64,000 bases of DNA from Pleionea litopenaei. Lineage in GTDB: Bacteria; Pseudomonadota; Gammaproteobacteria; Enterobacterales; Kangiellaceae. Where the stretch lies: positions 3,878,001 through 3,942,000 of the forward strand of contig NZ_CP133548.1 in assembly GCF_031198435.1 (NCBI RefSeq), given 5' to 3'. The notes under the pieces were generated by a model. The model did not search any database, was not told the DNA's origin, and saw nothing but the letters and a program-made list of their open reading frames with translations. A program made the translations under genes and the position numbers. The number at the start of each line of letters is the position of its first letter. Within the stretch, counting starts at the first letter, position 1. This document shows, piece by piece, positions 1-64,000 of this stretch.

Positions 1-777
1 TTAGACGAGGCGATCAAAGCAGCTGACCAGCAAAATAAAGCGGCGGCAATTGGTCAAGATGATCTATTCGGAGAGGCCTTTATTGCCGATGCGACAACCG
101 GGGAACTTAACTGGGCAAAGGTTCGGCCATGGCCTGAAGATCTCGTGCTGCAAGGTGAAAAGGAAACATTGGGGCTGTACTTAACCGGACATCCGATTGA
201 AAGGTATTTGCCCGAGTTAAAAAGCTTTGTCCCCAATCGAATAAACCAATTGCAACCCACTCGACGAGGGGAAAATGTTAAAGCCTCGGGACTGATCATT
301 GATGTCATGGTGAGGACCAATAAGAAAGGTGATCGCTTCGCAATTGTGACCATCGATGACAAGTCAGGTCGAATTACTTTATTTGTCGGTGCTAATATTT
401 ATGAGCAGTACAAAGAGGTGATTAAAAACGATAACATCATCATTGCAGAAGGTGATGTAAAGTTCGATGATTTCAGTGGCGGCCTTAGAATTAATACCGT
501 GTCTTTACTCGACTTTGTTTCTGCTCGAGAACAGTACGCAAAAAGTTTAACGGTTGAATTAAAAGATGAGTCGGTGGCGTCGAGCATTGCCGATCAATTA
601 ATGCGGTATATTAAACCGTGTTTAAATGGCAATACACCGTTGCGTTTTAAATACCATTTCAATGGACATACAGCGCATATAAATTTAGGAGACGACTGGC
701 GTATTCAACCGACTGATGATCTGATCTATCAACTCGAAGGCATCGAGGGTTGTGAAAAGGTTTCGTTAGACTACTGA
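1..777 (+). CDS. dnaE: DNA polymerase III subunit alpha, C-terminal part
   Basis: This is the 3' end (258 codons) of the replicative polymerase alpha subunit; the gene starts before the window. The open frame runs from base 1 to TGA at 775-777. It contains the family hallmark LQGEKETLGLYLTGHPIER, which marks the end of the tandem helix-hairpin-helix part. An OB-fold nucleic-acid-binding domain follows (ASGLIIDVMVRTNKKGDRF, then ITLFVGANIYEQY), and last comes a small tau-binding-type C-terminal region. The catalytic PHP and palm domains lie outside the window. A strong terminator follows at 844-875, so this looks like the end of a transcript. In many gammaproteobacteria accA comes next; here the next gene is a convergent peptidase. 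Confidence 0.95.
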   Translation, partial: LDEAIKAADQQNKAAAIGQDDLFGEAFIADATTGELNWAKVRPWPEDLVLQGEKETLGLYLTGHPIERYLPELKSFVPNRINQLQPTRRGENVKASGLIIDVMVRTNKKGDRFAIVTIDDKSGRITLFVGANIYEQYKEVIKNDNIIIAEGDVKFDDFSGGLRINTVSLLDFVSAREQYAKSLTVELKDESVASSIADQLMRYIKPCLNGNTPLRFKYHFNGHTAHINLGDDWRIQPTDDLIYQLEGIEGCEKVSLDY

Positions 778-843
778 TATTGATGTCAGGTGAGTGGTTG
801 AGTAAGAACCTTTAACCTGTACCAACTAGTTTGCTTTCACAAG

Positions 844-875
844 AACAAAGAGGAGCTGAACTCCTCTTTGTTTTG
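844..875 (+). terminator. Rho-independent terminator after dnaE
   Basis: A perfect 12-bp stem (844-855 with 861-872) closes a CTGAA loop and is followed by TTTTG. It lies between dnaE and the convergent M17 peptidase and could serve both, although the T-rich side favours the dnaE direction. Confidence 0.85.
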
Positions 876-915
876 ATCGTTTTAGTACAGTGACCGGTGA
901 CCGAGCGTTGACGAT

Positions 916-2457
916 CTACAGTAAAAAGCTGCTCGCAAGAGCGACGACGGGTGCTGCGGTCGGTTTATCATGTTGCCAATCGCCGCTCTCAACACCACTT
1001 CCGGCAATATCAATATGACAATAGGGCACTGGCTTCTCGGCGAATTGACCATGCTCATCTAATCCAGATGCAAGACTTAAAAAAGCCATCGGAAATTGAT
1101 GTCCTCGAGCGATAGACACCGAAGGTCCATTATTACTCGACAATACGTCATCCGCTTCGCTACGCGGGCGAATGATTTTCCAGTCTTCTCTTCTTGGCCG
1201 ACTGATTTCACCGCAGTCTCCCCAAGCTTCTCCTGACGCTTGCAGTTGTTGAGCCAAGCCTTGCTGTCGCGCTGGGCCATTTTCAACATAAATCGTATAA
1301 GGACCCGCGGTCAAAGCAGCATGACCCGTCAAGGTGGCGATGGTAAATAGCGACGGGTTTACTTCTGATGTTGCTTGGGCACGACAATGAGATAATAAAT
1401 CGCACATGACTAAACGGCCTTCGGCATCGGTATTACCAATACGCACGCGTTTACCTGAATGAGCAGTAATAATTTCATCAGCAACAAAACAGTCAGCACC
1501 AATGCTATTGCGAACGGCACCAATTTTTGCAATTACTTTTAATCCCTTGGGTTTTAATTCAGCGATAGCTTTCATAAATCCGGCTACTGCTGCAGCGCCT
1601 CCCTTGTCCCGACTCATTCCTGCCATATGCCCACCAACTTTTAAGTCGGCGCCGCCAGTGTCGTAGGTCACGGCTTTTCCGACGAGCATTAAGGTTCGCT
1701 CAATCGGCCCTTCACCTTGATAAGTCAGGTGAATAACACGGGGTTGGTGACGTTCTACCGATTGTGAAGCTCTAGCAACTGCTGCGAGCAATGGGTACTC
1801 TGTCTCTAGGGTTTTACGATCGCTTTCAACACTTACTTGAACGCTACTGCCTGCAAACGCTTGCTCGCAATAGTCTGCGAATTTTGGCGGTGCCATTCGC
1901 TCAGGCTCAGTTCCGCACAGATCTCTGGCTAATCGTCGGCCACTTTCCAGAGCCGTTAGAAACTCGGCATTGGTCTTTCCATCAGCGTCTAACAAAAATA
2001 TATGAGTGACGGGCTCTAGCTTCTCTTCGCCCATGACTTCTCGGGCTTCGAGAGGCTTCCATAAGCCTTGGCAAGCCGAAAGATAGCTCACCGCAAGTGC
2101 GTTCTGGAAGTTAGAGTGACTAGGCAAACCTTCAACGACAATCAATGGTTTTGTAGCACCCGCTTCAACCGCCATAGCTAATCCTTGTTTTGCAGCGTCG
2201 CCAAAGTTTCTTACATCGTCAACATCTTTCAGTAAATTACCCGTTGGGGCTAAGACCAGGCGTTTACCGGGAGCCGAGTTGCTGTATATGAGCACCGTTT
2301 CGCGTCCTATACGATGATCAACATTTTGTGCGGCTTCGATGTCTGAATTGATCGCTGCATTTCCTTGGCAATGGGGTTGATTGGATACTAAGATCAGTGC
2401 ATCGCAATCTGACACCTCGTCCCAAGATGATAAAACAACCGGAAGTGGGAAACTCAT
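916..2457 (-). CDS. M17 family leucyl aminopeptidase-like protein
   Basis: This is a cytosolic metallo-aminopeptidase of about 513 residues, of the leucyl aminopeptidase (M17) family, which removes N-terminal residues from peptides using two metal ions. The metal-binding motifs are intact: GKAVTYDTGG (Lys and Asp ligands), the following ADLK lysine, SRDKGGAAAV (Asp) and NTDAEGRL (Asp, Glu and the catalytic Arg). The N-terminal ~200 residues diverge from E. coli PepA, so I do not assign pepA. I chose the ATG at 2457 because AGAGGA lies 10 bases upstream; a longer frame to 2514 has no ribosome site and adds 19 non-conserved residues. It is monocistronic and convergent with dnaE. Confidence 0.88.
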   Translation of the reverse strand: MSFPLPVVLSSWDEVSDCDALILVSNQPHCQGNAAINSDIEAAQNVDHRIGRETVLIYSNSAPGKRLVLAPTGNLLKDVDDVRNFGDAAKQGLAMAVEAGATKPLIVVEGLPSHSNFQNALAVSYLSACQGLWKPLEAREVMGEEKLEPVTHIFLLDADGKTNAEFLTALESGRRLARDLCGTEPERMAPPKFADYCEQAFAGSSVQVSVESDRKTLETEYPLLAAVARASQSVERHQPRVIHLTYQGEGPIERTLMLVGKAVTYDTGGADLKVGGHMAGMSRDKGGAAAVAGFMKAIAELKPKGLKVIAKIGAVRNSIGADCFVADEIITAHSGKRVRIGNTDAEGRLVMCDLLSHCRAQATSEVNPSLFTIATLTGHAALTAGPYTIYVENGPARQQGLAQQLQASGEAWGDCGEISRPRREDWKIIRPRSEADDVLSSNNGPSVSIARGHQFPMAFLSLASGLDEHGQFAEKPVPYCHIDIAGSGVESGDWQHDKPTAAPVVALASSFLL

Positions 2458-3030
2458 AGATGGTCTTTCCTCTGTGTTAATGGTTTGAGTTTGAATAAGT
2501 CGTATTAAAAACAAGTTGTGGAAGTGTCTTTAAACTAATCTTATCGCCTGAAAAATACAACCGTTGCTGATCCTGATTAGACCTTTGAGCGTTAAATAAC
2601 CTGATGGACAAATTTATTAACAATTAAACACATCTAGAATTCGAACTCGGCGTATCTTTATGAACACACCAATTCCTCGTTAAATTGACGAATTTTGTCA
2701 GTCGAACGATTATCGGAATTATAGATTTTCATGGTTTTTCAATGAGTTATGTAGTTGGCTCGAATGCTGCATACGGTGACAAACCTCAGGTTTGGTTAGA
2801 AGAAGAGAGCAACCATGGCCTGTTCTTCAGCGGTTAGTAACAGTCATTTACAAATAGCCGCTTGTGTTTTGGTGATGTAGTGTTATATGTTAATATAACA
2901 CCTTGGTGATGACAGTGACTTTTATTGGGATTCGGGTGAGGTAACCCAGTCAGGATAGAAGGAAAAGGATGCCTGCTGGGAAATAAAGCACTGGCCAATC
3001 GCCGTTAAGAGATAACTATAGGACGCGACA
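2458..3030. other. Divergent intergenic region, no supported gene
   Basis: This 573-base gap separates the M17 peptidase (minus) from the efflux operon (plus) and must hold both promoters. It contains the palindrome described at 2880-2901. A 31-codon frame at 2742-2837 has no ribosome-binding site and is not called. I see no tRNA or terminator. Confidence 0.6.
2880..2901. promoter_or_regulatory. Perfect palindrome, probable operator of the efflux operon
   Basis: The arms GTGTTATAT (2880-2888) and ATATAACAC (2893-2901) are perfect inverted repeats around GTTA. The site lies about 130 bases before the adaptor gene at 3031. Inverted repeats of this length and spacing are typical for TetR/AcrR- or MarR-type repressors, which commonly control RND pumps. 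No regulator gene of those families is adjacent, so the binder is unknown. Confidence 0.45.
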
Positions 3031-4146
3031 ATGAGATCACAGTTTAAGCTTGTAACTTTTGCAGTAGCGCTATCTTTGTTTGGTTTAGTTGCTTGTGAGC
3101 AACAATCGGCTAATGAAAATGCAGAGAATGTTGAGAAGAAGCTAGAAGAGAAAGAAAAGGAATCGCCAGCAATACCTGTGGAAGTTGCACATGTGTTTCA
3201 AGGTGATATCAACGCGACCTACTCTAATACAACCTCTTTAGAAGCGGAAGAAGAAGCCGTCGTTGTGGCTAAGTCAAGTGAGATCATTACCGAGATTTTA
3301 GTTGAAGAGGGAGACTTGGTAACCAAAGGCCAAGTGTTGGCTCGGTTAAACACAGAAAAGTTAAGATTAGAACTTGCTCAATCAGAAGCGAATTTAAAAC
3401 GTTTGCAAGCAGAACTAGAAAGAAACAAGCGGATTTATGAGAAGAAAATGGTTAGCTCAGACGTATACGAGCGTCTTAAATTCGATTACGAAGCACAACA
3501 AGCCGCATTTGAGTTGGCAAAACTGCAATTGCAGTACGGTACGATTACTGCTCCCATTGCCGGTGTAATTTCGGAGCGAATGATCAAAGTAGGAAACATG
3601 GTTAAATTAAACGATCCTATGTTCCGAATTTCTGACTTTGACCCATTACTTGCTGTCATCCATGTTCCAGAAACAGAGTTGTCAAAAATCAAATCGAATC
3701 AACCGGCTCAAATTAAAGTGGATGCTAATCAGCAGCAAGTTTTTAACGGTCGCGTTTTACGAATTTCTCCAATTGTTGATTCGACCAGTGGCACCTTTAA
3801 GGTAACCGTTGAAGTGACCGATCCTAACGCAACTTTACGTGCCGGAATGTTTGGTCGGGTTAATGTTGTATACGCCAATCACAAGGATACCTTGTTAGTT
3901 GATAAGTCAGCATTATTGGCGGAGGAAGACTCGCCAACGGTGTTTAAAATCGTTGATGGAAAAGCCAAAAAACAAGCGATTAAAACAGGTTTTCAAAACG
4001 GTCCTCTGGTGGAAGTATTGTCCGGTCTTTCGATCGGAGATCAGGTCGTTATAGCAGGCCAAAATAGTCTGAAAAATGCCAGCAAAGTGTCTGTGATAAA
4101 CGAAGGAAACACAGCGACAGAAGTTGCTAAATTAAGTGAAAAGTAA
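3031..4146 (+). CDS. RND efflux periplasmic adaptor (membrane fusion) lipoprotein
   Basis: This is a HlyD/AcrA-type adaptor of 371 residues that would link an inner-membrane RND pump to an outer-membrane channel. A signal peptide ends in the lipobox LVAC, so Cys22 would be acylated. A lipoyl/barrel-sandwich half (VVVAKSSEIITEILVEEGDL) is followed by a coiled-coil hairpin (about residues 110-165, rich in LAQSEANLKRLQAELERNK). The second lipoyl half (YGTITAPIAGVISERMIKVG), a beta-barrel domain and a membrane-proximal domain complete it. The ribosome site AGGAC precedes the ATG. It is the first gene of a three-gene operon with two permeases; the substrate is not predictable. Confidence 0.92.
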   Translation: MRSQFKLVTFAVALSLFGLVACEQQSANENAENVEKKLEEKEKESPAIPVEVAHVFQGDINATYSNTTSLEAEEEAVVVAKSSEIITEILVEEGDLVTKGQVLARLNTEKLRLELAQSEANLKRLQAELERNKRIYEKKMVSSDVYERLKFDYEAQQAAFELAKLQLQYGTITAPIAGVISERMIKVGNMVKLNDPMFRISDFDPLLAVIHVPETELSKIKSNQPAQIKVDANQQQVFNGRVLRISPIVDSTSGTFKVTVEVTDPNATLRAGMFGRVNVVYANHKDTLLVDKSALLAEEDSPTVFKIVDGKAKKQAIKTGFQNGPLVEVLSGLSIGDQVVIAGQNSLKNASKVSVINEGNTATEVAKLSEK

Positions 4147-4194
4147 ATTAATCCAGTAACAAGCTGATTTACGACTTTAAACACGGGGAACACC

Positions 4195-7100
4195 ATGAGC
4201 GTTACTTCTTCTATCGTTGAGACTTCAACGAGACGGCCAGTTACTGTCTTTATGTTTACGCTGGCGCTTTGTTTATTTGGTTTTGTTCTACTAGGACGGC
4301 TTGGCTTAACCTTGTTACCTGATCTGTCTTATCCCACGCTCACTATTCGTACCGACTACGCTGGCGCTGCGCCGTCAGAGATTGAAAATCTCATAACTAA
4401 ACCCATCGAAGAGTCTATCGGTGTGGTTAAAAATCTTAGAGAAGTTCGTTCAGTTTCAAAAGCCGGACAGTCAGATGTTTTGCTTGAGTTTAACTGGGGT
4501 ACGGACATGGGACTGGCAGGTTTAGATGTGCGTGAGAAACTTGATATTGTACGTCTACCTCTCGATGTACCAAGACCAAGCCTACTTCGTTTTAACCCTT
4601 CCTTGGCTCCGATTGTGCGACTATCGATGTCAAGAAATAACACCAGTAATTCGTTGAGTGATTCCGAACTGATCGCTTTACGTCGACTCGCCGAAGATGA
4701 AATCAAACGTCGTTTAGAATCAATCGAAGGTGTCGCTGCAGTTAAGGTTAGCGGTGGCTTAGAGGATGAAGTTCAAGTTCTCGTTGATCAAGAAAAATTG
4801 AGTCAAATTAACCTGTCTATCGAACAAGTTGCTAACCGGTTGAAAGCTGAAAATGTCAATTTGTCAGGTGGTCGATTAGATGAAGGTAGTCAGCAGTTTT
4901 TAGTGAGAACGATTAATCAATATCAATCGGTCGATGAAATTGCTAATTCCATTATTACTAGCGTCGATGGACGAAAAGTCTATTTAAGAGACATCGCTGT
5001 TGTTCAACAGAATTATAAAGAGCGAGAAGCTATTACTCGAATTGATGGTGTCGAAGCGGTCGAAATTGCAATTTATAAAGAAGGCGATGCCAACACGGTT
5101 TCTGTTTCAGAAACCTTGCGCAAACGCTTAGAGTATATTGAGAAAAACTTGGATGAAGAGATAGAGCTAAAGGAACTTTATAATCAATCTGATTTTATTC
5201 AAAGCGCGATTGATGAAGTGCTTTTGAATGCTTTGATTGGCGGCATTCTCGCGATGCTAGTGTTGTATCTGTTTTTAAGAAACTTCAAATCAACGTTGAT
5301 TATTTCTTTAGCGATTCCAATTTCAGTGATTATCAGCTTTAACTTGATGTACGGATTTAATATCACCTTAAATATGATGTCATTGGGAGGTTTAGCTTTA
5401 GCGGTTGGGTTACTCGTTGATAATGCGATTGTTGTTCTTGAAAATATTGCGAAAAAGAAGGAGCAAGGTTTAGATGATGTAACCGCTGCTCGAGAGGGTA
5501 CGATTGAAGTTGCTGGTGCCATTTTTGCAGCGACGTTAACGACTATTGCAGTGTTTCTTCCGCTGGTTTTTGTTGAAGGGATTGCGGGGCAGTTATTTAG
5601 TGACCAAGCATTAACCGTTACTTTTGCTTTGATCATTTCTTTGCTGATGGCCATTACCGTTATTCCAATGATCTCTGCTTTTGGCGCTCGTAAAGGTTTT
5701 AGTTCAATAGAACCTAATGATGTGGTCGTGGATAAACGTCCTTTATGGCGCAAAGTACTTACCTTCCCATTTAGGTTGTTATTTATTTTAATTCCTATGT
5801 TTATTCTTACGATTGCAATTAGCTTCTTTCAAACAACGTCGAGAATTCTAGGGTTTCTTATGAAGTTTTTAGTCGTGCCGTTCAATGCATTCTACAGCGG
5901 GATTGAAAACATTTACTCTAGATTATTGCCTTGGAGTTTAAAGCATAAAGCAGCCGTTTTGATTATAGCCTTATCGGCATTTTCCTCAACTTGGTTGGTG
6001 TTGCAGAAAATTGGTGTTGAGCTTATTCCATCATTATCGCAGGGTGAATTGCTGGTTGAATTGAAGGCTCCAGCTGGTACACCGCTTAAAGATACTGATG
6101 AATTGATGATTCAAGCGAATACGATTATTCGCAATATTTCGGAGATTGAACGCACTTATTCGGTCGCCGGAACAGGTAACCGACTGGACTCTAGCCCCGA
6201 AAAAGGTGGAGAAAATCGTGGCGAGTTAAACATTGTTATTAAGAAGCCGCTTTCAGAAGAAAAAGAAAAGCGCGTTATCAATGAGTTAAGGAAAAGTCTT
6301 GAGGTTCTGCCTGGAATAGAAGTGAAAATTGATAAGCCAGCGTTATTCACGTTTAAAACCCCGTTAGAAGTTGAAATATCCGGCTATAACTTAGCGAAAC
6401 TAAAAGAACAAAATGATCGTTTAGTGAAGTTAATGGCAGAGAATGACCGATTCGGTGATGTGAAATCTACCATTCAACAAGGTCACCCTGAAGTTCAAAT
6501 AGAGTTCGATCATGAGAAGGCCGCGTTTTTGGGTCTTAATGTTCCTGAAGTTGCAAAGCAGGTGGTGTCTCAAATTCGGGGTACTGTGGCAACCAAGTAT
6601 GCATTTAGGGATCGCAAAATTGATGTCTTAGTTCGGGTAAATGAAGAGCAACGATCGTCCGTTGAAGATATTCGGCGACTAATTGTTAATCCTACCTCAG
6701 AAAAACCAATCACCTTAGAAGCGATTGCTGATGTTAAGGTCGCCGTTGGTCCAAATGAAATTAATCGAATCTCGCAAGAACGTGTTGCGATTATTAGTGC
6801 GAATTTAAACTATGGTGATTTAGGAGAAGCCGCTTCAGTTCTACAATCGATGGTTGATGAGCTGCCTTCCGTACCAGGCGTTGAAGTTAATGTTGCAGGT
6901 CAAAATGAAGAGATGAAAGTGTCGTTTGACTCATTAAAAATAGCCTTAGGTCTCGCGATATTTTTAGTTTATCTAGTAATGGCCTCGCAATTTGAGTCAT
7001 TGTTGCATCCATTTGTTATTTTGTTCAGTGTTCCTTTGGCGATGGTAGGCGCGGTTTACGCACTGTTTATTACTGGTTCGACGATCAGTGTCGTCGTTTT

Positions 7101-7416
7101 TATTGGGCTTATAATGCTCGCAGGAATCGTGGTGAATAACGCGATTGTCTTAATTGATAAAATTAATCAATTAAGAAAAGCGGGCAGCGCAAAGTATGCT
7201 GCGATTGTTGAAGCCGGTAGTGCTCGTTTAAGACCCATTGTTATGACCACACTCACAACCGCTTTAGGTATGTTGCCACTGGCATTGGGTTTGGGTGAAG
7301 GGGCAGAAATACGCGCGCCAATGGCCATTACGGTGATCGGTGGGTTGCTGGTTTCAACACTATTAACCCTGGTTGTTATTCCTGTTCTTTATTCCCTGTT
7401 TGATCGAAAAGATTAG
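4195..7416 (+). CDS. RND efflux permease (HAE/AcrB-like), first of two
   Basis: This inner-membrane proton/drug antiporter of 1073 residues has the RND duplicated architecture of 12 expected transmembrane helices and two large periplasmic loops. It begins with the usual TRRPVTVFMF first helix. In helix 4 the motif is GLLVDNAIVVLEN, so AcrB Asp407 is kept and Asp408 is Asn. The AcrB Lys940 region reads GIVVNNAIVLID, as in many HAE-type pumps outside the AcrB group. An unusual hydrophobic insertion (about residues 500-580, including FPFRLLFILIPMFILTIAI) between helices 6 and 7 could add a membrane segment. GGGGA precedes the ATG. It lies 48 bases after the adaptor and 8 bases before the second permease. 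Confidence 0.92.
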   Translation: MSVTSSIVETSTRRPVTVFMFTLALCLFGFVLLGRLGLTLLPDLSYPTLTIRTDYAGAAPSEIENLITKPIEESIGVVKNLREVRSVSKAGQSDVLLEFNWGTDMGLAGLDVREKLDIVRLPLDVPRPSLLRFNPSLAPIVRLSMSRNNTSNSLSDSELIALRRLAEDEIKRRLESIEGVAAVKVSGGLEDEVQVLVDQEKLSQINLSIEQVANRLKAENVNLSGGRLDEGSQQFLVRTINQYQSVDEIANSIITSVDGRKVYLRDIAVVQQNYKEREAITRIDGVEAVEIAIYKEGDANTVSVSETLRKRLEYIEKNLDEEIELKELYNQSDFIQSAIDEVLLNALIGGILAMLVLYLFLRNFKSTLIISLAIPISVIISFNLMYGFNITLNMMSLGGLALAVGLLVDNAIVVLENIAKKKEQGLDDVTAAREGTIEVAGAIFAATLTTIAVFLPLVFVEGIAGQLFSDQALTVTFALIISLLMAITVIPMISAFGARKGFSSIEPNDVVVDKRPLWRKVLTFPFRLLFILIPMFILTIAISFFQTTSRILGFLMKFLVVPFNAFYSGIENIYSRLLPWSLKHKAAVLIIALSAFSSTWLVLQKIGVELIPSLSQGELLVELKAPAGTPLKDTDELMIQANTIIRNISEIERTYSVAGTGNRLDSSPEKGGENRGELNIVIKKPLSEEKEKRVINELRKSLEVLPGIEVKIDKPALFTFKTPLEVEISGYNLAKLKEQNDRLVKLMAENDRFGDVKSTIQQGHPEVQIEFDHEKAAFLGLNVPEVAKQVVSQIRGTVATKYAFRDRKIDVLVRVNEEQRSSVEDIRRLIVNPTSEKPITLEAIADVKVAVGPNEINRISQERVAIISANLNYGDLGEAASVLQSMVDELPSVPGVEVNVAGQNEEMKVSFDSLKIALGLAIFLVYLVMASQFESLLHPFVILFSVPLAMVGAVYALFITGSTISVVVFIGLIMLAGIVVNNAIVLIDKINQLRKAGSAKYAAIVEAGSARLRPIVMTTLTTALGMLPLALGLGEGAEIRAPMAITVIGGLLVSTLLTLVVIPVLYSLFDRKD

Positions 7417-7424
7417 GTGCCAAT

Positions 7425-10400
7425 ATGAAGTTAACTGATATTGCTTTAAAGCGACCGGTTACAACAATGATGTTTTTCTTATGCTTTGTTGTTACCGGGC
7501 TGTTAAGTTCAAGGTTATTGCCCTTGGAATATTTTCCGTCGATTAACTTTCCTGGGATCATTATTCAAATTCCTTATCCAAACTCGTCGGCGGTTGAAAT
7601 TGAAGAATCAATTACTAGACCCGTTGAGGAAGTTTTATCGACGATGAGTTCGGTGAAAAATTTATACTCGACGACAACCGATAATAACGCCCAAATCTTT
7701 ATGCAGTTTGACTGGTCACAAAATGCTCGTATTAAAGGGGTCGAAGCGCGAGAGAAGATTGATGCCATTCGAAATCAATTGCCATCTGATGTACAGCGAA
7801 TCTATGTACTGAATCCTGGCACTGGTGATATGCCGGTTTTGCAGCTTAGAATTTCTTCAGAACGAGACCTATCGAATGCTTATGATTTGTTAGATCGAAA
7901 GTTGAAACGCCCAATTGAGCGCATCGATGGCGTTTCGAAAGTAGAGCTTTATGGTGTTGATAAACGTCAGATTCGTATTCAATTAGATGCAAATCGTATC
8001 ACGGCTCATAATATTGATTTGGCTGTGTTGAATCAAAGACTTCAGCAAGAGAACTTTACCATCAGTGCGGGAGAAATTACCGACGCCAATTCGCGTTTTA
8101 GAGTGAATCCTCGTGGTGAGTTTACGTCCATCGATGACTTTAAGAATATTATTGTTAATTCTAAAGGTTTGCGCCTTGCGGATATTGCCAATATTACTAT
8201 GCAGCAGCCAGAGCCGAGAGAAGGTCGGCATTTAGATCGATCTTACGCGATTGGTATGAACGTTATGCGCCAGTCTAGCGCTAATATGGTCGAAGTTGCG
8301 AGTAAAGTACTGGAAGCAATAAACCAAGCCGAAAACGATCCCGCGTTTCAAGGGATAACCCTCTATGTTATGAATAATCAAGCCGATGGGGTTACTCAAT
8401 CACTGCGAGATATTAGCCTTTCAGGCTTGATCGGGTTTGTTTTGTCTATTTTGGTTTTGTATTTCTTTTTACGTGACTTCACATCGACATTGATCGTCGC
8501 TTTAGCGGTTCCTTTTGCTTTAACGATTACTTTAGCCTTTATGTTTTTCTTAAATGTGTCGCTGAATATTTTGTCGATGATGGGATTGATGTTGGCTATT
8601 GGTATGCTGGTTGATAACGCAGTCGTCGTCACAGAAAGTATTTTTCGCTATCAACAGCAGTTTCCTGACGATCATTTAAAAGCGATCAAACATGGTGTTA
8701 AAGAAGTAGGGACCGCAGTTTTCGCTGGAACCGTGACAACGGCCATTGTGTTTTTACCAAACATTATCGGAGCAAAAGTTGATATCACGGTTTTTCTAGG
8801 CCACGTCGCCATTACCATTGTCATTGCATTAGCTGCATCGCTTTTTATTGCGTTAACCATTATTCCTCTGATGTTAGCGAAATTTAAAATTAAGTCGAGG
8901 CAGCAATCGAGCGATATGATCAATCGTTTAACCGACCGATACGAAAAATTTCTAAATTGGTCGTTAGACCATCCAAAATGGTCGGCATTTTTTGCCGTTA
9001 TTATCGTCGTAAGTGTTGCTATTCCTTTTTTGTTTACAACGAAAGATAATTACGTCGATGATAATAAGCGTCAGTTATTTTTGCCTTATCATATTGATAG
9101 TCAATACACTATTGACCGCGTCGAAAAGTCGGTCGATAAAATTGAAGCCTTCCTCTATGAAAATAAAGAGTATCTGAATATCGATTCGGTCTATAGTTTT
9201 TATACTAACGATAGAGCGGAGTCGACTCTTTTGCTTACCGAAGGTGATGAGGTTACTCGTTCGGTTACTGAAATACGTAAATTTATCGAAGATAACCTAC
9301 CTGAAATAGCTATTGGTAAGCCGAGTTTCGATAGAAAGCGCGGACAAGAAGAGGCTGTTAAAATCTACGTCAGTGGTGATTCGACAGAAGTGCTTCGAAG
9401 CTTAAGCTCAGAAGTGGCTCGTGTGTTAAGTCGCGTGGATGGTATTGTTGAAGCTCGTTCGGAAGCAACATCAAAAGATCGGGAACTCCAAATCATTGTT
9501 GATAGAATTAAGGCTCAATCTGTCGGCCTAGATCCTTCAAGAGTGGCAAACCTTGTTGCCATTGCTATGCGTGGTCAACCTATGCGAACGTTTCGAGGCA
9601 AAGACAATGAAGTTGAAGTGGTACTTGAGTTTGGAGATCAAAACTCGCGAAGTATCGACGACTTAAACGTGTTACAACTGCCATTACCTGATGGCAGTAG
9701 TATTCCGTTATCTTCTGTAGCATCTTTTAAAGTCGAGCAAGCTTCGAATACGATTCAGCGTAGAAATCGACGCACCAGTATCGGAGTGGTAGCAGCACTC
9801 GATGATGATATGACCATGGACAAGGCGAGAGAAGAAATTAAGACCATCATGAAGACGGTGTCATTACCGAACGGCTATCAATGGTCGTTAGGACGAGCCT
9901 TTGATCGTGAAGCAGAAACCGACAACATTATGTTCGCGAATATGGGATTAGCATTACTCTTGATATTTGTTGTTATGGCTGCACTGTTTGAGTCGATATT
10001 ATTTCCATTGGCGGTTATTTCTTCGATTTTATACGCTGTCGTTGGTGTGTTTTGGTTTTTCCTAATGACTGGAACACAATTTTCTTTTATGGCTTTTATT
10101 GGAATTTTGGTCTTAATGGGCGTTGTTGTAAACAATGGCATTGTCTTAGTCGATCACATTAATCACTTGCGAAGAGAAGGCTTTTCGCGCCGTGAAGCAA
10201 TCGTTCAAGGCGGTCGAGATAGATTAAGACCGATATTAATGACGGTCGCGACGACCATCTTAGGCTTGATTCCGCTAAGTGTGGGAGATACGACCATTGG
10301 TGGTGATGCTAATTCGCCTTCGTACTTCCCAATGGCTCGTGCGGTCGTTGGCGGTCTTGCTTTTTCTACCATCGTTAGTTTGTTGATTTTACCGACAATT

Positions 10401-10496
10401 TACATTGGTCTCGATAACTTACGAGACGGTGCTACTCGAATGTGGTTGAGAGCAAAAGGTAGAGCAAGTCGAGGACTAATTATTAAAAGAACTTAA
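7425..10496 (+). CDS. RND efflux permease, second of two
   Basis: A second full RND permease of 1023 residues starts 8 bases after the first, with AGGTG as ribosome site. Helix 4 reads MLVDNAVVVTES and the helix-10 region GVVVNNGIVLVDHI, the same proton-relay variant as its neighbour. The two pumps are clearly different sequences, and this one lacks the helix 6-7 insertion. Tandem permeases behind one adaptor recall MdtBC and TriBC, which work as heteromers, so a mixed trimer is a reasonable inference. No TolC-type gene is present. The stop codon overlaps the stop of the convergent response regulator in the shared TTAA. Confidence 0.92.
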   Translation: MKLTDIALKRPVTTMMFFLCFVVTGLLSSRLLPLEYFPSINFPGIIIQIPYPNSSAVEIEESITRPVEEVLSTMSSVKNLYSTTTDNNAQIFMQFDWSQNARIKGVEAREKIDAIRNQLPSDVQRIYVLNPGTGDMPVLQLRISSERDLSNAYDLLDRKLKRPIERIDGVSKVELYGVDKRQIRIQLDANRITAHNIDLAVLNQRLQQENFTISAGEITDANSRFRVNPRGEFTSIDDFKNIIVNSKGLRLADIANITMQQPEPREGRHLDRSYAIGMNVMRQSSANMVEVASKVLEAINQAENDPAFQGITLYVMNNQADGVTQSLRDISLSGLIGFVLSILVLYFFLRDFTSTLIVALAVPFALTITLAFMFFLNVSLNILSMMGLMLAIGMLVDNAVVVTESIFRYQQQFPDDHLKAIKHGVKEVGTAVFAGTVTTAIVFLPNIIGAKVDITVFLGHVAITIVIALAASLFIALTIIPLMLAKFKIKSRQQSSDMINRLTDRYEKFLNWSLDHPKWSAFFAVIIVVSVAIPFLFTTKDNYVDDNKRQLFLPYHIDSQYTIDRVEKSVDKIEAFLYENKEYLNIDSVYSFYTNDRAESTLLLTEGDEVTRSVTEIRKFIEDNLPEIAIGKPSFDRKRGQEEAVKIYVSGDSTEVLRSLSSEVARVLSRVDGIVEARSEATSKDRELQIIVDRIKAQSVGLDPSRVANLVAIAMRGQPMRTFRGKDNEVEVVLEFGDQNSRSIDDLNVLQLPLPDGSSIPLSSVASFKVEQASNTIQRRNRRTSIGVVAALDDDMTMDKAREEIKTIMKTVSLPNGYQWSLGRAFDREAETDNIMFANMGLALLLIFVVMAALFESILFPLAVISSILYAVVGVFWFFLMTGTQFSFMAFIGILVLMGVVVNNGIVLVDHINHLRREGFSRREAIVQGGRDRLRPILMTVATTILGLIPLSVGDTTIGGDANSPSYFPMARAVVGGLAFSTIVSLLILPTIYIGLDNLRDGATRMWLRAKGRASRGLIIKRT

Positions 10497-11290
10497 CGAA
10501 ACTGAGAGACGTACTCATCAATCATTTGATGTTTATTAGGGTCTTCATCCATTAATGTTAAGGTCACTTTAAAGAGTTGTGCATCGGGTTTGTTTTCGGT
10601 CGCCGTAATACCCAATACAAATCCATTGATGCGCATCACTTTGGCTTCACCCTGATGGTTAAATTCAATATCGACGGATACTTGATCCAATACACCGGGG
10701 ACAAACCCCTCATTTTTAAATATTCCGATGCATTGTTTATCGGTTAAACTTTTTATGGCACATTTTATTGCGCCGTTTGCGGTTCTCACTAAAGCAACAC
10801 CCTTGGGAAGAGACGCGGTGGGTTTGGTAGGTGTTTTCGAACTGCTGCCTGTTAAGACTTCAAGAGACGATGAGGCGGTTTTCTCTGGTATCGCCATTCG
10901 CCCTTCGATTCCGTGTCTTTTTAGTGCGCGTTCAACCTTTTCGGCAAATTGTTGGCGGTTAAAAGGCTTCACTAAATAATCGCTGACGCCTGCTTCGATG
11001 GCTTCGACCACGTATTCTTTATCACCTCGACTGGTGACCATAATAAATGGTTTCGACTTATAACGTGGTTCTTGACGTATCCACTGAAGTAGCTCCATTC
11101 CATTCATTTCTGGCATTTCCCAGTCGCATAGGATGAGGTCAATTTCTTGATGCAGTAAAACTGACTTACCCGACTGACCATTATGAGCGTCGAATAATTT
11201 TGCCCCAGGAAAATAATCACGCACAAACTTTTTGATCAGGTCTCGAATCATACTGGCGTCATCGATGACTAAAATATTAAAAGTTTTCAT
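10493..11290 (-). CDS. Response regulator, REC domain plus C-terminal PilZ-like region
   Basis: This protein has 265 residues. The N-terminal ~125 form a CheY-like receiver: the acidic pair in VIDDAS, the phospho-acceptor Asp in LILCDWEMPEMNG, the Thr in IMVTSRG and the Lys in DYLVKPF. A Ser/Thr/Pro-rich linker (about 135-165) joins it to a C-terminal ~100-residue beta-rich region (ALVRTANGAIKCAIKSLTD onward) that looks PilZ-like. The canonical c-di-GMP motif RxxxR is not obvious, so that assignment is weak. No histidine kinase lies next to it. The likely role is output through protein or c-di-GMP interaction rather than DNA binding, which would fit the many c-di-GMP genes in the window. Confidence 0.8.
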   Translation of the reverse strand: MKTFNILVIDDASMIRDLIKKFVRDYFPGAKLFDAHNGQSGKSVLLHQEIDLILCDWEMPEMNGMELLQWIRQEPRYKSKPFIMVTSRGDKEYVVEAIEAGVSDYLVKPFNRQQFAEKVERALKRHGIEGRMAIPEKTASSSLEVLTGSSSKTPTKPTASLPKGVALVRTANGAIKCAIKSLTDKQCIGIFKNEGFVPGVLDQVSVDIEFNHQGEAKVMRINGFVLGITATENKPDAQLFKVTLTLMDEDPNKHQMIDEYVSQFR

Positions 11291-11362
11291 CAGCCTTGCT
11301 CTTATGGAATATCGATATAAGTGTAGCTGAATTATTGGTTTTATCCTGCATCAATACCTCGA

Positions 11363-11872
11363 TCAAAGGGCGAGTCGTAAGCGGTAGTCGTCCATGATAT
11401 AGCCATTGCCAATATCTGCGACAACGGGTCCAGTATTTTCAAAGCCAAGCGCTGTATAAGCAGACAAAGCCACATCGTTGTACTTGTTAACGGTCAGTGT
11501 AATGTGTGGCAATCCGTGCTCTTGAGCAATCGACTTCATGAATGTAAGCGCTTGTCGGGCAAGTCCTTGGCCGCGCTCGCTGTCAGAGACATAGAGCTTG
11601 CTTAAAAATAACTCATTGCCATCGATACGAAATGCAAAGTAGCCGACTAAGGTGGACTGGCGATAAATTGAGTAGTACTGATAACCTTCATTTTCGATTT
11701 GCTGCGTCATTGCCTGCTGGCTTTGAAACTTATCGAGCATGTAATCGACCTGAGCTTGCCCAATAATCGGAGTGTAATGCTGCTGCCAAATATGCTTTGC
11801 GAGGGTCTCGATGGCAGCGAGTTCAGATGTTGATTCGGCAGGTTTCATCTGATGTTGGGGTTGATTAAGCAT
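11363..11872 (-). CDS. GNAT family N-acetyltransferase
   Basis: This single-domain GNAT acetyltransferase has 169 residues. The acetyl-CoA-binding motif A is visible as LYVSDSERGQGLARQAL (the R-x-x-G-x-G/A loop), preceded by the beta-4 strand LFLSKLYV. It is followed by the motif B helix (VALSAYTALGFENTG), typical of small-molecule or protein N-acetyltransferases. The substrate cannot be predicted. The start ATG has GAG about 8 bases upstream. It stands alone on the minus strand, 72 bases upstream of the response regulator, and might be co-transcribed with it. Confidence 0.88.
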   Translation of the reverse strand: MLNQPQHQMKPAESTSELAAIETLAKHIWQQHYTPIIGQAQVDYMLDKFQSQQAMTQQIENEGYQYYSIYRQSTLVGYFAFRIDGNELFLSKLYVSDSERGQGLARQALTFMKSIAQEHGLPHITLTVNKYNDVALSAYTALGFENTGPVVADIGNGYIMDDYRLRLAL

Positions 11873-12249
11873 AGATATCTCAAAATACTAGTTGTATAGG
11901 TAGTGGTTGTTGTAGTAGTATTGTCTGGTGTTTGGGAAAGACTCCAGACTTTCCAATACACAGTGAGTGAATTGGCTCGATTGCCTGCTCTTTACCTTTG
12001 TGATTGGCTCTATTTGTCACTAGATAGCCAAAAAGTCACCTAGGTTCTGTTGTTGGATGATTGATTGTAAAGGAATTTCACTTTACGTACATATGAAATC
12101 GGTTGTCGAAATCAGTTTTTGAAAATCAGGGGTTGAAGGTCATTTTTTCGCCTCTCCAGCGGAATGTGATAGAACCGCTAGGCCCAAACCTCGAAACTGG
12201 GTATAGCTGACTCAACATTGATGCTGTTTCTATAACCAATTGAATTTTA

Positions 12250-12395
12250 TGTAAATTGAAGGATACGCGAAAAACGTGTCTAGAAACTAGAGACGTCAAA
12301 ACAGTTAGAGCGGACTGGCAGCTCCCGCCAACGCCCTGAAATCACACTCACCTTAAGCCCGCAGAAGAACAGCTCTCTGACTGCGGGTTTTTTTT
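12250..12395 (+). ncRNA. Candidate small RNA or leader ending in a terminator
   Basis: A strong Rho-independent terminator (12358-12395) sits 70 bases before the next coding region with no coding frame ahead of it, so something non-coding is probably transcribed. A second hairpin, CGTGTCTAG / CTAGAGACG around AAA (12275-12295, one mismatch), and a GCGG...CCGC stem (12310-12328) lie just upstream. I do not recognise 6S RNA, SRP RNA, tmRNA or a known riboswitch. The 5' end is a guess. It could instead be an attenuated leader of the downstream sigma-factor genes. Confidence 0.35.
12358..12395 (+). terminator. Rho-independent terminator with eight T
   Basis: The stem CCCGCAG (12358-12364) pairs with CTGCGGG (12381-12387) and is followed directly by eight T (12388-12395). 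It precedes rather than follows a recognisable gene. Confidence 0.85.
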
Positions 12396-12465
12396 ATCTT
12401 CGGTCATCCAAATGCTCTGTTCACTGTCTCTTTTACAATAACATCAATCAGAGAAAGTGAAGATT

Positions 12466-12831
12466 ATGCAAACAGCAGAAATATTTATTCCAATTACCAT
12501 GTTCATTATGATGGCAGCGGTTCTAATCGTTTATTTTTACTTTGCTAGGAAGAATAAAGAGGGAATTCAAGAAACCATTCGTCGTTCAATTGAACATGGA
12601 CAACAGCTAACCCCCGAACTGCTTGAGAAACTCAGTGGAGCGCATTCGCCAAAGGTAAAGGATTTACGTCGCGGCGTCGTTCTATGCGCATTAGGAATTG
12701 CAGGCTTTTTTGCCGGCTTTGTGCTGAAAGAACCGGATGCTAGCGAAGTCTTTATGATGCTTTCATTGTTTCCTTTGTTTATCGGTGCTGGGTTCCTGTT
12801 GGTTTGGAAGCTCGATCGCTATAATGACTAA
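12466..12831 (+). CDS. DUF6249-type small membrane protein
   Basis: This inner-membrane protein has 121 residues. One N-terminal hydrophobic helix (about 5-27) is followed by a cytosolic segment with the pattern ETIRRSIEHGQQLTPELLEKL and two C-terminal hydrophobic helices. This layout matches the DUF6249 family, which I know as neighbours of ECF sigma factors; the biochemical role is unknown. I chose ATG 12466; a GTG at 12457 would add three residues. An ECF sigma gene starts 24 bases downstream and a third small membrane protein follows, so the three probably form an operon in which membrane proteins modulate the sigma factor. Confidence 0.75.
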   Translation: MQTAEIFIPITMFIMMAAVLIVYFYFARKNKEGIQETIRRSIEHGQQLTPELLEKLSGAHSPKVKDLRRGVVLCALGIAGFFAGFVLKEPDASEVFMMLSLFPLFIGAGFLLVWKLDRYND

Positions 12832-12855
12832 TATGACGCCAACTCGAGCTATTTT

Positions 12856-13380
12856 ATGAATGACGAGCATTTGATTGCCCGTTCAATAAGCGGTGATGAT
12901 TCTGCCTTCTCACAGTTAGTGCGGAATCATCAGTCTGCTTTGCGTCAGTTTTTGCGGCGTATTACCGCCGGCGATCATGCGTTAGCCGATGACATCGCGC
13001 AGGATAGCTTTATCTTAGCTTTCCAAAAATTAGCGCAGTTTAGAGGTCAAGGGAGTTTTGCTGCTTGGTTGAGAAAGCTAGCCTATCACCGCTTTTTACG
13101 AGTGGTCGAAACGGGCGCGCAAAAGTATGAGCAACCTTGCGATGTAAGTTGGCAGAGCCTCGAGACACGAGATGCGGTAGAAGCTGATATCTTGGCTGAA
13201 AAATTGATGGCTATGCTGAGTGTTCCGGAGCGGCTCACCATCACTTTAAATTGTAGTGAAGGCCTTAGCCATACCGAGATTGCAGAAATTACCGGGCTGC
13301 CATTAGGAACGATAAAGTCTCATATTGCAAAAGCCAAACGCAGGCTAAATGACTTTATTCAGGCAGAAGCCGTTGCTTAG
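12856..13380 (+). CDS. ECF-type RNA polymerase sigma factor
   Basis: This is a sigma-70 family member of 174 residues with only regions 2 and 4. Region 2 covers about residues 20-90 and includes ADDIAQDSFILAFQKL and FAAWLRKLAYHRF, for -10 recognition and core binding. Region 4 is the helix-turn-helix GLSHTEIAEITGLPLGTIKS (about 135-155). The LPLGTIKSHIAKAKRRL ending is classic for ECF factors. It is flanked by two small membrane proteins, which makes membrane-linked control likely, although neither resembles a zinc-binding anti-sigma factor. Confidence 0.9.
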   Translation: MNDEHLIARSISGDDSAFSQLVRNHQSALRQFLRRITAGDHALADDIAQDSFILAFQKLAQFRGQGSFAAWLRKLAYHRFLRVVETGAQKYEQPCDVSWQSLETRDAVEADILAEKLMAMLSVPERLTITLNCSEGLSHTEIAEITGLPLGTIKSHIAKAKRRLNDFIQAEAVA

Positions 13381-13409
13381 CCTATTGATTTATTTGCGAG
13401 GTGTTTAAA

Positions 13410-13694
13410 ATGTTAGAGCAACTTTTGTCTTACCATCAAACATTGGCCGATCATGAGTTTGTTAAACGTTTTCAGCAGCGGCTAGCGTTGCAATCGAAAC
13501 GTCGAACATTAGTTTTAACTATTTTCGGATTCATCGGAACGATTTGTGCTGTTGTTGGACTGCAAGGTTTCGTCAGCTGGATGCCATCCATTCATTATCT
13601 TGAACCGGTCGATTCTGTGATCGTTTGGACGGTATTTGGTTTAACGACGATGAGCTTACTATCACTCGGCCTTGTTCTGGATGAGCAGTCGTAA
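13410..13694 (+). CDS. Small two-helix membrane protein linked to the ECF sigma
   Basis: This hypothetical protein has 94 residues. A charged amphipathic N-terminus of about 30 residues (HQTLADHEFVKRFQQRL) is followed by two hydrophobic helices (about 35-55 and 70-90). GAGGTG lies at ideal distance before ATG 13410; a GTG at 13401 is less likely. The layout, cytosolic helix plus membrane anchor directly behind a sigma gene, fits a minimal anti-sigma or anchoring factor. I cannot name a family. Confidence 0.6.
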   Translation: MLEQLLSYHQTLADHEFVKRFQQRLALQSKRRTLVLTIFGFIGTICAVVGLQGFVSWMPSIHYLEPVDSVIVWTVFGLTTMSLLSLGLVLDEQS

Positions 13695-13828
13695 TCGGAA
13701 ATCTCAGTATTGAGATTGGCTATGGCAATATTTACATCTCATCCGAAGTGTCAAGGTCCATTTCTTCTCGTATATTCCTTATAAATGTTTTAATCTTAAA
13801 AATTACTGTTAATTCCGTCGCGCAACAG

Positions 13829-13837
13829 TGCTAGAAT
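13829..13837 (+). promoter_or_regulatory. Possible extended -10 element before the CadC-like gene
   Basis: TGCTAGAAT matches an extended -10 (TGn plus TATAAT-like hexamer) about 85 bases before the start at 13924. No good -35 is visible, which is acceptable for an extended -10 promoter. Confidence 0.3.
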
Positions 13838-13923
13838 CATCGCTAGTGGTGTATCTCTTTGAAAATAAAAAAAATTATTGATTGTTTGGTATCCAATTTG
13901 GAGCCCCGCAGAGAATTCTATTG

Positions 13924-16049
13924 ATGACAGAGCTGCCTTCTTCACATACTGAGAGTAATGATGAGCATGACTTGTTTGACGACTGGAGTGCGCACCCCAT
14001 TCAAGTCGGCGAGTTTGTTATCGATTTTAATGAAAAAACGGTGACTACCTCATCCGGTGAAGTAAGAAATATAACGCCCAACTCAATTCGACTATTATTA
14101 TTGCTATTACAAAAATCCAGTTCTTACGTTTCATTAAACGACATTCATAAGTTCATTTATGGCAATCAATATAAAGATGATTCGTCGACACGAAAACAAG
14201 TCACCGTTTTAAGAAAATTATTTGACGATACCGATAAAGAAAAAAATACATCGAAAATAAGTTAGGTCATGGGTATCGGTTGATTGCGCCTGTTCAGTTT
14301 CTAGATGATGAAGGCGTTTTAGAAGGTTCGAATAAAGATAAATACTTGTGGGCACTCGGCGCTTTTCTAACTGCATCTGTAACGGTTTTTTTAATTGGGT
14401 GGTATTGGTTAGAAGATTTTCAAAGCTCGTTACGAGAGTCCGTGCCACAGGTGCAATTTAATTCGGCTACGCCACTTAGTCATTTCAGGGGAATTGAAAA
14501 TTACCCGTCCATTTCAGATGATCAACGTTGGATGCTGTTTAATCACAAACCGGAAGGTAAAGTGTTTTGGCAAGTCTACGTTCGCGATATGCTGACAGGT
14601 GATCTGATCAAGTTAAGCCAAGGAGATCGGTATGAACGCTTGCCTCGTTGGACATCGTTAAATCGCTTTATTTTTTCACGATTTGAAGATCAAAGCTGCT
14701 ATTTCTACATTGCTGATTTTGATCCAACTAAGCGAGCCGTCAAGAATGAGCGACGTTTAGTTGCCTGTAATACTTTTTCTCAAACTGCCCAAGGGCATTT
14801 GTGGAATGACGAACAAGGAATGTATTTTAATCGTGCTAAATCGGTAAATGAGCCTTTTATTATTTATTCTCATTCGTTTACAACAAAAGAAAGTTGGCCA
14901 ATTGCTTCACCGCCACCGAGTGGCAAAGGAGATTACTATTTTTCAGTGAGTAAAGATGGAATGTCTCTAGCCGTTCTGCGCAATAAGAACTGGTCGCAAA
15001 CCGAAGTTTGGTTGTACGACACTCGTACTTGGGAAACCCAATTAATAGAAACCATCGATAGTGTTTTACACACCGTTGAATGGGTGGGCAATGAAAAAAT
15101 AGTCTATAAGAATGACTCGAATGAAGTAATTGAGTTTAACGTTGTTGAAAATTATAAGTCGATCTTAACGAGAGCCGAGACACCTATACTGGCGCCACTT
15201 GTGCTGAGTGATGGAAGTCTAGTGTATGCGTCGGGTAGTTATTTCAAAAGTGATTTGCTGAAGCATTCAATTGCTGAAAATTCTGTCAGTAAAGTAGAAA
15301 GCTCTTCTTATCAAGATTTTTTGCCCACCGTCTCGCTTGACGGCAAACAACTTGCTTGGGTTAGCAACCGATCGGGTGTCTATCAGATATGGATAAAAGA
15401 CGAGCAAGGTGGCGTTAAGCAGATTAGTCATCTGAAAAATAACTTGAAGTTTACTGACTTAAGTTTTTCTCCTGATTCGAAATATTTAGGTGGGACCGCC
15501 AGCGGACGCTGGTTTATCATTGAAAATAGTAGCCAAGAAATTATTTGGGGCGATCAAGAAAGATACTATAAGAATTTCCAATGGCGACGTGACAGTCAAG
15601 AAGCTTTTGTTGCGGTAAAGCATATGGAGCAATGGGAGCAAACCGTGATTAATCTCAAAGGCGAGATAGTGGAGCGTCCTCTATTGCCGAATGACGCGTT
15701 TATTGTTCTTGAGGCTCCGAGTGCTGATATTGCTTACGTCGCTAACTTTAAGATCAACGGGTTTTGGCGAGTCACCCATTATCAAGATAATCAAAAAGAG
15801 TTCTTCCCGGTTGAGCAGGCCATTAATAAGACTGGACGTTGGAGTGTTACCGACAATGGTCTCTATTTTACCCAGAATGATGCCTTATACTTTTTGCCTC
15901 ATGACACGAGTGAAGTCACTGTGGTTGACCAAAACTTAAACGGTTCCCGTATTTCAGTGCCAAATCATGGCGAATGGTACATAGGTACTCAAACACTTGA
16001 GGGAGAAGTTGATCTGATGATGCTTACCCCAAAAGAGTCAGCTAGATAG
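13924..16049 (+). pseudogene. CadC-like winged-helix membrane regulator, frameshifted
   Basis: Two adjacent frames form one protein if a single base is restored. Frame A (13924-14265) carries a winged-helix Trans_reg_C/OmpR-type DNA-binding domain and stops early. Frame B (14280-16049) carries one transmembrane helix (about LWALGAFLTASVTVFLIGWYW) and a long periplasmic WD40/TolB-like beta-propeller. In the shifted frame the sequence at 14247-14285 reads YIENKLGHGYRLIAPVQF, the expected end of a winged helix. The break lies at A7 (14240-14246); eight A would restore a protein of about 708 residues. Such proteins are one-component sensors that bind DNA while anchored in the membrane. The cause could be mutation, sequencing error or -1 slippage. 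Confidence 0.8.
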
Positions 16050-16227
16050 CGCTTTCCAGCTCAATTTGTTGCCTCTCGGCAATGTCAATATCTCATTTTT
16101 CACGTTAATTGCGCTTAAAATTCACAGCATTCACATCTCAAATCACGTAATTTATTTGTTACCGGGGCTAGGCAGCAACAATACATGCCGCTCTAGTTGT
16201 TGTTTTTATTGAAAAAAGGTGTAGCAA

Positions 16228-16413
16228 ATGACAAATATAAATATTTTCTTAATCTTATTAGGGCTAATCAATGGTGATGCAACAGTAACCACTGCAACGG
16301 ATCAAACCGCCACTGAGGTGCAAGTTTCAACAGGTACTGAAAGCACAGATATTGGTATCGCGGTCACTGAATGTAAAGCGTTTCCTGAGTGTCCACCCGA
16401 TATGGATAGCTAA
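16228..16413 (+). CDS. Short hypothetical protein, 61 residues
   Basis: AAAGGTG lies six bases before the ATG, an excellent ribosome site that argues for a real gene. A short hydrophobic N-terminus (NIFLILLGLI) is followed by a Thr/Ser-rich, acidic tail that ends with two cysteines (ECKAFPECPPDMDS). It may be a secreted or membrane-attached peptide, but the hydrophobic stretch is short for a signal peptide. I do not recognise a family. It lies between the CadC-like regulator and a DUF2158 gene, all on the plus strand. Confidence 0.5.
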   Translation: MTNINIFLILLGLINGDATVTTATDQTATEVQVSTGTESTDIGIAVTECKAFPECPPDMDS

Positions 16414-16527
16414 GCTATCGGACCAAAAAAGGCAGCGTAATTGAGGGTAGGGTAAGGAAGCCCCATGCCCGCAATAAACTCAGGTGGAGATTTTTGTAAT
16501 TATTTTGACGAAGTCAGAGGTGTAAAA

Positions 16528-16731
16528 ATGCAAAAAGGCGACATTGTCCAATCTCAAGCAGATGGTATCAAAATGACGGTCTACTCAATGGTTAGTGAGC
16601 TTCCTAGCGAACAAGTATGTTCATTGGTTGAGCAAGGCTATGAAGAGAACGATGTACTATGTAAGTGGTTCGTGGGTACGACACTCAAGAAAGACGTATT
16701 CCATCAACAGCAGCTGTTAAAAGTTAGTTGA
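16528..16731 (+). CDS. DUF2158 (YodC-like) small protein
   Basis: This protein has 67 residues with the pattern of the YodC/DUF2158 family: KGDIVQSQADGIKMTVYSM at the start, then CKWFVGTTLKKDVFHQQQL, an SH3-like barrel fold of unknown function. I chose the internal ATG at 16528 because AGAGGTG stands just upstream and the family begins here; the longer frame from 16465 adds unrelated residues. It lies 114 bases after the 61-residue gene. Confidence 0.8.
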   Translation: MQKGDIVQSQADGIKMTVYSMVSELPSEQVCSLVEQGYEENDVLCKWFVGTTLKKDVFHQQQLLKVS

Positions 16732-16924
16732 TAACCGAATGGTCGCAAAGCTATCGACGAGAACTCAAGTTCTAGAATAAACAATTATTACAGCGAGCAC
16801 TTTTTAGAGCGAGTGGAAGTATTTGGATGTTTTCTTTGTTGAATTCTCCGAAATTACTTTTTCTTTTAGTCACTATGGATCTACTATTTAAGGTCCGGCA
16901 GGTTTTTTACCATGGGAGATAAGA

Positions 16925-17467
16925 ATGAATACACCAACACCGTTTCAATATTTAGAGGCGGAAAACATTCAGTATCAAGTTTTCTATCACCCCCGCGCAG
17001 AAACCGCTGCTGAAACTGCCGTCATGGCGCAAATTCCCCAAAATATTTTGGCCAAAGTGGTGGTTGTTGAGCTATCTGATTCATCAATTAACCAAGTAAC
17101 CAAAGATGCGTTGGTGGTAATTCCTTCTGACTGTAAGGTGTTTCCTGCTGAATTAGCTCGAGCATTGCGATGTGATCAGGTGAGCGTTGCATCCGAGGCT
17201 AAAACACGACAATTATTCCCCGATTGTGAAGTGGGAGCTGAGCCTCCTTTTGGTAATCTGTATGGCATAGAAGTGTATTTAGCTCGAGAACTGTTTGAAC
17301 GTTTTGAAATTACGTTTAAAGGAGGAACTCACGAACAATTGATTCGAATGAATACCATCGACTTTTGCAATCACACGCAAACCCAGCTTCTCGACCGAGG
17401 GTATGGAAAAGTAGAACTTGATATTCCATTTACAGAACAAATTACCAAGCCTTGGCGTTGGATTTAA
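16925..17467 (+). CDS. YbaK/EbsC-type aminoacyl-tRNA deacylase
   Basis: This cytosolic protein of 180 residues belongs to the YbaK/ProRS-associated domain superfamily, which hydrolyses mischarged tRNA (for example Cys- or Ala-tRNAPro). The conserved motif EVGAEPPFGNLYG, corresponding to the GxxPPFG/G substrate-pocket loop, is present, as is a lysine in the early ILAKVVVVEL strand. The C-terminal ~35 residues extend beyond the minimal domain. GGGAGA precedes the ATG. It overlaps the convergent polB stop codon through a shared TTAA. The amino-acid specificity cannot be read directly. Confidence 0.82.
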   Translation: MNTPTPFQYLEAENIQYQVFYHPRAETAAETAVMAQIPQNILAKVVVVELSDSSINQVTKDALVVIPSDCKVFPAELARALRCDQVSVASEAKTRQLFPDCEVGAEPPFGNLYGIEVYLARELFERFEITFKGGTHEQLIRMNTIDFCNHTQTQLLDRGYGKVELDIPFTEQITKPWRWI

Positions 17468-19962
17468 AACAGCGATTTTTGGGGGGTGATCAGCTCATCA
17501 AAGCTTTTTTGGTAGAACTGTAATAGGCTATCGGCAATGGGTTTAATTTGTCGCTCAACATACAGCTGGTAGTCTAGTGGACTTCGATGGGTTAATGTCG
17601 ATTCAGGACCATTTAATGTGAGAAGATACTCGACCCAAGCGCCTTTCCGGTATACCTTTGCAAGCTCTGGATCTTCTGATACTGCTTTTTTCGCGGCTTG
17701 AACTTGAGGCGGAATATTGCGCTCATATTCATGAAGGTGGCGACGCAGTCTTTTCCGGTAGGTTAACTTCTCATCGAGTTTCCCTGCATGAATATCTTGA
17801 ACTGTCGTTTCGATAAAAGAATGATACTCTTCATCAAAAAATACCCGTCGATAAAGCTCCTGTTGAAACTCTCTTGCGGCAAGAGTCCAGTCTGTGCGTA
17901 CAGATTCCAAACCTTTAAACACCAGTTTGGGTTGACCTTGGTTAAAGCTAAGTCCTGCGTAACGTTTTTTTGAACCTTTCTCAGAGCCGCGAATTGTTGG
18001 CATAATGAAGCGCGTAAAATGAGTTTCAAACTCAAGCTCTAAAAAACTATTAATATGGTAATGATCGAAGAGGTGTTGTTGCCACCATTTATTCAACTCT
18101 TGAACCAATGCTTTACCCATTTGCTCAATAGTCTTTGTTGCTAAGTTTTTGTGATAGCCCTTCAACCAAACAAAGACCGAGTCGGTATCTCCGTAAATAA
18201 CTTGGTAGCCTTTGGATTCAATCAATTCTTTCGTCTTATAAAGTATTTGATGACCTCTTAGCGTTATCGAACTGGGTAGGCGAAAATCAAAAAAACGACA
18301 TCCAGGTGTTCCAAGTACTCCATAGAATGAGTTCATCAATATCTTTATGGCTTGCGACATAGCAAGATTGTTATTCTTTTTAGCCTTGTCTCTGGCATCC
18401 CATAGTTGCTCTATTAGTTTGGGAAGTATTGCATGAGACTTGCTAAATACTGCACCATTAAATCCTGGAACGAGCGAATCTGATTCCCCAATGTCAGTTT
18501 CTAATTGATCTTTAATCGCTTCCACTGGATTAATCGACAGACCCTCAACAAGTGCTAAAGGATCGATCTTAAACGTACGAATGATACTGGGGTACAGACT
18601 TTTAAAGTCGAGAACCAACACATGATAATAAACGCCAGGTTGAGAGTCCATGACGTATCCTCCTGGGCTTCCAACATTTTCTGGAGTCTCGGGAATGTTG
18701 GGAGCGACGTAACCTTGGCGATGTAAAAGCGGTAAATATCGATTATCAAAAGCTGCGACTGAGCCACCAAACCGGTCGATATTAAGACCCGTTAAAAAGG
18801 ATCGCTCTATGGAGAAGTCTAGTAATTTGCAGTGCTGAAATATATCGATCACCAGCTGGCAATCCACCAAATTATAATCGGCCAATAGAGGTTTGTTATT
18901 ACGAAAATTCTCTTGTATGTCTTCTCCTCGAGCAGCGCCTTGCAGTAGTTTACTTTTTCCGAGTAGTTTTTCTGAGACAAAATTTAATGAAAAGCTATCG
19001 AAAGTGTAAGTCGCCGATTTGAGTGTTTCGATGCCATCAAGAATCACTCGTCCAGAGAGATTAATAAGGTAGTGAGTGGGATTATCAAGCGCTGTACGCC
19101 AACGAGGTACGCTGTCTTCTCGACCAATTGAAAAGTGTATTTGATATTGGTCAAACTTTTTTTGTAAAAAGCGTAAGTCAAAATTGACAACATTCCATCC
19201 AACGATGACATCAGGGTCAAGCTCTCGTAGTGTCTCTAAAAACGCTTTTAGTAGATTGGTTTCGTTAGTGAAGTAGGTTAAGTAATCTCTTTCAGGTGAT
19301 TGGACTTGCTGATTAATCATGTAAACTTTTTGAACCGTCAAGTCATCGTAGATTGAGGGTTTAAATACCATGCCGATCGAGTAGAGATCTTTACCATTCA
19401 TTGATGTTTCAATGTCCAGTGAAAGTATCGATAAGCAAGGTTGATAACTCGCCTGCTTTATTGGTGGATTCAATAGTGCTTCAGCAATGGGTTTTGATAA
19501 ATCAGATTGTGATAAATCAGGTTTTGATTCGTCAGTTATAGAGCCATCAGACGTTAACTCATTACGCTCCGAGACCTGAACTCCAGCAGTGATAAATCTT
19601 TCCATCAGAAAGCGATCTTGTGGCGCTATATCCGCTTCTAAAGGTGATAATCCAATGTCTTTAAGCATTGAACGAGCTTGATAAAATGTCTTTTGATTTT
19701 TGAAGTAATAAGCAACGACTGGATTTTGTTGAAAGTCTTTAAGGGTTATTTCTTTTGTGTACCAATGCTTGAGTGAAAGTCTTTGTTGTAGGCAATTAAG
19801 CGCTTGCTGATGTTGAGCCTTGGGTATAAAAAAAACGGAAGACTGGTGAGTGAATAATAGTTTTTTAGGTCCGTTCTGAGTTTTCAACCAATACTCGAAA
19901 CAAAGTCCTGACTTGTCAGAGTCAAACCAATGCTTTGTTAAAATAAAACCAATGTTTGGCAT
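17464..19962 (-). CDS. polB: DNA polymerase II (family B)
   Basis: This family B DNA polymerase has 832 residues and a 3'-5' exonuclease; in E. coli it acts in SOS-linked translesion synthesis and replication restart. Exonuclease motifs: SLDIETSMNG (about 181-190), VGWNVVNFDLRFL and YNLVDCQLV. Polymerase motifs: DFKSLYPSII (A), NSFYGVLGTPGCRFFD (B) and YGDTDSVFV (C), so all catalytic aspartates are present. It is about 50 residues longer than the E. coli enzyme; part of the excess is a low-complexity insert at about residues 133-170 with a repeated Lys-Pro/Asp-Leu-Ser pattern. I see no recognisable LexA box upstream. Confidence 0.95.
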   Translation of the reverse strand: MPNIGFILTKHWFDSDKSGLCFEYWLKTQNGPKKLLFTHQSSVFFIPKAQHQQALNCLQQRLSLKHWYTKEITLKDFQQNPVVAYYFKNQKTFYQARSMLKDIGLSPLEADIAPQDRFLMERFITAGVQVSERNELTSDGSITDESKPDLSQSDLSKPIAEALLNPPIKQASYQPCLSILSLDIETSMNGKDLYSIGMVFKPSIYDDLTVQKVYMINQQVQSPERDYLTYFTNETNLLKAFLETLRELDPDVIVGWNVVNFDLRFLQKKFDQYQIHFSIGREDSVPRWRTALDNPTHYLINLSGRVILDGIETLKSATYTFDSFSLNFVSEKLLGKSKLLQGAARGEDIQENFRNNKPLLADYNLVDCQLVIDIFQHCKLLDFSIERSFLTGLNIDRFGGSVAAFDNRYLPLLHRQGYVAPNIPETPENVGSPGGYVMDSQPGVYYHVLVLDFKSLYPSIIRTFKIDPLALVEGLSINPVEAIKDQLETDIGESDSLVPGFNGAVFSKSHAILPKLIEQLWDARDKAKKNNNLAMSQAIKILMNSFYGVLGTPGCRFFDFRLPSSITLRGHQILYKTKELIESKGYQVIYGDTDSVFVWLKGYHKNLATKTIEQMGKALVQELNKWWQQHLFDHYHINSFLELEFETHFTRFIMPTIRGSEKGSKKRYAGLSFNQGQPKLVFKGLESVRTDWTLAAREFQQELYRRVFFDEEYHSFIETTVQDIHAGKLDEKLTYRKRLRRHLHEYERNIPPQVQAAKKAVSEDPELAKVYRKGAWVEYLLTLNGPESTLTHRSPLDYQLYVERQIKPIADSLLQFYQKSFDELITPQKSLF

Positions 19963-20048
19963 GTATTTGTTAGAGGTGAGTCGCGGTCAAATGTATTAGA
20001 CATTTATTTTAACACTAAGCGGCTCGACTTTTGATGAGAAAAAGGGAA

Positions 20049-20471
20049 TTAATAGTCTTTCTCAGAAATAACCTTATAGATTTTAACTTTTCCACGACGC
20101 TCTGTTCCCGGAATTGACCAAGAACCAAGCATCATAGTTTCATCTTGTTGTATGACAAGTTCATATTTTACGGTGTGAGTCTGTCCAGCACTGCCGTCGT
20201 AAGTTTTATCAAACCAAACGCGTTTACCATCGGTTTTTCCTTTGATTTTCGCGATCAGAGCGGCTTCTTGGCCGTCGCCAAAATATCGTGGTTCAAGTGC
20301 TTTTCCGGTGAAACTATTGGTTTCTTGTTCAAATACGATTGAAAAGTCAAAGGCGCCTTCTTCACCACTTGTGGGACGGTCGTAGTAGTAGCTACCGAGC
20401 CATAGCCCGTCTAAATTGGCCGCGAAAGCGTTTCCAATTAAGCAGCAAAGTATTAGTCCAAGTTTACGCAT
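20049..20471 (-). CDS. Secreted small hypothetical protein
   Basis: This protein has about 140 residues with a clear Sec signal peptide (LGLILCCLIGNAFA, cleavage near residue 18). The mature part is beta-rich, with regularly spaced strands (LDGLWLGSYYYD; FDFSIVFEQE; TVKYELVIQQD; MMLGSWSIPG), like a small periplasmic beta-barrel of the lipocalin or avidin kind. That fold guess is weak. Two consecutive ATG codons are possible; AAAGGGG sits four bases before the second (20471), which I prefer to 20474. It stands alone. Confidence 0.7.
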   Translation of the reverse strand: MRKLGLILCCLIGNAFAANLDGLWLGSYYYDRPTSGEEGAFDFSIVFEQETNSFTGKALEPRYFGDGQEAALIAKIKGKTDGKRVWFDKTYDGSAGQTHTVKYELVIQQDETMMLGSWSIPGTERRGKVKIYKVISEKDY

Positions 20472-20745
20472 CATTCCCCTTTACCACCCTCGATCACTGA
20501 AGGTTGCCGTTCTTAGAAGATAAAGTTATTTATGAAAAAAATCAATTTTAATAGGGGAATTATTCGTTTCAAAACGTATATGCTGTATTGAAAATGGGGA
20601 TGCAATTAACTGAACTAAGGTGAGGCCGTTAGGTTTTATCTCTAATTTTTAACCGGTGAAATAACGCTAGAGAGCTCGTTGCTGTCGATAAATTTAAACT
20701 CAGAAATTAATCTCTCACTCTACTAGCGCTTTTCTGTTCAATTCG

Positions 20746-21042
20746 CTATTCGTTAGCTGCAATCGGAGTCACTTTATCATTGTGCTCGGCTGCGTCGTCT
20801 TCATCCATTAACAAAGCCTCTGGTTTGCCTTTTAGAGCTTTACTTAATAAGTCTTTGTTTTCAGCAAATAGCATGCCTATGGCTTCAACTTGTTGTTCAT
20901 TTAATCCTTCGATTTTTGTTTCAATCCAAGCGCTTACATTTTCTGCAAGCTCAAGCATTTTATCGTACTGATCAGCTTCTTTTTTATCGGTAAAAGTTTT
21001 TGATTGATCGCGATCTGACATAAATAAAGTCACCACTGCCAT
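20746..21042 (-). CDS. yebG: YebG family protein (DNA-damage-inducible type)
   Basis: This protein of 98 residues has the YebG pattern FTDKKEADQYDKMLELAENV, then LNEQQVEAIGMLFAENKDLLSKAL. In E. coli YebG is LexA-controlled and of unknown biochemical role. The start at 21042 is chosen because GGAG lies nine bases upstream and family members begin MAV; the longer frame adds five residues. The C-terminus is a longer acidic tail than in E. coli. The promoter region shows two direct repeats (21076-21108) but no LexA-type box that I can recognise. Confidence 0.88.
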   Translation of the reverse strand: MAVVTLFMSDRDQSKTFTDKKEADQYDKMLELAENVSAWIETKIEGLNEQQVEAIGMLFAENKDLLSKALKGKPEALLMDEDDAAEHNDKVTPIAANE

Positions 21043-21075
21043 ATTGGGTATCTCCAATAATTATTCGAATTATTT

Positions 21076-21108
21076 GCTCTATTGCTACATTTAGCTCAAT
21101 TGCTACAT
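21076..21108. repeat. Direct repeat upstream of yebG
   Basis: GCTCTATTGCTACAT (21076-21090) and GCTCAATTGCTACAT (21094-21108) differ by one base and have a period of 18. They sit 34-66 bases upstream of the yebG start, inside the expected promoter, and could be tandem operator sites. Confidence 0.5.
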
Positions 21109-21310
21109 AAGAGATTGTTCTTGCGAGCGCCGGTTCTTTATTCTCACTGAGGTTTCACTCGAGAAGAACTGGCGTCGTATCGATTTTTAGAACTTGAACT
21201 CCTAGTATTGCGCGCTGAATGCATCTTATTATCAAGCACTCATTAACTAGCACTCAAATGACCCGGGCTAATGCACGAGTATTGAGTTGTTTTACCGTCA
21301 ACGCGTAAAT

Positions 21311-21328
21311 ACTACTTAAATAAGTAGT
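21311..21328. promoter_or_regulatory. Perfect inverted repeat upstream of the S10 peptidase
   Basis: ACTACTTA and TAAGTAGT form an 8-bp perfect inverted repeat with an AA spacer, 106 bases upstream of the peptidase start. An operator is plausible, but the binder is unknown. Confidence 0.35.
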
Positions 21329-21434
21329 TTTGTGCAAGTCGCATTTTGTTAATCTTTTCTCATCGTGCAAAGAGCAGTTAACCGGCGTATCTGTGTTAGT
21401 ATCTCAAAGTTTGAAGTAAATTTAGGGCTAGCAA

Positions 21435-22934
21435 ATGAATATAATATATCGCTCACTCCTCATTATGGGCGCATTGATTGCGTCGACGATGGCTGCACAG
21501 GCCGACGACAAAGGCATTCAAGATCCGTTTCCTGAAGAAGTTACTAAAGTCACCGAGCATTCAATCAAAATTGCTGGTGAACGCATCAAGTACACCGCTA
21601 CCGCAGGCACCTCTTTCGTCTTTAATAAGCAACAGGAAAAAATCGGCAACATCTTTTATGTGGCTTATACCAAGAAAGATGCCGAGCGCAACCGCCCCAT
21701 AACCTTTGCTTACAATGGTGGGCCGGGGTCAGCTTCGGTTTGGTTACACATGGGGACGTTTGGCCCTAAAAGGGTGTTGATGGATAAAGAAGGGTTTATG
21801 CCTAAACCGCCTTATCAAGCGGTTGATAACGCTTACTCTTTGCTCGATGAAACGGACATCGTATTTATTGATCCCGTCGGGACTGGCTATAGTCGGCCAG
21901 GTGGCAAAGGAACCTACCAAGACTTTCATGGTACTTGGGAAGATATTCGCAGTGTCTCAGAGTTCATTCGTTTGTATTTAACCCGAAACGATCGTTGGAG
22001 TTCTCCAAAGTATCTTGCCGGTGAGAGCTATGGAACCTTGCGCTCAGCGGGAATTGCGTACCATATGGGGCAAAATCTAGGGGTTAACTTTAATGGCATT
22101 ATATTGATTTCTAGCGTTTTGAATAGCACCCTAGATGAGTTTGATGCAGGAGTGAACATTCAAGCTCCCATCACGCTGCTGCCAACTTACACAGCGACCG
22201 CGTTTTACCATAAAAAGCTCGATGGACAATTTGATTCCGTTCAAGCGGCAATAGCAGAAGCTAAGCGCTTTGCTATGAATGAGTATGCTTTAGCACTACT
22301 TCAGGGCGATCAGCTTGCCGATAGTCAGAAGCAACAAATTGCAGAAAAGTTGTCGCAATTAACAGGGTTAAGTAAAGAACTCATTCTTCTCAATAATCTA
22401 ATCATCGACATGTCGACCTTTGTACATCAGTTGCGTCGCGATGAGGGCTTAACCATTGGTCGTTTAGACAGTCGATTTGTAACCGAAGAAGTCGACGCCA
22501 TGAAGCAAGCAGGGTATCGAGATCCTAGTTATATGGCGATTCATGGACCCTACACTGAAACCTTAATGGACTATCTCAATACTGAACTCAAATTTAAGTC
22601 GGACCTGGTCTATTATATTCTTGGTGGATTGATTCAGTCTTGGAATACCAGTGAGTTTGCTCGCGACTCTTTTGATATGAGCCGCAAGTTGCGCCATGCG
22701 ATGTTAAGAAATCCAGATATGAAGGTGTTTGTTGCGAATGGCTACTACGATATGGCAACGCCCTTTTTCTCAACAGAATACAACTTTTCACATATGGGGC
22801 TTCCAAAGTCTTTACGTGGCAATATTATGATGACTTACTATGAATCTGGTCATATGATGTATGTAAGAGAAGCTGACTTAATTAAGCTTAAGCAAGATAT
22901 GCGAGAGTTTTTTAAGTTTTCAACCAATCGGTAG
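21435..22934 (+). CDS. Periplasmic S10 family serine carboxypeptidase
   Basis: This alpha/beta-hydrolase-fold carboxypeptidase of 499 residues has a Sec signal peptide (LLIMGALIASTMAAQA). Catalytic elements are visible in order: oxyanion loop YNGGPGSAS, nucleophile elbow AGESYGT with Ser198, the Asp in NGYYDMATPF and the His in YYESGHMMY. S10 peptidases release C-terminal residues at acidic pH; bacterial ones are exported. The bacterial role is probably peptide scavenging. AGGGC precedes the ATG. A PrdX-like gene starts six bases downstream, so the two are probably co-transcribed. Confidence 0.9.
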   Translation: MNIIYRSLLIMGALIASTMAAQADDKGIQDPFPEEVTKVTEHSIKIAGERIKYTATAGTSFVFNKQQEKIGNIFYVAYTKKDAERNRPITFAYNGGPGSASVWLHMGTFGPKRVLMDKEGFMPKPPYQAVDNAYSLLDETDIVFIDPVGTGYSRPGGKGTYQDFHGTWEDIRSVSEFIRLYLTRNDRWSSPKYLAGESYGTLRSAGIAYHMGQNLGVNFNGIILISSVLNSTLDEFDAGVNIQAPITLLPTYTATAFYHKKLDGQFDSVQAAIAEAKRFAMNEYALALLQGDQLADSQKQQIAEKLSQLTGLSKELILLNNLIIDMSTFVHQLRRDEGLTIGRLDSRFVTEEVDAMKQAGYRDPSYMAIHGPYTETLMDYLNTELKFKSDLVYYILGGLIQSWNTSEFARDSFDMSRKLRHAMLRNPDMKVFVANGYYDMATPFFSTEYNFSHMGLPKSLRGNIMMTYYESGHMMYVREADLIKLKQDMREFFKFSTNR

Positions 22935-22940
22935 TTATCG

Positions 22941-23432
22941 ATGAAATCTGCGATCGCCGATTTCCTTGCGCAGCATGCCATTGATTATAAAGTCTATCGT
23001 CATGCTCCGCTTAATGATTGCTCGGAAGCGGAGCGTCTGGGGATCCGGCGAAGTGGTCGGCAATTAAAAAACCTTTTTTTAACGGATAACTATCGCCGAC
23101 GGCATTTTTTATTGTTGACCTGCCCAAGTCAGCAGGTTGACTTAAAACAATTGTCTAAGCAATTGCAGGTGTCTCGTTTAGGGTTTGCCTCGGCGCGAAG
23201 GTTAAAGCAATACCTTGGGGTAGAACCTGGGCATGTCAGTTTTTTGAGTTTGCTCTGGCCTGAAGCGGCGCAGGTAGAGCTGCTTATTGATGCTGAAATT
23301 TGGCAGTCTGAGCTGCTCCAGGCTCATCCTGCCGATAATAAGGAAACTTGGGTGTTGTCGCGTAAAAGTGTGGAGAAAATTTTTGCCTTGACTCACCACA
23401 CTCCGCAAATAATTTCGGTTCCTGAATGCTAA
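22941..23432 (+). CDS. ProX/PrdX-type prolyl-tRNA editing protein
   Basis: This protein of 163 residues has the YbaK/ProRS-associated fold and belongs to the PrdX (ProXp-ala-like) branch. Signatures are RQLKNLFLTDNYRRRHFLLL with the catalytic-type Lys in the KNLFL strand, and GVEPGHVSFLSLLWPEA in place of the GAxPPFG loop. Proteins of this branch deacylate Ala-tRNAPro in trans. It follows the S10 peptidase by six bases. Together with the YbaK-like protein at 16925 the window holds two different trans-editing enzymes. Confidence 0.82.
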   Translation: MKSAIADFLAQHAIDYKVYRHAPLNDCSEAERLGIRRSGRQLKNLFLTDNYRRRHFLLLTCPSQQVDLKQLSKQLQVSRLGFASARRLKQYLGVEPGHVSFLSLLWPEAAQVELLIDAEIWQSELLQAHPADNKETWVLSRKSVEKIFALTHHTPQIISVPEC

Positions 23433-23473
23433 CTAGCAATACGATGGCTTTCATACAAAACCAGAGTCAATGA

Positions 23474-24088
23474 GTGTCCAATAAGTTTATGGTTAATAAA
23501 GATGTTTCTAATAAAGCGATAAAAGCGATTGAGCTTTGGGTGAAGGAGATTGTGGTCGACCATCGATTTTGTCCCTTTGCAAAACTTCCCTTCGAGCAAC
23601 AGCGCATTGCCTACAGAGTCGCTAATATTGCCAGTCGAATGGATATCGATTCTTCATTGGTTTTGGCTCTGAGCGAACTTGATGAGTGCATTGGCGAATT
23701 ACAAAATCAGCAAGCCATCGATACGACCTTATTAATTTTTCCTGATAGCTTTTTTGATTTTGAACAGTTTCTAATTCTGCTCGATTATTCAGAAGAGTTT
23801 TTAGAGGCGTCTAATTTAACGGAAGAGTTTCAATTGGCGCATTTCCATCCAGATTACTGTTTTGCCGGAGTGGATAGCGATGCAGCAGAAAATTTTACCA
23901 ATCGCGCACCTTTCCCAGTCCTTCATTTGTTACGTCAATCCAGTGTATCTGCAGGATTAGACTCGATCAGTAGTCCTGAAAGTATTCCTGATAGAAACAT
24001 ACGATATGCAAATGCTAAAGGTAGTGAGTTTTGGCAACAAGCACTATCGAAAATTAACGAAAAAGTAAATGAAGAAGGCGGCTTATGA
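23474..24088 (+). CDS. DUF1415 family protein
   Basis: This cytosolic protein has about 204 residues. Family signatures are FCPFAKLPFEQ near the start, LAHFHPDYCFAGVDSDAAENF in the middle and the ending PESIPDRNIRYANAKG. The function is unknown. The conserved Cys/His residues suggest metal or substrate binding, but that is inference. The start is uncertain: GTG 23474 gives the longest form, ATG 23489 is five codons shorter, and neither has a strong ribosome site. The stop overlaps the start of the next gene (ATGA), so the two are translationally coupled. Confidence 0.82.
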   Translation: MSNKFMVNKDVSNKAIKAIELWVKEIVVDHRFCPFAKLPFEQQRIAYRVANIASRMDIDSSLVLALSELDECIGELQNQQAIDTTLLIFPDSFFDFEQFLILLDYSEEFLEASNLTEEFQLAHFHPDYCFAGVDSDAAENFTNRAPFPVLHLLRQSSVSAGLDSISSPESIPDRNIRYANAKGSEFWQQALSKINEKVNEEGGL

Positions 24089-24588
24089 TCATTAAGAATC
24101 ATCCAATTTTTGCTACTTGGTTGCTCTGGCTCGGGTCATTTTTAAGTAGTAACCTATGGGCTGAGCAGTGTAATACCTCAGTGGATGATACTCTTGACCA
24201 GCTGCATCGCGCGGCTGCACAGGCTGAAGGCGAGGTTTACTTTCAGTTGTTTACGGCAGATGCTTATTACATTGGTACTGATGCTAATGAAACCTGGACG
24301 TTGAAAGAGTTTAAACAATTTGCCAAACCTTATTTCGACAATGGGCGTGGATGGCTTTATGAAGTTAAGCAAAGACATGTCACGCTGCATGACAAAAAAG
24401 GCACTGCGTGGTTTGTCGAACTTTTGAACAATGATAAATATGGAACAAGTCGAGGAAGTGGTGTTTTGTTAAAAGAACAAGGTTGTTGGAAAATTGCACA
24501 ATACCATCTCGCGTTTCCAATTCCCAACGCGATTGCCGCAGAGCTCACGGCTAAGATTAAAGCCTATGAGAAAAAAAATGAGCATTAG
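24085..24588 (+). CDS. Exported NTF2-like/SnoaL-fold protein
   Basis: This protein of 167 residues has a Sec signal peptide (FATWLLWLGSFLSSNLWA). The mature part has the NTF2/SnoaL_3 pattern: an N-terminal helix (TLDQLHRAAAQAEGEVYFQ), FTADAYYIGTDANETWT with the conserved GTD-x-x-E-x-W, then KEFKQFAKPYF and strands ending GCWKIAQYHLAFP. This fold serves as an enzyme or binding scaffold, and the ligand is unknown. It overlaps the DUF1415 gene by four bases. Confidence 0.85.
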   Translation: MIIKNHPIFATWLLWLGSFLSSNLWAEQCNTSVDDTLDQLHRAAAQAEGEVYFQLFTADAYYIGTDANETWTLKEFKQFAKPYFDNGRGWLYEVKQRHVTLHDKKGTAWFVELLNNDKYGTSRGSGVLLKEQGCWKIAQYHLAFPIPNAIAAELTAKIKAYEKKNEH

Positions 24589-24666
24589 TCCAACCGATGA
24601 CTCGTATTTAATTACAACGATTGGCATAATGTCGCCCCGTGCAAAAAGCAGCAGTTTGGTTAATTT

Positions 24667-25581
24667 ATGTGGTTTCGAAATTTACACTTCTATCAATTTG
24701 TCGATCCAGTCGCTATTACTGAAGAGACATTACTCGAAAAGTTAGAACCTCAGCGTTTTCAGCCGTGTGGTCGACAAGCTAAAGAGGCTGTGGGTTGGGT
24801 TTCTCCTTTGCACAGAAACCAAGAGACCCTGGTTTATACTGCGAATGGTTGCTTATTATTTTGCATGCGCCGAGAACAGAAGGTGATTCCGCCAAGCACC
24901 GTTAATGAAGCGTTAGAGGAGCGAATCGAGCAAGTCGAGCTGGAACAAGGGCGACAAGTGTTTCGTAAGGAACGCCAGCAGTTTAAAGAAGACATTATGG
25001 CTCTTCTGATGCCTCAAGCATTCACTCGAGCGACTCATATTCATGGGTATATTGACACTCGAAACGGGTTTTTGGTGGTAAATGCTGGTAGTCATGCAAT
25101 CGCGGATACCTTTATAAGTTTACTGATTGATTCTTTGGGTGTTTTAGGCGCGGTTAAACTGACTGCGACCGAAAACCCCGCGCAAGTTATGAACCGCTGG
25201 CTGGTTGATGGTTTGCCTGAATTCTTCTCTCCATCAGGGGAATATGAACTAAAAGATCCCGTTGATGAACGGATAGCTCGTTTTAAGAATAACGAGTCGG
25301 ATTTTCAGGTCATTCAAGACTTAATTGCTGATGGGTTTTGGGTCAGCAAGTTGGGGCTTCAGTTTCAAGAACAGCTCAAGTGTACGCTGCATGATGACTT
25401 ACAGTTGAAAGGTGTTAAGTTCTCAGAGCAGTTACTCAATCAGAATGACGAGATGGAGATTGAAGATGCTGCTGCTAAGTTTGACGCCGATTTTGTTCTG
25501 ATGAGCGAAAGCCTAGCTGAGCTGTACGAAGCCATTGTCAGCCTTTTTGTAACGGCTGAAGAGCCCGGTGTGAACCAATAA
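24667..25581 (+). CDS. rdgC: Recombination-associated protein RdgC
   Basis: This protein has 304 residues, the usual RdgC length. RdgC forms ring-shaped dimers on double-stranded DNA and limits RecA loading. The conserved start MWFRNLHFYQF, the phrase VGWVSPLHRNQETL and the middle LMPQAFTRATHIHGYID followed by NGFLVVNAGS identify it. It is followed by a good terminator at 25594-25622. The ribosome site is weak. It lies 78 bases after the NTF2-like gene. Confidence 0.95.
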   Translation: MWFRNLHFYQFVDPVAITEETLLEKLEPQRFQPCGRQAKEAVGWVSPLHRNQETLVYTANGCLLFCMRREQKVIPPSTVNEALEERIEQVELEQGRQVFRKERQQFKEDIMALLMPQAFTRATHIHGYIDTRNGFLVVNAGSHAIADTFISLLIDSLGVLGAVKLTATENPAQVMNRWLVDGLPEFFSPSGEYELKDPVDERIARFKNNESDFQVIQDLIADGFWVSKLGLQFQEQLKCTLHDDLQLKGVKFSEQLLNQNDEMEIEDAAAKFDADFVLMSESLAELYEAIVSLFVTAEEPGVNQ

Positions 25582-25593
25582 ATCCGTTGTCCG

Positions 25594-25622
25594 AGCAGTT
25601 GAGTTTGCACTCACTGCTTTTT
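25594..25622 (+). terminator. Rho-independent terminator after rdgC
   Basis: The stem AGCAGTTGAGT (25594-25604, one bulged T) pairs with ACTCACTGCT (25609-25618) and ends in a run of five T. Confidence 0.75.
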
Positions 25623-25663
25623 CGTACAATACTTAGGCCATAAGTGTTTAATAATAGTGACTT

Positions 25664-26992
25664 ATGCGCCTAGTACTTGTGTCAATATGCTGCTTCTTTT
25701 GGTCGTATGGACTGCTTGCCCAAGAGCAAGATGAATTACAGTCACTGTCGATCAAAGAGCTGATGAATATTCCTCTAGACCGGGATAATCACCGTGATGT
25801 GGACCGCATTTCTCAACCCGATAATAATAAGATATCAGAAGTAACGGAGCACTTTGGGATTATTGCGCCGATCAGTATGTTTCCGGTGTATTCTGCAGAA
25901 ATTATAGCCGCGGCTGATCTTGCGACTCAATACGTTAATGAAAATGGTGGCGTTAATGGGCGACGTCTCGTGGTATTGCGAGCTGACGATGTCGAAAATA
26001 CCGATGTGTCGGCTCAGCTAGCCGAAAAACTCGTCGATGACTATCGAACGTCAGCGATTATTGGCCCGGCAACTTCCAACAGCGTCGAAGACGTTTTGCG
26101 TAAAGTCACGATTCCGAAGCGTATTCCTCTTATCACTCAGGCGGCTTCTGCGGTTGAGCTGACTAAAATCTCGGACAAACAATTGTTTTGGCGAATGGTT
26201 GCTAATAACGATCGTCAGGTTGAGTTAATCCATGAGTTTTTAACCAAAACAAAAAGACACAAAAAAATATTTATGATTGCTGGGCGTGATCTCTATAGTG
26301 AAGAACTGCTCGCGCGCTTGCAGAGTCGAATGACGTCAAGTGAAGACACATGGCTAAAACACATGAGTTTAAGCCACTTAGTCTACTTGGATGGAATGAA
26401 CTTGAAAGAAGAAATCGAGCGTATTCAATCGTTGGGTGCTACCGCAATTGTTATCACTCTGCCAACGGCTCAAATGAATGCTATTTTGAGAAAGGTTCAG
26501 TTGCATTGGAAAGGTGAACTTCCGATGATACTAGCCGCTGATACGGTTAAACCGAAATACATTCGCGATGCGAATTTGGGTAAAATCACGCAATGTATTT
26601 TTACTTATGTCGCTTCACCCACAGCACTTGATCCCGCTCTAAGTGAGCCAATTAAAGCATTATTGAATCGAGACTCAGCGGGTTTTGATGCGGCTTATGT
26701 TTATGATGCAATTATCTTACTTGCCATGAGCAAAACTATAGAGGAAGAGTACAAGATCCCGTTTAAACAGGCGATGAACAGTTTAGCGTCGAATGGATTT
26801 CCAATTACTTATCGTGACTTCGCGAAGATAAAGACACTTTATAAAAAACATAAAAACTTCAGCTATTCGGGGTTTAGTGGACGCATTCAGTTTGACTCGT
26901 TGGGTGAGAATGTTGCGGCAAAAATGACGCTTTATCCAATCGCTGATGATGAAGAAAATCGATTACCTTGTAGCTTGCCACAAGGTAATTGA
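25664..26992 (+). CDS. Orphan ABC-type (LivK-like) periplasmic substrate-binding protein
   Basis: This exported type I periplasmic binding protein has 442 residues and belongs to the branched-chain amino-acid (Peripla_BP_6) class. A signal peptide (LVSICCFFWSYGLLA) comes first. A short N-terminal segment with LQSLSIKELMNIPLD resembles the LTSLSLEELMN motif found at the start of some exported TonB-dependent receptors. The binding domain follows (FGIIAPISMFPVYSAEIIAA; YVNENGGVNGRRLVVL; AIIGPATSNSVEDVL; FDAAYVYDAIILLA). No ABC permease or ATPase is nearby, so a role in sensing is more likely than transport. The next gene is a convergent c-di-GMP protein. Confidence 0.82.
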   Translation: MRLVLVSICCFFWSYGLLAQEQDELQSLSIKELMNIPLDRDNHRDVDRISQPDNNKISEVTEHFGIIAPISMFPVYSAEIIAAADLATQYVNENGGVNGRRLVVLRADDVENTDVSAQLAEKLVDDYRTSAIIGPATSNSVEDVLRKVTIPKRIPLITQAASAVELTKISDKQLFWRMVANNDRQVELIHEFLTKTKRHKKIFMIAGRDLYSEELLARLQSRMTSSEDTWLKHMSLSHLVYLDGMNLKEEIERIQSLGATAIVITLPTAQMNAILRKVQLHWKGELPMILAADTVKPKYIRDANLGKITQCIFTYVASPTALDPALSEPIKALLNRDSAGFDAAYVYDAIILLAMSKTIEEEYKIPFKQAMNSLASNGFPITYRDFAKIKTLYKKHKNFSYSGFSGRIQFDSLGENVAAKMTLYPIADDEENRLPCSLPQGN

Positions 26993-27012
26993 AGCTAACT
27001 TATTCTTCAATT
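26987..27012. terminator. Weak bidirectional hairpin between convergent genes
   Basis: AATTGAAG (26987-26994) pairs with CTTCAATT (27005-27012). It lies at the end of the binding-protein gene and 75 bases from the end of the convergent GGDEF-EAL gene. The T-rich tract is interrupted (GATTGCGTTTGTTTC), so strength is moderate at best. Confidence 0.4.
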
Positions 27013-27087
27013 GATTGCGTTTGTTTCATGGTTGATTTTTTTAAAGTCTGATCTTGTTTCACGTTCAAGAGTACATCGTGGTGAGTT

Positions 27088-29340
27088 CTAAGACTCTAAA
27101 TTATTCCTTATCCACTCAATGAGTTTGCTTTTTTCCATTGGTTTTGCGAACAGAAATCCTTGAATGGCGCTAACGTAGCGCTGCTTTAATTGATGATATT
27201 GCTCTTCAGACTCTACGCCTTCTGCAATGACTTTTATGCCTAAATTAAACGCCAAAGAAATAATGGCATTAATGACCGCTTTGCCAGATTTAGAGACGAG
27301 CATTTTATCGGTAAAACTTTTGTCAATTTTTAACTCATCAATGGGAAATGCATGAAGGTAATTTAAAGACGAATAGCCTGTACCAAAATCGTCGATAGAT
27401 AGCCTAAACCCAATCGACTTCAATACATTCATTTGTTGAATGGTATCTTCGATATCGTGCACCAACATCGACTCTGTTACTTCTAATTTAAATCGATTTG
27501 CCGGAAGCTGAAAGCGGTTGAGTGCTTCGATGAGTGTTTCTTTAAAACGAGGGGATTTAAACTCGACGGCACTAATGTTCACTGCTATCGTGAATTTTTC
27601 ATCGGCTAAGCCTAAATGAAGTAGCTCGTTCATCAACTGGCACGCGTCTGCAAATACGCATTGTTCAATCTGCGTAATCAGCCCATATTGCTCGGCTACC
27701 GGTAAAAAGTGTAAGGGCGGTATAATGCCTTTTTCAGGGTGTATCCAGCGAAGTAATGCTTCGACGCCAATGATTTTTTCGTTCATATCTAACTGGGGTT
27801 GAAAGAATGCGGTGAATTGTCCTTCAGCTAATGCATTAATAATGTCTTTCTCGAGATCAAGTTGCTGATCGATAATTTTTTGTAAGAAGGGGTCGAAAAA
27901 GGAAAACTGGTGCCGACCTTGCTTCTTGCTTAAATACATGGCTGCATCGGCTTGTTTTAAAACATCATCACTCTTTTCGACCTTCTCAGAGATCACTGAA
28001 ATACCAATACTGGCGCCGAGTTGGTATTCGGATTGTTCGGTCGGTACGGGGTAATGAAACGCATCGAGTATTTTTTTTGCAACGACCGTTGCTTCTTCGC
28101 TGATTTCTTCTGCAGAAGGAGCCGTATGTTCAAGCAGTACGACAAACTCGTCACCACCAATGCGAGCCAATGTGTCGGTTGAGCGAAATAGCGGCTGCAA
28201 CCGTTGAGTGACATTGATGAGTAAGGAGTCACCCTCAGAGTGCCCTAGCGAGTCATTAATACGCTTAAAGTTATCGAGGTCAATATAGAGCAGAGCGGAG
28301 TATTGCTTTAATCGTCGCACTCGGTCGAGCACAACGTTCAAACGATCGATCAGCATTCGACGGTTCGGCAGTTCGGTTAACGGGTCATAAAAGGCTAACT
28401 TTTCGATGGCTGTTTCGGCGTTTTTCTTTTCAGTAATATCTCTGACCAAGAAAACGACATGGCGAAGTTGCGGACGCTCTGCATCAAAGTATTTTAATTC
28501 GGTAACGCGACCTTCGAAAATGCGTTTACCAGCGGGCACTTCTAGTTCGTACTCGATTTGATGTTCTCGTTTAAGCGTTAATACTTTATCGATTGCGGTG
28601 CTAACCAGTGCCGCTAGTTCAGCGGGCAATACGTCAGAGACATTCTTTCCAATAAATTGCTCTTTTGAAACATACAGTAAATTTTGGTCGCCGCCGAACA
28701 GCTCGATGTAACGCCCAGTCTCATCAATTACAAAGGCCAAGTCGGGGAGAACCGAAGTGAAGGCTCGCAATTGTTCATTGGATTGATTGAGTTTCGATAT
28801 TAGCCAACTGATTTCTTGGTTTGCGTAATGTCGTTCGATGGCAAGCTTTGATAAATCGGTAAAGCTCTCAATGTACTCGAGCTCTTCTTCAGAAGGGCTT
28901 CGTATTTCTTCGTAATAGATTGCAAAGCTACCTAAAACCTTATTTTTATAGTCGATAATGGGATTCGACCAGCAAGCTTGTAGGTTGAACTTTTCAGAAA
29001 TTGATAGATAATCTTGCCACATTCGACTGTTTTTAATGTCTTCGACAATCACCAGTTCTTTCTTGTACATTGCGGTTCCGCAGGAACCCGTGTTAGGACC
29101 AATTTTTAATCCTTGAATGGCGTCTAGGTAGTCTTTAGACAAACTCGGGGCGACACCGCCTTCGATGCAGTTTTGATCATTAAGCAGATTGATTGAACAG
29201 TGCGCTTTGGAGTCGTTTAAAACTACCTCAAGCATTTCGCAGATGCGAAAAAGCACGTCGTCGAGAGGACACCCAGTGACGATCATTTTTAAGACGTCTT
29301 GTTGCGCACTTAGAAGTTTTTTTATGTCACTGATTTTCAA
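27088..29340 (-). CDS. GAF-PAS-GGDEF-EAL c-di-GMP signalling protein
   Basis: This cytosolic protein has 750 residues. Domains in order: GAF (about 20-170, with LKIGPNTGSCGTAMYKK), PAS (about 190-305), GGDEF (about 315-480) and EAL (about 495-745). The cyclase motif ARIGGDEFVVLLE is intact and an inhibitory RxxD (RSTD) lies five residues before it. The phosphodiesterase motifs are intact too: GVEALLRW, KLEVTESML, IDDFGTGYSSLNYL, ELKIDKSF and IAEGVESEEQ. Both making and breaking c-di-GMP are possible, and the sensor domains should set the balance. No membrane helix is seen. It is monocistronic. Confidence 0.93.
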   Translation of the reverse strand: MKISDIKKLLSAQQDVLKMIVTGCPLDDVLFRICEMLEVVLNDSKAHCSINLLNDQNCIEGGVAPSLSKDYLDAIQGLKIGPNTGSCGTAMYKKELVIVEDIKNSRMWQDYLSISEKFNLQACWSNPIIDYKNKVLGSFAIYYEEIRSPSEEELEYIESFTDLSKLAIERHYANQEISWLISKLNQSNEQLRAFTSVLPDLAFVIDETGRYIELFGGDQNLLYVSKEQFIGKNVSDVLPAELAALVSTAIDKVLTLKREHQIEYELEVPAGKRIFEGRVTELKYFDAERPQLRHVVFLVRDITEKKNAETAIEKLAFYDPLTELPNRRMLIDRLNVVLDRVRRLKQYSALLYIDLDNFKRINDSLGHSEGDSLLINVTQRLQPLFRSTDTLARIGGDEFVVLLEHTAPSAEEISEEATVVAKKILDAFHYPVPTEQSEYQLGASIGISVISEKVEKSDDVLKQADAAMYLSKKQGRHQFSFFDPFLQKIIDQQLDLEKDIINALAEGQFTAFFQPQLDMNEKIIGVEALLRWIHPEKGIIPPLHFLPVAEQYGLITQIEQCVFADACQLMNELLHLGLADEKFTIAVNISAVEFKSPRFKETLIEALNRFQLPANRFKLEVTESMLVHDIEDTIQQMNVLKSIGFRLSIDDFGTGYSSLNYLHAFPIDELKIDKSFTDKMLVSKSGKAVINAIISLAFNLGIKVIAEGVESEEQYHQLKQRYVSAIQGFLFAKPMEKSKLIEWIRNNLES

Positions 29341-29509
29341 TGTTATGGCCTACCAATCGAGGTCACTTGTCAAAGCGAGGATGTTCGCTTTGCATTCCAT
29401 TCTTTGGATTGCTCCAATCCCTTAGTTAAAACGTAGTATTTAAGCATGTTTCTGTCAAAAAAATTCCGTAAAAATAAACAGTTAAGAAATCTCAAGGAGA
29501 TAGCAAACG

Positions 29510-30070
29510 ATGCCTTTTTTATTCCTATCAAACGTTAGAATTCGATGGATGCTAATCACACTGTTTGGCGTGATGTTGAGTGGGTGCGGTCAAACTATCG
29601 CAAATAAGAATGTTCAGGGGTTGGCCTTTCCAGCCGTCAAAGGTTCAAGTCTAAGCGGAGTTGAGCATCAACTACCTGGCGACTTCTTGGGTCAGAAAAC
29701 GATTTACTTAATCGGTTATGTTCAGAACGCTCAATTTGATATCGATCGCTGGCTGATCGGTATGGATATGAAGAGAGTCACGACAAAGGCGTACGAGCTG
29801 CCGACCATTGCCGGTATGGTACCGCAATTTTTCTCGACTCAAATCGACCAAGGCATGCGGCAGGGTATTCCCAAAGAGCTTTGGGGTGGTGTGATTACTA
29901 TTTATGATGATGGTGAAATAGTGCAAGAGTTTACTGGCAATAGTGCACCAAATAATGCCAGAGTCATGGTCATCGATGAGCAGGGTAAGGTCATCTTTTT
30001 TCATGATCGAGGGTTTTCTGTTGCAGCATTGAATGAAATGATCGCTGCCATAGGTACGGCTGAACCCTAG
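29510..30070 (+). CDS. Lipoprotein with thioredoxin-like/ATP10-like fold
   Basis: This protein of 186 residues has a lipobox LSGC (Cys26, or Cys13 if ATG codon 14 is used). The mature part has a thioredoxin-like order of strands (TIYLIGYVQNAQFDIDRWL, VITIYDDGEIVQEF, ARVMVIDEQGKVIFFHDRG) and no CxxC, resembling ATP10/AhpC-like folds without redox chemistry. The fold assignment is tentative and the function unknown. AAGGAG lies about ten bases before the ATG. Confidence 0.65.
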   Translation: MPFLFLSNVRIRWMLITLFGVMLSGCGQTIANKNVQGLAFPAVKGSSLSGVEHQLPGDFLGQKTIYLIGYVQNAQFDIDRWLIGMDMKRVTTKAYELPTIAGMVPQFFSTQIDQGMRQGIPKELWGGVITIYDDGEIVQEFTGNSAPNNARVMVIDEQGKVIFFHDRGFSVAALNEMIAAIGTAEP

Positions 30071-30113
30071 GCTCAGGGAACATAATAGGCCAGTCTTCTT
30101 GCCAGTAAAGGTT

Positions 30114-30908
30114 TTAGCCGTCGAAGACCGTATCCGTTTGACGACTGATGGCAAGTAGTTGACCTTGTGGACTCCAAATATTGGCTTCGGTGTGAGAGTA
30201 ACCATGGTGCGCTTGTCGCGTAATGGCGTCATAACCGACCCAATCGGAAGGAGCAAGGTCAATATTGGTCTCTAATATTTCGAGTTGCCAGCTTAAAGTG
30301 CTGGCGGGCTTTGGCCAGCGCAGCATTTGCAAAACTGTCGGGGGCCACGCATCCATTAGGGCGACTAAGTGCGGCAAGGTTATGCTCTTGGGAGTTTTCT
30401 TAAATTTCATCCACCCTTGAATGAGTGACTCTTTACTTCCGGTAAATGGAAGCTGACCGCGTTGAGTGTTTAATTGTAAGTGTTTCAAGAACTTAGGGGT
30501 TACCCCTGGAATCGGCGGCAAGAAGTCGGCTTTACCGGGAGGGCTAAGCGGAAAAGGTGTGGTGGCTGGAATATGAATTTTTGACTCTCGAGTCGCTCCA
30601 AAGCAAGTTTGTGCTTGAACACAAACGTGGCCATCTTGTTCAAGTCGAGTTTGAATCTGGGTAACGTTTTTGCCGTCGCGAAGGTGTTCGACGGTCAGCT
30701 TGGCAGGTTGGTCCGTGAATAAAGGTGCTATAAAGTTGACATTCATTACTCGTAAAGGCGCTGGCTTGGCAAGAGCCTGTATTGCTCCTTGCAGGAGAAT
30801 TGCTCCACTCAGTCCCCCAAACAAGGTTCGACCTTGGCGCCAAGATTTATCAAGCGTTAATTCAGAGTCGAGGGTGAGCTCATTGAGTATAGGGTCGATA
30901 TCGGACAT
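30114..30908 (-). CDS. Acyl-CoA thioesterase family protein (double hotdog)
   Basis: This protein of 264 residues has two hotdog-fold halves, as in the TesB-like thioesterase family that hydrolyses acyl-CoA. The first half contains SWRQGRTLFGGLSGAILLQG followed by PLRVMNVNFIAPLFTDQPAK; the second half contains LVALMDAWPPTVLQML and the C-terminal strands HGYSHTEANIWSPQGQLLA and ISRQT. It is cytosolic and the substrate chain length is unknown. It is convergent with the lipoprotein gene (43 bases between stops). Confidence 0.85.
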   Translation of the reverse strand: MSDIDPILNELTLDSELTLDKSWRQGRTLFGGLSGAILLQGAIQALAKPAPLRVMNVNFIAPLFTDQPAKLTVEHLRDGKNVTQIQTRLEQDGHVCVQAQTCFGATRESKIHIPATTPFPLSPPGKADFLPPIPGVTPKFLKHLQLNTQRGQLPFTGSKESLIQGWMKFKKTPKSITLPHLVALMDAWPPTVLQMLRWPKPASTLSWQLEILETNIDLAPSDWVGYDAITRQAHHGYSHTEANIWSPQGQLLAISRQTDTVFDG

Positions 30909-31015
30909 TTGAATTCTCGTTAGTGCAACTGGTACGACCTTACCAATTGAACAAGCAAAAGAAAAGATTAATCCTTACTAAAAATGCTCTTGTAAAAGCT
31001 ATTTGCTTAAAAGCG

Positions 31016-31636
31016 TTAGCTCAATGCCAACCATACACCGACCAGTAAGATTAAACTGCCTGATATTCGGTTTAGCCACTGTAACCGGTCGTGCTTTTCG
31101 AGAAGCCTACGCAATGTTTTTCCGCCTGAGGCGTAGAGCATTAAAAAGAAAAACTCACACATCAAGATGATCGCTACCAGTATCGCCAGTTGGGGTGGCA
31201 TGGCGAGTTCAGGATTAATGAAAGAGGGCAATAGTGAAACGGTGAATGCCCAGCCCTTAGGATTTGCGACCGCCGTAATAAACCCTTGCGCCGCTAACTT
31301 TCTGGGAGAGGCGTGAAGCATGGCCGATTCATTATTCAATGCGAGTTTACCGCGAGATTGCCATTGCATTATCCCTAAATACACGAGGTAGGCACCTCCC
31401 GCGTATTTTAAGACTTGGAAAGCGAGCGGATAATTCAGCATAATACTGGCGACCCCAATCACCGCTAATACGGCGACTAAACCCACACCGATCAATTCGC
31501 CCCACATCATCCACATGGTTCGTCGAACACCAATGCTCATACCCAGCGATAGCGCTAAGGTCATACACATTCCAGGCGTTGCTGAGATAAACATAAACGT
31601 TGGGATAAACAGTAATACTAAGCCCAGATCGATCAT
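31016..31636 (-). CDS. LysE/RhtB family amino-acid exporter
   Basis: This inner-membrane protein of 206 residues has about six hydrophobic helices. The family signature FISATPGMCMTLALSLGMSI near the N-terminus (the PGP region with the second Pro replaced by Met) and AVANPKGWAFTVSLLPSFI in the middle identify it. LysE/RhtB proteins export amino acids or derivatives. I chose ATG 31636, with GGAG ten bases upstream, instead of the frame start at 31657. It stands alone. Confidence 0.88.
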   Translation of the reverse strand: MIDLGLVLLFIPTFMFISATPGMCMTLALSLGMSIGVRRTMWMMWGELIGVGLVAVLAVIGVASIMLNYPLAFQVLKYAGGAYLVYLGIMQWQSRGKLALNNESAMLHASPRKLAAQGFITAVANPKGWAFTVSLLPSFINPELAMPPQLAILVAIILMCEFFFLMLYASGGKTLRRLLEKHDRLQWLNRISGSLILLVGVWLALS

Positions 31637-31763
31637 CGCGTGTTGGCTCCGCTGCACTTCAAATTTCAGCGCCGGAGTTTATCATGAGAGGTGAGCAGTG
31701 AACATTGTCGACGCTTGAATTCACACTCAACTAAACGGTCCGTTAGCTGAGTTCAGATTGGTT

Positions 31764-32399
31764 TTATTGATTGGACTGTTCGGGTTGCTGTTGCTCTGCT
31801 TTTTCGACCTTGGGTTCTTCTTTGACCATGCTTTTGGTGAGTGCGTCAAGGGTGGAAGATTTGCTTCTAAAAAAGGGCTCTAATACAACCGCATCATCGG
31901 GAAGCCCATTCGACGCAGGCATTGGACTTCGGCTATCAGAAATGCGAATCGCATGTGTGTTGGCTATCCAAGGTAATCTGAGTTTAAACGTGATGGGCGT
32001 GGGTGAGTTAAAGTCGCTCTCTGATAACCCTTCGGTCATCTTCGTAAACAGTTTTTCTCCGCTCGCTGACCAATATTCAATGTGCATCATTGGTCTTGAA
32101 GTCATGTCTGTCGAGTTGGCCGATGTGGTTATTTTAGACGACTGAAACTGAGCATTAATCGTTTCTGCATCTTCAATCGACAACAAGCCTGACTGCTGCA
32201 CAAGACTCAAAACTAAGGTAGCGTCTGAAGGTTGATGCGCGTTAGCCGTTTCTTCTGGTTGTTGCGAAGTGGCCGTTTGCTCAGCAACCGGAGCAGGTTC
32301 TGCCGCAAACACGGGAGCGAAAGACATTGCCGCCAGACCTAAAATGGTCAATAAGACCAACTTGCTCGAGCCGTATTGAATCAAAGACGATGCTTGCAT
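31764..32399 (-). CDS. Exported hypothetical protein
   Basis: This protein of 211 residues has a Sec signal peptide (LVLLTILGLAAMSFAPVFA). The mature part begins with a Pro/Gln/Ala-rich stretch, has a central beta-rich part (MMHIEYWSASGEKLF; ITFKLRLPWIANTHAIRIS) and ends in a Gln/Glu/Pro-rich tail. I recognise no family. GAGGT lies eight bases before the ATG. The neighbours are a LysE exporter and a divergent porin operon. Confidence 0.65.
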   Translation of the reverse strand: MQASSLIQYGSSKLVLLTILGLAAMSFAPVFAAEPAPVAEQTATSQQPEETANAHQPSDATLVLSLVQQSGLLSIEDAETINAQFQSSKITTSANSTDMTSRPMMHIEYWSASGEKLFTKMTEGLSESDFNSPTPITFKLRLPWIANTHAIRISDSRSPMPASNGLPDDAVVLEPFFRSKSSTLDALTKSMVKEEPKVEKAEQQQPEQSNQ

Positions 32400-32594
32400 G
32401 GGTAAACCTCATTAAAACGAGTGCCTAGAATATAGCAATATAGGGTAAATCATTGTGACTTTCTTGGCGATTTTAGCGGATCATTTTAAATAAAATAGTC
32501 AAAAAACAAGGTCAGTCGCTTGATTTCGATGACTTGCAGTAAAGAGACGGTGTTCTATAGTTTATTTACGCCAATAAATAATCGTGAGCGATAT

Positions 32595-33812
32595 GTGAAG
32601 TTACTGATTTTCCTAATATTTCTATTTCCCCTCGGACTTTATGCGAATGAATCCTTTCGACTGAGTGGTTTTGGCAACGTTGCGGCGGTGACCAATGACT
32701 CTTCATTGTATGGTTTTCGCAATGATATGGCACAAATTGATGGGCCATTCGATGGAGATACCGATGTTGAAGTTTTATCTAATTTAGGCCTTCAATTAGA
32801 CATTTCATTGAGCGAGCATCTCGACTGGGTCGCTCAATTGCATTTTTCTGGCCAGCGTGAGCACAATTGGGACCGCAACAATCGTTTATTTTTTCTAAAG
32901 TACAAACCGACAGTTAACTGGGAGTTTCGGGTTGGTCGAACCGCGATAGATTTATTTCAACTGAGTGACTATCGAGATATCGATATCGCCTATCCTTGGG
33001 TCAAAGTTCCCACCGAAGTGTACGGTGTTATATCGAACCGATCGATCGATGGTGGCGATGTCACCTATAGTGACAATTGGAAGGGCATTCACTTAGAGAG
33101 CAAAGTGTTCGCTGGAAGCAGTGAAAACGAGTTCTCGTCGTACGACTACAGTGAGTCGACCAATATTAGAGACATCATGGGCGTACGATTGACGGCTTCT
33201 ACGCTCGATTGGACATTATCCCTGCGACACTCGGTAGGGACTATCGATAACGATACACCGAGCAACCTTCAACTTGCCTCGCAAATACAACAAGCTGCTC
33301 CATTGTGGCCTAATTATCAGCAAGCGATAAATAATCTTGTTTTAAAAGGTGCTTCTCTTAAATACACCTCGGTCGGTGGACAATACCAATTTCCATTGGT
33401 CACGGTTATGGCTGAGTTTAACCAAATTGATTCTTCTGCAGCCATGATCAATGGCGTCAATAATGGCTATGTCAGTATTTCGTATCCAATGGAAAAGAAT
33501 ACCTTTTATTTTATTGGTTCCTACTCAGATGCAAAGCGTTATGAATTTTCTGATTCGGTACTTGATCCGGTCACATTAGAACCACTGATTGCCGCGTATC
33601 AGCAAACCTTGGATTTCTTCAATATTGATCAAAAAACGCTTTCACTCGGGTGGAACTATGAGTGGTCGAGTAATATTGCTATTGGGGTTCAATGGGACAA
33701 TACAAAAATTTCTGAAAACGGTGGCGCCTTGTGGTTGGTAAAAGATTATTTTGGTTCGCGACCTGAAGAAACCGTTAATCTTGTAATCGTTAGTGTGAGC
33801 TTTAGTTTTTAA
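32595..33812 (+). CDS. Porin-like outer-membrane beta-barrel protein
   Basis: This protein has about 405 residues. The start GTG at 32595 gives a clean signal peptide (KLLIFLIFLFPLGLYA) and is preferred over the longer frame at 32520, which places 25 hydrophilic residues ahead of it. The mature protein has alternating amphipathic strands, Tyr/Trp-rich girdles (FFLKYKPTVNWEFRVGRT; TLSLGWNYEWSSNIAIGVQW) and a C-terminal aromatic residue (VIVSVSFSF), the signature recognised by the Bam complex. Substrate specificity is unknown. It is the first gene of a tight operon (one base to the next gene) leading into c-di-GMP proteins. Confidence 0.8.
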   Translation: MKLLIFLIFLFPLGLYANESFRLSGFGNVAAVTNDSSLYGFRNDMAQIDGPFDGDTDVEVLSNLGLQLDISLSEHLDWVAQLHFSGQREHNWDRNNRLFFLKYKPTVNWEFRVGRTAIDLFQLSDYRDIDIAYPWVKVPTEVYGVISNRSIDGGDVTYSDNWKGIHLESKVFAGSSENEFSSYDYSESTNIRDIMGVRLTASTLDWTLSLRHSVGTIDNDTPSNLQLASQIQQAAPLWPNYQQAINNLVLKGASLKYTSVGGQYQFPLVTVMAEFNQIDSSAAMINGVNNGYVSISYPMEKNTFYFIGSYSDAKRYEFSDSVLDPVTLEPLIAAYQQTLDFFNIDQKTLSLGWNYEWSSNIAIGVQWDNTKISENGGALWLVKDYFGSRPEETVNLVIVSVSFSF

Positions 33813-33813
33813 T

Positions 33814-34236
33814 ATGACTCGGCGACTCTTAATTTTTTTATTCGCTCTAACCATAAGCAGCTCATATGCTGGAGAGCTTCTTGTTGTCGTGCATAAATCC
33901 AATCCAACTAAAGAGTTGAATAAAACCCAGCTAATCGATTTGTACATGGGAAAATACGTTGCCTTTCCAAACGGTGAAATCGCTAAGCCAATCGATATTG
34001 CTCAGGGAGAAGACGTAAAACAAGTATTTTATAAGCATTTAGTTGGTCTTTCTCTGGCAAGAGTTAATGCTTATTGGTCGCGTTTAAGATTTAGCGGACG
34101 AGTACAGCCTCCTCTAGAACTTGAAACCGAGCAGCAAGTGATCGATTACTTGGCTAGTCATCACAATGCGATTGGTTACATTTCAGAAAGAAACTTAACC
34201 AAAAATTTAAAAGTAGTGTATCGAATTCATGAATAA
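33814..34236 (+). CDS. Short PstS-like periplasmic binding protein
   Basis: This exported protein has 140 residues (signal peptide LLIFLFALTISSSYA). It resembles the N-terminal part of phosphate-type binding proteins: LLVVVHKSNPTKELNKTQLI, DLYMGKYVAFPNG, VKQVFYKHLVGLSLARVNAYW, and the ending HHNAIGYISERNL. It is about half the length of PstS, so it covers one lobe or a reduced domain. Its start is one base after the porin stop and its end overlaps the next gene by eight bases. I infer that it feeds a ligand signal to the adjacent membrane GGDEF protein. Confidence 0.85.
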   Translation: MTRRLLIFLFALTISSSYAGELLVVVHKSNPTKELNKTQLIDLYMGKYVAFPNGEIAKPIDIAQGEDVKQVFYKHLVGLSLARVNAYWSRLRFSGRVQPPLELETEQQVIDYLASHHNAIGYISERNLTKNLKVVYRIHE

Positions 34237-35797
34237 AAGTGGATTACTGGTTCGTTTGGCTTTCGTAATTATTTTTGCAGCGCTTGCTGTAGGCTTTGTG
34301 ACAGGTCAAATTTTCTACCGTATAACTTACCTCGATGAAACGGCGAGCGCAGAACGATCGATCGGACAACTATTTAATTCCGTATCAAGGGCATTGTCAA
34401 CGGCTGTTTATGTTGGCGATATGGAACTAACGAAAGAAGTGATCGATGGTCTCATGTCAAATGACACGGTTGAAGGCGTAAAAGTAAAGACTGCTCAAAA
34501 ACAGGAAATGATGTTTGGAAACGTCGGGCTAACCTCTAAAACTTTTATTATTCAGCACCCATTCAGTCCAGAGGCTTCTGTCGGTGAAGTAATTCTATAC
34601 CCCGACTCTGAAGTCATCTCAAACCGAGCCAAGGCAATTGGCTTTGCAAATGCGAAGACACTCTTTGTGCAAGCGGCATTTCTAACGATCGTTGCGATTT
34701 TTATTGCGTATTATCTTATCACACGTCCGATGATCAATATTTCGAAAGAGCTCCACAAAATAGAGCCCGGTCAAGCACATCGAATCGATATCCCAGAGTT
34801 TCACAAAAGCAGCGAACTCGGCCTGTTGGTGAATGATATTAATAATCTCTTAGAACGTTCAGAGGCTCAGTTAAAAGAAGAGCGAGGTCTGAGAAAAGAA
34901 ATTGAAAAGTTAGAGCAACGTTTTCGAATGCTGTTTGACAATTCGGTTTCACCGATTGTCCTACTAGAACCGAAAGGAAATATTCTACTGTTTAATGACT
35001 CCTTCAATCAATTGGTTTCTCGAGCAGGGTTGAAGTTTAAAAGAAATTTTGGTGAGCTTCTGGTTGAGCTTTTTGTTGACGGTGAGTTAGCCATTGGCGC
35101 ACTAAAGGAGTCTTTGAGTAATGATGAGTTAGCCACTGGCGAATTAAGAATTGCAGCACAAACTGATGCAGAAATATGGGTGCATTTGGTGGTGGTTTCA
35201 ATAGTCTCTGAAGATTATCGAAAGTATTACCAAATTACTATGCATGATATTTCGAAAAGGAGAGTGGAGCTAGAATTGCTTAATCAGCAGGCATCTTACG
35301 ATGGATTAACAAAACTTTATAATCGACAATATGCGGAATCTAAATTAAGTGCAATGATAACCCTAAAGCAAACCTTTGTCATTGTGCTTATCGATTTGAA
35401 CGGTTTTAAAAAGGTGAATGATGAGCATGGTCATGAGGCTGGAGACGAACTTTTGGTTCACGTCGCGAAGCAAATTAAAGCATGTGTTCGACAAGACGAT
35501 ATGGCATGCCGCTGGGGCGGTGATGAGTTTGTTTTGATCTTGAATCTAAATGCCAAAGATCCCGTGTTGCGTATTGCTGAACAGCTCAATGAACGCATTA
35601 CTGCGCCTTACTTTCTTTCTAAAGTTAAAAAACAAGTAACGGTCGGAGCCAGTATGGGCGTCGCATTATATCCTCAAGATGGCGATACCATGGATCTAGT
35701 TTTGCATCGTGCTGATGATGCCATGTATCAAGTTAAGCGAGAGAAAGAAACAAACCCGAATATGTTTATCAAGTTCTTCGAGCATCGGACAGGGTAA
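34229..35797 (+). CDS. Membrane sensor diguanylate cyclase (PAS-GGDEF)
   Basis: This protein has 522 residues. Transmembrane helices lie at about 8-28 and 145-165 and enclose a ~115-residue periplasmic domain. A HAMP-like stretch (TRPMINISKELHKIEPGQ), a PAS domain (about 230-345) and a GGDEF domain (about 355-515) follow. The motif WGGDEFVLIL is intact and RQDD five residues before it forms the inhibitory site. It should make c-di-GMP in response to a periplasmic signal, probably from the binding protein encoded just upstream, whose gene it overlaps by eight bases. Confidence 0.92.
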   Translation: MNKSGLLVRLAFVIIFAALAVGFVTGQIFYRITYLDETASAERSIGQLFNSVSRALSTAVYVGDMELTKEVIDGLMSNDTVEGVKVKTAQKQEMMFGNVGLTSKTFIIQHPFSPEASVGEVILYPDSEVISNRAKAIGFANAKTLFVQAAFLTIVAIFIAYYLITRPMINISKELHKIEPGQAHRIDIPEFHKSSELGLLVNDINNLLERSEAQLKEERGLRKEIEKLEQRFRMLFDNSVSPIVLLEPKGNILLFNDSFNQLVSRAGLKFKRNFGELLVELFVDGELAIGALKESLSNDELATGELRIAAQTDAEIWVHLVVVSIVSEDYRKYYQITMHDISKRRVELELLNQQASYDGLTKLYNRQYAESKLSAMITLKQTFVIVLIDLNGFKKVNDEHGHEAGDELLVHVAKQIKACVRQDDMACRWGGDEFVLILNLNAKDPVLRIAEQLNERITAPYFLSKVKKQVTVGASMGVALYPQDGDTMDLVLHRADDAMYQVKREKETNPNMFIKFFEHRTG

Positions 35798-35799
35798 CG

Positions 35800-37682
35800 A
35801 TGTCTTTCGAGCAAAAAACTGGTTTCTCATTGTTCACGATTCAAAGTGACACAGAAAGAGTCAATTATCTTCGAAGAACACTTCTCTCGATCATTATCCT
35901 TTTAGTCTTGGTGTTAACGAACAACATTGTCTTTAATCAAGCGCAGTGGGTATACGAATTAATTTTTTGCGCTGTCTTTTTCGGCTTCTTGTATTATTTT
36001 TGTGCTCCCGATACGGTTAATATAGTTGCCGCTGTTGCTTTATGGACAGTAACTATTCTGGCCTCTTACTTTGGTTGGATGAATGATGGTCTGTATGATA
36101 CTTCTATAGTGATATTCCCGTGTATTTTAATATTTTCTTCATTTCTCGGGGGGTGGTACTCACCGTTTCTCTGGTCATCTATATGTTGGCAACGCTCTAT
36201 TTTTTCGCTTACGCCATGTCGGAAGGAATGATGTTAGGCGATTTACAAATGGACTCTTCTCCATGGGGTAAAGCGAATAACCTGGCGTTGATACTCGTTT
36301 TGTATGGAGTCAGTATCGCGATTATTGTACGGTTTGTGCGGGTGATTTTACGTCGCCTTTGGCTTGAGAGCACGCGCAGTGAGAAGATTAAAGCCAGAGC
36401 TCAGAAACTCGTAGAATATGATTTATTAACCCGCTTACCGAATGAAACACTGTGCAAGCAGCAATTTGAAAAGTATATGCACGACAGCCTCTTGGTTGAT
36501 CAACTGGTGGCGGTGATAACGCTTGATTTGAATAACTTTAAAGTCATCAATTCAAGTATGGGGCACGAAATTGGCGATAAAGTCATTTGTGAACTGGCCA
36601 TGCGTTTTGAAGATTTGAGTTTTGCACAAGCAGAAGCATTTCGAAACACTGGGAGCGAGTTTGTCTTCTTGCTGCAATCTGAGGACTATGATTCAGCCAT
36701 TGAATTTTGTCAGAGACTTTTGCAGTTGATCGGTGAACCGATTCAAATTCTTGAATATGAAGTAGAGCTATCCGGATCACTGGGTGTGGCTTTCGCTCCT
36801 TTTGACGGGACCAGTTACCATGTTTTAAGGCAGAAGTCTCATACCGCATTAAGTCATGCTAAAGAAGATCACGACGCAGGGTTTAAAATTTATGAGTCAG
36901 AAATGGACGCTTTTATTCGTGACCGATTGCGTTTGATAAAAGAATTGAAAATTGCAATTGAACAGGAGCAATTTCAACTATGGTATCAGCCGAAGGTGGA
37001 GCTATCGAGCGGAAAAATACTCGGGGCAGAGTCATTAATTCGCTGGGTAAAGCCTGATGGCAAAGTGATCTCGCCCTTTCATTTCATTTCGGTCGCGGAA
37101 GAATCTGGGTTGATCGCCGATATCGGTAATTGGGTGATAACCCAATCGATTGCCGACTGTAGTCGCTGGCATCAAATGGGGTTTGAAATCTCTGTAGCGA
37201 TTAATCTCTCACCAGGTCAATTTCGTCGGGGTGATATAGTAAGTACGGTGTCAAAAGCACTAAATTACGCTGAATTAGCTCCAGAGTATGTTGAACTAGA
37301 GATTACTGAGTCATTGTTTGTCGAAGACGATAATTCGACCAAGGATCAGTTAGATATGCTAGTGAATCGCGGAATGTCGATTGCGATTGATGACTTTGGA
37401 ACCGGCTACTCAAACCTTAATTATCTGAATAAATTCAATGCCTCTACGCTAAAAATTGATATGTCGTTTATTCGTAATATGACGAATGACAAACGTCAGC
37501 AGCATATTGTCGATGCGATTGTGCAAATGAGTAAAGCAATGGGTCTTAAGAATGTCGCTGAAGGCGTCGAAGATGAAGCAACGTCGACACTGCTTCAGTC
37601 TCTCGGATGTGAAGTTGCACAAGGGTATTTTTGGTCCAAGCCGGTACCTTTTGAAGAATTTGTTCACTTTCTCAAGCAGTAG
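35800..37682 (+). pseudogene. Membrane GGDEF-EAL protein, split by one-base frameshift
   Basis: Frame A (35800-36231) encodes an N-terminal membrane domain. Frame B (open from 36120 to 37682) encodes its last helices and then GGDEF and EAL domains. They join into about 627 residues if G6 at 36148-36153 is read as seven G, giving SSFLGGVVLTVSLVIYML across the break. The GGDEF core is degenerate (RNTGSEFVFLL), so cyclase activity is unlikely. The EAL core reads GAESLIRW with ELEITESLF, IDDFGTGYSNLNYL and AEGVEDE, so phosphodiesterase activity remains plausible. It lies two bases after the cyclase gene, as if to pair synthesis with breakdown. Mutation, phase variation and sequencing error are all possible. 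Confidence 0.82.
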
Positions 37683-37726
37683 AAATTCGTTACTATTACG
37701 CTTCCATTACTTGAATTATATTGATT

Positions 37727-38326
37727 ATGATTAAAAGTCACTTTTTTGCTTACATTAGTAAGATTCGCTGGCTACAACGCTGGGGATTGAAGCGTAATAC
37801 GCAATCAGAAAATGTTATGGAGCACTCCTGGGAAGTTGCTACCATTGCTCATGCATTAGGCTTGATTCGTAACAAACGTTTTTCGGGAAATATTGACGCA
37901 AATGCGTTAGCGGTTGCGGCAATGTACCACGATGTCAGTGAAGTAATAACGGGAGATATGCCATCTCCCATAAAGTACCATTCTCGAGAAATTACAGACG
38001 CGTATAAGTCAATTGAGCATCAGGCCGAACAGGAATTATTTTCTCTTCTTCCGGATGAATTGAAATCAGATTATGAAGCGGTACTATTAGAAAAAAACTT
38101 AACGGACGAGCAGCATCTATTAATTAAAGCTGCCGATACCATTTCTGCTTACATAAAATGTCAATTAGAAATCAATGCAGGAAATCAAGAATTTGTTAAA
38201 GCAGCCGAGCAGATAAGTGCTAAGCTACAAACCTTTGCGTTACCCGAAGTTGACTACTTTATGCAAGTCTTCTTCGACAGCTACTCGTTAACGCTCGATG
38301 AACTTATGAACTCAAACAATGAATAA
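37727..38326 (+). CDS. yfbR: 5'-deoxynucleotidase YfbR (HD domain)
   Basis: This protein has 199 residues, close to E. coli YfbR, which dephosphorylates deoxyribonucleoside 5'-monophosphates with a divalent metal. Metal-ligand motifs are NVMEHSWEVATIAHAL (first His), AMYHDVSEVITGDMPSP (HD pair and the nearby Glu/Asp) and a later Asp (IKAADTISAYIKC). The opening IKSHFFAYISKIRWLQRW also matches. I chose ATG 37727; the longer frame from TTG 37721 adds two residues. It overlaps the next gene by eight bases. Confidence 0.95.
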   Translation: MIKSHFFAYISKIRWLQRWGLKRNTQSENVMEHSWEVATIAHALGLIRNKRFSGNIDANALAVAAMYHDVSEVITGDMPSPIKYHSREITDAYKSIEHQAEQELFSLLPDELKSDYEAVLLEKNLTDEQHLLIKAADTISAYIKCQLEINAGNQEFVKAAEQISAKLQTFALPEVDYFMQVFFDSYSLTLDELMNSNNE

Positions 38327-39197
38327 TCGAATTAGCCGACAGCCACGACGCCTACTCTTTTTTTGGGCGTTATTGTTAAGTGTTAGCCTCGCAAACGTTG
38401 CAATACCTGTTTTTGCGCATGGTTCGAGTATTCGCTACTTGGCTAATGAAGGCGTCATGGTTTCTTCAACCCAGGGTAAAGTGCTCTTTGATCCTTTCTT
38501 TCATAACGATTTTGGACAATATCAAAAGGTACCTGAAGCCATTCGAAATCAATTGTTCAATCAGTTGCCTCCTTTCGATGGCATCGACTTTATTGTCATT
38601 AGTCACGCTCACGAAGATCACTTTTCGCCCGAAGATGTTCTTCGATACTTAACTTTAAATAATCGGTGTCGATTGGTCGCCCCTCAGCAAGCGGTTGCCA
38701 TCTTGAAGTTAGAGCCATCTTTCAATCTAGTAGCCGATAGAGTCGTAAGTGTGAATTTGCAAAAAGGGCAAGTAGCCTTTGAGCAACGGATTGGAGCGGT
38801 TGACTTTTCCGCGGTTAGAATTCCACATGCCGGTTGGCCGGGAAGAGCCGATATTGAAAATTTAATAGTCAGAGTCCAATTGGGCGACTCGAGTGTGATG
38901 CACTTTGGAGACGCCGATCCGGCAATGATGCATTTTATTGAGCAAAAGCCTTTTTTTGCTCGAAAGGCGCTTGATTTAGCTCTGCCTCCCTATTGGTTCT
39001 TAACCAGAGAGTCTGGTATCAATATTTTGAATGAAATTATAAAACCAAGCCAGATTATTGGCATTCATGTTCCTGTGACCGTGCCGGTTTTGCTTAGTCA
39101 ATCAACGTACGACTTCTTCTCCCGACCTGGAGAGTTGCGACTTATTATCAACAAGAATGACAATCAAAGCGTTAAAAACAACCCTAAAAAGAACTAA
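38319..39197 (+). CDS. Exported metallo-beta-lactamase-fold hydrolase
   Basis: This protein of 292 residues has a signal peptide (LLFFWALLLSVSLANVAIPVFA). The MBL-fold zinc motif is intact (ISHAHEDHFSPED) with later ligands in RIPHAGWPG, MHFGDADPAMMHF and the C-terminal IGIHVPVTV. It looks like an UlaG/YycJ-type hydrolase rather than an antibiotic-inactivating enzyme; there is no sign of a class B beta-lactamase loop. The substrate is unknown. It is translationally coupled to yfbR (8-bp overlap). Confidence 0.82.
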   Translation: MNNRISRQPRRLLFFWALLLSVSLANVAIPVFAHGSSIRYLANEGVMVSSTQGKVLFDPFFHNDFGQYQKVPEAIRNQLFNQLPPFDGIDFIVISHAHEDHFSPEDVLRYLTLNNRCRLVAPQQAVAILKLEPSFNLVADRVVSVNLQKGQVAFEQRIGAVDFSAVRIPHAGWPGRADIENLIVRVQLGDSSVMHFGDADPAMMHFIEQKPFFARKALDLALPPYWFLTRESGINILNEIIKPSQIIGIHVPVTVPVLLSQSTYDFFSRPGELRLIINKNDNQSVKNNPKKN

Positions 39198-40276
39198 TTA
39201 TTCTTCCGAAATCCAAACCCAAATCGTTTCTTCGTCAATTTGTCAGACGTTGATTTAAGCGCTTTACTCCACTCAAAAGCTTTCATTGGCTGACAATTTA
39301 AAAGGCGTTTAAAAAAGCTAGATTGAGTGCCTGGTTCGTGCTGCGATAAAAGCCTAACGATAGCTTTCGCTCGTTCTTGTGGCGTTCGGTTGGGTCGGTT
39401 TATTGAGTAGCTGTTCAATATTTTTGATAGACCACGATCTTTAAACCCAAGGGCAGACCAAGGAATGTCGAGCTGAGAGCTTCGCCATGCGAGTTTCTCA
39501 AAGTGTGGAAATAGGCAAATAAAATGTTGTCGTTCAATGTAAGGGTCATTGTGACTGATGACACTTTCAACATTCTCCATAATGGTATTAACTCTGTCTT
39601 GATTGAGAGCCTCTATTGACTCAATGCCATGACTAGCAGATAGTCGAGAAACTGCTGCAATCGGGATAGGCTTTTTTGTTTTTCGACTGCCATGATATTC
39701 ATCAAGTATTTTGATTACCGTGTCGTTATTCCGACAATATTGAAAGCTCACAAGCGCTAACTCAAATAGTTCATCGTCTTCAGTTTTTCCGGTATAGGCC
39801 GCGCAAACTGTCACCATTTTTATAGCATCAATAGGTTTGTTGGTTGGATTAATAATGTCTCTAGGCGTTAACTTTTCTCTTTCTTGAGATGTTTCTGTTG
39901 TATTCCAAATCGATTCTGAGCCTGACTCATCTTGCAAACGAAGCGGAGTTTTTGATGCTTCTTTGACAGAGGGTTCATTCTGAGTATTTAAATTGAGTTT
40001 GTCGATTTGCCTTTGTTCATGTTGTGCAGCTTTGGCTTCAGATAGTTGTCTTTCAACGAGAGCTAAGTCTTCATGTACCGCTCTTCCTAAATCAAGAAAT
40101 CGTTGTAATACATTTATTTCTTTTGCATAGTCCAGCTCACTATTATACAGACGCGCGAGTGTAAGGTAATTATCACAAGAAACCAGAGTATCATTCTTGG
40201 CGGCTTGCTTTTCACCGGTAACAATTTTTTCAATCAGAGAATGAGCGACTTTTCTCGTTAAAGCTTTCATTATCAA
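39194..40276 (-). CDS. Hypothetical protein with decayed DnaQ-like exonuclease fold
   Basis: This protein has 360 residues. The N-terminal ~65 are helical, followed by a charged linker. From about residue 150 the sequence follows the outline of DEDDh 3'-5' exonucleases: a first strand MVTVCAAYTG where active enzymes have V-D-x-E-T-T-G, then DDELFELALVSF, IPIAAVSRLSASHGI, ESVISHNDPYIERQHF (normally AHNxxFD) and PWSALGFKDRGLSKIL. The catalytic Asp/Glu of motif I and the Asp of motif II are missing, so I infer a dead or repurposed nuclease fold. It is paired with a TPR protein 26 bases upstream on the same strand. Confidence 0.6.
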   Translation of the reverse strand: MIMKALTRKVAHSLIEKIVTGEKQAAKNDTLVSCDNYLTLARLYNSELDYAKEINVLQRFLDLGRAVHEDLALVERQLSEAKAAQHEQRQIDKLNLNTQNEPSVKEASKTPLRLQDESGSESIWNTTETSQEREKLTPRDIINPTNKPIDAIKMVTVCAAYTGKTEDDELFELALVSFQYCRNNDTVIKILDEYHGSRKTKKPIPIAAVSRLSASHGIESIEALNQDRVNTIMENVESVISHNDPYIERQHFICLFPHFEKLAWRSSQLDIPWSALGFKDRGLSKILNSYSINRPNRTPQERAKAIVRLLSQHEPGTQSSFFKRLLNCQPMKAFEWSKALKSTSDKLTKKRFGFGFRKNN

Positions 40277-40302
40277 CCTTAAAATATATTTTATTATTCT
40301 AA

Positions 40303-41943
40303 TTAATTATTCTTGTTCGAAATACTTTGGGTAAGTCGAGTTAAATAGCGGCGCACGAGAGGCTGTAAATTCTTTGGCTGGTCTTGCAGCAATTCCGTTA
40401 GCTCCTCATCAGTAACATAGTTTATCGATTGGCGAAAGCTATTTTTGTGCTGTCGAAGTTTTTCGAGTTGCTTCAAAATTGAGTCTGTGTCGTTAAAGCC
40501 GATTAAATCAGTAACAGATTGAGATGACAGTAGATTCAAGTGAGCTTCGAATATTGAGTCAGGACTAGCTGAAGGAGCTTGTTGCAATAAATGAGTCATT
40601 TTCGAGCAAGCGGTAAACACTGTGTTGCCTAAGTCGTTGTTGGTGATAAAGGCGTGTCCTTCCGATGTAAAGCTGGTGAATTCGATGATTTCTTTGGCGC
40701 CCGATTTTCTGGTAACTAGTGACGTTAGCCAGTCCTTAAATGACGAATCTTTTCGTGCAAGGCTATAGCAGGTTGCGACATGTTGAAAGTTGCTTGATAG
40801 AAAAATTCTGACCAATGTCGGTTGCTTCAATTTAGCTAAGAGTCCCTTAGGTTCAAAATCGCCAACGTAAGAAAAGTCAAAGCGTGCAAGTGATTGTTCA
40901 ACTTTTTCGCAGAACTTATTTTGTTGACTTGAATACAATTCATTGTCGGTTGGTTTAAAGTTGTACTCAGGCTCAATCGTTGTGTTAATGATTTCTTGTG
41001 CGATGGTTAATGCCGTTTGTTTACTTTGATCATCGCCAATTTCTTCAATCAGCGCATACCAATCTTCATCGTTATCTATTTGATTGCGTTGGTCGCTTGA
41101 CTTAAGCTCGTTGTCAATTTCAACAGGCGATGTGACGGGGGCGGAGTGGGTTTTGCTCGGTTGATGTTCTTGATGGGAGCTGCTTGGTACGACTGCTTTA
41201 CCTCCGGTCCGGCAGATTTGAATTTGTTGTCTAATGAACTCTATTTGGTCAGTTTGGCTCTCCGATAAACATTTTAATGCGAGTTGATAATCATTGATCG
41301 CTGATTCAAAATTCTGTAACTGCTGGTTTACATTGGCTCGTTGATACCACCATTGCCATTGCTTAGCTGATATTTTTAGAGCCTGCGAGAGATCGTGAAG
41401 AGCAAGTTTCAAGGGCCTAATGGCAAAGTCGTTTCCTTGCGGATCCCTAATCTTATCTTCATTGTCGGACGGCGATTGAGCAATCCTTTGATAGAGTTGA
41501 GCGCGCTCGACTAACATCTCTGCTTTCTGTTCAGGGAATAAGCTAAATAGGTGTTCAAACCAGTCATGCATCTTTGAAGTTTGATTTAACGTGTACAACA
41601 CCTGAGCTTTCGTTAAATGAAGTTCTAAACTTTGAGAGAGTTGTTTGGTGGCTTTATTAAGGACTCGTAGAGCATCTATCGGCTCGTCTTGTTCAAGGTA
41701 AAGTTTCGATAACTTTATCCAATGACTCGCTACTTCAGGTTCACTTTTTATATTGTGCGTTATAACCGCTTTCGCTTTGTTCCACTGCTGAAGAGCGATA
41801 AAACTATCAACAATGATTTGATTGACGCGATCGTCAAGTCGATTAGTCTTGTAAAAAGGGAGTAAATGTTTAATCGCCGCGGTAGGGTTCCCGTCGTCCA
41901 AACACTTCTCAGCAGTCGCTAAGGCATCCATATTGGCATTCAC
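40303..41943 (-). CDS. TPR-containing hypothetical protein
   Basis: This protein has 546 residues without signal peptide or membrane helix. The N-terminal ~240 residues are tetratricopeptide-like helical pairs (HWIKLSKLYLEQDEPIDALR; WWYQRANVNQQLQNFESAIN). A polar low-complexity linker (about 255-290) follows, then a helical C-terminal region that I do not recognise. It probably acts as a protein-binding scaffold for its downstream partner, the decayed exonuclease-fold protein. An ATG four codons later (41931) is an equally possible start, and no clear ribosome site is seen. Confidence 0.65.
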   Translation of the reverse strand: MNANMDALATAEKCLDDGNPTAAIKHLLPFYKTNRLDDRVNQIIVDSFIALQQWNKAKAVITHNIKSEPEVASHWIKLSKLYLEQDEPIDALRVLNKATKQLSQSLELHLTKAQVLYTLNQTSKMHDWFEHLFSLFPEQKAEMLVERAQLYQRIAQSPSDNEDKIRDPQGNDFAIRPLKLALHDLSQALKISAKQWQWWYQRANVNQQLQNFESAINDYQLALKCLSESQTDQIEFIRQQIQICRTGGKAVVPSSSHQEHQPSKTHSAPVTSPVEIDNELKSSDQRNQIDNDEDWYALIEEIGDDQSKQTALTIAQEIINTTIEPEYNFKPTDNELYSSQQNKFCEKVEQSLARFDFSYVGDFEPKGLLAKLKQPTLVRIFLSSNFQHVATCYSLARKDSSFKDWLTSLVTRKSGAKEIIEFTSFTSEGHAFITNNDLGNTVFTACSKMTHLLQQAPSASPDSIFEAHLNLLSSQSVTDLIGFNDTDSILKQLEKLRQHKNSFRQSINYVTDEELTELLQDQPKNLQPLVRRYLTRLTQSISNKNN

Positions 41944-42121
41944 AATCAGTGGTATTCACAGTCGATATTTTGCGTCTTTTATATCAGAAATAGCGCATTG
42001 AAAGTAGAGACCCATTCTCATAATTACACGCTTGGTTGCAAAATAACCAGGTGTAAACTCGCACCAAGAAGCCGCGCCTGTTAAAACTAACTTGTAAGCT
42101 CTCAAAACAAGGAGATGGCTA

Positions 42122-43960
42122 ATGGCTAAGTATTGCGTATTAATCTCAGTGATTTGGCTGCTTTGGGGCTGTGGTAGTTCAAATTCGAACAATCCCCCTG
42201 ACTTAGCATCGGTTGAGTTACCCGAAGTGATTGAGTACGACCTCCAGCCAACGGTCGAAGTTATCGATGCTGCGGAGCAACAGCTGGAAGGATTAACCGT
42301 CACCGCTTTCATGGATCAATCATTTGCGCTTTTAGAACGTCGCAGCATCGATGATGTTATTGGAGCAAATAGAGAGAGTGAGTTTTCAGATCTCCCATTA
42401 CATTTGTCAAATATTTCAGATGAGTACTATTTACAGAGCATCGCCTTAAAATCATTCATTTTACAATCGCTGATAAACTATGATCTCACGGCCGAATCCG
42501 AGGAAACGAAAATTGGAGCCGCGATCTTTCGGCAATGGCTAGAAAGAGAGGTTGAAGCGGGTGACTACTATTTGCTGAGTTTTCCCGGAACCGCATATTT
42601 AGTTGGTTGGCCAAGTCAAACAGAATCTTACTTTACTCAAGTTCTAACCCTAGATAGTTCTGAACAAGTCGCGCGCTATTTAACCTTATTGAATCAAGTT
42701 GCACTACGGTTCGCACAAATTGAAACATTAGTGACTGTTCGAGCCAATGCTGGAATCATCGAGCCTTCGTATACATTACAACCTTCGATAGATTATCTAC
42801 AAAGTTTGGCAGACGTTCCTTACAATGAGCATCCTTTTTATCGACGTTTGCAAACGGCATTGCAAAGTGGGTTAGGGCTAACCGCAACAGAGCGCGACGA
42901 AGCTTTATTACTTGCCGCTGCAATGATAGAGAGAAGAGTTAAACCGGCTTATTTATCATTAGTGCAAACCTTGAATAGCTATTCTGAACAAGCGCCCGAT
43001 GAAATAGGCTTTTCACAATTTCCTAATGGGGCAGCGTTTTATCAATCTCAGTTGAATTACTTTACCGAAACGGAGCAAACCGCGGAGCAAGTTCATCAGT
43101 TAGGTCTCGACCAAATGGTTGCGATTCATCAGCAAATGCGTGAGCGATTTGCACTGCTAGGATATCCTTCGACGGGCTCAATCGCCCAGCTAATTAATCG
43201 AGCTAGGAATGAGTCTGGTGTGATACGTAGCCAATCGGCGGTCACTTTTTTCGAAAACTTAATCGCTGAAGCCTATGCTCAACTTCCGTTAGCATTTAAT
43301 CAAATACCCATTACGCCTGTTATCGTTGTCGGTGGCCCGACTGGTGGCTATTACATCGCTGGGTCTGATGATGGGAGTCGTCCAGGTGCTTTTTATGCGC
43401 AAACGAATCAAGATTTAAATTATTTAACCATGCCGACACTGGCCTATCACGAAGCCATTCCTGGACACCATTTGCAAATCGCTTTGTCACAAGAGTTACA
43501 GCTCCCTAGATATCGACGTGAAATACGATTTACTTCTTTTATTGAAGGTTGGGGATTGTACGCTGAGCGATTGGCCTTTGACTTGGGATGGTATCAGGAC
43601 GATATTTACGGTGACTTAGGAAGACTACAGTTTGAGGCGATGCGAGCTTCTCGACTGGTCATTGATACTGGTATTCATGCATTAGGGTGGAGCGTTCAAC
43701 AAGCTCAAAATTATTCTCAAACCAATGTTGGGTTTGCCGCGAGTCTACCAAGGTACAGTGTTTGGCCCGGACAAGCGACAGCTTACACCAGCGGTTCGTT
43801 AAAGTTACTTGAATTGAGGCAGCAGGCGCAAGACCAGTTAGGTAACGATTTCGATTACGGCGACTTTCACGACGCGGTTTTAAAAAATGGCTCAGTGTCT
43901 TTACGACAGGTTGAAGAATCGGTTAACCAATACATTATGACGACTTTGACTCAGCCTTAA
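42122..43960 (+). CDS. DUF885 family lipoprotein, putative metallopeptidase
   Basis: This protein has 612 residues. A short signal peptide ends at LLWGC, so lipid attachment is likely. The C-terminal half has the family motif YHEAIPGHHLQIALSQELQ (a HExxxHH-type metal site) and EGWGLYAERLAFDLGW (the downstream Glu). DUF885 proteins are predicted zinc peptidases, and the substrate is unknown. GGAG precedes the ATG by seven bases. The 3' end overlaps the convergent EamA gene by 26 bases. Confidence 0.88.
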   Translation: MAKYCVLISVIWLLWGCGSSNSNNPPDLASVELPEVIEYDLQPTVEVIDAAEQQLEGLTVTAFMDQSFALLERRSIDDVIGANRESEFSDLPLHLSNISDEYYLQSIALKSFILQSLINYDLTAESEETKIGAAIFRQWLEREVEAGDYYLLSFPGTAYLVGWPSQTESYFTQVLTLDSSEQVARYLTLLNQVALRFAQIETLVTVRANAGIIEPSYTLQPSIDYLQSLADVPYNEHPFYRRLQTALQSGLGLTATERDEALLLAAAMIERRVKPAYLSLVQTLNSYSEQAPDEIGFSQFPNGAAFYQSQLNYFTETEQTAEQVHQLGLDQMVAIHQQMRERFALLGYPSTGSIAQLINRARNESGVIRSQSAVTFFENLIAEAYAQLPLAFNQIPITPVIVVGGPTGGYYIAGSDDGSRPGAFYAQTNQDLNYLTMPTLAYHEAIPGHHLQIALSQELQLPRYRREIRFTSFIEGWGLYAERLAFDLGWYQDDIYGDLGRLQFEAMRASRLVIDTGIHALGWSVQQAQNYSQTNVGFAASLPRYSVWPGQATAYTSGSLKLLELRQQAQDQLGNDFDYGDFHDAVLKNGSVSLRQVEESVNQYIMTTLTQP

Positions 43961-44861
43961 TGGATTTGGGTGCTAAACTGACTAACGCGATACCACCCAG
44001 TATAAGGGCTCCTGCAGTCATTAAACCGAAACTCACGGGCTCATTCACGACCACGACACCTCCGAACATAGCCAGTAAAGGTACGCTGAGTTGGCTCACT
44101 GCCGCGGAGGGAACCGAAAGCCGTGGTAAAACGAAATACCAAACCGCGTAGCCTAAGCCAGACGCCAAGGCACCAGAAGCAACTGCCCACAGCATGCCAC
44201 TAAGACTTAACTCGGCGAACCATACCGTGACTATGAAGAGTGCGATACAAAGAGGGATGGTTCCAACAAAGTTTTCCGCAGTGTCTCGTAGCGGAGACTG
44301 TGATTGCTTGCCATCGAGCGTGTATATGGCCCACGCAATTCCAGAGCCAATCATCATTAATGTTCCAAGCAATGAGGGTTGTGCAAGTCCTGGAAGAAGC
44401 AAAAGAATTAACCCCGTCAAAGAAATTGCGATACCAAACCATTCCAGTTGATTCAGCTGATTGCCTTTGTAGAGTTGATAACCAACCATTGTGAGTTGTA
44501 CGGTGACAAATAAAATTAACGCGCCGGTCGCCGTTGTCAAGGTTTGATACGCGAGTGAAAAGAGTAGCGCGTAGCAAAACAACATGAGTGGAGCGATCCA
44601 TAACTTTCTAGATTTTAAAGGACGTAAAATTAAGTGTTTAGGTTTTTCGGGCTTATTTAAAAACTGCGCTAAAACGAACAATAACGCGGCGCCTGAAAGC
44701 AGGCGAATAATAGTAAAACTCGCCGCGTCAATACTGTCACTACCGAGAGCCAACCGACAAAGAACAGAGTTTGCGGCAAAAGCCAGTAGCGCGACCACCA
44801 CCATAAGCAGTGTGGTTAATTTGTAATGGATGGTTTGGTTCACCGATTCAGAAGGCTTCAT
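43935..44861 (-). CDS. EamA/DMT family transporter
   Basis: This inner-membrane exporter has about 308 residues and ten hydrophobic helices in two EamA repeats (first starts VVALLAFAANSVLCRLAL; second with LLGTLMMIGSGIAWAIYTLD). The family exports amino acids, nucleosides or other metabolites; the substrate is unknown. I start at ATG 44861 with GAGAG just upstream; ATG 44882 would add seven residues and has no ribosome site. It is convergent and overlapping with the DUF885 gene. Confidence 0.88.
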   Translation of the reverse strand: MKPSESVNQTIHYKLTTLLMVVVALLAFAANSVLCRLALGSDSIDAASFTIIRLLSGAALLFVLAQFLNKPEKPKHLILRPLKSRKLWIAPLMLFCYALLFSLAYQTLTTATGALILFVTVQLTMVGYQLYKGNQLNQLEWFGIAISLTGLILLLLPGLAQPSLLGTLMMIGSGIAWAIYTLDGKQSQSPLRDTAENFVGTIPLCIALFIVTVWFAELSLSGMLWAVASGALASGLGYAVWYFVLPRLSVPSAAVSQLSVPLLAMFGGVVVVNEPVSFGLMTAGALILGGIALVSLAPKSIKAESKSS

Positions 44862-45039
44862 AAACTCTCGAGCTCTAACCATTGTGGATTAAGCATACCA
44901 TGAAATATTTATTTAAACAGGTTTCACTTCGCTTGTTCGTGTAAGAACGTGTTTGTAAAACAAAGGGTTTTAAACTTGGGCGGTTCAGTTAAACTGCTAG
45001 AGTTGCGAAGGCCGCACAACGTTAAAGGAAAGGTGAGTG

Positions 45040-46170
45040 ATGACCAGCAAAGATACTCCAAGATTAAATGACCAGTTGATTGAACATGCTATCCGAGGTG
45101 GGCAACAGCGAGACAATGGCCAAGCTATTTCTCAGAGTCCAGTTTTCTCTAGCACCTTTCATTTGAAAGGTGAGACAAACTCGGCTAAGGATCAGTATGG
45201 TCGGTTCGATAATCCTAGCTGGCGCTCTTTAGAGCAACAACTGACTTTGTTGGAGGGCGGCGAAGCTTTAATCTTTCCATCCGGAATGGCGGCAGTCAGC
45301 GCCGTTTTTATGTCGTTATTGCAATCTGGCGACCGGCTAATCATGCCGAGTGACGGTTATTACGCCTCTCGTGCTTTTGTAGAGAATTTTCTGAGTCCTT
45401 TGGGAGTTGAATTGCGTGTCTGCTCGACGTTAGAGATGCTGCAGCAAGATCTCAATGACGTTCGAATGGTATTTGTAGAAAGCCCGAGCAATCCAATGCT
45501 GGACGTCGTTGATATTCAAGCACTGGCCGATAAAGCAAACCAAGCGAATTGTTTATTGGTGATTGATAACACAACATTATCGCCCATTGGGCAGCAACCA
45601 TTACGGTTGGGAGCCGATATATCGGTTTGCTCTGACACAAAATCAGTGAACGGTCACTCGGATACTTTATTTGGTCACATTGCCGTAAACGATGAGCAAC
45701 ATTATCAGCGAATTCGACAGTGGCGAACCCTTTCTGGCGCCATACCAGGGCCAATGGAAACCTGGCTGGTGCAACGAGGTCTGGCAACCCTCGATATGCG
45801 CTTAGAGAGAATGACAGAGTCTGCCATGATTCTGGCAGAAAACTTACAACATCATGAACACGTTAGGCATGTTCGATATCCAGGTTTACCGCAAGACCCG
45901 TCGCATCAGCTGGCAAAAATGCAACAAGCAAATTTTGGATCGATTGTAAGCTTTGACTTAGGCTCGAAAGTCCGAGCGGAGCAATTCCTCTCGAACCTAA
46001 ATTTAGTGATGGAAGCCACCAGCTTTGGCGGGTTGCACTCAATGGCTGAACGACGAGCGCGTTGGGGAACCGATAATGTTGCTGAAGGACTCATTCGTTT
46101 GAGTTTAGGCTGCGAACCGGCGACGTTAATTTGGCAAGATATTGAGCAAGCTTTAGGTCGACTTGATTAA
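45040..46170 (+). CDS. PLP-dependent Cys/Met metabolism enzyme, cystathionine lyase-like
   Basis: This protein has 376 residues and the Cys/Met metabolism PLP fold. The Schiff-base lysine is K201 in SDTKSVNGHSD, and the phosphate loop is PSGMAAVSAVFMSLL. FVESPSNPMLDVVDI and LVIDNTTLSPIG (PLP-ring Asp) follow, and the ending is AEGLIRLSLGCE. The serine instead of tyrosine after the catalytic TK is a small deviation. It could be cystathionine beta- or gamma-lyase (MetC/MccB type), and sequence alone does not settle which. The overlapping AGGAAAGGTGAGTG ribosome region favours ATG 45040. A strong hairpin follows at 46243. Confidence 0.88.
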   Translation: MTSKDTPRLNDQLIEHAIRGGQQRDNGQAISQSPVFSSTFHLKGETNSAKDQYGRFDNPSWRSLEQQLTLLEGGEALIFPSGMAAVSAVFMSLLQSGDRLIMPSDGYYASRAFVENFLSPLGVELRVCSTLEMLQQDLNDVRMVFVESPSNPMLDVVDIQALADKANQANCLLVIDNTTLSPIGQQPLRLGADISVCSDTKSVNGHSDTLFGHIAVNDEQHYQRIRQWRTLSGAIPGPMETWLVQRGLATLDMRLERMTESAMILAENLQHHEHVRHVRYPGLPQDPSHQLAKMQQANFGSIVSFDLGSKVRAEQFLSNLNLVMEATSFGGLHSMAERRARWGTDNVAEGLIRLSLGCEPATLIWQDIEQALGRLD

Positions 46171-46650
46171 ACGAGTGACGGAGCATCGGGTTAGATGAAT
46201 GGATCAGTGCGCAAAGGACACGTCTTGAAGCTTATAGGAGTATTGCCACTGGCTCTGGAGCAGCCAGTGGCAAACAAACTTAGTCCTTTAGTAAAAATAT
46301 CCTTGTTCAATAATTCGTCAAAAATTCAACTTATCGCAAGCTTCGATGTTTGTAGAGCATTATCGCCGACTAATTTCTAAAATGCGGATGGTCTTCATTA
46401 TCCGAAAAGATATATCTCAAGAAATGGATATTTTTTATTGGAAAGAATATGTTAGTTTTAGCCATCATGCAGTGCGCTTTCGAATTCAAAGCGAGCGAAT
46501 CTAAGTGAGACTTTTCAGACGTTTTTCTGATGGTTTTTAAGGAACTACAGGAGTCTCAAATTCGCCTTTAATATTTGAAAAATGGATGTTTATTAAAACC
46601 GAGTTTATCGGTTGACTGATCGAGTTTAGATGATCGCTAAGGAGTATCTA
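46171..46650. other. Intergenic region with one strong hairpin
   Basis: About 480 bases lie between two plus-strand genes. A 12-bp perfect hairpin (46243-46273) is the only clear structure; it lacks a T-run. The frame at 46195-46380 overlaps this hairpin, has no ribosome site and is not called. The promoter of the amidohydrolase gene must lie in the AT-rich second half, but no confident -35/-10 pair is visible. Confidence 0.55.
46243..46273. terminator. Strong hairpin without T-run, possible 3' end structure
   Basis: TTGCCACTGGCT (46243-46254) and AGCCAGTGGCAA (46262-46273) are perfect complements around CTGGAGC. The position, 73 bases after the PLP-enzyme stop, suits a transcript end, but the downstream ACAAACTTAG is not a typical U-tract. 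Confidence 0.45.
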
Positions 46651-48450
46651 ATGCGGCGAGAATGGTTTGGAGTTTTAATTGCTCTGTCCTTGATTTGTGC
46701 TTGTGAGCCAGTGGATAACGGCCCTTCGAGTTATGCAGGGCGATATGATGCAAAAAGTCTTTCTCAGCCTCCTGTTGCCGATAGAATTTTCATCAATGGA
46801 AACGTATACAGCTTTTCATGGAAACAACCCAATGGGAATGGCATTAGCGATGTCTCTGCACCGAAGCACTCTGATCAGTGGTTAGCTGATGCTCAAGCGA
46901 TTGCTATTAGCGGTGGCAAAGTGTTGGCTGTCGGGGCAAACGATGATATTCGTCACTATGCTAACGAACTAACTGAAGTGATCGATTTAAAGAATGCGAC
47001 CGTCATTCCTGGTTTAATCGATTCCCATGTTCACATCGAGCAATTAAGCAATCGACTGAATGAAGTTGATCTTGTCGGTAGTGAAACTCCGTCGGAAGTC
47101 GTTTCACGTATTCAAAACTATTTGCAGAAAAACCCGAAAAGCATCGATCAGTGGATTATTGGCTATGGATGGGATGAAGGCGCTTGGAACGGTCAATACC
47201 CTGACCGTAAACTCTTAGATCGCTATTTTCCAGATCACGCGGTGGTATTGAAAGGACGTCATGGTTTTGCGCTTTGGGCTAACTCGCAAGCATTGGTCGA
47301 ATCGAATATAGATGCCCGAACGGAAGCGCCGGTCGGAGGGCAAATACTGAAGGATGCGCAAGGCTTACCGAGTGGCATTTTACTTAACCGAGCGACGGAC
47401 CTCATTTTAAAAAGCATTCCTAAACCATCGAGTGAGCAGTTTGAAGATAGTTTATTGCGGGCCTTTGAAGAAATGGCTCGAAGTGGATATGTCGCAATTC
47501 ATCAGGCGGGAGCTGACCGCCATTTACTAACCGCCTTGCAGAATTTATCGGAAAGAGATCAACTGCCATTGAGAGTGTATGTTTTATTGTCATCGCGCGA
47601 CCCTGAGTTGATGCAACAATGGTTATCGGCTGGGCCGAGCAAAGACCCCAATGGTTTTCTTGATATTGGTGGTGTGAAAGCCTACTACGATGGTTCGCTT
47701 GGCGCGCGTGGCGCATTGTTAATTGATGATTATACCGACAAACATGGGGTTACTGGGGTCGGTGGCGTGGACTATCAATTCCCGCGAGAATTAGTCACCG
47801 CCGCGATTCAGAGAGGTTTCCAACTGGCTATTCACGCTATTGGCGATGCCGGGAATCGACAAGTGCTCGACTTATACCAAGAGCAATACTCGCTTAATCC
47901 AAGTATTAGACAGAATCGTCATCGAATTGAACATGCGCAAGTTTTATCTGAAACTGACTTGGCGCGTTTTTCAGAGCTAGATATTATCGCGTCAATGCAA
48001 CCGGCTCATGCGGTCGAAGATAGACTTTGGGCTGAACGGCGCTTAGGTCGAAAGCGAATGCAACACGCGTATGCTTGGCGAAGCTTACGGCAGCATCAGG
48101 TTGATGTGCTGCTTAACTCTGACGCACCCGGATCCGATCATTCTTTCTTTTACGGTTTGCATTCTGCGGTAACTCGGCAAGATAAAATGCATCAACCAAC
48201 GAATGGCTGGTATGCCGGGCAGGCGCTGACGGCTGAAGAAGTGGTCTTTGGTTATACTCGATGGCCTGCTTATGCAGCTTTTCGAGAATTGCAAAGTGGA
48301 CAGATCGCTCCTGGCTATTGGGCTGATTTTACGGTGGTCGATCGAGATATATTAAACGTTGCTGAACAAAGTCCTCCGGCATTGCTTGATGGCTTAGTTG
48401 TGATGACGATTGTTAATGGTCGGCTAGTGTATCGTGAGGGGCAAATCTAA
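46651..48450 (+). CDS. Amidohydrolase family (YtcJ-like) lipoprotein
   Basis: This protein has 599 residues. The signal peptide ends at the lipobox ICAC. The amidohydrolase_3 fold has the metal motif GLIDSHVHIEQL, further residues in IHQAGAD, FQLAIHAIGDAGNRQVL, RIEHAQVL and the C-terminal Asp in LLNSDAPGSDHSF, and the composite beta-sandwich end APGYWADFTVVDRDIL. Homologues are metal-dependent amide/ester hydrolases of uncertain substrate. AAGGAG six bases before ATG 46651 fixes the start; the longer frame at 46630 is rejected. Confidence 0.9.
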   Translation: MRREWFGVLIALSLICACEPVDNGPSSYAGRYDAKSLSQPPVADRIFINGNVYSFSWKQPNGNGISDVSAPKHSDQWLADAQAIAISGGKVLAVGANDDIRHYANELTEVIDLKNATVIPGLIDSHVHIEQLSNRLNEVDLVGSETPSEVVSRIQNYLQKNPKSIDQWIIGYGWDEGAWNGQYPDRKLLDRYFPDHAVVLKGRHGFALWANSQALVESNIDARTEAPVGGQILKDAQGLPSGILLNRATDLILKSIPKPSSEQFEDSLLRAFEEMARSGYVAIHQAGADRHLLTALQNLSERDQLPLRVYVLLSSRDPELMQQWLSAGPSKDPNGFLDIGGVKAYYDGSLGARGALLIDDYTDKHGVTGVGGVDYQFPRELVTAAIQRGFQLAIHAIGDAGNRQVLDLYQEQYSLNPSIRQNRHRIEHAQVLSETDLARFSELDIIASMQPAHAVEDRLWAERRLGRKRMQHAYAWRSLRQHQVDVLLNSDAPGSDHSFFYGLHSAVTRQDKMHQPTNGWYAGQALTAEEVVFGYTRWPAYAAFRELQSGQIAPGYWADFTVVDRDILNVAEQSPPALLDGLVVMTIVNGRLVYREGQI

Positions 48451-48499
48451 TAACCAATTTCTTGATCATAAGCGTTGCTTTTTCTAATCGAGAACTGGG

Positions 48500-49006
48500 T
48501 TATGGAATCACTCGTCTAGCCTGCCAGTAGTGCTTTTGCCAGTAAGGATTATCGAGTCTTGAAATGGTCACTCCGATACGAGTTGAAGCGTGCATGAAGT
48601 GATTGTCGTCGATGAAAACACCGACATGACGTGTCTTTATGTCGGTTTTAAAAAAAACTAAGTCCCCGAAGCGCAGGTCAGAAAAGGCAATCGTCATTCC
48701 TTCTTTTGATTGCAAGTAAGTCGTTCTGGCAACCGATTGTTTAAACACTTGCTGCATGGCTACGTACACAAAGCCTGAGCAATCTATACCATTGCGGCTT
48801 AGCCCGCCGAGTCGATAAGGTGTTCCGCGCCAACTTTGATAAAAAGCCATTAACTGTTGTTTTTGAGAGAGTTGATTGGCCGTTAACGGCGGTTTGCTCC
48901 GCGGTTTTTGAGCGGAGGGTCTCGTCGCTGTTTTCGACTCATTTGACGGAGTTGATTGGCAAGCGACGATTAAGGTTCCGATAGTTATTATGATTAAAAA
49001 ACGCAT
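48500..49006 (-). CDS. NlpC/P60 family lipoprotein, cell-wall peptidase
   Basis: This protein has 168 residues. The lipobox IVAC places the acylated Cys at 16. A Ser/Pro/Lys-rich linker leads to an NlpC/P60 domain with the catalytic Cys76 (RNGIDCSGFVYV), His in KTRHVGVFID and the third residue in HFMHAST. This is the Spr/MepS or NlpC type: a D,L-endopeptidase that cuts peptidoglycan cross-links or stem peptides at the outer-membrane face. It diverges from the tail-collar cluster on the other side. Confidence 0.92.
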   Translation of the reverse strand: MRFLIIITIGTLIVACQSTPSNESKTATRPSAQKPRSKPPLTANQLSQKQQLMAFYQSWRGTPYRLGGLSRNGIDCSGFVYVAMQQVFKQSVARTTYLQSKEGMTIAFSDLRFGDLVFFKTDIKTRHVGVFIDDNHFMHASTRIGVTISRLDNPYWQKHYWQARRVIP

Positions 49007-49145
49007 GTTCTCAGTTTAGCAGTTTGCAATGCTAAATTCTTATTTTAATTAACTCTGTTCCTGCCCTTCACTTTCGACCTGCGATTTTCCAATCTAAAAG
49101 GTGCTATCAGAGATTGTTGAGTGCCAAAAGCTGCGGTAACACTCT

Positions 49146-49163
49146 GTGTAATATCGTGTAATA
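49146..49163 (+). promoter_or_regulatory. Direct-repeat operator candidate, copy 1
   Basis: GTGTAATATCGTGTAATA is two 8-base repeats with a 10-base period, 135 bases before the start of the first cluster gene. A matching element with the same period lies 142 bases before the gene at 54556. Tandem repeats with one-turn spacing are what OmpR-type winged helices bind, and the FHA protein encoded at 59951-61003 has such a domain. The link to that protein is inference. Confidence 0.5.
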
Positions 49164-49195
49164 CCTAAAATGAATCGTTTCCTCCATAGTTTCAA

Positions 49196-49235
49196 TCAAG
49201 GCTTGGTTGCGAAGGTGTTGTGACCGAAACCTTGA
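49196..49235 (+). promoter_or_regulatory. Leader hairpin before collar-cluster gene 1
   Basis: TCAAGG (49196-49201) pairs with CCTTGA (49230-49235), and GGT (49205-49207) with ACC (49223-49225) inside it. It lies between the direct repeat and the start codon, the same relative position as the hairpin at 54456 in the second unit. Confidence 0.3.
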
Positions 49236-49298
49236 GTCACTTGTCCGGCACTTGGTGGCTGGATTTATTTAACGTAATGGAAATTTATGGAGATTATC

Positions 49299-49859
49299 AT
49301 GAGTACTGCATCACCCAATATTACACTTATCAACGATACCGCTTACGTCGCTCAATTTGTTGTTCGAAAGGGCGACCAAGTAATTGCTCGAATTCCAGGT
49401 GTCGAGCCAAAAGGAAAGATCCAAGTGCCTACGGCGGATAGTTATCAAGTTAGAGCTACGACCATTCTAAATAAAAACACTTATCAAACGGCACCGAAAA
49501 GTGCCAACCCCGGCGATAAGTTTCTTGCGCAAGTTTTACAAATTTCAGATCAAGGAACTTACGATTTTCAAATCGTTGAAGGAGCTGGCTCTAAGCCGGA
49601 TTCAATGGAGTTTGAATCGACCACTAACACGCCAGTCATTTTTAATGTGATGAAAGATGGTAAGCCACTGCAAAGTGTTACGGTAAGTGACAACTTCAAC
49701 AGTGAATCATTGTATGTCGGCAGTAACTTCTACATCTATGCCGTTATCAATGGTGTCACTACGGCTACTTTAAATACCAATGATGGTTCAGCTGTCATTA
49801 GTGCCGAAAATAACACCTCAGCACTTGAAGCGGACTACTTCCACTTAGAACTTAACTAG
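49299..49859 (+). CDS. Collar-cluster gene 1, two-module beta-rich protein
   Basis: This protein has 186 residues and no signal peptide or membrane helix. It consists of two beta-rich modules of about 75 residues (about 5-90 and 105-185). The second contains YIYAVINGVTTATLNTNDG, a pattern that recurs in gene 2 and at the start of gene 5. I know no named family. ATG 49299 has TATGGAG six bases upstream; the frame start at 49287 is rejected. It is the first gene of the collar-cluster unit (gene 1, 2, 3, collar protein) and is separated from gene 2 by a GC-rich hairpin. Confidence 0.7.
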   Translation: MSTASPNITLINDTAYVAQFVVRKGDQVIARIPGVEPKGKIQVPTADSYQVRATTILNKNTYQTAPKSANPGDKFLAQVLQISDQGTYDFQIVEGAGSKPDSMEFESTTNTPVIFNVMKDGKPLQSVTVSDNFNSESLYVGSNFYIYAVINGVTTATLNTNDGSAVISAENNTSALEADYFHLELN

Positions 49860-49866
49860 GTGACAG

Positions 49867-49888
49867 GGCCGCGATTTCAATCGCGGCC
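49867..49888 (+). promoter_or_regulatory. GC-rich intercistronic hairpin between genes 1 and 2
   Basis: GGCCGCGAT (49867-49875) and ATCGCGGCC (49880-49888) form a perfect 9-bp stem with a TTCA loop, starting 8 bases after the gene 1 stop. No T-run follows. It may stabilise the gene 1 message or partly terminate transcription, so that gene 1 is made in excess over gene 2. Confidence 0.45.
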
Positions 49889-49910
49889 GCTACTTTTAGG
49901 AAAGAGCAAG

Positions 49911-50507
49911 ATGGACGCTCATCAGTTAGTGATCACAAATTTAACGAAGCATCACGCGCATATTCGTTTAAAAATGGCTGCAGTTACCATTTGTGAACAA
50001 ATAATCTCAGCCTACTGTGAAGTCAGACTTGATAACATCTTAAATCCATTTGCCAATTTTTCGTGTGGTTGTCTCGTTGTGCAAGACGCTAAAACGATAA
50101 ACCTATTGCCACTCGATTCTCAGTACAGTAATGGTTGGTTTCGGTTAATCAATCGCCAAGTAGGGGCGTTATCTTGTCTTGAGCTAACTCAAACAAGTTA
50201 CTCAAAACTCAGTCGAGTGCTGCTGGAAAACTCGACGAGCATTGCTGCTCGATTCTTTGTTAAATCCAATGATTCGCTTGCCAGTTTTCAGCTAACTGTA
50301 CCGGCCAATGCAAGAAACGAAGTTAATTTGGCGCAAAGCATTAAGCTGGATGTCACCGTCAATGGCCTAACTCAATCGATCGTTAACTTGCCTCAAAGCT
50401 CAGCTCATTTTGTACTTAAAAAATGCCTAACAGAAGAGGGAGTGTTGGGGGGGGTTGCAATCGAGCAATCAGCTGAGTTTAAGTTTAGCGATTATAAATC
50501 GCGATGA
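49911..50507 (+). CDS. Collar-cluster gene 2, paralogue of gene 1
   Basis: This protein has 198 residues and the same two-module layout as gene 1. The second module has KLDVTVNGLTQSIVNLPQS, matching the gene 1 and gene 5 pattern, and ends EQSAEFKFSDYKSR where gene 1 ends EADYFHLELN. ATG 49911 has AGGA upstream; the frame to 49860 is rejected because it crosses the hairpin. A run of eight G (50447-50454) lies 18 codons before the stop. With seven G the frame would continue straight into gene 3. The similar ending of gene 1 supports the present stop. Confidence 0.65.
   Translation: MDAHQLVITNLTKHHAHIRLKMAAVTICEQIISAYCEVRLDNILNPFANFSCGCLVVQDAKTINLLPLDSQYSNGWFRLINRQVGALSCLELTQTSYSKLSRVLLENSTSIAARFFVKSNDSLASFQLTVPANARNEVNLAQSIKLDVTVNGLTQSIVNLPQSSAHFVLKKCLTEEGVLGGVAIEQSAEFKFSDYKSR
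50447..50454. repeat. Run of eight G at the gene 2/gene 3 border
   Basis: This is the longest G-run I noticed in the window. Loss of one G would fuse gene 2 in frame to gene 3; the present length keeps them separate. G-tracts of this length are typical contingency sites and also typical sequencing-error sites. Confidence 0.8.
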
Positions 50508-50538
50508 ATACCCTGTTTATATTGCTAAGGAGCGACGT

Positions 50539-53500
50539 ATGACTAATCAACAACCAAACGGAACTTTATATTGTCCTGGAAGAATAAATTTCAATATCAC
50601 TTGGAAGGCATCGAGTGATGGAGCGAGTGCGCAGGTGATATTCAAGAACTTAGATGCAGAGCAACAAAAGTCAGTATCGATTGAGCTTGGCAGTGAAGAA
50701 ACCAGCGTAGTACTTAACGCTAATGAGAAAACATCCATTGTCAGTGTCTGGTTATCGACCGCAGACGAATCTCCCAATTCTGTGAAATCTACATCGTCTG
50801 ATGATTGTGTTGAGTTTTGGTTGTCTTATCCCGTTGATCGAGACACGGTGTTTAAAAAGTCGATTGCTTGGTGGACGCGCCAAGGAATTCAACCGATACC
50901 TCCGATTAAATCGAATGCCTCTGAGCTAGACCATATACGAGTTGAGTTAGAAAATTGGGAAGCCGTATTCCCGTTTATGTGTTTAAATTCTCAACCGACG
51001 GACGTCATGATTAATTCAGATAATGAAGACGTCATTTATTTTGAACATTGGGATTCTTCTGAGCTTTACCAGACGCTTACCAAGGGGCAAACCTTTCCTT
51101 TACAGTTTTCAAAAGTAGAAGAAAGTTTAAAAGCCTTTCAGTCAAGTAGTCAGTTTATCAGTAGCTTTTATTCGCTGGCCAAGCCATTTGCTGATTTTCC
51201 AATATTGCTTCCCTTATTGAGAGAGCTTGATAACAACCAATCAATTGAAGACATCGAGAAGCAGTTAGAAAGTTGGCTTGGAGAACAATACACCTTAAAA
51301 GAGTTGGTGACTGGAAAAAAGAATGTACAGCTTTTAACTCAATGCTGGGAATCTCTTCTGGTTTTTCTTTTATTACCAACTTCAGATATTACTTCGACGG
51401 CCACATTGAAAGATATCATCGCCTCTATTCAGGTGTACTGCTATTTAGCGAAGCTGTTACAGGAAGTTCCTACCAGCCAAGTAACACCGTCTGAAGATGG
51501 AGAAACTGATTCTTCGAGTAACGAGAACAAAGATAACTATATAGCTAATGATATATCTGGGTTGCAGCAATGGTTGTATGCGCAATTGTTGGTGCCAGAT
51601 ATTTTAGTACCTGAAAACGACGGTTCAGTAACAAAGTCTAGTCAAGGATGGTATCGATTTGCGGGTATAGGCGAAGTTTGTGAGGTTTATTTAACAGAAA
51701 AAAGTTATTGCTTAGGGGATATTTCAAAAGTGAACAGTTTGATGGCGGGAGAGAGACGTCGTCAAAGAGAATGTTCTACCGAACGAAGCTGGACAACGGA
51801 AGTGGATATTAGTAACGATGATCTTCAGCACAATACGTCCACCAGTAATGAACACCACAACGAGCTCTCTGAGGAGGTTAGGCGCGTTATCTCTGATCAA
51901 GAAGAGAAGTTAAATGCGAACAAATTGACGCCGAACTATGAAAATCTAGGTTTGGTTATCAGCGGCTCTAGTGACACAACTTGGACCGACAATACATCGA
52001 CTCAAAATTTAGCGCAAACGTTTGCGCAAAAGATAACGGATTACGCAAGTGATAGCATTAAGCGTAAAGTAATGACTCATCGTCAAACCAAGCATTTTAA
52101 TGAAACAACCCATTCACTACGTGTCGACTTGGTAAATGATTCTGACGAAAAAGCCATTAATGCGGTTTATCGATGGATCGACATGTTGCATGTTTTTGAA
52201 ATGCAACGTAAACAAAGTGCATTAATTGTGGAGTTTATGGTTAATGCGCCTGAAGAAACCTTTTTGACATCAATAACCGATGAGAGTGGCGTTCCGATTT
52301 TTGAGCCGAGCGATCAGCAATTATTTTCGGACGCAGGTAATTATAACAAGATTACTCCGCAGAACTACTTAGAGTATCAAGCCTATTTCAACGCAGAACC
52401 ATTACCTAGACCACCAGAACAAAGTATTAGCATTAAAGAAAGCTTCAGCAATGAGGGTGGCCCAATCATTACGGGGAGTATTCCAATACCTGATGGTTAT
52501 CAAAGTGCAACGGGAGGAAAAATTAATCTAATGGTGAGTGACGCATCGCAGAAGCTCACCGGTTATTTTGGTCTAGAAAGCCCTATTAATGAAGGTGGGA
52601 AAAGCGGTGTTGAGTCTTCAGCAGACAGTTTATCTTTAAAAAGTGCAGAATTAAGCCATGACAATTCTAGCCATGACGATTCTAGTAATCACCATTCTAG
52701 CAATGACCATTCTAGCAATGACCATTCTACCAGAGATGATTCTAGCGATAATAATGCTAGCAAGAATAGTCCTAGTAAGAATAATCCAAACCCATCGTCG
52801 TTGAGCAGTTCCACCGACAATGACAATGAAGCGACTTCGAACATCGAGAGCCGTTCGATGGCGTTCACTGCATTAGACAAAGACAGTGCCGCCCAGAGCT
52901 CTGATTCGCCAACGCCGGTTAATGTTAATTTTCCGAATCCTCAGCCTGCGATCTATCAGGTTTCAGTGGCTAAACAATATAAAAGCGATGTTGCTTTTGG
53001 TATGGTTTGTAATGCAGCAAATTTTTCGGTTGAAGTCAGTATGACTTTGCTGCCTGATACTTCTACCTCGAGTAGTTACCCCCAACGATTAACAGCTTGG
53101 CAACAGCAGGTCTTTCGTATGCTTCTTCAAGCGTATCAAAGGCAGGTTAATGATTATAATCGACAGCTGCAAGCCCGTTTAAGTAAGGCGACAATGGGAC
53201 GCTCAAGAGAGATAGAGCAACAGAGTTTGAAAACAGCCATTAGTACGATTTTAACTGACACTTTAAACGATAAATCTCCAGAAGCTTTACGATTTATTGA
53301 TCGCGCTTTTGCGTGGCAAGATATGGCGTATCAGTTTTATGCTTGGCCAGCGGGTGAGCAGCCTGATGAACCCTGGGTGACTTCTCAAGATACATTACCT
53401 TATGACACCGATGCATTATTCAAAGCATTTCTTTCTGCGCAATCTGCGCGAGTTTTGCTTCCCGTTAAACGCCAGTTTTTGTCTGAAATATTATTTACAT

Positions 53501-53697
53501 TAAGTTTTCAACAGCGCTGGGGGCATCTTTTGGCTAACTCTGTGGTAACACAACAAGGGTATAGATTGGCTGAACTCATTCAAGAAGGTAATCAAGAAAC
53601 CAGTTCTGCGTCAATTAAGTGGTCTAAACGTGTTCCAACGACGCACGTTTATTTAGACTCGAACGAAAGCGCTTTAGCCGTCAGTGAACTTAAATAA
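50539..53697 (+). CDS. Collar-cluster gene 3, large multidomain protein
   Basis: This protein has 1052 residues and no signal peptide. A beta-rich N-terminus is followed by a helical part. A segment from about 375 begins with GIGEVCEVYLTEKSYCLGDI, followed by a charged helical region, and reaches YRWIDMLHVFEMQRK with LIVEFMVNAPEETF (about 543-575). A Ser/Asn/Asp/His low-complexity linker (706-750) comes next. The C-terminus has a coiled-coil-like stretch (about 850-915), AFAWQDMAYQFYAWPAG and FLSAQSARVLLPVKRQFL. From memory these match long uncharacterised proteins with consensus blocks such as YRWVDKxYxAQ and FYPYFWGR; I cannot verify that. AAGGAG precedes ATG 50539, within 31 bases of the gene 2 stop. 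Confidence 0.75.
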   Translation: MTNQQPNGTLYCPGRINFNITWKASSDGASAQVIFKNLDAEQQKSVSIELGSEETSVVLNANEKTSIVSVWLSTADESPNSVKSTSSDDCVEFWLSYPVDRDTVFKKSIAWWTRQGIQPIPPIKSNASELDHIRVELENWEAVFPFMCLNSQPTDVMINSDNEDVIYFEHWDSSELYQTLTKGQTFPLQFSKVEESLKAFQSSSQFISSFYSLAKPFADFPILLPLLRELDNNQSIEDIEKQLESWLGEQYTLKELVTGKKNVQLLTQCWESLLVFLLLPTSDITSTATLKDIIASIQVYCYLAKLLQEVPTSQVTPSEDGETDSSSNENKDNYIANDISGLQQWLYAQLLVPDILVPENDGSVTKSSQGWYRFAGIGEVCEVYLTEKSYCLGDISKVNSLMAGERRRQRECSTERSWTTEVDISNDDLQHNTSTSNEHHNELSEEVRRVISDQEEKLNANKLTPNYENLGLVISGSSDTTWTDNTSTQNLAQTFAQKITDYASDSIKRKVMTHRQTKHFNETTHSLRVDLVNDSDEKAINAVYRWIDMLHVFEMQRKQSALIVEFMVNAPEETFLTSITDESGVPIFEPSDQQLFSDAGNYNKITPQNYLEYQAYFNAEPLPRPPEQSISIKESFSNEGGPIITGSIPIPDGYQSATGGKINLMVSDASQKLTGYFGLESPINEGGKSGVESSADSLSLKSAELSHDNSSHDDSSNHHSSNDHSSNDHSTRDDSSDNNASKNSPSKNNPNPSSLSSSTDNDNEATSNIESRSMAFTALDKDSAAQSSDSPTPVNVNFPNPQPAIYQVSVAKQYKSDVAFGMVCNAANFSVEVSMTLLPDTSTSSSYPQRLTAWQQQVFRMLLQAYQRQVNDYNRQLQARLSKATMGRSREIEQQSLKTAISTILTDTLNDKSPEALRFIDRAFAWQDMAYQFYAWPAGEQPDEPWVTSQDTLPYDTDALFKAFLSAQSARVLLPVKRQFLSEILFTLSFQQRWGHLLANSVVTQQGYRLAELIQEGNQETSSASIKWSKRVPTTHVYLDSNESALAVSELK
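52654..52788 (+). repeat. 15-bp tandem repeat encoding pentapeptides
   Basis: Nine in-frame 15-base units encode S/T-x-D/N-x-S/N-type pentapeptides (SHDNS, SHDDS, SNHHS, SNDHS twice, then diverging TRDDS, SDNNA, SKNSP, SKNNP). Two adjacent units are identical at the DNA level. It lies in the linker of gene 3, is hydrophilic and probably unstructured. Gain or loss of units would keep the frame. Confidence 0.8.
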
Positions 53698-53711
53698 GAA
53701 AGGAGTTAATT

Positions 53712-54287
53712 ATGTTTAGTGACGTTCCCGTTGGTACTATCGTTGCTTTCGCCGGTAACATTGATGACACAACTCCTTTAGAGGGAGTAACACCAAAACA
53801 AAATTCAGAAATGGTCACCTCTTTATTGGCCAGAGGGTGGGCCTACTGTAATGGACAACTGGTCGATAAAATGCAATTCAATGACTTGTATAAAGTGATC
53901 GGCGGAATCTATGGTGAACAAGGAAATGCTTTTCGATTACCTGATTATCGAGGTTACTTCTTACGTGCCGTTGACAATGGCGCAAAGCGTGATACTGAGT
54001 CTCGAGAAGCATCGGTTGGAGGTCAGTCATCTGGCGTCGGTACGTCTCAAAAGGATCAGTTTCAAGGACATGAACATCAATACTCTGGCGGTCAATCGGA
54101 TGGACCTGTTCCAGCAGAGTCAGGTGCCGATGCGGTGATGATAGAGGTAAAAGATACTACTGCGATCACCGAAAAACAAGGTTATGGTTCGCCTCGTTAT
54201 GGTAAAGAAACTCGTCCTATCAACATAGCCGTCAACTATCTGATCAAAGTTCGTCAGATCGATCCTCGCAGTAACGTTATCTTTTAA
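53712..54287 (+). CDS. Phage tail-collar domain protein (microcystin-dependent protein-like)
   Basis: This protein of 191 residues has the tail-collar fold of phage short-tail-fibre tips and bacterial MdpB-like proteins. The opening VPVGTIVAFAGN, then GWAYCNGQLVDKMQFNDLY, VIGGIYGEQGNAFRLPDYRGYFLRAVD and the ending RYGKETRPINIAVNYLIKV match. The His-rich QGHEHQYSGG part resembles metal-coordinating trimer tips. The protein should form trimers at the end of a fibre. AGGAG stands just before the ATG, 14 bases after gene 3. No other phage gene is present, so it is a domesticated or system-specific use of the fold. Confidence 0.88.
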   Translation: MFSDVPVGTIVAFAGNIDDTTPLEGVTPKQNSEMVTSLLARGWAYCNGQLVDKMQFNDLYKVIGGIYGEQGNAFRLPDYRGYFLRAVDNGAKRDTESREASVGGQSSGVGTSQKDQFQGHEHQYSGGQSDGPVPAESGADAVMIEVKDTTAITEKQGYGSPRYGKETRPINIAVNYLIKVRQIDPRSNVIF

Positions 54288-54395
54288 ACGATGAAAACTA
54301 AGTCGCTTAAGACTCGTTTGGCTGCCTAATATATTAAAATGCAATATAGAACTAAATCATTCATCTTGATCTGTGAGCGTTAAATTTTCAATTCG

Positions 54396-54413
54396 GTGTA
54401 ATGTGACGTAATG
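54396..54413 (+). promoter_or_regulatory. Direct-repeat operator candidate, copy 2
   Basis: GTGTAATGTGACGTAATG is two 8-base repeats with a 10-base period, 142 bases before the start at 54556. It matches the element at 49146 in sequence, period and distance to the start codon. Confidence 0.5.
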
Positions 54414-54455
54414 TTGATTTCGGATTCCTTCAAGTAAGCTCAATACTCAATGATA

Positions 54456-54511
54456 TTGTTTGGTCATCGTTTTCAAAGACCTAGAAAACAACAAGGTAAG
54501 TGACCAAACAA
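54456..54511 (+). promoter_or_regulatory. Long leader hairpin before collar-cluster gene 5
   Basis: TTGTTTGGTCA (54456-54466) pairs perfectly with TGACCAAACAA (54501-54511), and inside it GTTTTC (54469-54474) pairs with GAAAAC (54484-54489). It ends 44 bases before the start codon and lacks a terminal T-run. A regulatory RNA leader or a protein-binding inverted repeat are both possible. Confidence 0.5.
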
Positions 54512-54555
54512 CTTCAAGAGGATTTTTTATTAAACGCAAACTTGAGGATATTGCC

Positions 54556-56232
54556 ATGAGTAACAAAGACCACCTTAGATTAATCAATCTCATACCTAAA
54601 AATGTTGCCGCCGACGTAGAGTTTACGGTAAAGCCAGCATTAGGTCCTGCTGAAAAATTAACGGTTGAAGCAGGCGACCATCTTTTACACACCGTTGATC
54701 CCAAAGCTGGCTTATGGACCATTAGCGCGGTTGTTGACGGTGTAAAGACTGAAGAATCAATGACGCTGTTTGCTGATGATTTTGTGATATTAGGTATCAG
54801 TCATTGGCACCCCGATCTATTTAAAGCAAAAATCTCGTCGAGTGACCTCGCCATTAATTTTTTGCCTCACTCAATCGAATCGATCTGTGAGCGTTATGAC
54901 GAGCTGTCTGAGCGCGGAAAGCTATCAATATTTGAACAGGCCAGTCAGGTGTTACTCAATGATTTGCAGTTAGGTAAGAATTATACGGTGCCGACCATTG
55001 GGCATATGATTAAGATTTTAAGTCGCCATAAATTTAAAGATATAAAAGGCGAAATGCAGCTGATTGAATCGCTGATACAAGGGGTTTTGAACAGTGATGT
55101 AGAAATCGACCCACAAACGAAAGCGTTTCTACTGCTGCAAATGCCTTCTCCCATCTTTTTAGATATGCCAAGAGCAGGTAATGAAGACTACAGTGAATCC
55201 ATCAGTTCGTTACGTTATTTATTACAAGGTGTTGATGAGCAACAAAATATGTTGGATCAAAGTGTTGACCTTAATGTCCTTCCTGAAATGACGAATTTTT
55301 TCGATGATGAAGTAACGGCCAAGGCTAAACAGGATTATGCGGAAAAATATGCACAGCAGCATTTCTTGAATCGTAGTTGTAAACGATTAAAGGCTAAGTC
55401 ATCGGTCTACCTTAATCATTTGTCTTTACATATCAATTCAGAAGGTGACGCTGATGATGTTGAGTTTAAGTCTCTGGATAACTTAACGGTAAAGCTTTGT
55501 CCTGAAGATGATTTTAGTGGTCGCAGTAAAAAGAACTTTGGTATTGGCGAGTTAGTTTCACTTTCGCTTTCGTCAAAAAGCAAATTGTCGGAACAGCAAT
55601 TAGCACAACTCTATTGGAGAGTCGAGAGTGGGTCAGGTTACTTGTTTTCAAATGGCTATGGCGAGGCCTGTTATGTTGCAGGCGCAAAAGAAGAGCAAGC
55701 AAGTTTGGTCTTGTCCTATTTCTGTGGCGAGCACTCGGGTGAAGATATACTCGATGTTGATGTGCCAACAGTGGCACCCGTTGATGCCACTATGGTTCAG
55801 AGCCAAGGAACTGGATTGCGTCATATTCATAATACATTTTCGGTTGGCTTCAAAGGCGAAATATTATTGACGCCAGATGATGTCTCTTATGCCAATGTCA
55901 CTTTCAGAGAAGGTACATGTGTCGGTGTCGGAACTGGATGGTTGAACTACTTAAATGGTGAAGTTCATGCCATCGGAACGGCTTGCACCATCACCAATAA
56001 TAGGGTGAATGGGATTGATACGGTATTTACTGGCTCGAGAGGTCAGCCATACGGTGTCGGTGACTTTAATTGGCCCATTCCGTGGCAGTATAGAGAAGGT
56101 ACTGGAAACTGGACGACATTTACGACGGCTAATCATCATCAAACGTCGGGTGCTGAAGGACAGGCAATGATTGAAAAGAAAGGCGCAGGTCCATTTACCA
56201 AAAATGCGGCTGATCCAGATTCGAACTATTAG
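54556..56232 (+). CDS. Collar-cluster gene 5, multidomain hypothetical protein
   Basis: This protein has 558 residues and no signal peptide. The first ~75 residues (LRLINLIPKNVAADVEFTV to SAVVDGVKTEESMTLFADDF) repeat the module seen in genes 1 and 2. A helical middle (about 100-290) follows. From about 320 it is beta-rich with GIGELVSLSLSSKSKL and LYWRVESGSGYLFSNGYGE, Ig-like. The end contains GTGLRHIHNTFSVGFKGEI, FREGTCVGVGTGWLNYLNGE, DFNWPIPWQYREG and GAGPFTKNAAD, a domain I remember from other uncharacterised bacterial proteins but cannot name. ATG 54556 has GAGGA upstream; the frame start at 54460 lies inside the leader hairpin and is rejected. Confidence 0.7.
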   Translation: MSNKDHLRLINLIPKNVAADVEFTVKPALGPAEKLTVEAGDHLLHTVDPKAGLWTISAVVDGVKTEESMTLFADDFVILGISHWHPDLFKAKISSSDLAINFLPHSIESICERYDELSERGKLSIFEQASQVLLNDLQLGKNYTVPTIGHMIKILSRHKFKDIKGEMQLIESLIQGVLNSDVEIDPQTKAFLLLQMPSPIFLDMPRAGNEDYSESISSLRYLLQGVDEQQNMLDQSVDLNVLPEMTNFFDDEVTAKAKQDYAEKYAQQHFLNRSCKRLKAKSSVYLNHLSLHINSEGDADDVEFKSLDNLTVKLCPEDDFSGRSKKNFGIGELVSLSLSSKSKLSEQQLAQLYWRVESGSGYLFSNGYGEACYVAGAKEEQASLVLSYFCGEHSGEDILDVDVPTVAPVDATMVQSQGTGLRHIHNTFSVGFKGEILLTPDDVSYANVTFREGTCVGVGTGWLNYLNGEVHAIGTACTITNNRVNGIDTVFTGSRGQPYGVGDFNWPIPWQYREGTGNWTTFTTANHHQTSGAEGQAMIEKKGAGPFTKNAADPDSNY

Positions 56233-56279
56233 TTCGCCATTAATGATACATAGATAACTACCGGCTATTGCCGACAAAC

Positions 56280-56348
56280 AAGGCTCTTTTTGGGTGTGTA
56301 CCGTTTAATGCTGAAGAACGGTTAAGTTAACGCCCGATAAAGAGCCTT
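56280..56348. repeat. Three-stem hairpin element
   Basis: The outer stem AAGGCTCTTT (56280-56289) pairs with AAAGAGCCTT (56339-56348). The middle GGGTGT (56292-56297) pairs with ACGCCC (56330-56335, one G-T). The inner ACCGTT (56300-56305) pairs with AACGGT (56317-56322). It follows the gene 5 stop by 47 bases. It lacks a T-run but could still protect or end the transcript. Confidence 0.55.
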
Positions 56349-56502
56349 TAACTTATGACGTTAGAACCTTCGAACAGTAACAGAATGAATCGACAGTCAG
56401 TTGATTAACTGAACAATGGAATAGAACGGGGTATTGATAGATTTTTAAGGGCTCTCTTTGATGAGTTGCTTTGCTGCTATCTCTCGTTGAGAATAAATGG
56501 TG

Positions 56503-56516
56503 AATATCATGATATT
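56503..56516. promoter_or_regulatory. 14-base perfect palindrome upstream of gene 6
   Basis: AATATCATGATATT is a perfect palindrome 84 bases before the gene 6 start. A dimeric regulator site is possible. The direct-repeat element of the other two units is not present here. Confidence 0.3.
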
Positions 56517-56600
56517 TTGGGGAGCAATCTTCAGCATCGCATGACAGTTGAATAGGGTTTTCATATACTCAGAGTTTAAATAAATACTCAAGGAAGCGTT

Positions 56601-57203
56601 ATGAGTTCTGATTATTCTAATTCCACCTCGCACAACGATTCAATTTCACAAAGCAATCGTGTTGTCGAAAATAATAAAATTACACTAAAAGTTCCCTGTG
56701 ATTTAATTGAGGGCACTTACAATGATGTGCCTTCAATTACAGCAATCAGTCGTTTTCATATCATTCCAAACACTCAAGAAGATTGGCTTTCGTTAATTGT
56801 TAATAATGAAGGTGAACGCGTTGCCGTTGAGCAGTTAAAAATTCAATTTACGCCTGCTCGTCCAGGGCAAGAATACCTCGAAGGGTTACAAAGAATATTC
56901 TTACTTTGCGACATTGAGAATAAGACAAGTGAAGGTGAGTGGGCATTTGCTGCCAATGGCATAGTCATTCCCAAAGAACCAGAGTTAACCGACTTTGAAA
57001 TCACCACCGAGCTATTGAATGATAAAAAGCAATTGTTAATTATCATCGATAAAGTGGGCAATACGGGTTCTGAGCCAGGGAAAACGCATTATTTAAAGCT
57101 AGGATTCAATTTTGTGGCAACCTGTACCAATATGAATGGGTATACCAAAGCCTATTTGTCACAAGATCCTAGCGTCGATTTGGGTCGACCCATTGGCGGT
57201 TAG
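56601..57203 (+). CDS. Collar-cluster gene 6, hypothetical protein
   Basis: This protein has 200 residues. A polar Ser/Asn-rich N-terminus (about 1-25) is followed by a single beta-rich domain (ISRFHIIPNTQEDWLSLIVN; YLEGLQRIFLLCDIENKT; DFEITTELLNDKKQLLIIID; KTHYLKLGFNFVATC). There is no signal peptide or membrane helix. I recognise no family. AGGAAG lies four bases before the ATG. It overlaps the stop of the convergent kinase gene by four bases. Confidence 0.65.
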   Translation: MSSDYSNSTSHNDSISQSNRVVENNKITLKVPCDLIEGTYNDVPSITAISRFHIIPNTQEDWLSLIVNNEGERVAVEQLKIQFTPARPGQEYLEGLQRIFLLCDIENKTSEGEWAFAANGIVIPKEPELTDFEITTELLNDKKQLLIIIDKVGNTGSEPGKTHYLKLGFNFVATCTNMNGYTKAYLSQDPSVDLGRPIGG

Positions 57204-59902
57204 TTACACCGCATCGCGTTATTGTTCAGACTCATTAGTTCTTGGAACTCTGGCTCTGAGCACAAAGGATCAAATCGAGGAAGATCAAACCACCGAACTC
57301 CCATTCCTTGCTCAATGGCTAATTCGACGAAATACAATGCCGACTGTGTATCCTTTAAACTTGTATGCACGGCGGCGGCAGTAAAATAAACGTCGAGATT
57401 TTCAGGTGCCTTTTGTTTTGCCACTTGTAAAGCTTCTAGTGCGGGACGATTTTGTTCTAGGCGAACATAGGCTTGTGCATTTTGTAATAGCGCACTGACC
57501 GTTTCTAATTTATCTTTGTTGAGCTCAATAACGGTTTTGTACTCTTCTGCGGCTTGTGTGCGCTTGTTCTGAACCCACAAGGTATCCGCCCAATTGAGAC
57601 GCCATGTCGGGTTCGATGGTTGATGTTCAACTAAGCTTTTGAGTTTTCCATAAGCGTGTTCGTATTCGCCCAAAAGAAGATACGCAATGGCTAGATTATT
57701 TTGATCGGTTCCTTGAAAGTGCTGAGCAAGTGCCTTTTTAAAACCTTCGATAGCAGACTCAAATTGGCCAGTAAACAGATGAAACGATGCAAGCAATCTA
57801 TTGGCTCGGTAATCGTTGGGTAGTGTGTTTATAATTTGCTCTAAAGTACGTATCGCCTCGTCAGTATTGCCTTGCCACCATAAGGTTAAGCTTAAGTTAA
57901 ATTGTAAATCGGTACTCGGTCGTAGTTGAATGGCCTTTTTAAAATACTCAGAGGCGTTTTCAAATTGACTATTATGATAAAAGTACTGAGCATTTAACTC
58001 ATAAGCAATGGCTGGATCGCTTGACAATGTTTGTATCTTACTTATAGACGATCTTGCTTTATGATTGTCGGCCTGATTGAGTGCTAGCCAAAATAGATTA
58101 ACTTGATAATTGAGGGTGTCTTTATAACGGTTAGGCGCATTAATGAGTAGTTTTTCTAATCGAGCAAGCTCTTTTTCTTGGCGAGTTTCATGGTATAAAT
58201 TTAATGCGACTTCTCGATAAAGAGAGTAGAGGATATCAATATTATTATGCTGTTGAATGAATTCAAATAGCTCTTTTTCAAGTTGCACTGATGATTTAGA
58301 GCCGAATCTTACTTGATAATAAATATTTAAAAAGCTAATTAATTCGCTATCGCTTAATGTATTGAGTCGATTATTTAGGTCACTGGAGGTAGCGAAAATT
58401 CGCTTCATTTGTAGTTGCACTGTACTCAGCAAATCTCGATGGCTCTTATAGTGTACAGGCCAACGCTCAAACGACTTAATGGTTAAGTTCGGATCGATTC
58501 TTCGAATTTCAGCTTCACATATAGAGTTTTCACAATGAATTGAGGTGGTCAGTAGCTCATCGACAGCAGTTGATTTTGCAATACTCACTAAGTCTAGGCC
58601 ACCAGTTGATATTTCATCGAAAGCAATGAGCCGAAACTGACGATTTTGCGAAATAAATTCGCGAGCAGCAGAGTCGATGGCGGCTTCCATTAGTTGAACT
58701 TGTGTTCTTGATACTGAGTCATCGTTTTTGATTGTCGGCGGTATGACTGCGATACGAACGTTATTAAAATGAAATGTCGAATGACAATAAGTGATAATTA
58801 ATGTTGCCGGTACGATGACAATCAATAGATAGCGACTGAGTATTGAAAGTCGTTGCTTCCCTAAAAGACGTTTTAACCACTGACTTTTCCTACGCTTTTC
58901 AATTTTTCGAAATTGACGTTGTGACTCGTATTTATTTTGTTCTAAATTCTTTGAATCATCTGAGTGCGATCCATCTGAGAATCCATCTATTGGCTGATGA
59001 TTTTGTGAATAAGTTACCTCGAGTTCATTGTTCGCAAATGGGTTCGGAAAGGTATCCATTAAATCGGAACTGGTTGTGTTAATCAATACGCTTTTGCAAC
59101 GGGCTCTAACTTGATCGGCGGTAAAGTATCTCGCTTCCTTTTCAACACTTAATAATTGTTTAAGCATTGATGATATTTCAATGGGTATGTTAGGTAGGCT
59201 GTTGATAATGTCTGGGACAGTGTTCAACTTCGCGAGAAGTTGTTCTTTAGAGGAAGCTTGTATTTCTTTCGGTGAAATCGAAATCAACGGGTAGCCCGCC
59301 AATAGCTCGAAGGCTAAAAGAGCAAAACAATACAAGTCAGTGTGCTCTGATAAGCCTTCTCCAGTTATTGCCTCGGGAGTAATGTTTGATAGGCTTATAA
59401 AGTGGCTACTCGAATCTTCATGCACATTTGACAGTTTAGCAACGCCAAAGTCAGCAATCTTGGCCGTGTTTCTTTCGTCGACTAAAATATTGCTTAACTT
59501 GAGATCGCAATGTAAATAGCCTTTATTATGCGCTGCGGTTAGACCCTTTGCGATCTCATACAGCCATTTTAGTTGTTGCAGTTGAGAGGCATTCTTTACT
59601 AATTGTGAATGAGCCAAGGTGCGACCGTTGACGTATTCCATGATCATCCAAATCTCTTGATGGTACTCTCTGATGGAGAGAATTTGAACGATATTCGGAT
59701 GATTGAGTTTTGCCAATGCTCGCGCTTCTTTGAGCAATACATTGGGTTTGGCAACACGACCAGAATGTTTTGCGACTTTAATCGCTACCAAGCGATCAAG
59801 AGCAAGCTCCGTTGCTAAATAAACTTTTCCCATACCGCCTTCACCGATAATACGCTCGATACGGAAATCGTTTTGCTCGTCCCAGTCTGCTTCTATTAAC
59901 AT
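57200..59902 (-). CDS. Transmembrane Ser/Thr protein kinase with TPR domain
   Basis: This protein has 900 residues. The PknB-type kinase domain (about 10-270) has G-loop IIGEGGMGKVYLA, Lys42 in VAIKVAKH, catalytic loop YLHCDLKLSNIL (H131-C132-D133, so HCD instead of HRD) and DFG at 151-153. One membrane helix lies at about 357-373. After it a FlgO/TolB-like alpha/beta domain starts at about 382 (VRIAVIPPTIKNDDSV). Tandem TPRs follow from about 600 to the end (AYVRLEQNRPALEALQVAK). If oriented N-in, the TPRs are periplasmic. AAGGA precedes the ATG. It follows the FHA gene by 48 bases in one transcript and presumably phosphorylates targets that the FHA domain reads. Confidence 0.9.
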   Translation of the reverse strand: MLIEADWDEQNDFRIERIIGEGGMGKVYLATELALDRLVAIKVAKHSGRVAKPNVLLKEARALAKLNHPNIVQILSIREYHQEIWMIMEYVNGRTLAHSQLVKNASQLQQLKWLYEIAKGLTAAHNKGYLHCDLKLSNILVDERNTAKIADFGVAKLSNVHEDSSSHFISLSNITPEAITGEGLSEHTDLYCFALLAFELLAGYPLISISPKEIQASSKEQLLAKLNTVPDIINSLPNIPIEISSMLKQLLSVEKEARYFTADQVRARCKSVLINTTSSDLMDTFPNPFANNELEVTYSQNHQPIDGFSDGSHSDDSKNLEQNKYESQRQFRKIEKRRKSQWLKRLLGKQRLSILSRYLLIVIVPATLIITYCHSTFHFNNVRIAVIPPTIKNDDSVSRTQVQLMEAAIDSAAREFISQNRQFRLIAFDEISTGGLDLVSIAKSTAVDELLTTSIHCENSICEAEIRRIDPNLTIKSFERWPVHYKSHRDLLSTVQLQMKRIFATSSDLNNRLNTLSDSELISFLNIYYQVRFGSKSSVQLEKELFEFIQQHNNIDILYSLYREVALNLYHETRQEKELARLEKLLINAPNRYKDTLNYQVNLFWLALNQADNHKARSSISKIQTLSSDPAIAYELNAQYFYHNSQFENASEYFKKAIQLRPSTDLQFNLSLTLWWQGNTDEAIRTLEQIINTLPNDYRANRLLASFHLFTGQFESAIEGFKKALAQHFQGTDQNNLAIAYLLLGEYEHAYGKLKSLVEHQPSNPTWRLNWADTLWVQNKRTQAAEEYKTVIELNKDKLETVSALLQNAQAYVRLEQNRPALEALQVAKQKAPENLDVYFTAAAVHTSLKDTQSALYFVELAIEQGMGVRWFDLPRFDPLCSEPEFQELMSLNNNAMRCN

Positions 59903-59950
59903 GAAAGTCCTTGTAATTCGCTATTCAATCAGCGCATGGTCACTTAAGAG

Positions 59951-61003
59951 TTAGTGATTGATCTCAAGGTGATTCCCTTTGTAAATCTTGAAATGGCTTC
60001 CGCCAAATCGAATTTCACCTGGTCGGCGTTCAATAAAGTGATCGCTATCGATAACGTAACTGGCAAGATCCGCAAATTGTTTGCGAGCTCGGTGAATTTG
60101 TATATTTAAATGGGAAACGTCGACACCAATTTCAGACGCTAGTTGTTCGGTATAAACCCAACCACAGCTGCTATCATCTAGGCCTTTATTCGCATCACTA
60201 TGACGATAACGAGCCAGTAATAATGCTAAGTAATGGTGAGTTCGAATTTTTAAATCATACTGGTTATTTAAGAAATTAAACTGAAGTTCGACTTTTTCTT
60301 CATCAAGACTGACATTAAACTGAAAGGAAAGATCCGATATACAAGGTGCATTTTTATTGATCTCTTGAGTATTTTCAATCACGCGATTTTGACGAAATAC
60401 CCATTGCACTTGATTAATTTTAATTCGCTCTTCATCACCCATTCGAATTGGTGGAGCATGATTGTCTTGACTGTATTCGACGAACCACTGGTGCAGGTTT
60501 CGGTCATGAAAAATAACAACTTCGGGGTTTGCCTCATTCGGCAATAGCATATAGTCATCGAGAGGAATTATTGAACTGTCTTGTAATTTCTTGAGGCCAG
60601 CTTCAGGGAGGCCCGCTGTAGGGAGGCTCGCTTCTGAGAGACCCATTTGTGAGTCGAGATTGTGATTGGCCGAGTTCGTATTTTCTGCCTGAAGAAAATC
60701 TTTAGGTGGATTTAAATCAATGACAGTAATCGATTCACCATCAACTCGACCAAAGTGAATGGTATCATTGGGTTTAAGAACGACCTCTTGAGCTGGTGGA
60801 AGTTTCTGCTGATTTAACCAGGTTCCATTGCTACTCAGATCACGCAACACCCAGTGGGGTTCTTGCCACTCTATGGTGGCATGAAGTTTTGAAATTTCTG
60901 GCGCTTTTAATAGAGTATCAACGGAATAGTAAAGTCGTCCGAACTGGTGGCATGCGAAAAGATAAATAAGAGTGTTATGATCATGATGCACCACCGTTGC
61001 CAT
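59951..61003 (-). CDS. FHA-domain protein with C-terminal winged helix
   Basis: This protein has 350 residues. The N-terminal FHA domain (about 10-100) has the phosphothreonine-binding pattern QFGR, ISKLHATIEW and LRDLSSNGTWLNQ (the SxxH and NG core). A polar, repeat-bearing linker (about 115-150, AxLPTAGLPEAGLKK) follows. The C-terminal ~110 residues look like an OmpR-type winged helix (YLALLLARYRHSD; YTEQLASEIGVDVSHLNIQI; then a hairpin wing with IERRPGEIRF). It would be a transcription factor that reads Thr phosphorylation. It is the first gene of the FHA-kinase unit that faces the collar cluster. Confidence 0.82.
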   Translation of the reverse strand: MATVVHHDHNTLIYLFACHQFGRLYYSVDTLLKAPEISKLHATIEWQEPHWVLRDLSSNGTWLNQQKLPPAQEVVLKPNDTIHFGRVDGESITVIDLNPPKDFLQAENTNSANHNLDSQMGLSEASLPTAGLPEAGLKKLQDSSIIPLDDYMLLPNEANPEVVIFHDRNLHQWFVEYSQDNHAPPIRMGDEERIKINQVQWVFRQNRVIENTQEINKNAPCISDLSFQFNVSLDEEKVELQFNFLNNQYDLKIRTHHYLALLLARYRHSDANKGLDDSSCGWVYTEQLASEIGVDVSHLNIQIHRARKQFADLASYVIDSDHFIERRPGEIRFGGSHFKIYKGNHLEINH

Positions 61004-61225
61004 GTTTATCTCATCCAGTGTTAAAATGTAATATTAAGTATATGATAGATAGAGTCTAATATTATTAATTATTCATATCAAATTAGCTAATGAAAGAATT
61101 AAAAAGGTCATTAATAATTAATTAAATTTATTCTCCACTCGAGATTGTCGAGGGGCATATGAAGTAGACTCGTTAACCGGTTTTCTTATTGAAATTTCCA
61201 CATCTATTTTTTCCCAAGGATTTTT

Positions 61226-61870
61226 ATGTTCTTTAACCAAAGCCATTCTGAATTACTCGAAGAGATTATGCGTTTGAGGCGCGATGTGCGCGGCCATCTA
61301 TTTACCTCTGAACCGGTATCTGAAGAAGAAATAGAGCAGCTTTTGTATTGCGCCACACTGGCGCCATCGGTTGGTTTTTCGCAACCATGGAGCTTCGTCG
61401 TCGTACGCGACCTAGATACGCGCAAAAAAATCCATGCAAGTTTCTCTATTGAAAACAACAAAGCGGCATCGAAATTCACGGGAGACAAACAGGCGAAGTA
61501 CCAACAATTAAAATTAGAAGGAATTCTCGAAGCACCCGTGAACCTCGCGGTCTTTTATCAACCCTCAAAGTTTCCTGTGCTCGGTCAGACCAGTATGGAT
61601 AAAATGGGAGAGTACTCGGTCGTTTGCGCGATTCAAAATATGTGGTTAATGGCCAGAAGCATGAATCTTGGCATGGGGTGGGTGAGTATTCTCGATCCAG
61701 ATGTGGTTAAACAAGCATTGGCGGTGCCGATTGACTTTCAACTGATCGGCTATTTGTGTATTGGCTATGTCAAAGAGTTTTATAGTAAACCTGAGTTAGA
61801 GCGCAAAAACTGGGCCGCTCGAAAATCAGCTGAGCAAATCATTCATTATGAAAGGTTCAAGGGTGGGTAA
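61226..61870 (+). CDS. bluB: BluB, 5,6-dimethylbenzimidazole synthase
   Basis: This nitroreductase-fold protein has 214 residues. BluB breaks down reduced FMN with oxygen to make the lower ligand of vitamin B12. Matching blocks are MRLRRDVRGHLF, LLYCATLAPSVGFSQPWSFV, GMGWVSILDPD and YLCIGYVKEFYSKPELE. No cobT/cobS or other cobalamin gene lies nearby, so lower-ligand supply for salvage is the likely use. Upstream is an AT-rich divergent region shared with the FHA gene. Confidence 0.9.
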   Translation: MFFNQSHSELLEEIMRLRRDVRGHLFTSEPVSEEEIEQLLYCATLAPSVGFSQPWSFVVVRDLDTRKKIHASFSIENNKAASKFTGDKQAKYQQLKLEGILEAPVNLAVFYQPSKFPVLGQTSMDKMGEYSVVCAIQNMWLMARSMNLGMGWVSILDPDVVKQALAVPIDFQLIGYLCIGYVKEFYSKPELERKNWAARKSAEQIIHYERFKGG

Positions 61871-61983
61871 TGGGTAAAACACCGCCTTAAACTATAAAAA
61901 CTTTATTTTTTAAAAGTTTTTGTATCCATTTAGCTTAGACTCTCACTATAAGCTTATGAAGACTTGATTAAAGGAGAAGTAAC

Positions 61984-62976
61984 ATGAGTCGCAATGTAAG
62001 CGTATTGAAACAAGCCTCGAAATGGGCAACTGCTGCGGTATTATCGTGGTCAATGATTAGCGTGTCGGCGGAACAGAAGTCGAACACACCTGATTGGTAT
62101 CTGAATTTTGATGTTGCTGGCTTGAGAAGCAGCGAAATCATGCAGCATAAAGCTGACGATCAAAAGAAAGCTGAGCAATTAATTGATTTATTGCTGGGAG
62201 AGGCTTCGGCTAAGAGTGTGCAAAGAGCCTATGCTTTTGGGTATGTCGAAGAACATAAGGTGCTGATTTTACAGGGTGCTTTTAAATCACATGCCAATGA
62301 GATCAAACAACGCTGGGAAGCACTAGGATTTGCTCAAGTCGAGGCGGCACCGGCGGGTATCTACAAAGTTGAAGCCAAAAAGGCCATCGAGCGATTTGCC
62401 AGCATGGCGAAGGCAAAAGGACTGGTCGACGGTGACTCAGATATACAAATTGATGATAAATCGAGCTCTGAAGGGCCAAAGTTTATCTACAGTACCATGT
62501 TAGGAGAGCAACATCTGGTATTTAGCGATGATTTAACACTGTTGCAGATGCAGCAGGCAGCGACCTTACCGAAGATGGATGGAAGCAGCATTTTTGAAGT
62601 GGTTGTCGATGTTAAAAAGGCGTTAGTGCATGGTGGGGTCAACATTGACGATTTGAATCAAGCTAACTACCAATTTGAATCCATTTCAGCGCAACAGTTG
62701 TCACAGGTATCGGTTTCTTATCAAGAAGAAGGGGAATACTCCAAGCTGCAATTGGGCTTAAAAGCGGATACTGAAGAAGTGGCGAATAATATTCGTTCGA
62801 TTGCTCAAGGGATTATTGCTCTAAAGCGTTTAGGAACTCGTGATCCGGTGGTCTTAGATGTATTAAACAATATTCGTTTTGACCAAAGCGGTGGCGATCT
62901 TTTAGTAACCTTAGCGGGACCGATAGCGTCGCTAAAACGTTTAACCGATGATGCTCCAAAAGCGATGACTGAGTAA
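61984..62976 (+). CDS. Exported hypothetical protein upstream of ECF sigma
   Basis: This protein has 330 residues. A signal peptide (ATAAVLSWSMISVSA) is followed by a mature part with alternating helices and strands (YLNFDVAGLRSSEIMQHK; KVLILQGAFKSHANEIKQRW; SQVSVSYQEEGEYSKLQLGL). I recognise no family. AAGGAG lies six bases before the ATG. The ECF sigma starts 12 bases after its stop, so the two are very likely co-transcribed, suggesting that it is an envelope stress sensor or target. Confidence 0.7.
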   Translation: MSRNVSVLKQASKWATAAVLSWSMISVSAEQKSNTPDWYLNFDVAGLRSSEIMQHKADDQKKAEQLIDLLLGEASAKSVQRAYAFGYVEEHKVLILQGAFKSHANEIKQRWEALGFAQVEAAPAGIYKVEAKKAIERFASMAKAKGLVDGDSDIQIDDKSSSEGPKFIYSTMLGEQHLVFSDDLTLLQMQQAATLPKMDGSSIFEVVVDVKKALVHGGVNIDDLNQANYQFESISAQQLSQVSVSYQEEGEYSKLQLGLKADTEEVANNIRSIAQGIIALKRLGTRDPVVLDVLNNIRFDQSGGDLLVTLAGPIASLKRLTDDAPKAMTE

Positions 62977-62988
62977 GAGACTCTTTGC

Positions 62989-63558
62989 ATGTCTGATGAA
63001 GCTTATTGGATTGAGCAAAGCATAAAAGGTGACCACCAGGCGTTCGAACGTCTGGTGTTTGCTTATGAACAGAGATTAATGAGATTTTTAAGGGCGCGCA
63101 GTTCACGCATTGAACTGGTCGATGATGCCTTTCAAGAAACCTTTATTAATGCATTCCGTTATATTAAAAATTATGACAATCGGTATGCGTTCAGTACTTG
63201 GCTATTCAATATCGCGGTGAATGCACTGAATCATCAATATAGGAAAGAGAATAAGCATTCAATCAATGCCGAAGAAACAGATGTCGAACGCTGTCTTGAT
63301 GAAGTTGAAGGAAGTGATATGTCGATCGACCAACAACTGGAATCGGCAAATGTATGGCGCATTGCCGATCAAATTTTGCCTCAAAAACAAGTGCATTTGT
63401 TGTGGTTGCATTATGTAGAAGGTTATATTGCAAGAGAAATAGCGGTCATCTTAGAATGCAGTATTCCATGGGTTAAAATTAATTTGATACGTTCTAAAAG
63501 TAAATTACGAAAATTTTTAGAATCTCAGCAAGCTAATCATTTAGATTGGGTTGTGTGA
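62989..63558 (+). CDS. ECF-type RNA polymerase sigma factor
   Basis: This protein has 189 residues. Region 2 holds AYEQRLMRFLRARSS, LVDDAFQETFINAFRYI and FSTWLFNIAVNALNHQYRK; region 4 holds HLLWLHYVEGYIAREIAVIL and the recognition helix ECSIPWVKINLIRSKSKLRK. The Trp-Val-Lys after the turn deviates from the common GTVKS. It is followed 43 bases later by a membrane protein gene that fits an anti-sigma factor. It differs clearly from the ECF factor at 12856. Confidence 0.9.
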   Translation: MSDEAYWIEQSIKGDHQAFERLVFAYEQRLMRFLRARSSRIELVDDAFQETFINAFRYIKNYDNRYAFSTWLFNIAVNALNHQYRKENKHSINAEETDVERCLDEVEGSDMSIDQQLESANVWRIADQILPQKQVHLLWLHYVEGYIAREIAVILECSIPWVKINLIRSKSKLRKFLESQQANHLDWVV

Positions 63559-63601
63559 ACGCTAGGCATTTTTGTTTGGAGAGAGCAATTGGTGAGAACA
63601 C

Positions 63602-64000
63602 ATGAGTAACGAGAATACTCCAGCGGTAAAACGCAAAGCGAGTCAGCTCAACATTACGGAGTACTTGCGTGCAGAAGCCGATAATATTTCCGATCACGTT
63701 AGTGAGGACCGTCATGCTCGTTTGATGCAAACTATTCGTGGTTATGCCAAAGAGTCAGAGAAGAGTAAATTAGCAAGCACTAAACCTGTGAGGCGTAAGT
63801 CTTCTAATAGGTTAACCAGAATATCGTTTGTTTGGCCAAGCTTAGCAGTGGCAATGATGTTAATGTTGGTCTTGGTTGTGTTGATTAACAATGGTGTTGA
63901 GAATCAGGGTGATAGTAACGGTGTAACCAATACTCTGGTCGATCATTCTCCCACTAACTCCTCGTCGACTAAAAGCTCTCCGACGGAATCTTCTTTGAAT
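63602..64000 (+). CDS. Probable anti-sigma-like membrane protein, partial
   Basis: The frame is open from ATG 63602 to the window end (133 codons seen). A ~75-residue cytosolic N-terminus (LNITEYLRAEADNISDHVSE; RHARLMQTIRGYAKESEK) is followed by one transmembrane helix (VWPSLAVAMMLMLVLVVLI) and a Ser/Thr/Asn-rich periplasmic part. GGTGAG precedes the ATG. This layout directly behind a sigma gene suggests an anti-sigma or regulatory anchor, but I see no zinc-binding motif. The 3' end is outside the window. Confidence 0.65.
   Translation, partial: MSNENTPAVKRKASQLNITEYLRAEADNISDHVSEDRHARLMQTIRGYAKESEKSKLASTKPVRRKSSNRLTRISFVWPSLAVAMMLMLVLVVLINNGVENQGDSNGVTNTLVDHSPTNSSSTKSSPTESSLN

What the first reader, a model, noticed from the sequence alone, without database searches (positions are those of the whole stretch)
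50539..53697. 1052-residue protein with a conserved but unnamed architecture
The blocks GIGEVCEVYL, YRWIDMLHVFEMQRK, AFAWQDMAYQFYAWPAG and ARVLLPVKRQFL are spaced along the protein and look like conserved cores, in contrast to the low-complexity linker. From memory, similar blocks (YRWVDK, FYPYFWGR, VPVRPGF) occur in long uncharacterised proteins of other phyla. If so, this is a widespread family without a function, here tied to a collar protein by a 14-base gap.
Basis: partly seen in the sequence, partly recalled or inferred. Interest (0 to 1): 0.6.

Follow-up and report, generated by a model that had tools for sequence, protein, structure and literature searches.

The report
Unnamed partner of swappable toxin-like enzymes
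This gene belongs to an unnamed protein family found in at least 12 bacterial and archaeal phyla whose members nearly always sit directly upstream of a different, usually toxin-like enzyme gene, so it is probably a shared carrier or delivery part for many weapons; in this genome and three distant ones the partner is instead a phage-tail-tip (collar) protein.

Summary
The 1052-residue ORF is real (perfect ribosome-binding site; 39-40% identical homologue in the same bacterial family), and its four blocks are the conserved cores of a true family. Pfam, NCBIfam, PHROGs and PDB have no match. One scan of 84,980 genomes gave 298 relatives. The 80 kept span 12 phyla, including haloarchaea and Bacillota. 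The important finding is the downstream neighbour. It is on the same strand in 84 of 88 loci and within 50 nt in 72 (the upstream gene: 21 of 81). Its type changes between close relatives: patatin, arginine deiminase, Het-C, PhoD, phospholipase D, LodA lysine oxidase, amidase, M23 peptidase, pre-toxin/EndoU/Ntox28. In the window and three distant genomes it is a collar protein. Best reading: a stand-alone two-gene module, a conserved carrier (probably membrane-interacting) plus an interchangeable effector. Coupling and swapping are shown; delivery and membrane insertion are inferred. A contractile injector is not required (16 of 39 genomes show none), and defence-island context is absent. The window's member is divergent; its own cargo and target are unknown.

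The parts
50539..53697 (+). Family protein, 1052 aa; divergent member of the unnamed carrier-like family
50527..50532 (+). Ribosome-binding site AAGGAG of the family gene
   Evidence: sequence
50539..50928 (+). N-terminal segment (about residues 1-130) of beta-sandwich-like composition; similar W-x-S/A-x-x-D-G type starts are seen by eye in L014, L015 and L115 in place of the usual FRFxxxRxP start
   Evidence: sequence inspection; inference
51664..51693 (+). Block GIGEVCEVYL (residues 376-385), start of the conserved core
51910..51984 (+). Approximate position of the segment aligned with the family's amphipathic beta hairpin (consensus AGVTVSASYGPVEVTANANF); degenerate in the window protein
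52168..52212 (+). Block YRWIDMLHVFEMQRK (residues 544-558); family consensus YRWVDK
52636..52848 (+). Low-complexity S/D/N/H-rich linker (about residues 700-770), an insertion absent from most relatives
53305..53355 (+). Block AFAWQDMAYQFYAWPAG (residues 923-939); family consensus AFEWxxMTYxFYPYFWG
53446..53481 (+). Block ARVLLPVKRQFL (residues 970-981); family consensus ARVxVPVRPGxE
53712..54287 (+). Collar (short tail fibre) protein, 191 aa, in the partner (+1) position
   Evidence: PF07484; PHROG tail fibre families; conserved synteny
49287..49859 (+). 190-aa protein of unknown family, conserved upstream of the homologue in G025
49860..50507 (+). 215-aa protein directly upstream; a similar-sized gene is in the same place in G025
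54460..56232 (+). 590-aa protein downstream of the collar gene, no family match; possible further member of the cluster
56601..57203 (+). 200-aa protein, no significant family match; possible further member of the cluster

Best explanation
The gene encodes a conserved carrier-type subunit of a stand-alone, two-gene biological-conflict module. Across the family this subunit is co-translated with a downstream effector whose type is freely exchanged (membrane, peptidoglycan, nucleic-acid, protein or oxidative chemistry). SHOWN: homology, wide distribution, tight downstream coupling, exchange of partners, lack of signal peptides, a helix / amphipathic beta-hairpin / helix sequence pattern, natural splitting of the N-terminal region into a separate upstream gene, and lack of a shared injector or defence neighbourhood. 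INFERRED: the core oligomerises and inserts its hairpins into a target membrane, the N-terminal region holds the partner protein or keeps the complex closed, and the effector is delivered into or onto a competing cell after release by an unidentified route (lysis or an unknown exporter). In the window's type the effector slot is taken by a collar/short-tail-fibre protein, which most simply would be a receptor-binding subunit of the released complex; its active cargo (perhaps one of the neighbouring 190-, 215-, 590- or 200-aa proteins) is not identified.
For: +1 gene same strand in 84/88 loci, gap <=50 nt in 72, against 52/81 and 21/81 for the -1 gene. Pfam of 73 +1 (or nearest large +2) proteins: Patatin 10, PAD 4, Het-C 3, PhoD 3, PLD 2, Pre-toxin TG 2, and single EndoU, Ntox28, Amidase_3, Peptidase_M23, amine oxidase, Rv2525c GH-like; LodA_N E 1e-60 with a LodB-like flavoprotein next to it. 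Partner class changes at least 22 times on the family tree for 11 classes. No signal-peptide-like N-terminus in 74/74 family proteins and 71/73 partners. Helix/beta-hairpin/helix amphipathicity. Short forms (about 600-660 aa) with the N-terminal region as a separate upstream gene in Legionella, Flavivirga, Thermomonospora, Marinobacter and others. C-terminal extensions resembling peptidoglycan-binding (L079) or F5/8-type C (L102) modules. Collar in +1 position in 4 of 4 members of the collar-coupled type whose downstream DNA is available.
Against: No structure could be computed (structure prediction closed), so membrane insertion rests on a sequence pattern, and the window's own hairpin is degenerate. 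Many +1 proteins have no recognised domain. No exporter or release gene is shared by the loci. A few +1 genes look like housekeeping or unrelated genes (Mur ligase in L016, PPK2 in L063), where the true partner is at +2 or -1 or missing. The short forms carry a Trypco1 gene (PF19493), a domain first described in intracellular conflict systems (PMC7159879).
Confidence: 0.5

Rival explanations
1. Cargo or cargo adaptor of contractile injectors (eCIS/T6SS): the family protein loads swappable effectors into a tail-like machine; the collar protein would be a tail-tip part.
For: eCIS marker Pvc16_N (PF14065) in 10 of 36 family-bearing genomes, including the window's own, against 15 of 299 genomes sampled from the phylum; one homologue (L013) lies beside a T6SS cluster; collar neighbour in the window's type.
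Against: 16 of 39 family genomes have none of Pvc16_N, phage sheath PF04984 or VipB PF05943, including nearly complete ones. In the window's genome the eCIS marker is about 3.4 Mb from this gene. No tail genes recur around the family. Enrichment may reflect shared lifestyle and taxonomy: the background was drawn from one phylum only.
Confidence: 0.2
2. Intracellular anti-phage (abortive infection) system: the family protein is a sensor and the +1 gene a swappable suicide effector.
For: Effector exchange with patatin, PLD and nucleases is typical of such systems; weak PADLOC hits of +1 proteins to phospholipase effectors and DrmC; no signal peptides; Trypco1 in short-form loci.
Against: Partners include peptidoglycan amidase, M23 peptidase, LodA lysine oxidase and pre-toxin proteins, which suit extracellular targets. 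Operon neighbours match defence models in only 2 of 82 cases. No recognisable nucleotide-binding or sensor domain in the family.
Confidence: 0.15
3. Chaperone, maturation or immunity factor that keeps diverse secreted enzymes soluble or inactive until release.
For: Tight co-translation and one conserved protein with many enzymes.
Against: An immunity protein should co-vary with its toxin, whereas here the core is conserved while partners change. A 600-1000 aa protein with surface-binding-like C-terminal extensions is unusual for a chaperone.
Confidence: 0.1
4. In the window specifically, a decayed or repurposed surface-fibre cluster: family protein, collar protein and small neighbouring proteins form a cell-surface or released adhesive structure with no toxic cargo.
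For: Collar plus several small proteins without family matches; loss of the HEN motif in the window and G025 (KNS, NTN) and low match at invariant columns (24/42).
Against: The collar-coupled L115 keeps the motif (AHVEN); collar synteny is held over four diverged genomes.
Confidence: 0.15

Closest known systems
Polymorphic toxin systems
   Same: Conserved delivery part combined with exchangeable toxin domains; some partners are classical polymorphic-toxin domains (Pre-toxin TG, EndoU, Ntox28).
   Different: Carrier and effector are separate genes; partners share no common N-terminal trafficking domain (patatins, LodA and PhoD begin at or near the enzyme domain); no conserved immunity gene or known secretion signal was found.
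Binary (A plus B) toxins
   Same: Separate carrier-type and enzyme genes in one transcription unit; carrier larger than the enzyme in many loci; amphipathic hairpin flanked by helices.
   Different: No sequence similarity to any solved or Pfam toxin component; receptor-binding domain not identified; no signal peptide; far broader range of partner enzymes and hosts, archaea included.
Extracellular contractile injection systems and their associated toxins
   Same: Patchy distribution over similar phyla (haloarchaea, Streptomyces, cyanobacteria, Bacteroidota); diverse toxin-like companions; collar protein in the window's type.
   Different: No sheath, tube or baseplate genes at the loci; many family genomes lack any contractile system.
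Broken-hairpin toxins (Lipocone paper, PMC12419801)
   Same: Diverse toxins without signal peptide, secretion system or immunity gene, proposed to be trafficked by a beta-hairpin element.
   Different: There a short C-terminal domain is fused to the toxin; here a 600-1000 aa separate protein. The text passages read in that paper do not describe this family.

Membership tests
The unnamed family itself | Conserved core with motifs G[IV]G[ED]..., Y.xGE.AHIEN, YRWVDK, EF.VPEPA, FEW..M.Y.FYPYFWG, ARV.VPVRPG, W...VPT.L..L | tested here: met
   Window aligns along the whole core and keeps 24 of 42 nearly invariant residues; HEN and FYPYFWG motifs degenerate
The unnamed family itself | Closely spaced same-strand partner gene directly downstream | tested here: met
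   Collar gene 14 nt downstream with its own RBS
Polymorphic toxin system | Toxin domain fused C-terminally to a shared trafficking or delivery region | tested here: not met
   Median C-terminal extension past the core is 18 aa; effectors are separate genes
Polymorphic toxin system | Adjacent immunity gene | tested here: inconclusive
   No recurrent small gene after the partner in the neighbour clusters; immunity proteins are too diverse to exclude
Binary (A+B) toxin | Separate genes for carrier and enzyme | tested here: met
Binary (A+B) toxin | Carrier forms an oligomeric pore | not testable with these tools
eCIS / T6SS cargo module | Contractile injector in the same genome | tested here: not met
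   16 of 39 family genomes have none of three markers; the window's own genome does have the eCIS marker
Anti-phage abortive infection system | Located among defence genes | tested here: not met
   2 of 82 operon neighbours match PADLOC at E <= 1e-5
Phage structural protein | Member of a phage protein family or present in phage genomes | tested here: not met
   No PHROG, no match in 50,697 phage records; 3 viral-contig loci only
Phage tail collar family (neighbour gene only) | PF07484 above the curated cut-off | tested here: met
   56 bits against a cut-off of 24

The most novel reading that the evidence does not exclude
A previously undescribed, prokaryote-wide protein-delivery module: one conserved carrier that assembles a membrane-penetrating complex and takes up interchangeable enzymes encoded by the next gene, with a type, including the window's, that uses a phage collar protein as its targeting tip.
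Probability: 0.35. Interest if true: 0.9.

Novelty: new variant of a known kind. Interest (0 to 1): 0.68.

Why it matters
A large protein family present in at least 12 phyla, on chromosomes and plasmids, in bacteria and archaea, carries no name in the family libraries searched and is consistently paired with exchangeable toxin-like enzymes. If it is a carrier, it would be a new delivery route for antagonistic enzymes, and a marker by which many new toxins can be found: the gene next to it. It also offers a way into the question of how signal-less enzymes such as LodA-type oxidases or patatins might reach their targets. In the window's type the use of a collar protein would link phage-tail receptor-binding modules to a non-phage system.

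Tried and rejected
Profile search of the alignment against PDB: only coronavirus nsp8 coiled-coil matches at E > 0.1, judged chance. Pfam and NCBIfam scans of 45 members: isolated weak hits to unrelated families in 1-2 members each. tblastn against phage records: none. Using all seven diverse members for the genome scan failed because no stretch was conserved enough; three central members were used instead, so the 80 kept loci lean to the canonical branch. Homology between the small window proteins (190, 215, 590, 200 aa): nothing significant. Literature searches for the motif, for patatin/PAD/Het-C/PhoD combinations and for collar/toxin combinations found no paper on this family; only open-licence PMC papers are held. 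Considered and set aside: an immunity role (core conserved while partners change) and an ordinary prophage tail gene (no PHROG).

Full report
OBSERVATION. The ORF exists and looks well translated: 50455-53697 from the first TTG, with a strong AAGGAG site 6 nt before ATG 50539, giving 1052 aa. The collar gene starts 14 nt after the stop and has its own AAAGGAG site. Neighbours are two small genes upstream (190 and 215 aa), then downstream collar, a 590-aa and a 200-aa protein, and on the other strand a Ser/Thr kinase with TPRs and an FHA protein.

NO KNOWN FAMILY. Pfam, NCBIfam, PHROGs and the PDB have nothing for the window protein, nor do Pfam and NCBIfam consistently for 45 diverse relatives, nor the PDB for the family profile.

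REAL AND WIDE HOMOLOGY. The gene is single in its own genome and rare among close relatives: 39% identical in one genome of the same family (G025, contig cut), then distant matches in G036, G050, G073, G214 and on plasmids of Chryseobacterium and the haloarchaeon Natronorubrum. The seven align along the whole core. A scan of 84,980 genomes with three central members returned 298 relatives, of which 80 were kept. Titles name Pseudomonadota, Acidobacteriota, Actinomycetota, Chloroflexota, Bacteroidota, Verrucomicrobiota, Cyanobacteriota, Desulfobacterota, Cloacimonadota, KSB1, Bacillota (Neobacillus) and Halobacteriota. More are on plasmids. Consensus motifs: GIGDLxVVxQxLxxYExGEVAHIENVLxGE, YRWVDKxYxAQVxNYGKRLMFEFxVPEPAAF, FFEQAFEWxxMTYxFYPYFWGRK, GAARVxVPVRPGxExAVL, GxPWxxxxPTxLVxLQxD. 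The window is a divergent member: 24 of 42 nearly invariant positions kept, AHIEN reduced to SKVNS.

ARCHITECTURE. The core is about 600 aa, preceded in most members by about 370 aa starting with an F.F...R.P motif. In Legionella, Flavivirga, Thermomonospora, Marinobacter, a Saprospiraceae and a Methylococcaceae genome the upstream part is a separate gene and the core stands alone, so the two are natural modules. No signal peptide was indicated in 74 of 74 members by a hydropathy check, and few TM-like stretches. The core contains a conserved pattern: amphipathic helix, then about 25 residues with strong two-residue periodicity (SVSASYGPVEVTANANF-like, a beta hairpin), then a long amphipathic helix. 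I read this as a candidate membrane-inserting tip; that is inference. A few members have C-terminal extensions that resemble peptidoglycan-binding or F5/8C modules, consistent with an extracellular target.

THE PARTNER GENE. In 84 of 88 loci the next gene downstream is on the same strand, in 72 within 50 nt (median 15.5 nt). The gene upstream is on the same strand in 52 of 81 and within 50 nt in 21. Of 73 partner proteins (the +1 gene, or +2 where +1 is very small), 10 are patatins, 4 arginine deiminases, 3 Het-C, 3 PhoD, 2 phospholipase D, 2 pre-toxin TG, and others EndoU, Ntox28, amidase, M23 peptidase, amine oxidase, Rv2525c-type glycosidase-like. Two further genomes carry LodA lysine oxidase and a LodB-like flavoprotein. 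LodA-type oxidases are known antimicrobial H2O2 producers (PMC4417212). Several recurrent partners are unnamed, such as a family with a ...SIFSHxxxxGPVLxN... motif in L016, L029, L063, L079, L085, L089 and L116. On the family tree the partner class changes at least 22 times for 11 classes. Chryseobacterium members have a patatin and an M15 peptidase upstream and a fibre-like or membrane protein downstream.

THE WINDOW'S TYPE. The window, G050 (L014), G214 (L015) and G506 (L115) all have a collar protein directly after the family gene. In L014 and L115 it was hidden by a longer spurious frame and was recovered by translating all frames. The window and G025 pair firmly in the tree; the long branches of L014 and L015 make the unity of the collar type as a clade unsure. 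Two of the four have an RNA-polymerase-sigma-like gene just upstream (L015, L115; recognised by sequence inspection only). The partner slot is thus conserved while its content has become a receptor-binding type protein.

RIVALS TESTED. Contractile delivery: the eCIS marker is enriched (10/36 against 15/299), but the comparison is not matched for taxonomy, and 16 of 39 genomes lack eCIS marker, phage sheath and T6SS sheath (three of the 39 genomes were not in the eCIS-marker search). Defence: 2 of 82 operon neighbours match defence models, and several partners suit extracellular targets. Prophage: no PHROG, no phage record. No common exporter or release gene is seen near the loci.

CONCLUSION. 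Shown: a real, unnamed, very widespread family, tightly coupled to exchangeable toxin-like enzymes, with a collar-coupled type that includes the window. Inferred: it is the carrier or delivery subunit of a two-gene conflict module. Not known: fold, pore activity, export route, target, and the window's cargo.

Noticed in passing
G000:C1:562234-565851 (own genome, outside the window): The genome carries a contractile injection cluster: phage-sheath family match and Pvc16_N match 3 kb apart, about 3.4 Mb from this gene.
   Followed up: partly
window 54460-56232: 590-aa protein without any family match; its C-terminal part (TFREGTCVGVGTGW...NWPIPWQYREG) looks like a distinct conserved domain, but the motif occurs in no other fetched locus.
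   Followed up: partly
L076, L078, L080, L081, L083, L086, L090, L100: In loci with the short form of the family the next small gene belongs to one cluster; the L090 copy matches Trypco1 (PF19493), a domain first described in intracellular conflict systems.
   Followed up: partly
L016, L029, L063, L079, L085, L089, L116: A recurrent unnamed partner protein with a SIFSHxxxxGPVLxN-like motif, a candidate new effector family.
   Followed up: no
L013 (G036): The homologue with a pre-toxin-like and a nuclease-like partner lies beside a T6SS cluster on the opposite strand.
   Followed up: partly
L015:12349-12948 and L115:6604-7299: A sigma-factor-like gene lies immediately upstream of two collar-coupled family genes.
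   Followed up: no
L032, L039, L053, L056: Protein-arginine deiminase domain proteins (913-988 aa) encoded directly after the family gene in bacteria.
   Followed up: no
L102, L103, L104: Three contigs catalogued as viral carry the family; L103 and L104 carry a fibre-like gene next to it. Whether they are proviruses, plasmids or mis-binned chromosome was not examined.
   Followed up: no
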